From Caryophanales bacterium UBA6768 (lineage in GTDB: Bacteria; Bacillota; Bacilli; Bacillales_D; Amphibacillaceae), in contig DKGO01000023.1 of assembly GCA_002453315.1 (NCBI GenBank), forward strand, positions 1 through 32,399: 32,399 bases of DNA. Reading direction: 5' to 3'. The translations under genes were made by a program, and so were the position numbers. The notes beneath the pieces were generated by a model, which saw nothing but the letters and a program-made list of their open reading frames with translations, was not told where the DNA came from and did not search any database. Position 1 is the stretch's first letter. The number at the start of each line of letters is the position of its first letter. Shown here piece by piece: positions 1-32,399 of this stretch.

Positions 1-303
1 CTAGCACACTTGAAATCACAGTTTTTGCATTTTTCAGAGGGGCTAGACGCCCTAGCACACTTGAAATCACAGTTTTTGCATTTTTCAGAGGAGCTAGACA
101 CTCTAGCACACTTGAAATCACAGTTTTTGCATTTTTCAGAGGAGCTAGACGCTCTAGCACACTTGAAATCACAACTTTTTCATTTTTCAGAGGAGCTAGA
201 CACTCTAGCGCATTTGAAATCACGACTTTTGCATTTTTCAAAGGAGCTAGACGCTCTAGCACACTTGAAATCACAGTTTTTGCATTTTTCAGAGGAGCTA
301 GTT
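1..303. repeat. Six-copy 51-bp tandem repeat
   Basis: Six consecutive 51-bp units start at 1, 52, 103, 154, 205 and 256. Each begins CTAGCACACTTGAAATCAC, runs through TTTTTGCATTTTTCAGAG and closes with GAGCTAGACGCT. Units differ at only a few positions. The GCTAG...CTAGC pair across each junction could form a 5-bp stem with a 5-nt loop. Because 51 is a multiple of 3, a frame stays open through the array (about 17 residues per unit) and runs into padR, but this looks like a by-product. The array begins at the window edge and probably continues leftward. It ends a few bases before the padR -35 box. Confidence 0.93.
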
Positions 304-307
304 ACCC

Positions 308-336
308 TTGCATTACGATGTACATCGTTATATAAT
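308..336 (+). promoter_or_regulatory. padR operon promoter with palindromic operator
   Basis: TTGCAT (308-313) and TATAAT (331-336) are separated by exactly 17 bp, a near-ideal sigma-A promoter. The spacer holds a perfect 14-bp palindrome, ACGATGTACATCGT (315-328), with the ATGT/ACAT core common in PadR-family operators. Binding there would block RNA polymerase, so autorepression by the PadR protein encoded just downstream is the simple inference. Confidence 0.75.
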
Positions 337-366
337 GGTGTTGAGTATATAAATGGAGGTCTAATC

Positions 367-690
367 ATGGATAAAGAAATGATGAAGGGAACAATTGATA
401 TTTTGTTGTTATCGCTTATTGAACAGCGTGATCTGTATGGTTATGAGATGACCCGTATTTTAAAAAGATTGAGTGATGACACATATGAAATGAGCGAAGG
501 AACACTATATGCTGCTCTAAAAAGAATGGAACGGCGAGGTTGGATAACATCTTATTGGAAGGAAACGGATAGTGGTAGAAGAAAATATTATCATATAACA
601 AATGAGGGAAAAAAGGAATTAACAGCAAAAAAGGAAAATTGGGATTGGATGAGTTCGCTTATTCAGAAAAGTTCGGAGGGATTCAGTTGA
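367..690 (+). CDS. PadR family transcriptional regulator
   Basis: This 107-residue protein is a short PadR regulator: a winged helix with the family pattern GTIDILLLSLIEQ, YGYEM, EGTLYAALKRMERRGW and a wing containing SGRRKYYHIT. Such proteins repress their own operon and are relieved by small molecules or stress. The start at 367 is supported by GGAGG at 355-359. The upstream promoter and palindrome lie inside the longer open frame, so the repeat-encoded N-terminal extension is rejected. Its stop overlaps the TTG start of the next gene, indicating translational coupling. The C-terminal dimerisation helix is short. The ligand is unknown. Confidence 0.92.
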   Translation: MDKEMMKGTIDILLLSLIEQRDLYGYEMTRILKRLSDDTYEMSEGTLYAALKRMERRGWITSYWKETDSGRRKYYHITNEGKKELTAKKENWDWMSSLIQKSSEGFS

Positions 691-1547
691 ACATCGCACA
701 TCAAAATTATATCAAGCAAATAATTCGAGAAATTGATGGCAGTGATATGGAAAAGGCTGATATCGCTGAAGAAATAGCGATTCATTTGCAGTTAACAAGC
801 GACCATTTCGTTGAGGCTGGTTATGAAAAAAAGGAGGCGGAGAAATTAGCGATGAATGAATTTGGTAAAACGAATGAAATTGGAAAACAAATGCAGGAAG
901 CAATGTTCCCATTTCGAAAATTAATGTTTATGATACTAGTGGTATCATCTTTCCTATATGCTTATATCGCTTATTCGATAAAGTTATTTTCCGAAGGAGA
1001 TGCCCATATTGGTTGGTTAATAATGGCTGTCATATCAAGTTCGTTATTACTACTCTTTGTTTTGCGAGTGTTTCCAAAGTTAGATCGGAAATTAACGTTA
1101 AACAGTATGTTGATTATTCACATTTTCACCTTTGCTTATGGTACATTTTTAGCATCGAGCTGGGACAATGATTTCAGTTATATCCTTTCCATTTTTGCAT
1201 GGGCAATCGTGCTTTTTACATTGGGCCTTATTTATCGAACAACGATTGTCGATAGTCAAAAAGAGGCAACTAGTCTGTCAAAACATACAAAAATCATCCA
1301 TTTTCTCAATATTACATTTGGGGTATTCATTATTATTGGGACATTATTTTTCCTCTGGGCGCTACTGGCCTTTGGTGAGGAATTTTATTTACGGATGACA
1401 CTTATTTTCATTCCCTTTCTCATTTGGTTAGTTACCTATTATATTCAAATTCGTTTAACGAAAAACAATAAGCAAATCCATGCCTATTTTGTTGCCCTTA
1501 TTCCGGCAATCATGTTTGTAGCCATCACCATCTGGTGGTTCCAGTAA
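687..1547 (+). CDS. HAAS-domain multi-pass membrane protein
   Basis: Residues about 5-72 of this 286-residue protein form a helical HAAS/permease-prefix type domain (the pattern HFVEAGYEKKEAEKLAMNEFG is typical). About seven hydrophobic segments follow to the C-terminus. HAAS proteins are regularly co-encoded with PadR regulators and are thought to be the membrane partner or target of the system; the biochemical role is unknown. I choose the TTG at 687, seven bases after GGAGG (675-679) and overlapping the padR stop as TTGA. An earlier in-frame ATG at 639 would overlap padR widely and has no better ribosome site. Confidence 0.82.
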   Translation: MNIAHQNYIKQIIREIDGSDMEKADIAEEIAIHLQLTSDHFVEAGYEKKEAEKLAMNEFGKTNEIGKQMQEAMFPFRKLMFMILVVSSFLYAYIAYSIKLFSEGDAHIGWLIMAVISSSLLLLFVLRVFPKLDRKLTLNSMLIIHIFTFAYGTFLASSWDNDFSYILSIFAWAIVLFTLGLIYRTTIVDSQKEATSLSKHTKIIHFLNITFGVFIIIGTLFFLWALLAFGEEFYLRMTLIFIPFLIWLVTYYIQIRLTKNNKQIHAYFVALIPAIMFVAITIWWFQ

Positions 1548-1568
1548 TGACAGAAAGGAGTCAATTTA

Positions 1569-2606
1569 ATGAATAAACAAAAAATCATTCTGATGTATTC
1601 CGTTATTGCAGTGGTCACCATTGGCTTTATCGTGATGGGGTTTATGTTTAAAATGTCAGATTTAGAAAAAATGAATGGTCTAACCGAAATTTACGACGTT
1701 TCCCAAAATGGAACAATTGCCTATGTTTCCTATCAAGAAGGAAAGCCCGGCATTTATTTAAAAACAGAGGAGGAAGAAAATTTAGCCATCCAATATAACG
1801 AAGAAAAAATAGTCGAGGATATCAGTTTTATTCACGGTGAAAACTTATTAGTTTATAGTTTAATAGATAGAGATTTAGATGACGACAATAATACGAGTAC
1901 TATTCATCTTCTCGATACAAAAAACGGTGATAACAAAAAATTACATGAGTCTAACGGTATCGTCACCGAAGTTGTCGTTGACCCAAAGGATAGTGGGAAG
2001 ATTTTTTTCTTAAAATCCTCATCTTATGAAAATTATTCTCCCATCGCAAGAAAGGCACCACATGATATTGATATTTATCGCTTTGATTTGGAAAATAACG
2101 AGGAAACCAAATTAACGAACTGGGATAAATATTCAATGGATTCGTTAAATATTTCAGCAACAGAAGAGATCGCTTATGTGCAAATGATGGATGATGAGGA
2201 TGCTGACACGGCAGAGGACATTTTTGCTGCAAATCAAAAGGTATTTCAAGTGCCACTCGATAACCCGAGCGAATTAACGATTGTTAGTGATGAAAACAGG
2301 GAAATTGATATTTACGATTTTGTAATACTTCCTGATAATTCTGGGATGATTTTTCAATCAATTAGTAATTTTGAAACCGGGGGGACTTACCAATATGAAC
2401 TTTATGCATATGATTGGGATAAAGGTGAAGAAAAACAATTAACAACGTTTAAGCAATATGCTGGCAATCCAATAATTTCAACGGCCGATGGGAAAATATA
2501 TTTTATCGTCAATAAAAAGTTTGCCAAGCAATTTCCTGATCATTATTTATATATGATGGATATAAATGGGGAAAACATCGAAGAAGTCCCATTAAAATAT
2601 CGATAA
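1569..2606 (+). CDS. Membrane-anchored TolB/WD40-like beta-propeller protein
   Basis: This 345-residue protein has one N-terminal membrane segment (about residues 7-29) and a long exported domain. Repeated blade-like units occur, such as IYDVSQNGTIAYVSY, IHLLDTKNG, IYRFDLENNEETKLT, LYAYDWDKGEEKQLT and LYMMDINGENIEEV. Together these suggest a TolB-like six-bladed propeller facing outside. AAAGGAG at about 1553-1559 supports the ATG. It follows the HAAS gene by 21 bp and is probably in the padR operon. Propellers of this type usually bind proteins or ligands; no catalytic motif is visible. The specific function is unknown. Confidence 0.7.
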   Translation: MNKQKIILMYSVIAVVTIGFIVMGFMFKMSDLEKMNGLTEIYDVSQNGTIAYVSYQEGKPGIYLKTEEEENLAIQYNEEKIVEDISFIHGENLLVYSLIDRDLDDDNNTSTIHLLDTKNGDNKKLHESNGIVTEVVVDPKDSGKIFFLKSSSYENYSPIARKAPHDIDIYRFDLENNEETKLTNWDKYSMDSLNISATEEIAYVQMMDDEDADTAEDIFAANQKVFQVPLDNPSELTIVSDENREIDIYDFVILPDNSGMIFQSISNFETGGTYQYELYAYDWDKGEEKQLTTFKQYAGNPIISTADGKIYFIVNKKFAKQFPDHYLYMMDINGENIEEVPLKYR

Positions 2607-2629
2607 ATTTATGGGGAGATTTTAATTCA

Positions 2630-2905
2630 ATGGATATCGTTAACTTTCTTATTTTAAGCCTCATTTGTGCTAGCACCCTTGTTTTATTGCATTTAATTTT
2701 AACTAAAACTATCCCTAAGAAGGCAACAAAAATAACTTGGACCATAATTAGTGCCATCGTTATTTTATGTACTATTGCTTTTATGCTTTCCATTTTTATC
2801 GGGGGTTGGACGGGAATGGGATATGGATTATTGATCATTTTTATTTTAGTGGGGGTTTTTGCTGCAAGTATTGTTTTACTTTTCATCAAAGTATTTTTAA
2901 CATAA
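2630..2905 (+). CDS. Small YesK-like membrane protein
   Basis: This 91-residue protein is almost entirely hydrophobic, with three predicted membrane helices (about 4-24, 35-58 and 64-89). The turn IGGWTGMGYG between helices two and three resembles the conserved turn of the Bacillus YesK-like family, whose function is unknown. A GGGGAGAT ribosome site precedes the ATG. It lies 23 bp after the TolB-like gene, so it is probably the last gene of the padR operon. The family assignment is from memory of the motif and only moderately sure. Confidence 0.6.
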   Translation: MDIVNFLILSLICASTLVLLHLILTKTIPKKATKITWTIISAIVILCTIAFMLSIFIGGWTGMGYGLLIIFILVGVFAASIVLLFIKVFLT

Positions 2906-2935
2906 TCATTCTAGTAGGCATTGCTTAAGGGGGGA

Positions 2936-3097
2936 TTATCTAGATATTTTTTCGAAAATGACTAATGATAATGTTGCAATTGGCCCTAATATTAATGAAA
3001 GTAAGAACCAATTGAGGCCACTGCGATTTTTCCCTTGGGCAATGCCAGCATTTATTAATGCTAATGTTCCCCAGCCAACAAAATATGTTTCATACAT
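2936..3097 (-). CDS. Small (53-aa) membrane protein downstream of PilZ gene
   Basis: A 53-codon frame on the minus strand starts MYETYFVGWGTLALINAG, continues IAQGKNRSGLNWFLLSLI and then LGPIATLSLVIFEKISR. It has two hydrophobic helices separated by a basic loop, an arrangement seen in many unnamed Bacillus small membrane proteins. AAAGGAAG precedes the ATG by about ten bases, and the gene starts 21 bp after the PilZ stop, so the two are probably co-transcribed. A plus-strand frame over the same bases looks unlike protein. Function unknown. It is easily missed because of its length. Confidence 0.62.
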   Translation of the reverse strand: MYETYFVGWGTLALINAGIAQGKNRSGLNWFLLSLILGPIATLSLVIFEKISR

Positions 3098-3118
3098 TAA
3101 TTCTACTTCCTTTCCCTT

Positions 3119-3775
3119 CTACTCCCAACCTTTACGTCGTAATTCCAATTGCTTTTGAAAACAAAATTGAATGATTTTACTTCTCTCTGATTCCCTTATA
3201 TTCGTAAAATATAAAAATAACTTTTGGAAATTATCTGGGGCTTCACCAATGCGAACTAATTTACATTCCTCCTCAAATTCAGCTTCTCCATTTTGCAAAG
3301 GCAATTTAAATTTACATAATAAAATATCGCCTGCCCTCACATTTATTTGATTAGATAAGATAGCAGACATTCCCCCGCCACTCACATTCGACATGGTTGC
3401 TTTTGTAAATGGCTCGTTTTCATGTAATTTAACGAGAATATCCGTAATCATTTCTACCCTCACATAGGCACGTCTTTGAATCTTTTTAAATTCATCGTCT
3501 AATGGGCGCTTAAGCTCAATCATCGGGACCTTTTTTACAGTATGTTCGATAATTTTTGTTGGAAATTGGTAAACGGTTCCATTTTCCAACACGACTTTGG
3601 CAATCAAAACAGAACCGATATGTAAATAATCCGTTTTACTCGTTCGCTCATTGATTGGTAATTGAATAAAAATAGATTGCTCGTTTAATTCAGTAATTTT
3701 TGTTTTATATTTATCTTTATATTCCTGATTATCTTCTATTTTTTCTAGATAAATAGTCCGACCTATTTCTAACAT
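3119..3775 (-). CDS. YcgR-like PilZ domain c-di-GMP binding protein (YpfA/MotI type)
   Basis: This 218-residue protein has an N-terminal YcgR-like beta domain (about 1-95) and a C-terminal PilZ domain. Both c-di-GMP binding signatures are intact: the arginine-rich RRAYVR (101-106) and NVSGGG (130-135, NxSxxG). The family couples high c-di-GMP to inhibition of the flagellar motor; in Bacillus subtilis the homologue YpfA (MotI/DgrA) binds the stator MotA. The length matches the family. The usual neighbours of ypfA (ypeB, cmk) are absent; the next gene here is a 53-aa membrane protein. It is cytoplasmic, with no membrane segment. Confidence 0.88.
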   Translation of the reverse strand: MLEIGRTIYLEKIEDNQEYKDKYKTKITELNEQSIFIQLPINERTSKTDYLHIGSVLIAKVVLENGTVYQFPTKIIEHTVKKVPMIELKRPLDDEFKKIQRRAYVRVEMITDILVKLHENEPFTKATMSNVSGGGMSAILSNQINVRAGDILLCKFKLPLQNGEAEFEEECKLVRIGEAPDNFQKLFLYFTNIRESERSKIIQFCFQKQLELRRKGWE

Positions 3776-3944
3776 GTTTTCCCTCCAATACTTAGTGACG
3801 ATAGGTATTTATTACTAATATTAATACGTTTTCATCATATAATCAATCTTTTAAAATATGTTTTTTGATCATACGTCATTTTTAAATGGGTATAGATAGA
3901 TTTAGTTAAAGGTCGTTTCCTTGCAACTACTAATTTCCATTAGA

Positions 3945-3969
3945 ATGTAAGCGGATTATTTGATATAAT
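3945..3969 (+). promoter_or_regulatory. scoAB promoter with cre (CcpA) box
   Basis: ATGTAAGCGGATTAT (3945-3959) matches the CcpA cre consensus WTGNAANCGNWNNCW at all but one defined position. It is followed at once by an extended -10, TGATATAAT (3961-3969). Carbon catabolite repression of the CoA-transferase genes is the inference. The stretch 3776-4117 contains no gene. Confidence 0.5.
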
Positions 3970-4013
3970 AAAGTAAGTCACATTAGATTTGTTAGCAAAT
4001 ACTTCAATTTATA

Positions 4014-4022
4014 TGGTATAAT
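4014..4022 (+). promoter_or_regulatory. Second extended -10 promoter upstream of scoA
   Basis: TGGTATAAT is an extended -10 (TGnTATAAT) about 95 bp before scoA. The -35 is poor (TTAGCA with a 19-bp spacer), so the element depends on the TG extension. It may give a second start downstream of the cre-linked one. Confidence 0.4.
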
Positions 4023-4117
4023 GAAATAAACATTTCACAACCAATGTAAAGTTAACTTTTAACCATCACATGAACTATGGTTTGTCACATATTTATTAAA
4101 AAGGAGGATTTCTGTTT

Positions 4118-4810
4118 ATGAAGCAAATTTACACATCATTTTCTGAAGTGGTAAAAGATATTAAGGATGGATCGACGATTATGGTTGGTGGTTTCGGGCT
4201 TTGTGGAATTCCCGAAAACTCCATTCTAGCTCTTGTTGAAAGTGGGGTAAAAGATTTAACTGTTATTTCTAACAACTGTGGTATTGATGACTTCGGTTTA
4301 GGATTGTTATTGAAAAATAAACAAATTAAAAAAATGGTCGGATCTTATGTAGGGGAAAATAGAGAATTTGAACGCCAAGTAATAGAAGGAACAATTGAAG
4401 TTGAATTAACTCCCCAAGGTACGTTAGCAGAAAAGATTCGAGCTGGTGGAGCAGGTATTCCAGCATTTTTCACTCCGGCAGGAGTTGGAACACAAATCGC
4501 TGAAGGGAAGGAAGTCCGGACATATAATGGCAAGGAATATGTGTTAGAGGAATCATTAACCGCTGATTTCAGTTTTGTTCGTGCGATTAAAGGGGATAAA
4601 ATGGGTAATCTTATTTACAACAAAACAGCCCGTAACTTTAACCCGATTATTGCCACTGCTGGAAAAATTACCATTGCTGAGGTGGAAGAAATAGTGGAAA
4701 TTGGTGACATTACACCTGAGGATGTCCATACACCGAGTATTTATGTGCAACGGATTATTCAAGGAGACCAAGAAAAACGAATTGAACGTCGAACAGTAAC
4801 AGCTTCATAA
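4118..4810 (+). CDS. scoA: 3-oxoacid CoA-transferase subunit A
   Basis: The alpha subunit of succinyl-CoA:3-oxoacid (or acetoacetate) CoA-transferase, 230 residues. It moves CoA onto acetoacetate so that ketone bodies or short-chain acids can be used. The CoA-transferase signature 1, [16 protein letters not shown], lies near residues 17-32. Other family landmarks are [16 protein letters not shown] and the central [17 protein letters not shown]. The ATG is preceded by AAGGAGG. The beta subunit follows 105 bp downstream, a wide gap for this pair. The exact CoA donor cannot be told from sequence; B. subtilis ScoAB uses succinyl-CoA. Confidence 0.93.
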
Positions 4811-4876
4811 CATGTTAATGGACTAGGTGATTTTCGGTTGTGTGGATTTCTAGGTTGTAAAGCCTTAACTGGGAAG

Positions 4877-4897
4877 AATAATTTATAATTAATTATT
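4877..4897 (+). promoter_or_regulatory. AT-rich inverted repeat before scoB ribosome site
   Basis: AATAATT (4877-4883) and AATTATT (4891-4897) form a 7-bp inverted repeat with a 7-nt loop, ending just before the AAGGAAGTGA ribosome site of scoB. It is weak because it is all A-T; a role in tuning scoB translation is only a possibility. Confidence 0.25.
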
Positions 4898-4915
4898 TGA
4901 AAGGAAGTGACTTGA

Positions 4916-5578
4916 GTGAGTAGAGCTGCAATTCGTGAAAAAATTGCTCGTCGGGCGGAAAAGGAAATTAAGGATGGGTATTATGTCAATTTAGGAATTG
5001 GTATGCCAACATTAGTGGCTAACTATATTTCTGATAATAAACAAGTCGTACTTCAGTCAGAAAATGGACTGCTCGGTATTGGTCCTTATCCAACTGAGGA
5101 AAATATTGATGCTGATCTCATTAATGCTGGAAAAGAAACAGTGACGATGATTGATGGGGCGGCAATCTTTGATAATGCGGAATCATTTGCTATGATTCGT
5201 GGTGGACATATTGACTTAGCAATTTTAGGTGGCATGGAAGTTGCTGAAAATGGTGACTTAGCTAATTGGATGATCCCGGGAAAAATGATCAAAGGGATGG
5301 GCGGTGCCATGGATTTAGTTCACGGTGCGCGAAACATCATTATCATTATGGACCATGTCAACAGAGATGGTGAACCAAAAATTTTAAAGGAATGTTCACT
5401 CCCTATTACAGGGAAAGGTGTCGTTAACAAAATCATTACAGAACGTGCTGTCATTGAAGTGACTGACAATGGATTGGTTTTACTAGAAGTTGCTGAAGGA
5501 TTCACAGTGAACGATGTGATTGAATCAACCGAGGCTGAGTTAACTGTTTCTGAAGCATTATTAGAAGGGGCTTTTTAA
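4916..5578 (+). CDS. scoB: 3-oxoacid CoA-transferase subunit B
   Basis: The beta subunit of the CoA-transferase, 220 residues. It carries the catalytic glutamate that forms the enzyme-CoA thioester: Glu49 in SENGLLGIGP. NLGIGMPTLVANYI and the ILGGMEVAENGDLANWMIPGK region are typical of the family. The start is GTG, with AAGGAAGTGA nine bases or less upstream. The frame ends just before a strong terminator. It works as a heterotetramer with ScoA in the cytoplasm. Length and motifs are normal. Confidence 0.94.
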   Translation: MSRAAIREKIARRAEKEIKDGYYVNLGIGMPTLVANYISDNKQVVLQSENGLLGIGPYPTEENIDADLINAGKETVTMIDGAAIFDNAESFAMIRGGHIDLAILGGMEVAENGDLANWMIPGKMIKGMGGAMDLVHGARNIIIIMDHVNRDGEPKILKECSLPITGKGVVNKIITERAVIEVTDNGLVLLEVAEGFTVNDVIESTEAELTVSEALLEGAF

Positions 5579-5593
5579 AAAATCGCCCAAAAG

Positions 5594-5640
5594 AAAAGCA
5601 TTGTATGATGAAGTTGATTGATTGTACAATGCTTTTTTAT
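5594..5640 (+). terminator. scoAB/deoC bidirectional terminator
   Basis: AAAAGCATTGTA (5594-5605) pairs with TACAATGCTTTT (5625-5636) across a 19-nt loop, followed by TTTTATTTT on the plus strand. The A-rich left flank gives a T-run on the other strand, so it can also serve the convergent deoC. Confidence 0.85.
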
Positions 5641-5659
5641 TTTGACTTACGAGTGTCGT

Positions 5660-6316
5660 TCAGAATTCATTCATGATAGCTATCCCTGAGCTAGTCCCGA
5701 TTCGATTGGCTCCCGCTTCAATCATCAATTTCATTGCTTCCAAATCCCGGACCCCTCCGGAGGCTTTCACACCGATATGCTCACCTATCATTTCACGCAT
5801 TTGTTTGACAGCTTCAATTGTTGCGCCACCGGGACCAAATCCTGTCGACGTTTTCACAAAATCTGCCCCCGCCTCTTTTGCCAATCTGCATGACGTCGTT
5901 ATTTCCTCCATTGTTAAAAAACCCGTTTCAAAAATAACTTTTACAATGGCTTGCCCTTCGGCCGCCCGAACAACTTGTTTTATGTCATGATAGACGGCTA
6001 GCTCATCACCTGATTTCAATGCCCCGACATTCATTACCATATCAATTTCTGTTGCCCCATTTGCTATCGCATCTCTCGTTTCAGCAACCTTTACAAACGA
6101 TGTTGTCGCTCCTAGGGGAAAACCGATAACTGTTGCGATTTCGACTTTAGATTTGTGTAATTGTTTGGCAGCAGTATTCACCCATGTTGGGTTCACACAA
6201 ACTGCCTTAAATTGATATTGATCCGCTTCCTCACATAATTGAACAATTTGTTCCTTCGTACTTTCCGGTTTTAGTAAAGTATGATCAATCATTTGTGCTA
6301 TTTCATTTTGCTCCAT
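5660..6316 (-). CDS. deoC: Deoxyribose-phosphate aldolase
   Basis: DeoC (218 residues) splits 2-deoxyribose 5-phosphate into glyceraldehyde 3-phosphate and acetaldehyde, feeding nucleoside carbon into glycolysis. It is a class I TIM-barrel aldolase. The Schiff-base lysine is Lys155 in FVKTSTGF; Lys184 (GVKASGGVR), Lys126 (VKVIFE) and Asp92 (IDMVMN) match the other active-site residues. I start at 6316 because AAGGAG lies nine bases upstream; a frame 10 codons longer (to 6346) would place that ribosome site inside the gene. No deoR, pdp or nupC gene is adjacent; the neighbour is a MerR regulator. Confidence 0.93.
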
Positions 6317-6355
6317 CTGCCAATTCTCCTTACATGCCTTATTCATCGTGCTTCT

Positions 6356-6391
6356 AAAAACCGTGTAAAACTTTCACCTCGTCTATCACGG
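6356..6391 (-). terminator. Second hairpin with T-run in deoC leader
   Basis: Read on the minus strand, CCGTG (6387-6391) and CACGG (6361-6365) enclose 21 nt and are followed by TTTTT (6356-6360). The right arm repeats part of the hairpin 60 bp upstream (AGTTTTACACGG against ACTTTACACGG). It is a weak terminator, possibly an attenuator for deoC. Confidence 0.4.
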
Positions 6392-6416
6392 AATCAAGGT
6401 TAATTGTTTTGAATGC

Positions 6417-6460
6417 AAAAAACCGTGTAAAGTTTTCCCTCCCCATTATACTTTACACGG
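6417..6460 (-). terminator. Terminator after the MerR-family gene
   Basis: On the minus strand, CCGTGTAAAGT (6450-6460) pairs perfectly with ACTTTACACGG (6423-6433) across a 16-nt loop, followed by six T (6417-6422). It begins 17 bp after the MerR gene's stop codon. Confidence 0.8.
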
Positions 6461-6474
6461 CAACGATGATTCAA
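6445..6474 (-). promoter_or_regulatory. Possible deoC promoter overlapping the terminator stem
   Basis: On the minus strand TTGAAT (6469-6474) and TATAAT (6445-6450) are 18 bp apart. The -10 overlaps the end of the left stem arm and the loop of the MerR-gene terminator, so the same inverted repeat could act as an operator for deoC. This is a pattern read only. Confidence 0.4.
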
Positions 6475-6476
6475 GA

Positions 6477-7214
6477 TTACTTTCTATCATTGGCATAAAT
6501 ATTCATCGCATCACACATAAATTGAGCCAGCCCATCACCAAATTGATCAATATTTTTTGTAAATCTTTCATCTGTCACATACATTTCACCTAAGTTGGCA
6601 AATGCCTCATACGAATAATTTCCTATTTTATTTAAATATTGATACCATGTTTCGATTTTCGCTTGGGCCTCATTTGATGCTGGTGATACATGACGAATGC
6701 TTGCGAGATCACGATAGATTTGGTTGAATTTTTGCTCAAATGCACCTTTTTCTTCCGTAGACATATGATCTATTTTCCTTTGCGATTTATCGACTGCTTC
6801 ATTCCCCCATCGTTCACGCGCCTCTTTTTCATATTCATTTTTGCTGAAGTTAAATCCACTGAACCTTTCTTCTTTCGTCATCGAAATTTCTCCCTTCTGG
6901 TGTTCTATCGTTTTGCTAACCGTCTTTATTAATGTATCAATATGGTCCCGTTTTTTCATTAACATTTTCCGATGTAGTTGTAATGCTTCGAATTGGTTGA
7001 AATCTGGAACACCAATCATTTGCTTGATTTCCTTTAATGAAAAGCCAACATTTTTGAAAAATAAAATTTGCTGCAATCGTTCTAAATCATGTTCCGAATA
7101 GTGTCGATATCCGGATACCGTCGATTTTTCTGGAATTAACAAGCCTATCTCATCGTAATAATGTAATGTTCGCACACTAATACCGGTTAATGTTGCCACT
7201 TCCCTTACTTGCAC
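6477..7214 (-). CDS. MerR family regulator with TipAS domain (Mta-like)
   Basis: This 245-residue activator has an N-terminal MerR winged helix (about 1-70: VREVATLTGISVRTLHYYDE, then GYRHYSEHDLERLQQI), a coiled-coil linker (about 80-115) and a C-terminal TipAS ligand-binding domain. The TipAS pattern GFNFSKNEYEKEARERWG starts near residue 124. The architecture matches B. subtilis Mta, a multidrug-transporter activator, and TipAL. The start is GTG, nine bases after AGGAGG. The promoter has the 19-bp spacer of MerR-controlled genes, so it probably activates itself. No transporter gene is adjacent, so its other targets must lie elsewhere. Confidence 0.9.
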   Translation of the reverse strand: MQVREVATLTGISVRTLHYYDEIGLLIPEKSTVSGYRHYSEHDLERLQQILFFKNVGFSLKEIKQMIGVPDFNQFEALQLHRKMLMKKRDHIDTLIKTVSKTIEHQKGEISMTKEERFSGFNFSKNEYEKEARERWGNEAVDKSQRKIDHMSTEEKGAFEQKFNQIYRDLASIRHVSPASNEAQAKIETWYQYLNKIGNYSYEAFANLGEMYVTDERFTKNIDQFGDGLAQFMCDAMNIYANDRK

Positions 7215-7237
7215 TAGCGAACACCTCCTACATTTAC

Positions 7238-7268
7238 ATCATAAAGGATAACGTAACGTTAGAGTCAA
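7238..7268 (-). promoter_or_regulatory. MerR-type promoter with 19-bp spacer and dyad
   Basis: On the minus strand TTGACT (7263-7268) and TATGAT (7238-7243) are separated by 19 bp, the long spacing typical of MerR-activated promoters. The spacer holds a perfect dyad, TAACGT-T-ACGTTA (read on the minus strand, 7249-7261). The expected transcript start lies about 17 bases before the GTG. Confidence 0.8.
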
Positions 7269-7345
7269 GACTTTTATCATTTTGCTTGTTGAAAAATGAC
7301 ATTAGAATTAGATGGGATGAGTAATAAGAAAATTAATATCCCTTA

Positions 7346-7380
7346 CATTAAAAAACCTGCTACGACTAAGTAACAGGTTT
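7346..7380 (-). terminator. ytxJ terminator
   Basis: On the minus strand AAACCTGTTAC pairs with GTAGCAGGTTT (one wobble pair) around a 6-nt loop, followed by a T-run. It lies just past the ytxJ stop codon. Confidence 0.82.
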
Positions 7381-7394
7381 ATCTCATCATCCAG

Positions 7395-7739
7395 TCAAAC
7401 TTCACTTAACGCTTTTTCGATACTTTCTACCGTAATTTTTTGATGTGAGGTATTCCACACAGCTTGTTTATTTTTAACAATAAATATTTGTGGTGATTCA
7501 TGTTTGATGCCCAAATCATCTGCAATTTGATTCGACACAGGACGCGTCTCCCTAACCTTTACAAAAAATGCAACTACACCATCTTGATCATTTTTATCGA
7601 GAAATTTTCTAAATTGACTGAATGCCCTTGCACTAATTGGACAAGTGGTACTTTGCTTGAACAGTAATACGGGGCTTTTTTCAGATGCCTCCCATACTTC
7701 TTCTAAATCTTCCATTTGAAGCAATTCCTTTAAGGCCAT
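7395..7739 (-). CDS. ytxJ: Bacillithiol system redox-active protein YtxJ
   Basis: This 114-residue protein is a monothiol bacilliredoxin-like member of the thioredoxin superfamily. The motif TTCPIS puts the single redox cysteine at residue 33, and VSNQIADDLGIKHESPQIFIV contains the cis-proline region. YtxJ homologues are linked to bacillithiol-dependent disulfide reduction and to general stress in Bacillus. The ATG has a GGAGGAATAT ribosome site. It is monocistronic here, with its own terminator. In B. subtilis ytxJ lies with ytxG-ytxH, which are absent, so the context differs. Family call is secure; the redox partner is inferred. Confidence 0.88.
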   Translation of the reverse strand: MALKELLQMEDLEEVWEASEKSPVLLFKQSTTCPISARAFSQFRKFLDKNDQDGVVAFFVKVRETRPVSNQIADDLGIKHESPQIFIVKNKQAVWNTSHQKITVESIEKALSEV

Positions 7740-7820
7740 GTATATTCCTCCTTCACCCTAGATTATCCTAATTTTAACCATTCATACCGAGAGAAACAAA
7801 TGAACTGTTTTCATGAAAAT

Positions 7821-8501
7821 TTAAACCTTTTTTCTAATCGTCGTGTAATAACCCCCATTGACAATAAGCAGGATAATGCACATTAAAGCAATCGAAAAAA
7901 ATTGGGATTGATCAACAAACATTGAATACATCGTTGCGGCAATAATCCCAAGCACAATAGCAATGTTAAATAATCCAAATGTTTTGTATAAACCTTGCAA
8001 GATCACATGCCTTTCTCCTTCATCTGCCATTTGAAGTAATTTGTCGGGATATTCAGGATCCATTGCATTTGGAATTTCCCTTTCACTATATAAGGATTTT
8101 ACCTGATTTAATGACACGACAATGAAAACATAGCTGGCAATAATTGATCCAATTCCTAAAAAGATTAATACGACACTATTTGCCTCGATGATCGAAATAC
8201 TTGTAACGAACAACGAAATGAATGTACTAGCTTGAAAAAGTAACATAAAATCTGATGAAATTGTGTATTTTTTCGCTTCAATTTCATCTTCTTCATCACC
8301 GGTTACATCCAATTTAGAAAGGCGTTTGGTTTTTTGCAATAAAATTAGTCCGATTAACCACAAAAGAGCAATAAAAATAAGTAATCCAATCAATAACTCA
8401 TTAACTATAGTTGAAAAGTGAATGAAAGGGGAAATGATAACAACGATGGCAATCCCAGCCCCTATCACCCCGCCAATAACCAACTGTTTTAAAACTTTCA
8501 T
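7821..8501 (-). CDS. DUF3169-like multi-pass membrane protein
   Basis: About six hydrophobic helices span this 226-residue protein, with a charged cytoplasmic loop near residues 70-85 (KLDVTGDEEDEIEAKKY) and a second around YSEREIPNAMDPEYPDKLLQMADEGERH. The second loop and the pairing with a short Xre repressor recall the DUF3169 family, of unknown function. I start at 8501, nine bases after GAGGAGG and one base past the Xre stop; longer versions (to 8573) would overlap the regulator. It probably forms a two-gene, translationally coupled unit with the Xre gene. Family name is from pattern memory. Confidence 0.68.
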   Translation of the reverse strand: MKVLKQLVIGGVIGAGIAIVVIISPFIHFSTIVNELLIGLLIFIALLWLIGLILLQKTKRLSKLDVTGDEEDEIEAKKYTISSDFMLLFQASTFISLFVTSISIIEANSVVLIFLGIGSIIASYVFIVVSLNQVKSLYSEREIPNAMDPEYPDKLLQMADEGERHVILQGLYKTFGLFNIAIVLGIIAATMYSMFVDQSQFFSIALMCIILLIVNGGYYTTIRKKV

Positions 8502-8502
8502 G

Positions 8503-8703
8503 TCATACATCCTCCTCAAAAATAAAAATGTCCTCAATCCGTTCTTGAAAAATTCGAGCAATCCGTACAGCAATTAATAATGAAGGAATAAATTCCTCCC
8601 GTTCTATAAGACTAATTGTCTGACGGGAAACTTTTGCCTTTTTGGCTAATTGTGTTTGATTTAAGCCATCCCTAGCCCGAAGTTCCTTTATACGTGTCTT
8701 CAT
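8503..8703 (-). CDS. Small Xre/Cro-type HTH regulator
   Basis: This 66-residue protein is almost only a helix-turn-helix: KELRARDGLNQTQLAKKAKV then SRQTISLIEREEFIPSLLIAVRIARIF, like the YozG/Xre group encoded beside membrane proteins of unknown function. GGGGAGG precedes the ATG. It likely represses its own two-gene operon through the inverted and direct repeats upstream. No ligand domain is present. Confidence 0.9.
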   Translation of the reverse strand: MKTRIKELRARDGLNQTQLAKKAKVSRQTISLIEREEFIPSLLIAVRIARIFQERIEDIFIFEEDV

Positions 8704-8726
8704 CGGATTCCTCCCCTTTAAACACT

Positions 8727-8790
8727 ATTGTACGTTATAGTTGTCACTTTGACAAATAAACTAGTCACTTTTAAAAATAAATTAGTCAAT
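8727..8790 (-). promoter_or_regulatory. Xre operon promoter with 21-bp iterated operators
   Basis: On the minus strand TTGTCA (8750-8755) and TACAAT (8727-8732) are 17 bp apart, a good sigma-A promoter. TTGTCACTTTGACAA (8741-8755) is a perfect 6-3-6 dyad covering the -35. On the plus strand GTCAC(T) recurs at 8743, 8764 and (GTCAA) 8785, exactly 21 bp apart, and the first two 21-bp units agree at 18 positions. These look like phased repressor sites. Confidence 0.65.
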
Positions 8791-8845
8791 AATTCAATTG
8801 GTAGGAAGACTAAACTGGCATAATAAACTTGGAATTGCTATGGAA

Positions 8846-8880
8846 TTTTTATCAGGGGGGTAATGCCAAGGGTGATAAAA
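8846..8880. other. Hairpin with G-rich loop upstream of the repeat array
   Basis: TTTTATCA (to 8854) and TGATAAAA (8873-8880) form an 8-bp stem around an 18-nt loop containing GGGGGG. Flanking AATTG/CAATT bases could extend it imperfectly. No clear T-run follows on either strand. The rest of 8791-8940 shows nothing else. Confidence 0.35.
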
Positions 8881-8940
8881 TCCAATTGAAGAAGGTCCCA
8901 AGGAATTTTATGAATGATATTTTATGTTCGGGCCAGTAAC

Positions 8941-9300
8941 GTTTATGTGTGGTGGATTCAGTTTATGTGCGTCCCTGCCATGTTTATGTGCGATAGATTC
9001 AGTTTATGTGCGCTCCTACCATGTTTATGTGCGATAGATTCAGTTTATGTGCGCCCCTGCCATGCTTATGTGCGGTTGATTCAGTTTATGTGCGGGCCTG
9101 CCATGTTTATGTGCGGTTGATTCAGTTTATGTGCGAGCCTGCCATGTTTATGTGCGATAGATTCAGTTTATGTGTGCCCCCGCCATGTTTATGTGCGGTT
9201 GATTCAGTTTATGTGCGCCCCTGCAATGTTTATGTGCGGTCAGGTAACGTTTATGTGCGATAGATTCAGTTTATGTGTGCCCCCGCCATGTTTATGTGCG
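8941..9300 (+). repeat. 18-copy GTTTATGTGCG array with 20/21-bp period
   Basis: The 11-mer GTTTATGTGYG occurs 18 times, at 8941, 8961, 8982, 9002, 9023, 9043, 9064 (one T to C), 9084, 9105, 9125, 9146, 9166, 9187, 9207, 9228, 9249, 9269 and 9290. Spacing alternates 20 and 21 bp with a single break, because two spacer types alternate (ATAGATTCA or GTTGATTCA, and NNCCTGCCAT), giving a 41-bp higher-order unit. The array ends 17 bp from the stop of the VanZ-like gene. The same core in reverse occurs at 20010-20143. Confidence 0.95.
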
Positions 9301-9316
9301 GCGAAAGCACGTGCTC

Positions 9317-9877
9317 CTAAGAAGATTTTCTAGAACGTGAATTAGTCGGATAATAAAACATCCGACTCGTCAAAGAATAAATAAGTTTAAATAAAAGGAC
9401 ACCAATTATTGCACCAAATGTATTAAATACAAGGTCATCGACTGTACCAAATCGGATTATCGTAAATGTCGCTTGGATCAATTCAATACATAATGAAGCC
9501 ATCAGCCCAACAATGCCAACGATTATCACGGAGTTAAATTTTTTATTTAATAATGGTAGTAAAAATCCAAGAGGAACGAATAGCATAATATTGCCGACAG
9601 AATAAAGTAATTGATAAGCCAAATAACCTTCGGCCATATGAAGCAAGTTATAAAATAAATTTGTGTCAAAAGAAAATTCACGGACAGTGAATGGGAATTG
9701 AAAATGAAATGGTCGCATTGTCAAATAGCCGACAGACATGGCGTAAATAAAAAACATTTGCCACGGCCAATCCTTATACATTGGTCGTTTTTTGCTTCTA
9801 TATTTCCGGTAAGTTCGCCAGCCCCAACATAGGGTAATTATGATGAGTAAAAACCATCCGTTTAATTGAACATACAT
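9317..9877 (-). CDS. VanZ-like family membrane protein
   Basis: This 186-residue protein has about five membrane helices. The VanZ-family core is visible: YLTMRPFHF near residue 55, the stretch YSVGNIMLFVPLGFLLPLL near 95-115, then SLCIELIQ and the acidic GTVDDLVFNTFGAIIG. VanZ proteins give low-level teicoplanin resistance when linked to van clusters, but most chromosomal members have no proven role. No van genes are nearby. I start at 9877, eight bases after AAAGG; a GTG at 9886 lies on the ribosome site. It may share a transcript with the gene at 10014, but a terminator stands between them. Confidence 0.85.
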   Translation of the reverse strand: MYVQLNGWFLLIIITLCWGWRTYRKYRSKKRPMYKDWPWQMFFIYAMSVGYLTMRPFHFQFPFTVREFSFDTNLFYNLLHMAEGYLAYQLLYSVGNIMLFVPLGFLLPLLNKKFNSVIIVGIVGLMASLCIELIQATFTIIRFGTVDDLVFNTFGAIIGVLLFKLIYSLTSRMFYYPTNSRSRKSS

Positions 9878-9895
9878 GTTTAACACCTTTTTCTA

Positions 9896-9929
9896 GAAAA
9901 AAATAAACCAAATGAATGTTTACATTTGG
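9896..9929 (-). terminator. Terminator of the squalene/phytoene-synthase-like gene
   Basis: On the minus strand CCAAATG (9923-9929) pairs with CATTTGG (9908-9914) across an 8-nt loop, followed by TTTATTTTTTT. It lies between the isoprenoid-type gene and the VanZ-like gene. Confidence 0.75.
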
Positions 9930-10013
9930 CTCCTACTAAAGTTAGTGATACTAAATGAACTTTCTCATTTATATGTAATTGTCGTGTAAATAATTATCAT
10001 ATTATTGGAAAAA

Positions 10014-10829
10014 TTATTCACCTTTAATTTCAGCAACGACGTCTTCAACTTCTTGACGGGACATTTTTTCTTGTCCACTTTCCATTGCGTTTAATGTCCT
10101 TTTTGCAAGTGCTAATGGGATCTTACAAAATAATAAAATCGTTTTCGTTTGGATAGATTGTAAATATAAATCCCCAAGATGTAAATTTTCGCGTGCATAA
10201 TTAAACACATCATCACGGGTCCAGCCTTCTGGGATAAAACGAACCCCTCTTTCCGCAAAATCTTCATGTTGATTACGTAAAATATTTACAGCCTGAAGTC
10301 CTCTTCCGAAACCTATTGCTTGTTCATGATCTGTTTCAGTTCCATCATACCACTTCCAAATACGTGACAGCATTACCCCAACAAGTCCTGCCACATAATA
10401 CGTATAATTATCTAAATCATCCTTCGTTTTAATAACCCAATTTTTCTTTACCCAGTCAGCCATTCCACCAGCCATTTCAGCTGTGGCTGCTTTTACCTCC
10501 TGAACGACTCCTACGGGACAAATAGCTAGCCAATCTCCTAAACGAATCGTCACTTCAGGTAAAATATCTTCATAAGGGGTCATGATTGTTTGATAAGCTT
10601 CTAAGTCAAAGTTTTCCTCTAACAATAATTGTTCAGTTTTTCTCAGCAATTGTTCTTTTATATTCTCATCCATCGTTTCATGGTCTTCAATTTCGTCAAT
10701 TGCCCGCATACATAAATAGGCCGAACCGACTGTTAGCCTTAACTCTTTCTTCAACAATGTGATTGGAATATAAAATGTTCTACTCGTTTCTTTGAGAACC
10801 TTCATTGCCTCTTTTTCCAACTTTGACAC
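10014..10829 (-). CDS. Squalene/phytoene synthase family protein (YisP-like)
   Basis: This 271-residue protein has the all-helical trans-isoprenyl synthase fold. The first Asp-rich motif is complete: DEIED (45-49, DxxxD). The second reads NQHED (186-190), so the first aspartate is replaced by asparagine, within VNILRNQHEDFAERGVRFIP. A changed second motif recalls B. subtilis YisP, which hydrolyses farnesyl diphosphate to farnesol rather than making squalene or dehydrosqualene. No desaturase or other carotenoid gene is adjacent, which fits a YisP-like role. The start is GTG with a GGGGGAATGAAGG region upstream. Synthase activity cannot be excluded. Confidence 0.78.
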   Translation of the reverse strand: MSKLEKEAMKVLKETSRTFYIPITLLKKELRLTVGSAYLCMRAIDEIEDHETMDENIKEQLLRKTEQLLLEENFDLEAYQTIMTPYEDILPEVTIRLGDWLAICPVGVVQEVKAATAEMAGGMADWVKKNWVIKTKDDLDNYTYYVAGLVGVMLSRIWKWYDGTETDHEQAIGFGRGLQAVNILRNQHEDFAERGVRFIPEGWTRDDVFNYARENLHLGDLYLQSIQTKTILLFCKIPLALAKRTLNAMESGQEKMSRQEVEDVVAEIKGE

Positions 10830-10933
10830 CCTTCATTCCCCCTAAACCCTACATTAAATATAGTATAACAAAAATAACTTTATATTTCTTTCATTTTAGT
10901 TACTCCACTTGTTAAAAACGATAATAATTGTAG

Positions 10934-10959
10934 TGTAAGCGCTTTAAACCTGATATAAT
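10934..10959 (+). promoter_or_regulatory. cre-like box and extended -10 upstream of chemoreceptor
   Basis: TGTAAGCGCTTTAA (10934-10947) differs from the cre consensus TGWAANCGNTNWCA at one position and contains the AAGCGCTT palindrome. An extended -10, TGATATAAT (10951-10959), follows. The layout is nearly the same as at scoA. Confidence 0.5.
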
Positions 10960-10983
10960 AGCATTATCATTAAAACTATTTTT

Positions 10984-11009
10984 TAAAAATTTAGAAAGTT
11001 ATCCGATAT
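10984..11009 (+). promoter_or_regulatory. Sigma-D (motility) promoter of the chemoreceptor gene
   Basis: TAAA (10984-10987), 14 bp, then TCCGATAT (11002-11009) matches the sigma-D consensus TAAA-N14-16-GCCGATAT at 11 of 12 positions. Sigma-D drives flagellar and chemotaxis genes in Bacillus. A leader of about 125 nt precedes the start codon. Confidence 0.75.
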
Positions 11010-11140
11010 ATTATTTATAGAATATGCGCCAGATTGACATACATATTCTTTTACATATAATTTTTTGTGTTATTTATCAATCATTTCTACTTAGCAAATT
11101 AAACAAAATCAAGATTCTCAACATAAGGGAGGTAGTTCTA

Positions 11141-12613
11141 TTGTCAAGTAAAGAATCATTACAGCAAATGTATGTTAAAAGTAACAATTTGATTATGCTT
11201 TTTGCTTTTTCTATCGCTTTATTAGCGGCTTTTATCGTTGCTACATTGGAAAGTGGCAATAACATTTACTATGGCTCCGGACTTGTCGTTTTAATTTTAG
11301 GCTTTATTGTTATTCGCTTTTTATTGAAGGCTCATATCGTTTTTCCATATTTTTTAATTATTGTCGGTTATACGATTATGGCATGCAATATTGCTGCGGT
11401 AGGCATTAGCATTGAGGATACGACAATTTATTTCTTTCTGCTGCTTTTATCCATTGCCCAGCTACGGATTTCGATTTTCCTAATCGGTTTTCTACTTGGA
11501 ATTGCTGGTATTACAATGACCCTATATTTTCCATCGGAAAATGTAGCAGAGATTTTGGCTGATAGTTATTTATCGATACTCCTTACTTACATTTTAACGG
11601 GGCTTGTCGGTGGTGTCATTATATATTTAAATAATTATCAAAAGAAACACATTAATGAATTGATGGACAAATCACAGGAAGAAGCAGAATTTAAGGAAAG
11701 AATTCACAAACGATTACAATCCGGTGTTGAAAGTTTAAATGCAAAATTTGCCCAAGTGAATGAGCGGGTACAACATAACCATATTTCACAAAATGAATTA
11801 GTTACGGTTATTAATGAATTAACCTCATCTACTACAGCCATTTCTGATGAGGTGACATCAATTTCTGAAAATGCTGTCAATGCCACCTCACAAATGAATC
11901 AAATGGTGACCGATTTAACTGGTTTAAAAAGTGATTTTGTTGAGTCAGAAAAGATGGCTGAGGACGGAAATAAACTTGCCAATGAACTTTCGCTGAAAAT
12001 GAATGACGTATTAAGTCATATTCAGGAATTAAGTAATACGTTTCACTCCCTAACGAGCAACATTGAAAGTATGAGTAATTTTTTGTCACAGATTACGGAT
12101 GTAAGTGAACAGACAAACTTATTGGCACTTAATGCTTCAATTGAAGCGGCCCGTGCGGGTGAGGCTGGACAAGGATTTTCCGTCGTTGCAAATGAAATTA
12201 GGAAACTCGCTGAAGTTACGAATGGTATTGTTGAAAAAATTGAACAGAATGTTCAGGAGGTAAATAAAACAAATCACCATGCAGTCGAACAAATGAATTT
12301 AAATATGGATATCGTCCGAAAACAGACGGATGAGACAGCAAAAGTTAACCAAATGTTTGATCAAATTACGAATTATTTAATGAAGATTAATGAGCAATTT
12401 ACTGTCTATGAAGCATTGGCAAAGAACTCAGAAAAACGTGCCATCGATATCGGTAATTCAACGACTGATTTATCTGCAATGATAGAGCAATCAGCGGCTA
12501 GCTTTGAGGAAATATCGGCAACAGTGGAAAATTTAAGTGAAGAAAATGAATCGATTCGCGATGATATGAAGGAAACGGAAGCAATTGCACTCCAGTTAAC
12601 AGAAGAACATTAA
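11141..12613 (+). CDS. Methyl-accepting chemotaxis protein with six-helix membrane sensor
   Basis: The first 190 or so residues of this 490-residue protein hold about six hydrophobic helices and no sizeable extracellular domain. There is no evident HAMP domain. A long coiled coil then leads to the MCP signalling tip, with the invariant hairpin [19 protein letters not shown] and then [16 protein letters not shown]. The start is TTG, seven bases after AAGGGAGGT; an ATG at 11024 would add 39 residues but lacks a ribosome site. The receptor should signal to CheA/CheW. Its sensing region resembles an integral membrane sensor, so the stimulus may be lipid-soluble or a membrane property, which is inference. 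Confidence 0.9.
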
Positions 12614-12633
12614 GAAGGAAATTATAAATACAG

Positions 12634-12683
12634 AAGACAGTTTGGGCAAAGGTTGATAAAATTGCCTACACTGTCTTTTTTTA
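12634..12683 (+). terminator. Chemoreceptor gene terminator
   Basis: AAGACAGT pairs with ACTGTCTT, with an inner GGCAA/TTGCC pair, followed by a run of T. It lies 20 bp after the stop codon. Confidence 0.88.
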
Positions 12684-12788
12684 TCTGGGTAAATCCTCTC
12701 CTTACTATTTTCACAGTTATATTACTGATAAATCCGTGAATCTCGCAATTTGTGGGGAATACTTCGCCATTTCTTGTGCCCCATTTAG

Positions 12789-12833
12789 AACGGTTAAGGG
12801 GGCGATTTCTATTAACCTCTCTTAACCGTTTTT
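12789..12833 (+). terminator. Isolated terminator-like hairpin
   Basis: AACGGTTAAG (12789-12798) pairs perfectly with CTTAACCGTT (12821-12830), followed by TTTC. No gene ends just upstream on the plus strand, so it may back up the chemoreceptor terminator or end an unrecognised transcript. Confidence 0.5.
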
Positions 12834-12941
12834 CATTACTATTTACGTAATAATCTAACTCTATTAGTCATGTATTTCCATTTTTCATTACCATTTTTGA
12901 AAACTTAATTACATTGGTAATGCATTTCTATTTTTCGTTAC
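12829..12941. repeat. Degenerate ~50-bp direct repeat
   Basis: TTTTTCATTAC or TTTTTCGTTAC recurs at 12829, 12881 and 12931. The latter two copies extend to 22 bp (ATGYATTTCYATTTTTCRTTAC, 12870-12891 and 12920-12941) with 19 matches. The remainder of 12684-12989 shows nothing I can name. Confidence 0.5.
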
Positions 12942-12989
12942 TAACTTTACAAAAACCATCTAGGTTGCAATATTTCACGTATCCATTCC

Positions 12990-13709
12990 CTACTCAACAT
13001 AATAAATGTAATCCTCTACTTGGGATTCAACGGTAATATCCTTAGGAACAGAAATGTATAATAGTTGTTCCCCGGCATTGAAATTAAAAATATCATGTTG
13101 CCAATCATGCTTATTTTCATTGGAAAACTGACTATAAACGACATCGTTTGCAATACTATAAAATTTCACTTCAACCATTTCCTGCTCATAATCTAGCACA
13201 ATGTTTCCATTATTGACTCCGATATCGTTTAACGGAATTTTATCAGATATATCAATGTTACCTACTAATGTGGGTGTTTCATATAAAGTGACATTCACAC
13301 TCGGATCATCATCTTCCCGTTGTTCAACAACGATATTGGAATAAAACGAATTGTCCTCCATCGAACTCACATCCAACCCAACCGTCTTTGAATCTACCAC
13401 CCATGTCCACTCATCTTTTATATATTGTTTAGGTAACTCTTCTTGTTTACTACCATCCAACACCATCAAAAAAATATCAGGTGATGTCCCAGAGGCGACT
13501 GCTTTCATTTCTATTTTAGGTAATATAAACATCATCAATAAAAAACTAATCAATACGATAATGGCTAAATAGCTATAAAGTAGTCTCTGTTTTGTCATAA
13601 AGGTGAATGGGTGTTTTCCACCCAATTTCTTCAAACCGACAACGACACCAATAATAACTGCACCGATTATTAAAACAACCATGATGGAACTTATCGCAAG
13701 AAATGTCAT
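12990..13709 (-). CDS. Membrane protein of the ytr-type operon, function unknown
   Basis: This 239-residue protein has two N-terminal membrane helices (about 5-26 and 46-66) and a C-terminal domain of about 170 residues, acidic and probably outside the cell. Its start overlaps the permease stop by 4 bp (13706-13709), so it is translated with the ABC genes. I do not recognise the family. Position and topology suggest an accessory sensing or substrate-binding part of the transporter; YtrF and similar B. subtilis ytr proteins are membrane-bound accessory parts, but no sequence match is claimed. It is probably the last gene of the operon. Confidence 0.72.
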   Translation of the reverse strand: MTFLAISSIMVVLIIGAVIIGVVVGLKKLGGKHPFTFMTKQRLLYSYLAIIVLISFLLMMFILPKIEMKAVASGTSPDIFLMVLDGSKQEELPKQYIKDEWTWVVDSKTVGLDVSSMEDNSFYSNIVVEQREDDDPSVNVTLYETPTLVGNIDISDKIPLNDIGVNNGNIVLDYEQEMVEVKFYSIANDVVYSQFSNENKHDWQHDIFNFNAGEQLLYISVPKDITVESQVEDYIYYVE

Positions 13710-14509
13710 GGATTTCTAACCTCCATTCTTCGACCAATCAATGTTGCCAAAAATAATGCAACAGCTGAGGTTAATATTGTTTTAACAGCAAACAACAGAA
13801 AGTTTTTCTCAAATATAAAAAATGGCACGATTTGGCTAATCCATTTTATTTGCTCATAATTGGCTGCAACAATGAACAAGCCTAAAATCACGGCTGGAAC
13901 AATATACACCAATACTTTATGCAACCGAATAACTTCCCCAAGAAAATAAGCGACAGACGCCAACAAGAGCATATACAAAATAGTTCCCATCATGCCAATT
14001 ACCAATAAAGAGGCAGTTGGTTTTTCTATATATAATAGTATGTCCGTCCCTTTCCACAAGTACATCGATATTTTGAAAATAAAAGCTAATCCATAAGCGG
14101 AAACCCCACCGATAATACTCAATATAACAATTAATAGTATATTAGCTATTTGATTTGTTTTATGATCGGTCACAAATGTATACATCATGTCTTTTGCGTG
14201 TTGTAAAGTAAGGCGAAACCCCATAATTGTTGCCCAAGCAATTGATAAAAATATGATGATGTTTCCCGCATAACCATCACTATGTATATGAATATGATTC
14301 ATTCCGGAACCGACACTGCTCTCAGCAAGACTAAATAAAACGGCAATTAATTGCATTATTATCATCGTTGTAAACATGCCATAATGAGCGCGAAATTTAA
14401 ATCGAAATTGAGTTTTGATGGCTTGGAGCGTACTAGGGATTGTTAAATCATTGAGTTGTTTTTCATTCCCTAGGTTTGTCGCTTGTGCATTATGTTCGGA
14501 AAACATCAT
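13706..14509 (-). CDS. ABC transporter permease (ytr type)
   Basis: The 267-residue permease has a cytoplasmic N-terminus (about 1-45) and six hydrophobic segments. The second helix follows a histidine-rich NHIHIHSDGY loop. It overlaps the ATPase gene by 20 bp and the next gene by 4 bp. With the GntR regulator and ATPase it matches the layout of the YtrABC-type exporters of Firmicutes, which respond to cell-wall-active peptides or other envelope stress. The substrate cannot be read from sequence. Confidence 0.78.
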   Translation of the reverse strand: MMFSEHNAQATNLGNEKQLNDLTIPSTLQAIKTQFRFKFRAHYGMFTTMIIMQLIAVLFSLAESSVGSGMNHIHIHSDGYAGNIIIFLSIAWATIMGFRLTLQHAKDMMYTFVTDHKTNQIANILLIVILSIIGGVSAYGLAFIFKISMYLWKGTDILLYIEKPTASLLVIGMMGTILYMLLLASVAYFLGEVIRLHKVLVYIVPAVILGLFIVAANYEQIKWISQIVPFFIFEKNFLLFAVKTILTSAVALFLATLIGRRMEVRNP

Positions 14510-15383
14510 CGATTCCTCCCTTCGTTTTGTTCGTTAAGTAGACAGACACATCATTGGCTGATACATTAGCAACACCGAATCCGGTCTCCCCTAATTCCTT
14601 ATCTGTAAACTCATTTTTCACGACAATTTTCAATTGATCAATGCCGACTTTTTCTTCGTATAACACTTCTTTATCTCTCGCCCATTTTTTTAGTCTTGCC
14701 TCATCACCGATTAATTCTACTGCATATTCCCGAATAGTATCCATCGATTCATGAAGGATTATTTTCCCACTGTCGATTAACATAATGTTCTCTAGTAAAT
14801 CGTCAATTTCTTCTAAATGATGGCTTGATAAAATAATGGTGCGCGGATGGGCCAAATAGTCCTTTAATAATGCCCGGTAAAAATCTTTTCTCACAGCACT
14901 ATCCATTCCTGTCGTCGGCTCATCAAAAATAGTTAACGGGGCGCGTGATGCCAATCCAACAATCATGTTGAAAGTACTTTTTTGCCCTTTTGAAAGTCGT
15001 TGATGTAATTGTCTTCCATTTAAATTAAAATAATGAAATAGCCGACTAGCAAACGTGGCATCCCAAAGTGGATAAAACTTTCCCGCCTCTTCAAGAATTT
15101 CTTGCAATGTTAATGTTTCGGGAAAAACCATTTGGTCGTCAATAAAAATTGAATTTGCCGAAACTTTTAAACTATGAAAAGGATTTTCGCCAAATACTTT
15201 TATTTCACCGCTCGTTTGTCTCCAAAATCCAGCAATCATTTTTAATAACGTTGTTTTACCTGCCCCATTTCGACCAATTATACCCGTAATTGTTTTAGGG
15301 GCAATCTCCATCGATACTTGATTGATAGCTGTTGTAAAAGTGTATTTTTTTTCTAATTGATGGCATTGAATAATTGTCGTCAT
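14490..15383 (-). CDS. ABC transporter ATP-binding protein (YtrB-like)
   Basis: An ABC ATPase of 297 residues. Walker A is GRNGAGKTT (37-45). The signature is LSKGQ (130-134), a common variant of LSGGQ. Walker B is TIFDEP (151-156), followed by TTGMD and the switch histidine in ILSSHHLEEI. A C-terminal extension of about 90 residues, past the nucleotide-binding core, resembles YtrB/EcsA-type subunits. It starts inside the GntR stop (4-bp overlap) and overlaps the permease by 20 bp, so the genes are tightly coupled. It powers the membrane partner encoded next. Confidence 0.9.
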   Translation of the reverse strand: MTTIIQCHQLEKKYTFTTAINQVSMEIAPKTITGIIGRNGAGKTTLLKMIAGFWRQTSGEIKVFGENPFHSLKVSANSIFIDDQMVFPETLTLQEILEEAGKFYPLWDATFASRLFHYFNLNGRQLHQRLSKGQKSTFNMIVGLASRAPLTIFDEPTTGMDSAVRKDFYRALLKDYLAHPRTIILSSHHLEEIDDLLENIMLIDSGKIILHESMDTIREYAVELIGDEARLKKWARDKEVLYEEKVGIDQLKIVVKNEFTDKELGETGFGVANVSANDVSVYLTNKTKGGIDDVFRT

Positions 15384-15766
15384 TTTAACATCCCTCCTAA
15401 TTGCTGGTGGACTTCCTTAATCATCATCATCAGTTGTTGTTCCGATAATTGTAAATGGGCTGCTTCCTTAATAAGTGTTTCAATTAATGTTTGCATCGTT
15501 TCATTTTTCCTTTTTTGTTTGATAATACGGCGTGCTTCGGGAGAGACAAATTTACCAAGACCACGTCGATCGTATAAAACTCCTACTTGACCGAGCAATG
15601 TTAATCCCTTTGCAGCTGTTGCTGGGTTAATGTGAAAGACATCTGCTAATTTGTACTGTGAGTACACTTTTTCATCTACGAGAAAATTTCCTTTTAAAAT
15701 TTCATTTTCAATCCATGTCGCAATTTGCATGTAAATTGGCGTTATGCTCTGATGGTCTAGTTTCAA
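15380..15766 (-). CDS. YtrA-type GntR family regulator
   Basis: This 128-residue repressor has a GntR winged helix (about 8-78: SITPIYMQIATWIENEIL, then INPATAAKGLTLLGQVGVLYDRRGLGKFV) and a short helical tail, the layout of the YtrA subfamily. Such regulators sit first in ABC-transporter operons and are released by envelope stress. GGAGGGGGAG lies just before the ATG. The gene overlaps the ATPase gene by 4 bp. The candidate operator and promoter are directly upstream. Confidence 0.9.
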   Translation of the reverse strand: MKLDHQSITPIYMQIATWIENEILKGNFLVDEKVYSQYKLADVFHINPATAAKGLTLLGQVGVLYDRRGLGKFVSPEARRIIKQKRKNETMQTLIETLIKEAAHLQLSEQQLMMMIKEVHQQLGGMLK

Positions 15767-15790
15767 AAGCTCCCCCTCCTTTTGCCAAGT

Positions 15791-15847
15791 TGCATTAGTG
15801 CATTAGTGATGTAATGTAGTATATAATAAAAAGTGGCATATTGTCAA
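15791..15847 (-). promoter_or_regulatory. ytr-type operon promoter with CATTA repeats
   Basis: On the minus strand TTGACA (15842-15847) and TATACT (15818-15823) lie 18 bp apart. Between the -10 and the gene, on the plus strand, are tandem TGCATTAG (15791 and 15799) and the inverted pair CATTA (15801-15805)/TAATG (15812-15816). These are probable sites for the GntR repressor. Confidence 0.6.
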
Positions 15848-15929
15848 TAACAAAGGTCAGTCATTGACAATTCCACTCATACAATCTATTGTCAATAGCA
15901 TAATTCACTTTTTTTATAGGGGATGGATG

Positions 15930-16385
15930 ATGATAGTGAAAATTTTTGTGGATGCGGATGCTTCACCAGTACAAAATGAAGTGATAGAAATATGTCGTGC
16001 CTATGATATACACGGTGTATTCATTAAAAGTTATTCCCATTTTTCTCATACTGATTTACCTTCATTTATTGACACCATTTATGTAGATTCAGCGAGCGAT
16101 GCTGCTGATTATAAAATTGTTCAAACAGTAGCCAAAGGCGATATTGTTATCACCCAAGATTACGGATTAGCCGCTTTATGTTTGGGGAAAGGATGCCATG
16201 TGCTACATCATAAAGGCTTTCAATATACGAAAACGAATATTGATGAATTATTAGCAAAGCGACATGCTGGGGCTCAAGCACGAAAGGCAGGTTTTAAAAC
16301 GAAAGGACCGAAACCTTTTACGAATGAGGATCGGGAAAAATTTTACGAAAGATTAACTGTATTAGTGGAAAAAATTTTGCATTAA
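15930..16385 (+). CDS. yqxD: YaiI/YqxD family protein (DUF188)
   Basis: This 151-residue protein belongs to the conserved YaiI/YqxD (DUF188) family, related to PIN-like nuclease folds but without a proven activity. The N-terminal VDADASPV is the family hallmark, although most members read DACPV, so serine replaces the usual cysteine. DIVITQDYGLAALCL and the basic tail RHAGAQARKAGFKTKGPKPF also fit. I prefer the ATG at 15930, about six bases after AGGGGA; starts at 15927 or the GTG at 15936 are possible, while the 15864 start lacks a ribosome site. It is divergent from the ytr-type operon. Confidence 0.85.
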   Translation: MIVKIFVDADASPVQNEVIEICRAYDIHGVFIKSYSHFSHTDLPSFIDTIYVDSASDAADYKIVQTVAKGDIVITQDYGLAALCLGKGCHVLHHKGFQYTKTNIDELLAKRHAGAQARKAGFKTKGPKPFTNEDREKFYERLTVLVEKILH

Positions 16386-16472
16386 TTATCATATTTTCTG
16401 CTGTATCCCATGATTTAACAATGATTGTCAGACGGAACTAACAGCCAGTACAAGCCCGATTGGTTCAACTAA

Positions 16473-16509
16473 CAATCAGTGGATAAAGGGCAAATACTTC
16501 CACTGATTG
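16473..16509 (+). terminator. Hairpin downstream of yqxD
   Basis: CAATCAGTGGA (16473-16483) pairs perfectly with TCCACTGATTG (16499-16509) around a 15-nt loop; the following AAGTTTCACTTT is only moderately T-rich. An AACTAACA-N2-CAGT motif occurs just before it and again at its left edge. Probably the yqxD terminator, with weak termination. Confidence 0.5.
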
Positions 16510-16564
16510 AAGTTTCACTTTATCGCTTTAATACGGTATATTAATACAATTTTTGCATTAAAAA

Positions 16565-16597
16565 TGCTATAATATACAGATGTTAGATAATCTAACA
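16565..16597 (+). promoter_or_regulatory. hom-thrCB promoter and operator palindrome
   Basis: An extended -10, TGCTATAAT (16565-16573), is followed by a perfect 17-bp palindrome TGTTAGATAATCTAACA (16581-16597), centred a few bases past the expected transcript start. That position is suited to a repressor of the threonine operon. B. subtilis has a dedicated threonine-biosynthesis regulator (ThrR), but I cannot show that this is its site. Confidence 0.6.
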
Positions 16598-16660
16598 TTC
16601 ATTTAAATCATGTGACCAATTAAATTATACATAATTTTTTACAATGGATGGAGTGACGAT

Positions 16661-17953
16661 GTGAAAAAGGAAATTTCATTAGGTTTATTAGGTTTAGGCG
16701 TTGTTGGGTCTGGGGTTATAAAAATTGTCGAAGACCACCAGGAAGAATTAATTCACCAGCTTGGACGTCGGGTAAAAGTTGAAAAAGTGCTCGTAAGAGA
16801 TATGGAAAAAGCCCGCCAAATCGAGGTGGACGAGCAATTATTAACGACGAATAGTGATGATGTGTTAGCCAACCCAGATATTGATGTCGTTATTGAAGTA
16901 ATGGGTGGAATTGATGAGGCAAGAAAATATATTTTGAGTGCTTTACAAGCAAAAAAACATGTCGTTACAGCAAATAAAGATTTAATTGCTTTGTATGGCC
17001 CAGAATTAGAGGACACTGCTCGGGAAAATGGTTGTGACCTTTTTTATGAGGCAAGTGTTGGCGGGGGGATCCCATTATTAAGAGGATTGTCCGATGGACT
17101 TGTGTCCGATCGGATCCAGCAAGTGATGGGGATTGTGAACGGAACGACGAATTATATTTTAACGAAAATGGACAAAGACGGTCAGAGCTATGAGGATGCT
17201 TTACAAAAGGCTCAGGAGCTTGGCTTTGCCGAGGCTGACCCGACGGCAGATGTCGGTGGATTAGATGCCGCCCGTAAAATGGTCATTTTAGCCAGACTGT
17301 CATTTTTTACAGATGTTGATTTAGATGATGTTGAAGTAGAAGGAATTTCTGAATTATCTTTAACAGACATTGATTACGGGAAAAAATTAGACTTACGAAT
17401 GAAACTTATCGGTTTTGCCAACCATCAGGATGGTGAAATTGAAGTAAGTGTACAACCGACATTTTTATCAAAAAATCACCCACTAGCCGCTGTTAGCAAT
17501 GAATATAATGCAGTATATGTTAATGGAGAAAATGTTGGGGAAACGATGTTTTATGGCCCAGGAGCTGGAAGCCTTCCAACGGCAACGGCTGTTATGTCTG
17601 ATGTTGTCGCCGTCATAAAAAACATGCTCCTTGGTGTCAATGGGAAAAGGTTTGTGAAAACACGATTTGAAAAAAAATTAGCCCCTGAAGAAAATAAATT
17701 TAGCCAGTTTTACTTACGATTACTTGTGAAGGACGAGCTTGGTGCTTTTGCCTCTATATCCGATTTGTTTAATCGTTATAGCATTAGTTTTGAACGAATT
17801 TTACAAACACCAAACAATGAAGGGCATGCTGAGATTATCGTTGTCACCCACAAAACATCCGTAGCAAATTTCAAAGCAACAATGAAAAAATTAGATGAAC
17901 TATCTGTTGTAGAAAAAGTGAAAAGTTACTTCCGAGTAGAAGGAGATGCATAG
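16661..17953 (+). CDS. hom: Homoserine dehydrogenase
   Basis: Homoserine dehydrogenase (430 residues) reduces aspartate semialdehyde to homoserine, the branch point to threonine and methionine. The Rossmann motif GLGVVG lies at 11-16. The family core includes [45 protein letters not shown] and [16 protein letters not shown]-terminal ACT domain (about 350-425) suggests feedback control by threonine. The start is GTG, seven bases after GGAG. It is the first gene of hom-thrC-thrB, in the usual Bacillus order. Confidence 0.96.
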
Positions 17954-17954
17954 A

Positions 17955-19016
17955 ATGAGCTGGCAAGGATTAATTAACCATTATGCTTCTTTTTTACCTG
18001 TTACAGAGCAAACCCCAAAACTATCATTGTATGAAGGGAATACGCCGTTAATTTATTTTTCACATTTATCGGAAGAATTAGGTATTGAATTGTACGGAAA
18101 ATATGAAGGATTAAACCCGACAGGGTCTTTTAAAGATCGTGGGATGGTCATGGCCGTCGCAAAAGCAAAGGAAGCTGGTAGTAAATCTGTCATTTGTGCT
18201 TCTACTGGAAATACGTCAGCATCCGCTGCTGCCTATGCTGCTCAAGCAGGAATGAAGGCCATTGTCGTTATCCCTGAAGGGAAAGTAGCACTTGGAAAAT
18301 TGGCACAAGCAGTCATGTATGGAGCTGACATCGTCCAAATTGCGGGGAATTTTGATGATGCTTTGAAAATGGTGCAAAATATTAGTGAAACACATCCCGT
18401 TACATTGGTCAATTCAGTAAATCCGCATCGACTTGAAGGACAAAAAACGGCTGCTTTTGAGGTGATTGAACAGCTCGATGGAGATGCACCCGATATTTTA
18501 GCCATTCCAGTGGGAAATGCCGGGAATATCAGTGCTTACTGGAAAGGTTTTAAAGAATATCAGGAACGAAATGGAACCCGCCTACCTAGAATTTATGGAT
18601 TTGAAGCCGAAGGTTCGGCGGCGATTACGAAAGGGGAAGCTATTGCATCTCCTGAAACGATAGCTACTGCCATTCGAATAGGAAATCCAGCTAGCTGGGA
18701 TTTGGCAACAGCAGCCCGTGATGAATCTGGTGGTATCATCACTTCTGTTACTGATGAGGAAATAATCACTGCATTTAAGGAGCTTCCGAGAAAAGAAGGA
18801 GTCTTCGCAGAGCCTGGTTCTTGTGCATCGATTGCTGGTGTTTTTCAACAAGTAAAATCAGGAGTCATTAAACCTGGAACAAAAGTCGTTGCCGTGTTAA
18901 CAGGTAATGGATTGAAGGATCCACAGACAGCCATCGACAAAATTGATATCGTCCCAGTCTCATTACCTAATGATGAAGCAGCCGTCACCGATTACATTAA
19001 AAAGGCAGTGGAATAA
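17955..19016 (+). CDS. thrC: Threonine synthase
   Basis: ThrC (353 residues) is the PLP enzyme that turns O-phosphohomoserine into threonine. The cofactor lysine is Lys60 in [26 protein letters not shown] and [16 protein letters not shown] bind the phosphate group. I start at the ATG at 17955, one base after the hom stop, because AGGAG (17941-17945) lies nine bases upstream; an ATG three codons earlier overlaps hom and is less well placed. Short fold II type, as in other Bacilli. Second gene of the threonine operon. Confidence 0.96.
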
Positions 19017-19020
19017 TCCT

Positions 19021-19920
19021 ATGTTGACAATAACTGTTCCTGCAAGTTCAGCTAACGTCGGGCCAGGATTTGATTCAGTTGGTATGGCCGTCGGCCGTTA
19101 TTTAACATTACGTGTGACAAAATCTAACGCATGGGAATTTTCCCATGAATTATCCGACATTCCAGATGTTGAACATTATAAAAATCACTTTATATATAAA
19201 GTCGCTAAACAAGTCGCTGACTGGCATAAGGTTACGATGTTCCCATGCCATGTCAATGTACAGAGCGACATTCCTTTAGCACGTGGATTAGGAAGTAGTG
19301 CCTCAGCAATCATTGCTGGAATTGAACTAGCCAATCAAATTTGTCAATTGCAATTATCAGATGAGACAAAATTTTCTTATGCTGTTACCATCGAAGGCCA
19401 CCCTGATAATGTGACACCTTGTTTATTCGGTGGATTTATCGTAACAGTGAAGACAAGAGATGAAACTTTTTATAAAAAGTTACCGTCAGTTGAACTCGAC
19501 ACTATCGTCTACATTCCACCATTTGAATTAAAAACTTCCGATGCTAGAGAGGTTTTGCCGAAGGTTTTTCCGATCGATGAGGCTACGTCAGCCAGTGCAA
19601 TTAGTAATATGGTATTAGTCGCATTGGTAACAGGTGATTATGAACTTGCCGGTAAAATGATGGAAAAGGATATGTTCCATGAACCATACCGAGCAACCCT
19701 TATTCCACAATATGAAGCCATTCGAATGAAAGCAACTAAACTCGGGGCATACGGTACTGTTATTAGTGGCGCGGGACCAACGATGATTTCTTTTGTACCA
19801 AAAGGAAAAGGACAAACAATTGCTGAAAATATGGTGAATGTAATGCCCGAACTTGATGCTTATGAAGTAGTTTCACTTGCATTGGATGAGCAAGGATTGC
19901 AGGTTAACGGGAAATTGTAA
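19021..19920 (+). CDS. thrB: Homoserine kinase
   Basis: ThrB (299 residues) phosphorylates homoserine for ThrC. It is a GHMP kinase: the ATP-binding motif IPLARGLGSSASAI lies at 84-97, the N-terminal motif reads VPASSANVGPGFDSVG, and GAYGTVISGAGPTMISF forms the C-terminal motif 3. The ATG at 19021 follows the thrC stop by 4 bp; its ribosome site (AGTGGA) is weak, so translation is probably coupled to thrC. A frame extending back to 18943 would overlap thrC and is not supported. Confidence 0.96.
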   Translation: MLTITVPASSANVGPGFDSVGMAVGRYLTLRVTKSNAWEFSHELSDIPDVEHYKNHFIYKVAKQVADWHKVTMFPCHVNVQSDIPLARGLGSSASAIIAGIELANQICQLQLSDETKFSYAVTIEGHPDNVTPCLFGGFIVTVKTRDETFYKKLPSVELDTIVYIPPFELKTSDAREVLPKVFPIDEATSASAISNMVLVALVTGDYELAGKMMEKDMFHEPYRATLIPQYEAIRMKATKLGAYGTVISGAGPTMISFVPKGKGQTIAENMVNVMPELDAYEVVSLALDEQGLQVNGKL

Positions 19921-19949
19921 GTTAGTATAGAAGGAATGACATAAATGAT

Positions 19950-19986
19950 CCGAGCAAATCTGCTAAATACGATTGCTCGGCTTTTT
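19950..19986 (+). terminator. hom-thrC-thrB terminator
   Basis: CCGAGCAA (19950-19957) pairs with TTGCTCGG (19973-19980) around a 15-nt loop, followed by CTTTTTAATT. Confidence 0.9.
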
Positions 19987-20009
19987 AATTTGGATGAAAC
20001 CTAATTCAT

Positions 20010-20143
20010 CGCTCATAAACGTTGATTTACCGCTCATAAATCGGAATAAGCACTCATAAACGTTGTACCACCGCTCTTAAACTGAAATGAACGCACTTAA
20101 ACTTGATTTACCGCACATAAATCGTGATTCAACGCACATAAAC
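20010..20143 (-). repeat. Seven-copy CGCWCATAAAC array, reverse of the 8941 array
   Basis: Cores start at 20010 (CGCTCATAAAC), 20031, 20051, 20072 (CGCTCTTAAAC), 20092 (CGCACTTAAAC), 20112 and 20133 (CGCACATAAAC). Spacings are 21, 20, 21, 20, 20 and 21 bp. The last core is the exact reverse complement of GTTTATGTGCG. This copy set is more diverged. It lies between the convergent ends of thrB and the ABC ATPase gene. Confidence 0.88.
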
Positions 20144-20205
20144 TGGGAGTTATCTTGGTAAATAAACCCTGATAGAACACCAAAAATTTTTGACCCAATA
20201 CAGAT

Positions 20206-20229
20206 GAAATTGTCGGAATCGACAATTTC
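20206..20229. other. Perfect 10-bp-stem hairpin between convergent genes
   Basis: GAAATTGTCG and CGACAATTTC flank a GAAT loop, giving a perfect 24-nt hairpin. No T-run follows on either strand, so it is a poor intrinsic terminator; it may act in decay or as a protein site. The rest of 20144-20303 shows nothing else. Confidence 0.5.
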
Positions 20230-20303
20230 CACTACTTAAAACAGCAGCAAAAGTAATTTTCGCAAAAACTAAGGTTCCTTCACTAACGTTTTCCCACATC
20301 ATT

Positions 20304-21098
20304 TTATCCTAGCACTGTTTGATCTGTCACCAATTGTTTTCCCCTGATTTTTTGGAACTCTTCTAATAAGTCGGTTACCGTTAAGTTTTGTTTTTCTTTT
20401 CCTGAAACGTCAAAAATAATTTGACCAGCATCCATCATAATTAATCGGTCACCTAAATCAAGTGCCTGTTGCATATTGTGGGTCACCATCATCGTTGTTA
20501 AGTTAAACTTTTTTACAATATCTTCTGTAATGCCGATAATTAATTTAGCTCTAGCTGGGTCGAGAGCTGCTGTATGCTCATCCAACAACAATATATTCGG
20601 TTCAGTAAAGGTGGCCATTAGTAAGGATAAGGCTTGTCGTTCTCCTCCTGACAATAAACCTACCTTGGCATTTAGCCGGTGCTCTAATCCAAGATTTAAT
20701 GTTTTTAAATAATCCTGAAAAATTTCCCGACGCTGCTTTGTGACTCCCGGACGAATCCGGCGTTTTTTATTTCGGGAATATGCGATAGCTAAATTTTCTT
20801 CAATGGTCATTGCGGGAGCAGTTCCCGCCATTGGGTCCTGAAAAACACGTCCAATATATTGTGATCGTTTAAATTCCGGTAAATGAACGACCTGGTCATC
20901 GTTAATAAAAATATCGCCGACATCAGGGGTTAAAGCCCCAGAAATAACATTCATTAACGTCGATTTCCCAGCACCATTGCCACCAATTATTGTAATAAAT
21001 TCCCCTTCGTTCATTTCCAGATGAATATCTTTCAGGGCCTGTTTCTCGTCTAATGTGCCTTCATTAAATGTAATGGAGATATGTTTTAACTTAAGCAT
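20304..21098 (-). CDS. ABC transporter ATP-binding protein (TrpZ-type)
   Basis: This ATPase of 264 residues belongs to the uptake family often called TrpXYZ. Walker A is GGNGAGKST (39-47), the signature LSGGERQ (149-155), and Walker B ILLLDEH (169-175), with His at the position after the catalytic Glu174 and then TAALDP. The H-loop is MVTHNMQQA. Histidine in place of the more usual proline after DE is typical of this family. It overlaps the permease gene by 8 bp, so the two are coupled. It energises import with the permease and lipoprotein encoded upstream. Confidence 0.9.
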   Translation of the reverse strand: MLKLKHISITFNEGTLDEKQALKDIHLEMNEGEFITIIGGNGAGKSTLMNVISGALTPDVGDIFINDDQVVHLPEFKRSQYIGRVFQDPMAGTAPAMTIEENLAIAYSRNKKRRIRPGVTKQRREIFQDYLKTLNLGLEHRLNAKVGLLSGGERQALSLLMATFTEPNILLLDEHTAALDPARAKLIIGITEDIVKKFNLTTMMVTHNMQQALDLGDRLIMMDAGQIIFDVSGKEKQNLTVTDLLEEFQKIRGKQLVTDQTVLG

Positions 21099-22080
21099 CT
21101 TCTTTGGCCTCCTTTACTTTAAGGGCAAGTCTTTTTTTAGCACGTCGTTGCTTTTCCCGACGGGTCTGTAACATTTTTGGTGCAACTAATGCAACAACAA
21201 CGAGTAAAGCTGTTATAAGCTTCATGTCACCTGTCTCTAAAAAGTCAACCCGCAATGCTAGTGTTACAACAATTCGATAAACTACTGCCCCTAAAATAAC
21301 TGCTAATGTTACCCTAGCAATCGTTTTGACACCGAAAAGCGCCTCACCAATAATAACGGAGGCAAGCCCGATAATGATCATGCCAATTCCCATTCCAACA
21401 TCAGCAAAACCACCGTTTTGTGCAATCAAAGCACCAGACAAGGCAACAAGTGCATTCGATAGTCCAATTCCAATAATAATTAACGTGTCAGTATTCGCTG
21501 ATAAACTACGGATCATTCGTTTATTATTTCCTGTCGCCCGTAAAGCTAAACCAACTTCCGTCTTCAAATAAAAATCAATCAAATATTTAATGACAATAAT
21601 GACGACAATCATTACAATAACAATGCCCCATGAAGAAGGAAAACGTTCAATCCCAAAATGCGAAACAATGTTATTGAAAAAATTGTCTATCCCAGTTTTT
21701 TCCCAAAGAGCAACAAACTGTTTATTTAAAGTTGTTTCTTGATTTAGTGAAATTTGTGGTCTCCCCATGATTCTTAAATTAATCGAATATAAAGCAATCA
21801 TCATAAGAATACCTGATAACAATGCATTAATTTTACCCTTTGTATGAAGTATTCCAGTAATGCATCCCGCGAGAAAACCAGCAACAACCCCTAGTACAGT
21901 AGCTAAAATTGGAGGTATACCTTGTGTAATCGATATGGCTGCTACTGCGGCACCTGTTACAAAACTACCATCTACTGTCAAGTCTGGGAAATCCAATACC
22001 CTAAAAGATAGATAAACTCCAAGTGCCATAATCGCATAGATTAATCCCGATTCTACTGCACCAAACATTGATAAAAACAT
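21091..22080 (-). CDS. ABC transporter permease (TrpY-type)
   Basis: This permease of about 329 residues has eight to ten hydrophobic helices and the branched-chain-permease-like core SFRVLDFPDLTVDGSFVTGA near the N-terminus, then VGLALRATGNNKRMIRSLS in the coupling region. These are typical of the COG4120 type that pairs with TrpX-like lipoproteins. I start at the ATG at 22080, shortly after GGGGGA; an ATG four codons earlier (22092) lies before that ribosome site. A gap of about 510 bp separates it from the binding-protein gene, unlike most such operons. Confidence 0.86.
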   Translation of the reverse strand: MFLSMFGAVESGLIYAIMALGVYLSFRVLDFPDLTVDGSFVTGAAVAAISITQGIPPILATVLGVVAGFLAGCITGILHTKGKINALLSGILMMIALYSINLRIMGRPQISLNQETTLNKQFVALWEKTGIDNFFNNIVSHFGIERFPSSWGIVIVMIVVIIVIKYLIDFYLKTEVGLALRATGNNKRMIRSLSANTDTLIIIGIGLSNALVALSGALIAQNGGFADVGMGIGMIIIGLASVIIGEALFGVKTIARVTLAVILGAVVYRIVVTLALRVDFLETGDMKLITALLVVVALVAPKMLQTRREKQRRAKKRLALKVKEAKEDA

Positions 22081-22204
22081 ATAATCCCCCATTTTAACGC
22101 GTATTTATAACATCTACGATTACTATTGGTGAAATTAATCTAGCAAGTGATCCGACGATATTCACTCTACTTAAAATCAATCTTAGAAAAAGTCCTCCAT
22201 AATG

Positions 22205-22245
22205 TCAAAAATTCGCTGACATTCTTGGCCTCCTAAATTGTTCAT
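22205..22245 (-). other. Possible tiny leader ORFs before the permease
   Basis: AGGAGG stands six bases before ATG-TCA-GCG-AAT-TTT-TGA (22222 to 22205), a five-codon frame with a perfect ribosome site. An overlapping 20-codon frame starts at 22245 (stop at 22183). Both lie between the terminator at 22284 and the permease. They may be leader peptides or chance. Confidence 0.25.
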
Positions 22246-22276
22246 CCCTGTTGTTTTTCTATCTAAAACAGGAATG

Positions 22277-22309
22277 TAAAAGAGGAGGCAGTAATAATAA
22301 ACTGCCTCC
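22277..22309 (-). terminator. Terminator inside the TrpXYZ-type operon
   Basis: GGAGGCAGT and ACTGCCTCC form a perfect 9-bp stem with an 8-nt loop (22284-22309); on the minus strand TCTTTTAC follows. It would stop transcription between the binding-protein and permease genes unless bypassed. Confidence 0.72.
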
Positions 22310-22525
22310 CCAAGTTATTACTTAATCATCATGGCTCTGTTAATGTTTGTCGTTTCCGTGAGTCTGTTTAGCTTCAGCCAACAGGTCACTTTACTAAGTG
22401 GACCTTCAGCATAAGCTATCCAATGAGTCCAACATTCTACTGTCAGTGTTGAGCATTTACTTGCTGTCCCCATACATGACCGTTCCGAACCAACCTATAG
22501 GAACCCCGGATTTTTATCAAGCATT
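22310..22525 (-). ncRNA. Candidate structured RNA between binding-protein and permease genes
   Basis: This stretch has no credible reading frame and is clearly richer in G and C than its surroundings. Read on the minus strand it holds consecutive stems: GUUCC/GGAAC, GGAC/GUCC enclosing AGC-UUAU-GCU, CACUU-AGUA-AAGUG, and CUGUU/AACAG. It then runs into the terminator at 22284-22309. It could be a cis-acting attenuator or a processed or independent small RNA. I looked for T-box, SAM, lysine, M-box, cobalamin and FMN signatures and saw none. No strong promoter of its own is evident. Confidence 0.4.
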
Positions 22526-22593
22526 TTCCTTTTTCAATATGAAAGGTTAACATAGCCTTTAAATAGTTCTATTCAACTATTGATATAAAACGA

Positions 22594-23652
22594 TTACTCG
22601 ATAAATTCTGCAATATCATCCCACTCATCATTCCACTCAACGTTTTGTTTTTCTGCTGCTGTTTTGTTAATCATGAGTTGCATATCTGACGGGTATTCTG
22701 GCTTAATATCAGCTGGTGATTTACCATCTCTTAGAATCTCAACTGCCATTTCACCAGTACGGTAACCGATTGTAAAATAGTCGATACCATATGTGGCAAA
22801 TCCACCACCTTCAAGTGAATCAGGCTCTCCAACAAATAAAGGAATTTGTTGTTCATCTGCTACCCCTACAACACTATCAAATGCGGATACAACTGTATTA
22901 TCAGTAAAGATGAAAAATACATCCACATCACCAGCAAGTGTCATTGCTGCTTGTTGTACTTCAGCAGAAGTTGATACTGTTCTTTCTGATACTTCCAAGC
23001 TAGTCCCTTTGACAGCCTCATTAACTGCGTCTATTTGAATGACTGAGTTTGCTTCCCCAGCGTTATAAACGATACCGATATTAGAATCTGGAAAATATGT
23101 ATCAATAAATTCCATTGTTTTTTCTATTGATCCAGGATGTAAATCTACGACTCCAGTAATATTACCACCAGCATTGTCCATTGATTCTACTAATCCCGTT
23201 TCCACTGCATCCGTAACAGACGTAAATAAAATCGGTATATCTGTTGTCGCATTTTGTGCCCCTAATGCACTCGGAGTCGCATTAGCAAAAATTAAATCAA
23301 CATTATCTGCTACCAAATTGTCAGAAATTGTCTTGACATTATTTTGATCTGCTTGTGCATTTTGAAAATCATATTCTACGTTTAATCCAGCATCTTCAAT
23401 CGCTTGTTTAAATCCATCGAAAGCTGCATCTAATGATGGGTGTTCTACAAACTGTGATGCCCCAATGACAAATGTTTCACCAGAATCCGCTTCCTCTGAA
23501 TTTGCATCATCATTTGATTCCGCATTGTTCGATTCCGCATTATTATTCTCATTACCTTCGTTACTATTACCTTCATTATTTCCCCCACCACAAGCTGCTA
23601 ACATGATGGCACTAACCATTGCAATGACTATTAATAACAGCCATTTTCTCAT
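22594..23652 (-). CDS. ABC transporter substrate-binding lipoprotein (TrpX-type)
   Basis: This 352-residue lipoprotein has a signal peptide ending in the lipobox LAAC (Cys21), then a low-complexity Asn/Glu/Ser/Asp linker (about 24-58) and a periplasmic-binding fold. Landmarks are FVIGASQFVEHPSLDAAFDG, ANATPSALGAQNATTDIPILFTSV and FIFTDNTVVSAFDSVV, typical of the COG2984 family. Streptococcal relatives (TrpX) are predicted tryptophan importers under T-box control, but the substrate here is unproven and no T-box is present. A strong promoter lies 50 bp upstream. Confidence 0.88.
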   Translation of the reverse strand: MRKWLLLIVIAMVSAIMLAACGGGNNEGNSNEGNENNNAESNNAESNDDANSEEADSGETFVIGASQFVEHPSLDAAFDGFKQAIEDAGLNVEYDFQNAQADQNNVKTISDNLVADNVDLIFANATPSALGAQNATTDIPILFTSVTDAVETGLVESMDNAGGNITGVVDLHPGSIEKTMEFIDTYFPDSNIGIVYNAGEANSVIQIDAVNEAVKGTSLEVSERTVSTSAEVQQAAMTLAGDVDVFFIFTDNTVVSAFDSVVGVADEQQIPLFVGEPDSLEGGGFATYGIDYFTIGYRTGEMAVEILRDGKSPADIKPEYPSDMQLMINKTAAEKQNVEWNDEWDDIAEFIE

Positions 23653-23700
23653 AAATATCCCCCTTATCTAATTGCTACTATATTTAGTAATTGTTATCCT

Positions 23701-23729
23701 ATTATACGTACAACGGGAAATTGTTGCAA
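23701..23729 (-). promoter_or_regulatory. Promoter of the TrpX-type lipoprotein gene
   Basis: On the minus strand TTGCAA (23724-23729) and TATAAT (23701-23706) are exactly 17 bp apart, a strong sigma-A promoter. The transcript leader would be only about 45 nt, too short for a T-box or large riboswitch. Confidence 0.8.
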
Positions 23730-23752
23730 GAGTTTTAATCTTCAAAAGATAA

Positions 23753-23797
23753 AGTCTATTAAACAGTGTAATAGGATTACAAAATGTTTAATAGACT
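23753..23797. other. 45-nt nested inverted repeat in the divergent intergenic region
   Basis: AGTCTATTAAACA (23753-23765) and TGTTTAATAGACT (23785-23797) are perfect 13-bp arms. Inside them TGTAAT-AGG-ATTACA forms a second perfect stem, offset by G on one side and AAA on the other. It lies 24 bp upstream of the lipoprotein gene's -35. It might be an operator for either divergent gene or an RNA hairpin. The rest of 23798-24020 shows no gene. Confidence 0.6.
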
Positions 23798-24057
23798 GAT
23801 AATTGCTCCTCATTAAGTCGCTACATTCATATAATACCATAACTTCTTTAGAAAATCTTCACTTTTGGCCCAATTTGTTTTTGTTGAAATTTTACCTTAG
23901 ATTCTTTTCAGAAGGTATCCACACTTGTCACTAATAAGCTTTCGCTTTTCACGAATTAGACAAAATTAATGTTAAATTTAATTTTTTTTAATTATTTTTA
24001 CCCGTAATAGCACAATATTATGTATAATAGACTTGGTATATAGGGGGAATTTCAATC

Positions 24058-25200
24058 ATGTCAAGATTATTATATATTGTCGTTATCGTTGCTTTTTTAG
24101 ATACGTTTATTCAATTACCAATTATAACCCCATTCTCATTGCAATTGGGCGCATCTTATGTATTAGCTGGAGCCATTGTCGCTGTATACTCATTAACTAA
24201 TATGCTTGGTAATGTGATTGGTGGACATTGGATAGATACATTTGGCAGGAAAAAAATGCTTTTAGTCGGAATGTTTGTCGTTGCGGTAATTTTATTATTT
24301 TATCCTATCGTCCAAACTGCATGGCAGTTATTTTTTGTACGATTTTTTCATGGATTGGCCGGAGGTGTATTAATTCCGGCGGCGTTTGCCTATATTGGTG
24401 ATCAAAGTGCTAAAACAACGTCACGAGGAAAAACGATGGCTTTTACCGGGGCTAGTATAGGAATTTCCGCCATCATTGGACCGGCTATCGGTGGAGCAAT
24501 GGCTGCAAGAGCCTCAATGGAAAGTGTCTTTATTTTAGTTGCAATTTTATTTATTATCTCATCGCTGATCGTCTTATTTTTTGTGAAAGAATCTTACTAT
24601 ACGACAGAAAAAGGGAAATTTAATTTCAAAGAATTTATCCCACTTCTAAAACATCCATTAATCATTTTGTCTTCATTAGCAGCATTTTCTTTAATGGTAA
24701 GTAATGGGACATTAGCCTTTGCTTTACCACTAAATGTTGAAGAAATGGGCAGAACAACTGCGACGACAGGAATGTTGTTAAGTACGTTTGGCATTGTCGC
24801 CTTAATCGTCTTTTTAACTCCTTTAAATTTGATCTATGATCGGTTCTCATCTGTCAAACTCGTCATTGGCGGACTATTATTAATTGGTATCGCCATGCTG
24901 ACACTTAGCTTCTCAACGTTATTTATGGTTAATTTCATTGCCATGGTCATCTACGGTGTTGGCTTTTCATTTATCTTCCCTTCAATGAATAAAATTGTCG
25001 CCGAAGCATCAACTGAGGTCGACCGTGGGAAGGCTTACGGTGTTTTTTATGCGTTTTTTTCACTTGGAGTGGTTGTTGGCTCATCCCTTTCGGGAAGTAT
25101 CGCTGGCACACTTGGTTTACCTTTTTTAGTCTGTGCGACTATCATGATTATTTCAGTGGGAATTATTTTACTCATTGATAAAAAAATAGCTCGAGCGTAA
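24058..25200 (+). CDS. Major facilitator superfamily transporter
   Basis: This 380-residue protein has about twelve membrane helices and the MFS motif A, GHWIDTFGRKK (near 61-71), between helices two and three. The motif C-like GASIGISAIIGPAIGG around helix five is typical of drug:proton antiporters (DHA1 type). The substrate cannot be predicted; efflux of a small drug-like compound is the usual guess. GGGGGA lies ten bases before the ATG, and TATAAT at 24023-24028 is a probable -10. It is divergent from the TrpX-type operon and has its own terminator. Confidence 0.88.
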   Translation: MSRLLYIVVIVAFLDTFIQLPIITPFSLQLGASYVLAGAIVAVYSLTNMLGNVIGGHWIDTFGRKKMLLVGMFVVAVILLFYPIVQTAWQLFFVRFFHGLAGGVLIPAAFAYIGDQSAKTTSRGKTMAFTGASIGISAIIGPAIGGAMAARASMESVFILVAILFIISSLIVLFFVKESYYTTEKGKFNFKEFIPLLKHPLIILSSLAAFSLMVSNGTLAFALPLNVEEMGRTTATTGMLLSTFGIVALIVFLTPLNLIYDRFSSVKLVIGGLLLIGIAMLTLSFSTLFMVNFIAMVIYGVGFSFIFPSMNKIVAEASTEVDRGKAYGVFYAFFSLGVVVGSSLSGSIAGTLGLPFLVCATIMIISVGIILLIDKKIARA

Positions 25201-25204
25201 TAAT

Positions 25205-25250
25205 AAAAAAACTTGGATTGCCACATTTATATGGCTCTCCAGGTTTTTTT
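25205..25250 (+). terminator. Bidirectional terminator between MFS and ferritin-like genes
   Basis: An A-run with CTTGGA pairs with TCCAGG and a T-run, with an inner GCCA/TGGC stem. It serves the plus-strand MFS gene and the convergent minus-strand gene ending at 25263. Confidence 0.85.
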
Positions 25251-25262
25251 ACTTCTCACCAA

Positions 25263-25697
25263 TTATTTAAAATGTGGATCTAACAATATTCGTTCGATTT
25301 CTTCCTTATGTCCTGTTTCATCAGCAATCATGTCTTCTAATGTAATTACTAATTCTGTTAAACGTAATTCTTCTGCTTGTAATTTTCGCTTCTCGTAACG
25401 GTCAATCGTATCGATTTCCGCCTTTAATAAGGCTTCAAGTAATTCTTTTACTTCTGTCGGTTGTGGCACCTTAGCCGAAGTCGTCGTCGGTATCCCACCT
25501 AGCGATTTAATTTTTTCCGATAAATATAAAGCATGTCCCAGTTCATCGGTTACTTCTTCTTCAAAAAATGATTTAAGAGACGTTCGATATAATCCGGAAA
25601 CAACTGATGCACTATACGTATACTGAATTGCTGCCCCGTATTCGTTTGCTAAATCCTCATTCAATCCATCAATTAATTGTTTCATTTTATCATCCAT
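25263..25697 (-). CDS. Ferritin-like di-iron protein (bacterioferritin-type)
   Basis: This 144-residue four-helix protein has the full set of di-iron ligands at the expected spacing: Glu19 (LANEYGAA), Glu52-x-x-His55 (DELGHA), Glu94 (LKAEIDTI) and Glu127-x-x-His130 (DETGHK). Ligands within one subunit fit ferritin or bacterioferritin rather than Dps, whose sites lie between subunits. A likely role is iron storage or oxidation, or peroxide defence. The C-terminus is short, so assembly into a full cage is uncertain. AAAGGATGAG precedes the ATG. It is monocistronic, downstream of metA on the same strand. Confidence 0.8.
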   Translation of the reverse strand: MDDKMKQLIDGLNEDLANEYGAAIQYTYSASVVSGLYRTSLKSFFEEEVTDELGHALYLSEKIKSLGGIPTTTSAKVPQPTEVKELLEALLKAEIDTIDRYEKRKLQAEELRLTELVITLEDMIADETGHKEEIERILLDPHFK

Positions 25698-25794
25698 CTA
25701 ACTCATCCTTTCTATTTTTAATCGTATGTTGTAGTATCTGCCATTCCCATTTCTACCAACAATGAAACCGCCAAAGCCAATTGGTCCCAATGAA

Positions 25795-26703
25795 TTACTC
25801 CCATAGATATGGTGTTTCCTGATACACATAGTAGTTTAACCAATTTGAAAAAATTAAATGTGTATGTGAACGCCACATGTTTAATGGAGCCTTGTTCACA
25901 TCATTATTTGGAAAATAGTTTTCCGGGATGGCAATGTCTAAGCCTTTTTTTACATCCCGACGATATTCATCTGCTAATGTTGTTGCATCATATTCCAAAT
26001 GGCCTGTCACCATGATTTGTTTATTATCCTTAGATTTTATTAAAAATATCCCTGCATCGTCAGAAACCGAAAGTATTTTTAAATCAGGGTGATTTTTTAT
26101 CTCATCATAATCCACTTTTGTATAACGTGAATGGGGCGCATAAAAAATATCATTAAATCCTTGAACTAATTTGACAGTAGGATCTGTCACAGTATGAGCG
26201 AAAATCCCTGAACATTTCTTCGGTAAATCATATTTGTTTACCCCGAAATGGTAATATAAGGCAGCCTGGGCTCCCCAACAAATATTAAACACAGAAGTGA
26301 CGTTCGTTTTCGACCATGCCATAATTTCAACGAGCTCATCCCAATAAGTTACCTCTTCAAATGGCAAATGTTCAATCGGTGCCCCGGTAATAATTAATCC
26401 ATCAAAACGTGAGTCCTTAACTTCAGAAAAAGTATGATAAAAAGCATCTAAATGGGATTTACTGACGTTTTTTGAATTGTGTGATGCCATATGTAAAAAC
26501 GTCACATTCACTTGTAATGGCGTATTCCCTAATAACCTTAATAATTGAAGTTCCGTTCGTTCCTTTTCTGGCATCAAATTAACAATCGCTATCGTTAACG
26601 GACGAATATCTTGTGTTCTTGCTCTTTCATCATCCATGACAAAAATTTTCTCTTGTTTTAATCGTTCTCTTGCTGGTAACCCTTTCGGTATATTAATTGG
26701 CAT
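25795..26703 (-). CDS. metA: Homoserine O-acetyltransferase (MetA family)
   Basis: MetA (302 residues) acylates homoserine, the first committed step to methionine. The catalytic triad is present: Cys142 (FNICWGAQ), His235 and Glu237 (VTGHLEYD). Residue 111 is glutamate ([11 protein letters not shown]); in this family Glu111 goes with acetyl-CoA and Gly111 with succinyl-CoA, so acetylation is predicted despite the common succinyltransferase annotation. The start is ATG with AGGAG upstream, and TATAAT at 26744-26749 is a likely -10. No S-box leader is seen. Its substrate is supplied by hom in this window. Confidence 0.95.
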
Positions 26704-26762
26704 GTTCCCACTCCTTACAAACTTCTCCTTAAAACCTACCTATATTATACCATCATTTATGA

Positions 26763-26801
26763 CGAAAAAAATGATTCCAACCTCCGTGGTCCAGAATCAT
26801 T
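26763..26801 (-). terminator. lemA-htpX terminator
   Basis: On the minus strand AATGATTC (26794-26801) pairs with GAATCATT (26770-26777) across a 16-nt loop, followed by a T-run. It ends the lemA-htpX transcript just before the metA promoter. Confidence 0.85.
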
Positions 26802-26850
26802 ATCAATAAACAATTTATTCCCAATAGAAACATCTCGTTTTATCACATCA

Positions 26851-27738
26851 TCACATATTTTCGAGTCGCTCAATCCGTTCCTCCATTGGTGGATGAGTTG
26901 CGAAGGCACTCCCTCGGTTTTTCCTTTTACGATTTAGTGGTCGCGCAATATACATCGATGCTGTCGCATCCTTGGCTTTTTCCACATCACGTTTGTCTTG
27001 ACTAATTTTTTTCAATGCTTTAATTAATCCTTGTGGATTTCTCGTCAATTCGACTGCTGTCGCATCTGCTAAAAATTCCCGATTCCGCGACACGGCAAAA
27101 CGAATCATTTGTGCAACAATTGGCGCTAAAATAACAACGGCTAAGGCGATAACTAAAATGATCGGGTTTGATCGATTATTACTGCTTCGTGACCTCCCAC
27201 CAAAAAATAACATTCTCATGGCAACATCCGTCATAATAATGATAAGACTCACTAAGGCAATACAAATCGTCATTAATCGGATGTCGTAATTACGGATATG
27301 ACCTAATTCATGAGCAGCCACACCTGCTAATTCTTCCCGATTTAATTGGTCTAACAATCCTGTCGTAAAAGCTACCGCAGATTTCTCCGGTTTAATCCCT
27401 GTTGCAAATGCATTTGGTGCAGGATCATTAACAATGTATACTTTTGGCATTGGGAGCCGTGCAGGGATGACTAATTCTTCAATAATACCGAACAATTGTG
27501 GATGATCTGCTTTTTTAATTTCCCGTGCTCCTGACATACTTAACACTTGAGATCCGGCTGACATGTATGTAAATGGAATATAAAAAATTAACACAATGGC
27601 AGTGATTATTAAGCCTAAGTAAATACTTTCAGATAATATAAAGCCAAGTGCTCCTCCGAAAATCATGACGACGAGGCAAAACACAATGACTAACCAGATT
27701 GTTTTTCGTTTATTTTCTTGAATTTGTCTATATAACAT
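26851..27738 (-). CDS. htpX: Membrane zinc metalloprotease HtpX
   Basis: HtpX (295 residues) is an M48 protease that degrades misfolded membrane proteins. It has two N-terminal membrane helices (about 14-35 and 40-58), the zinc motif HELGH (143-147) with catalytic Glu144, two further hydrophobic segments (about 155-175 and 190-215), and the third-ligand region SRNREFLADATAVEL. The C-terminus has the usual FATHPPMEERIERLE. The ribosome site (GGTGA) is weak. It follows lemA by 13 bp; the pair is a common Firmicutes operon for envelope quality control. Confidence 0.95.
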   Translation of the reverse strand: MLYRQIQENKRKTIWLVIVFCLVVMIFGGALGFILSESIYLGLIITAIVLIFYIPFTYMSAGSQVLSMSGAREIKKADHPQLFGIIEELVIPARLPMPKVYIVNDPAPNAFATGIKPEKSAVAFTTGLLDQLNREELAGVAAHELGHIRNYDIRLMTICIALVSLIIIMTDVAMRMLFFGGRSRSSNNRSNPIILVIALAVVILAPIVAQMIRFAVSRNREFLADATAVELTRNPQGLIKALKKISQDKRDVEKAKDATASMYIARPLNRKRKNRGSAFATHPPMEERIERLENM

Positions 27739-27751
27739 ATTTTATCACCAA

Positions 27752-28300
27752 TTAAAATTTTACAGTCGGTGCTTCCCTTTCCGCTTCAGGGATGGTTAAT
27801 TGTTCCTCTTTTTGAAAATTAAACATACCGGCAATGATATTTGTTGGAAACGACTCACGTTTTATATTATATTCAGCCACAGTCTTATTGTATAACTGAC
27901 GCGAATACGATACTTTATTTTCCGTTTCAGTTAACTCATTTTGTAAATTTAGAAAATTTTGATTTGCCTTTAAATCCGGATATGATTCTGATAAAGCAAA
28001 AATCGACTTCAAAGCTGTTTGGATTTGATTATCTGCTTCAATTCTTTCTTGAGGTGTTCCTGATACGAGTTGATTTCGTGCTTGGATGACTTTTTCTAAC
28101 GTATCTTTTTCATGTTCAGCATATCCTTTTACCGTGTTGACTAGATTTGGTATTAGGTCATGGCGTCTTTTTAATTGTACATCAATTTGACTCCAGGATT
28201 CTTTCACCCAGTTTCTAAATTTAACAAGGCCATTATATTGTGATACAACATAGGCTCCAATTAAAAGTACTAACACGATAACGATAATAATCGCAATCAT
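27752..28300 (-). CDS. lemA: LemA family protein
   Basis: LemA (182 residues) has one N-terminal membrane helix (about 2-20), then a helical bundle with the family block LVKFRNWVKESWSQIDVQLKRR and DLIPNLVNTVKGYAEHEK. It ends in FNFQKEEQLTIPEAEREAPTVKF, typical of the family. The function is unclear; it is usually encoded with htpX, as here. I start at 28300, seven bases after GGAAGG; seven extra codons upstream would bury that site. An extended -10 (TGTTATAAT on the minus strand, 28334-28342) is the probable promoter. Confidence 0.93.
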   Translation of the reverse strand: MIAIIIVIVLVLLIGAYVVSQYNGLVKFRNWVKESWSQIDVQLKRRHDLIPNLVNTVKGYAEHEKDTLEKVIQARNQLVSGTPQERIEADNQIQTALKSIFALSESYPDLKANQNFLNLQNELTETENKVSYSRQLYNKTVAEYNIKRESFPTNIIAGMFNFQKEEQLTIPEAEREAPTVKF

Positions 28301-28369
28301 TTCTACACCTTCCTCCATCATTTTAATAGTTAGATTATAACATAATTCTGTCTACAAGGAAGGCATTTA

Positions 28370-28533
28370 TTATCCACATCCCAACGTGTATAATTTTGTC
28401 GAATGGGGTAAAATCTTGTCATATCAACTTCCTTTCTTCTGTGGATAACTTTGTGGATACTGTGGACAACGTGGATAAGTTAAGCTAATTGTTGCCACAT
28501 AAACAGTTAAGTAACCCTTTTGATTGTGGATAA
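28370..28533. promoter_or_regulatory. DnaA-box cluster
   Basis: Three perfect DnaA boxes (TTATCCACA or its complement) lie at 28370-28378, 28440-28448 and 28525-28533. Three with one mismatch stand head to tail at 28452-28460 (TGTGGATAC), 28461-28469 (TGTGGACAA) and 28470-28478 (CGTGGATAA), exactly 9 bp apart. The region lies between the divergent lemA and alkyltransferase-like genes. There is no dnaA, dnaN or obvious unwinding element, so it is not oriC as seen here. Confidence 0.75.
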
Positions 28534-28570
28534 ATTTCCTCCATATGTTAGACTATAATTGGTGATAAAA

Positions 28571-28897
28571 ATGACCCCCTTTACAAAAAAGGCAACTGAT
28601 ATTTTACAAAAGATTCCCCATGGGAAAGTTACCACCTATGGGCAAATTGCCTATTTAGCTGGCAATAAACGCGCAGCAAGACAAATTGCTCGGATTCTCT
28701 ATTCGATGAGTGACAAACATCAGCTTCCATGGCATCGTGTCGTTAATGCCAAAGGGGACATTGTTTCACCGAATAAGGAAAAACAAAGGGACAAATTAAT
28801 CTCAGAGGGTGTTACTGTCAATCACAATGACCGTGTCAATTTAAGTATTTATCAATGGCAATATGATGGCCATGAAGCCGATTGGATGGAAGGATAG
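28571..28897 (+). CDS. Alkyltransferase-like (ATL) protein, MGMT family
   Basis: This 108-residue protein is the DNA-binding domain of the O6-methylguanine methyltransferase family. The catalytic PCHR is PWHR (53-56), with tryptophan for cysteine, so it cannot accept a methyl group. Such ATL proteins bind O6-alkylguanine and pass the lesion to nucleotide excision repair. The helix-turn-helix GQIAYLAG and AARQIARIL is kept. A TATAAT at 28554-28559 would place the transcript start only a few bases before the ATG; TTG (28559) and GTG (28562) starts upstream are possible. DnaA boxes lie directly upstream. Confidence 0.88.
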   Translation: MTPFTKKATDILQKIPHGKVTTYGQIAYLAGNKRAARQIARILYSMSDKHQLPWHRVVNAKGDIVSPNKEKQRDKLISEGVTVNHNDRVNLSIYQWQYDGHEADWMEG

Positions 28898-29035
28898 TCT
28901 TCGTATATTAAAATTCGATGTCTACCAGCCAATACATACCATTCTTTCACAAAAACGTCACCATTTTTAAACATACATGTAAAATTTTCGCTTATAATTT
29001 AATTATGGCACTTTTTTTATAAAAGAGGGATGAAA

Positions 29036-31171
29036 ATGCATTCATTTTTAAATCGTTTAACCGATAAAATTGTTACGAAAAAAGGAGTATGGTTCACTGT
29101 CGCTATTTGGCTTGCCGCCATTGTTATGTTATCTTTGTTAGCTCCCGGTTCTAAACAATATTCCGTCAACAATGTTTCTGAACTATATCCTGATAAAAGT
29201 CCATCTGTTATTGCTCAGAAAAAGTTAGATGACTATTTTCAAGATGCTGATGGATTACCGGGTATTTTCGTATTTGAAGCGGAACAAGGAATCGTTCATT
29301 TAGAAGAATTAACTAATTTCACGGAGGCATTTCTTGAGGAAAATATTCCTTATGTGAAGTCGATGATTCCATTACACTTTCTACCTCCTGAAGCAACGAA
29401 GTCATTTTTTTCTGATGATGAAACAGCAGCCTTTTTACCAATTTTATTTGAGCCTGATATGACATCAAAAGAAATTAAAATTGCATTAGCAGACATCATG
29501 CCATTAATTGAAAAACATACAGATCTCACTGTCCATGTGACAGGGCCAGCTGGTATTGCTGTTGATGCGACTGATTTATTTTCCCGAGCTGATTTAGTCT
29601 TATTGTTTTCAACGATTGGTATTATTCTAATTTTATTGATTGTTACTTATCGCTCCCCACTGCTCGCACTCATCCCATTATTAGCGGCTGTGTTTGTTTA
29701 CGGATTGGCTGACCGTGTCCTTGGTTTATTAGGATTAAGTGGCGTTGAGTTAGCGAAGCAATCACTTTCAATTATGATGATTTTACTATTTGCTGTCGTC
29801 ATCGATTATTCATTATTTATCTTTTCTAGATTTCGTGAAGAATTAAAAGTAATTGATGATAAATACGAGGCAATGCGGCGTGCGATGCGAGAAATTGGCA
29901 TCCCGATTTTTTATTCGAGTTCGACGATATTTTTAGCGATGGTTGTCTTATTTTTAGCCAGTTTTGGTGATTATAAAAATTTTGCCCCGATATTTACGAC
30001 GACAATATTCGTGGTGATGATAGGGGCAATCACGCTTATTCCGGCATTGTTTACTATATTTGGTCGGCGCTCCTTTTGGCCTAAGGTACCACAAGTAGGT
30101 GACGAAGGAATTCGCTCATCATCATTATGGTCGCAAATCGGGAAATTAGTATCGAGTAGACCTGTTGTTGCTGTTATCTCAATTAGTGTTATTTTACTCG
30201 TCTTTAGTGCTAATATTTTTGGATTAACATTTGAATACAATACATTAAAATCTTTTCCTGATGATATGCCTTCACGTGAAGGATATCACGTATTAGAAGA
30301 AAAGTTTGAAAAAGGGACACTTGCACCAACAGATATTATTTTCGAATCAAAGGCCCCATTAGCAGAAGATGAGCAAAATGCTTTAAAGGAAAATTTAGAA
30401 AAACAACCTTTGGTAAGCAGTGTTAGAGTTGCTAACATTTCTGAAGATGAACAAGTGTTACATATGGAGTTGACATTTACTGACGACCCTTATGGTGTGC
30501 CCGTGATGAATGCATTAGAGGAGATGATGAAAAGTTCCAAAGAGGTAATGTCAGCAGCGAAGGTAAATGGTGAATTCCATTTCGCTGGTGAAACAGCCGC
30601 CTCAGTTGATAATCGTAACGTCAATTACCGTGACCTTACCGTTATCGTCCTTATTGAAACGTTTCTCATTTTTGCCATGCTCATGTTGTTAACTCGTTCA
30701 ATTACGATTTCCGGTGTGATGATTGGAACGATTGTCTTGTCGTTTTTAGCTGCATTAGGATTAGGTGTCTTTTTAACAGAATATATCTTCGGTGTTTCAG
30801 CCATTAGTAATCGAATCCCAATTTATGCCTTTGTATTTCTTGTTACACTAGGAATCGACTACAACATTTTTCTTGTCTCCCGATTTTTGGAAGAGAAAAA
30901 ACATTTTCCTGTTAAAAAAGCCGTCGAATTAGCCGTTGCTAATACTGGCGGGGTCATTTCATCAGCGGGAATAATTTTAGCCGCGACATTTGCTGTTTTA
31001 ATGACACAACCTATCCAAGATTTATCGTTATTCGGCTTTATCGTCGCACTAGGTATTTTAATGGATACATTTTTAATTAGAGGTGTATTACTCCCTGGTC
31101 TCTTAATTTTATTAGAAAAAAATGAACATTTACGGATTGTTCGACGACGCAAGCCATCATCGAAATCATGA
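29036..31171 (+). CDS. MMPL/RND family transporter
   Basis: This 711-residue protein has the duplicated RND layout: one helix, a large outer domain (about 35-180), five helices, a second helix and outer domain (about 375-540), then five helices. The MMPL hallmark Asp-Tyr pairs occur in VVIDYSLFIFSRF and LGIDYNIFLVSRF. It resembles B. subtilis YdfJ/YdgH and mycobacterial MmpL proteins, proton-driven exporters of lipids or hydrophobic compounds. I start at 29036, six bases after AGAGGG; the ATG at 29030 lies on that site. No linked TetR regulator is seen. The substrate is unknown. Confidence 0.9.
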   Translation: MHSFLNRLTDKIVTKKGVWFTVAIWLAAIVMLSLLAPGSKQYSVNNVSELYPDKSPSVIAQKKLDDYFQDADGLPGIFVFEAEQGIVHLEELTNFTEAFLEENIPYVKSMIPLHFLPPEATKSFFSDDETAAFLPILFEPDMTSKEIKIALADIMPLIEKHTDLTVHVTGPAGIAVDATDLFSRADLVLLFSTIGIILILLIVTYRSPLLALIPLLAAVFVYGLADRVLGLLGLSGVELAKQSLSIMMILLFAVVIDYSLFIFSRFREELKVIDDKYEAMRRAMREIGIPIFYSSSTIFLAMVVLFLASFGDYKNFAPIFTTTIFVVMIGAITLIPALFTIFGRRSFWPKVPQVGDEGIRSSSLWSQIGKLVSSRPVVAVISISVILLVFSANIFGLTFEYNTLKSFPDDMPSREGYHVLEEKFEKGTLAPTDIIFESKAPLAEDEQNALKENLEKQPLVSSVRVANISEDEQVLHMELTFTDDPYGVPVMNALEEMMKSSKEVMSAAKVNGEFHFAGETAASVDNRNVNYRDLTVIVLIETFLIFAMLMLLTRSITISGVMIGTIVLSFLAALGLGVFLTEYIFGVSAISNRIPIYAFVFLVTLGIDYNIFLVSRFLEEKKHFPVKKAVELAVANTGGVISSAGIILAATFAVLMTQPIQDLSLFGFIVALGILMDTFLIRGVLLPGLLILLEKNEHLRIVRRRKPSSKS

Positions 31172-31203
31172 TGACCTATTTGAAAAATGGCATTTATCAT
31201 GAC

Positions 31204-31241
31204 AAATGCCAAGTATTCTCTAAGGTACTTGGCATTTTTAT
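31204..31241 (+). terminator. Bidirectional terminator after the MMPL gene
   Basis: AAATGCCAAGTA (31204-31215) pairs perfectly with TACTTGGCATTT (31226-31237) around a 10-nt loop, then TTATT. It separates convergent genes. Confidence 0.9.
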
Positions 31242-31283
31242 TAACTATTTGTTTATTTTGAAAAGCCTGTTTTTGTAATACAC

Positions 31284-32225
31284 TTAATCATTCGTTTGCA
31301 TATTCGGAATTCGGAAAACTTGGGCATTAGCTTTAACTTCATCAGGCACTGTCACGACATCGACATTGTTAAAATTACTATAAGTGTAGTTGATTGTTTC
31401 GATTGAACGGACTTCCCCCGCACCCATATCCACCGTTTGTTCGTAATCCATTCCCATTTCCACAATATAAAATGTGTCTTTATCTATTTTAAATCGATAA
31501 GAACCTGAGACATCTTTTATTATACTTGTCATCGTGTCATATAATTCACCATTGCTGTAATATTTCAGGCCCGCAAAGGCTACTTCCTTAAATTCCCCAC
31601 CAGAGCCAGTATATGATAATGTATAGTGATGACTATCTTCCTCCATGTCAAAGACCTCGTAAACATCTTCATAATACTTTAATTGTTTATCCGTTACCAT
31701 CGCAATCATATCACTGAATAAACCGCCTTCCCCTAGTGGAATCAACATCCATTGGGGTAATTCAGATCCTTTCATATAAAAATTCCCATCTGACATATAC
31801 ATCTCATAGTTTGAATTCCCTTCCAATGATGAAACGGTGTTAACATTAATGTGTTGTTGCACAGGATTTAACGACAGTTCACCTATCACTTCACTCTTTT
31901 CATCTTCAGTAACACCCATCATATCGGTAGTCGAATCAATCGTGCCAGAGATTGCCATCCCTGTCATTTCACTCATCACTTCTGCTACTTTTGCCAAAAT
32001 TTCTTGTGCATCTAATTCCGAAGGTTCCTCCTCATCATTCCCATTTGATGGCTCATTCTCGGATGAATGACTCTCATTATTTTCTGTTGTTGTGGACGTA
32101 GCATTTTCGACTGAATTGTCGTTATCGGCTTGATTACTTAAAAAATCTAAATCAAAACTACATGCTGACAACATAAAAACGAGCAATAATAATACTGGTA
32201 AATAAAGCCTTCTAGCATTAAGCAA
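31284..32225 (-). CDS. DUF6612-type lipoprotein
   Basis: This 313-residue lipoprotein has a signal peptide ending in the lipobox LSAC (Cys22), an acidic Asn/Ser/Glu/Thr linker (about 28-72), and a folded domain of about 240 residues beginning AQEILAKVAEVMSEMTGMAISG. The long beta-rich domain with QWMLIPLGE, YYEDVYEVFDMEED and YRFKIDKDTFYIVEM recalls the DUF6612 group, related in shape to LppX/LprG lipid-binding lipoproteins. It lies next to an MMPL transporter, as LppX-like proteins do in mycobacteria, but the genes are convergent. The start is TTG, five bases after GGAGGAG. Confidence 0.75.
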   Translation of the reverse strand: MLNARRLYLPVLLLLVFMLSACSFDLDFLSNQADNDNSVENATSTTTENNESHSSENEPSNGNDEEEPSELDAQEILAKVAEVMSEMTGMAISGTIDSTTDMMGVTEDEKSEVIGELSLNPVQQHINVNTVSSLEGNSNYEMYMSDGNFYMKGSELPQWMLIPLGEGGLFSDMIAMVTDKQLKYYEDVYEVFDMEEDSHHYTLSYTGSGGEFKEVAFAGLKYYSNGELYDTMTSIIKDVSGSYRFKIDKDTFYIVEMGMDYEQTVDMGAGEVRSIETINYTYSNFNNVDVVTVPDEVKANAQVFRIPNMQTND

Positions 32226-32349
32226 CTTTTCTCCTCCTCTGCCTATGTTTTATTATTAGGGTTATTAATCTATTTTCCACCTAATAAACACATTACTCCC
32301 TTAATGTTAACTAAAGGTTAATTTTTAAAAATTAACTTCAATTTTTATC

Positions 32350-32399
32350 TTACACAATCTTCCGAAGGCCGTGGAGATCGCTCACGGCTACTAAATCCA
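32350..32399 (-). CDS. Possible 3' end of a gene entering from the right edge
   Basis: The last 50 bases read on the minus strand as an open frame ending DLVAVSDLHGLRKIV and TAA (32350-32352). The same bases can form a GCCGTG/CACGGC hairpin, so this may instead be non-coding. Too short to assign. Confidence 0.25.
   Translation of the reverse strand, partial: DLVAVSDLHGLRKIV

Follow-up and report, generated by a model that had tools for sequence, protein, structure and literature searches.

The window analysed here, a stretch of 32,399 bases with 36% G+C, contains two members of a class of intergenic chromosomal elements, arrays in which a core of about 10 bp is repeated in tandem at 20–21 bp between largely free spacers. 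We favour the reading that these arrays are two-turn-phased platforms for a putative sequence-specific DNA-binding protein at the borders of transcription units, although we hold it at somewhat less than an even chance. Its basis was observed, namely the core, the phase, their recurrence, other cores with the same step, the location of first-core arrays and their change by whole units; the protein, the contact between its copies and the function at borders would be what the reading adds to these. The helical step is common while the word varies by lineage, which would suggest that either an undescribed machinery for binding DNA or some physical rule of its wrapping is at work at gene ends. Literature searches aimed at the element agreed with the original prediction that no named element has this form.

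Two phased arrays of one core in the window

The arrays and the genes around them are as follows; the core of array 1 is called the first core below.

8503 to 8703, minus strand: small helix-turn-helix gene (Pfam PF01381), on the opposite side of array 1 from the VanZ-like gene
8920 to 8930, plus strand: degenerate core (TTTTATGTTCG) with two mismatches, in phase, 21 bp before the first core of array 1
8941 to 9300, plus strand: array 1, 18 cores GTTTATGTGCG, steps of 20 and 21 bp, two alternating spacers
9317 to 9886, minus strand: VanZ-like gene (Pfam PF04892), stop 16 bp from array 1
18943 to 19920, plus strand: GHMP-kinase gene, ends before array 2
20010 to 20143, minus strand: array 2, 7 cores GTTTATGWGCG (two exact and five with one mismatch), steps of 20 and 21 bp
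20304 to 21098, minus strand: ABC-transporter ATPase gene, ends after array 2, convergent with the GHMP-kinase gene

The original prediction of 18 cores at steps of 20 or 21 bp, averaging about 20.5 bp, was borne out. All 17 core-to-core steps in array 1 were 20 or 21 bp with a mean of 20.53; the core was exact in 14 of the 18 copies, and the remaining four (at 8941, 9064, 9166 and 9269) had a single mismatch. Spacers of 9 nt ending in GATTCA alternate with spacers of 10 nt like CCCCTGCCAT. Because the two spacers alternate, the true unit of array 1 is 41 bp with two cores, and TRF reported a 41-bp unit in 7.8 copies. The predicted alternation thus holds for array 1, apart from a single break at 9239–9248 (GTCAGGTAAC), but not for the whole class, being found in the window and in genome G701. 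The degenerate copy at 8920–8930 may be a worn edge of array 1, although a lone match with two mismatches can arise by chance. Across the window, 38 core matches with up to two mismatches were found against 14.49 ± 3.78 expected, and none of 100 dinucleotide shuffles reached 38. Array 2, which lies on the opposite strand to array 1 and had been overlooked by the earlier reading of the sequence, has spacers unrelated to those of array 1, while core and step agree.

The genes flanking array 1 share one direction and those flanking array 2 are convergent; a hairpin-plus-T site was found beside neither array. The GHMP-kinase gene is presumably homoserine kinase-like, given its place after thrC-like and hom-like genes. 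Steps of 20 and 20.5 bp break the reading frame, and the small ORFs across array 1 look like chance, so a coding repeat was rejected. An RNA element was ruled against by the absence of any Rfam match at gathering score in the window. A mobile element was likewise rejected, since array 1 had no blastn match to plasmids and phages and the two-core pattern had none in viral contigs. Iterons of plasmid replication origins are also direct repeats near two turns apart, tied to one origin and its initiator. In contrast, array 1 is without a phage or plasmid match, and no replication initiator gene was seen beside the arrays among the ORFs of the window (seven by Pfam, the others by eye).

Array 1 starts about 240 bp upstream of the start of the helix-turn-helix gene and could in principle be its operator. 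We consider this very improbable, because array 2 and most arrays mapped elsewhere face gene ends and because the array does not accompany relatives of the VanZ-like gene on its other side. Such relatives were absent from all 261 genomes of the family of G002, a Sporosarcina genome (E 1e-20), and present in 12 of 159 genomes of the family of G608 (1e-15, 41–53% identical), where all 12 loci were without a two-turn array. Separately, a 21-bp unit (GTCACTTTGAAAAATAAACTA, 2.2 copies) at 8743–8788 lies directly upstream of the helix-turn-helix gene and may be its operator.

Spread of the first core across genomes

When every genome contig was scanned for pairs of exact cores separated by 8–11 bp, 35 stretches emerged: 14 from Sporosarcina, 6 from Fictibacillus, 2 each from Ureibacillus and Lysinibacillus, 6 from a Bacteroidetes MAG and 5 others. 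Exact two-turn pairs occurred in 37 of 261 genomes of the family of G002 and in 3 of 159 genomes of the window's probable family, that of G608, which was chosen through the nearest relative of the phytoene synthase (69% identity) among 398 sampled Bacilli genomes. Within the latter family, G701 had 30 exact pairs and, as in the window, a mixture of 20- and 21-bp steps with two spacer types. Against a lone array without conserved phase, which the original prediction had named as its adverse case, stand array 2 and the arrays in these 37 and 3 genomes.

Most genomes of both families were without exact pairs of the first core. These counts undercount arrays: BLAST with one array gave at least 57 matches in G011, at least 72 in G006 and at least 34 in G007, array pieces and a few gene matches included. 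The 17 arrays listed for G002 on two contigs are dispersed in intergenic places, and the same core stands beside unrelated spacers in many arrays of a single genome. No single copy of the exact first core (TTTATGAGCG) was found in 499 kb of G002 between arrays, where about one was expected by chance, and the first core is therefore a word of arrays. This sets it apart from the DNA uptake sequences of Neisseria and Pasteurellaceae, which share with the arrays a word of about 10 bp, lineage dialects and frequent places at gene ends, but which are numerous scattered single or paired sites.

The stretches from the Bacteroidetes MAG (L004, L010, L020, L027, L031 and L033) were mostly of period 19 and had a different unit, combining GTTTATGTGCG with a GCGCTTTGCGC-like palindrome at contig ends; they are probably unrelated. 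In a Caldilineaceae MAG (L006, 3137–3941), GTTTATGAGC-like units of 10 bp were repeated in groups of 3 to 6, spaced almost regularly.

A common step with differing words

As a control the pattern was read backwards, and it matched in just 6 of the 261 genomes (103 pairs) and in 1 of the 159 (1 pair). The matches in the six genomes turned out to be a second core, GCGAGTATTT, with a 21-bp step. We therefore searched for any repeated word at any period (a 9-base word with one mismatch allowed, at least 4 repeats, period 12 to 60). In an unselected sample of 796 kb, taken at round coordinates from 8 related genomes, six arrays were found in four of the genomes, five at 20–21 bp and one at 13. The cores of these five centred on TGAGCGAAT, CGCGGGTAA, TTTAGTGCG and, twice in one genome, GCAAGCAAA. 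With five of six unselected arrays at 20–21 bp and cores that differ between genomes, the step is common and the word is a dialect. Samples from 20 other Bacilli genomes, 400 kb in total, yielded no array, a weak zero, since the density seen in the related genomes predicts about three.

Another 1.17 Mb, selected for other reasons, contained 24 further arrays whose cores differed from those already known; 17 of these had periods of 20–21 bp, five of 51–52, one of 15 and one of 45. The 499 kb of G002, a sample biased against the first core because it was taken between known first-core arrays, contained eight arrays, five at 52 bp and one each at 20.6, 12 and 36, the last inside an ORF call; three of the eight (L100, L101) overlap with the set of 24. 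Three block-shuffled copies of this sample contained none. Periods of 20–21 and 51–52 bp, that is two and five turns, dominate, and several cores can coexist in one genome. This coexistence counts against the platform reading, as several unrelated cores per genome would need several proteins.

Two further repeats of this longer period were noted. At the start of the window (1–301, truncated by the window start) a 51-bp unit of five helical turns is present in 5.9 copies before a PadR-type gene; in related genomes, periods of 51–52 bp rank second in frequency. A 52-bp family in G002 (L101 2574–2946, L277 5674–5993, L284 2001–2217) has a different, partly inverted design with GGTCACTA-like and TAGTGACC-like halves.

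Placement relative to genes and the replication origin

With simple ORF calls, 85 arrays from 13 genomes were mapped; 46 of them were counted for placement, namely first-core arrays outside ORF calls with both neighbours known, from G002, G003, G004, G701 and G011. The count omits G233 (9, near-duplicates of G011), G244 (2), six second-core genomes (24), three G003 arrays inside an ORF call and one G701 array at a contig end. Convergent gaps held 16 of the 46 arrays, compared with 59 of 371 array-free background gaps from all 13 sets (p 0.004), and divergent gaps held 4 of 46 compared with 100 of 371 (p 0.006). In tandem gaps, CGCWCATAAA read in the gene sense in 20 arrays and opposite in 6 (p 0.009; two of the 20 share one gap). 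The preference is not strict, as two further G002 arrays (L002, L022) run opposite. A hairpin-plus-T site separated the gene end from its array in 27 of 58 instances, compared with 10 of 58 on the wrong strand, 9 of 58 beyond the array and none of 290 shuffles; in those 27 the array thus lies beyond a terminator.

Strands relative to dnaA, counted by hand, were mixed in G233, G185 and G158, which argues against a polar replication signal, and uniform in G244 and G048 (about four places each). Seven of nine G233 arrays lay within 490 kb of dnaA, all five G185 sites lay within about 410 kb (both by hand), and on one G011 contig, among the matches listed, 12 of 29 places fell in the 343 kb nearest dnaA (p 0.004). 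G158 showed no trend to clustering near the origin. As the comparison was post hoc, we regard origin-near clustering as weak.

Conservation, G/C rhythm and curvature of the unit

Among distinct units of twelve array sets, information was 1.66–1.96 bits per position in the core and 0.47–1.40 in the spacers, a contrast that is partly built in within genomes because the units were found by their core. Unit positions 12–14 were A or T in 88–100% of distinct spacers in G002, G003, G004 and G011 (0 of 2000 permutations each), less markedly so in G701 (38 of 2000), and without such a preference in array 1 of the window (1862 of 2000). A 10-bp G/C rhythm was strengthened by the spacers of 40 out of 44 arrays in the same four genomes, in 7 of 14 tested second-core arrays, in 8 of 22 with other cores and in none of six in G701; in the window they did so in array 2 (p 0.005) and not in array 1 (p 0.935). 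Curvature was predicted by a wedge model for arrays of at least 100 bp and at least five copies. All 16 G002 arrays, all 3 G003 arrays and 1 of 4 G701 arrays of sufficient length lay above the random 95% level; neither window array did, and repeating the prediction at exact coordinates gave the same result. Intrinsic curvature is therefore rejected as a common cause by the window and by most of G701: every array has the phased core, but not every one has extra bending.

These features bear on a second reading, in which the arrays would be landing pads for DNA gyrase or another DNA-wrapping protein. Phased A/T and G/C blocks would ease bending, and behind genes the arrays would absorb positive supercoils, a role that BIME-2 may have in E. 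coli. On this view the exact word would be of little importance, and the many cores would be explained. The gyrase of E. coli is reported to favour G/C content that varies in phase every 10 bp, as well as regions behind transcribed units (PMC6379681), and some of the arrays fit this. In favour also stand the A/T positions and the G/C rhythm in G002, G003, G004 and G011, and the curvature in G002 and G003. We nevertheless think this reading unlikely, given the lack of phasing in array 1, the uncurved window arrays, the sparse G/C rhythm in G701 and with other cores, and a core that is kept letter by letter, beyond the needs of bending. The BIME/REP elements of E. coli are described as many dispersed intergenic elements near gene ends, some of which bind gyrase (PMC6379681, PMC2817692). 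The arrays too are dispersed over many intergenic places near gene ends; however, REPs are palindromic and alternate in orientation, whereas the arrays are direct repeats with one strand sense each. The core is not palindromic by its letters, and all cores of an array read on one strand.

A phased protein platform as the favoured reading

The specific-protein reading was ranked first, at below one half in our estimate, because conservation of the word extends to its single letters and array 1 lacks a bending signal. The core would be the site of a putative sequence-specific DNA-binding protein, whose copies would line up along a single face of the helix in mutual contact. The contacting copies would build a nucleoprotein stretch at transcription-unit borders, and this stretch might act as a roadblock, an insulator or a folding point. 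A common step, free spacers and a kept word are what a self-contacting protein along one DNA face would select. A wider version, in which a multi-dialect Bacillales system of several proteins, each with its own 10-bp word, would form two-turn (and five-turn) filaments where transcription units meet and thereby partition the chromosome into domains, seems to us unlikely.

A precedent is the ParMRC partition system of pSK41, in which ParR binds 20-bp repeats of parC (PMC9426499). Such centromeres resemble the arrays in that a protein recognises direct repeats of about 20 bp and assembles a higher-order complex on them, and in that the repeats vary by family like dialects; the arrays are likewise clusters of direct repeats within the range of about 10–20 bp. 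In contrast, parC is usually one plasmid cluster upstream of parM, whereas G002 and G011 each carry many chromosomal arrays, and the genes beside the window arrays (VanZ-like, helix-turn-helix, GHMP kinase, ABC ATPase) include no parM or parR. ParR on its repeats is thus a precedent for the geometry and not for the place.

Evolution of the arrays

Comparison of 12 array pairs, each drawn from related genomes, showed changes at 28 of 1155 core sites and at 49 of 1169 spacer sites (Fisher p 0.02), a modest difference from array alignments that are ambiguous. The Fictibacillus pair showed no difference between core and spacer (11 of 140 vs 11 of 130), and in three of four second-core pairs from G047 and G048 the array diverged more than its flanks, in alignments that are ambiguous there too. 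Core and phase as the conserved features are supported, in that both recur with unrelated spacers in array 2, across other genomes and beyond a single family, but the core is only modestly better kept than the spacer.

Copy number changed by whole units between close genomes (13 vs 10, 17 vs 29 and 14 vs 21). All nine arrays compared between G011 and G233 were shared in position, so gain or loss of arrays between these two was rejected; one of them had 6 copies in G011 and 2 in G233, with flanks identical at 371 of 371 aligned bases, and another had 6 vs 7. Decay of copy number in sister strains, which the original prediction had named as adverse to it, is thus seen in part: some relatives differ by whole units, but the arrays keep their position and phase. 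In G006, what seems to be the same gap holds an array in reversed orientation with other spacers, and another place has no first-core array. Spacers are nearly uniform in some arrays. This similarity and the growth by whole units resemble ordinary tandem duplication and weigh against the platform reading.

They would instead suit a constrained satellite, in which repeats grown by slippage would be tolerated where they break no promoter or gene, with a mutational or physical step and no host function; the place away from divergent genes is also what tolerance predicts. This account, too, we judge unlikely. Slippage alone gives no preferred step, yet 20–21 and 51–52 bp dominate, and it would have to accommodate one core with unrelated spacers across many arrays of one genome. 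Copies per array are moreover narrow in G003 (5 in 10 of 12), which also speaks for the platform, and in G004 (5 in 4 of 6); they are narrow in G011 too (7 in 5 of 9) and broad in G002 (5–14).

Finally, a dispersed repeat of about 120 bp, 95–99% identical, was observed at several places in G233, G006 and G007 (L182, 5345–5438 and beyond), where it adjoins a two-turn array.
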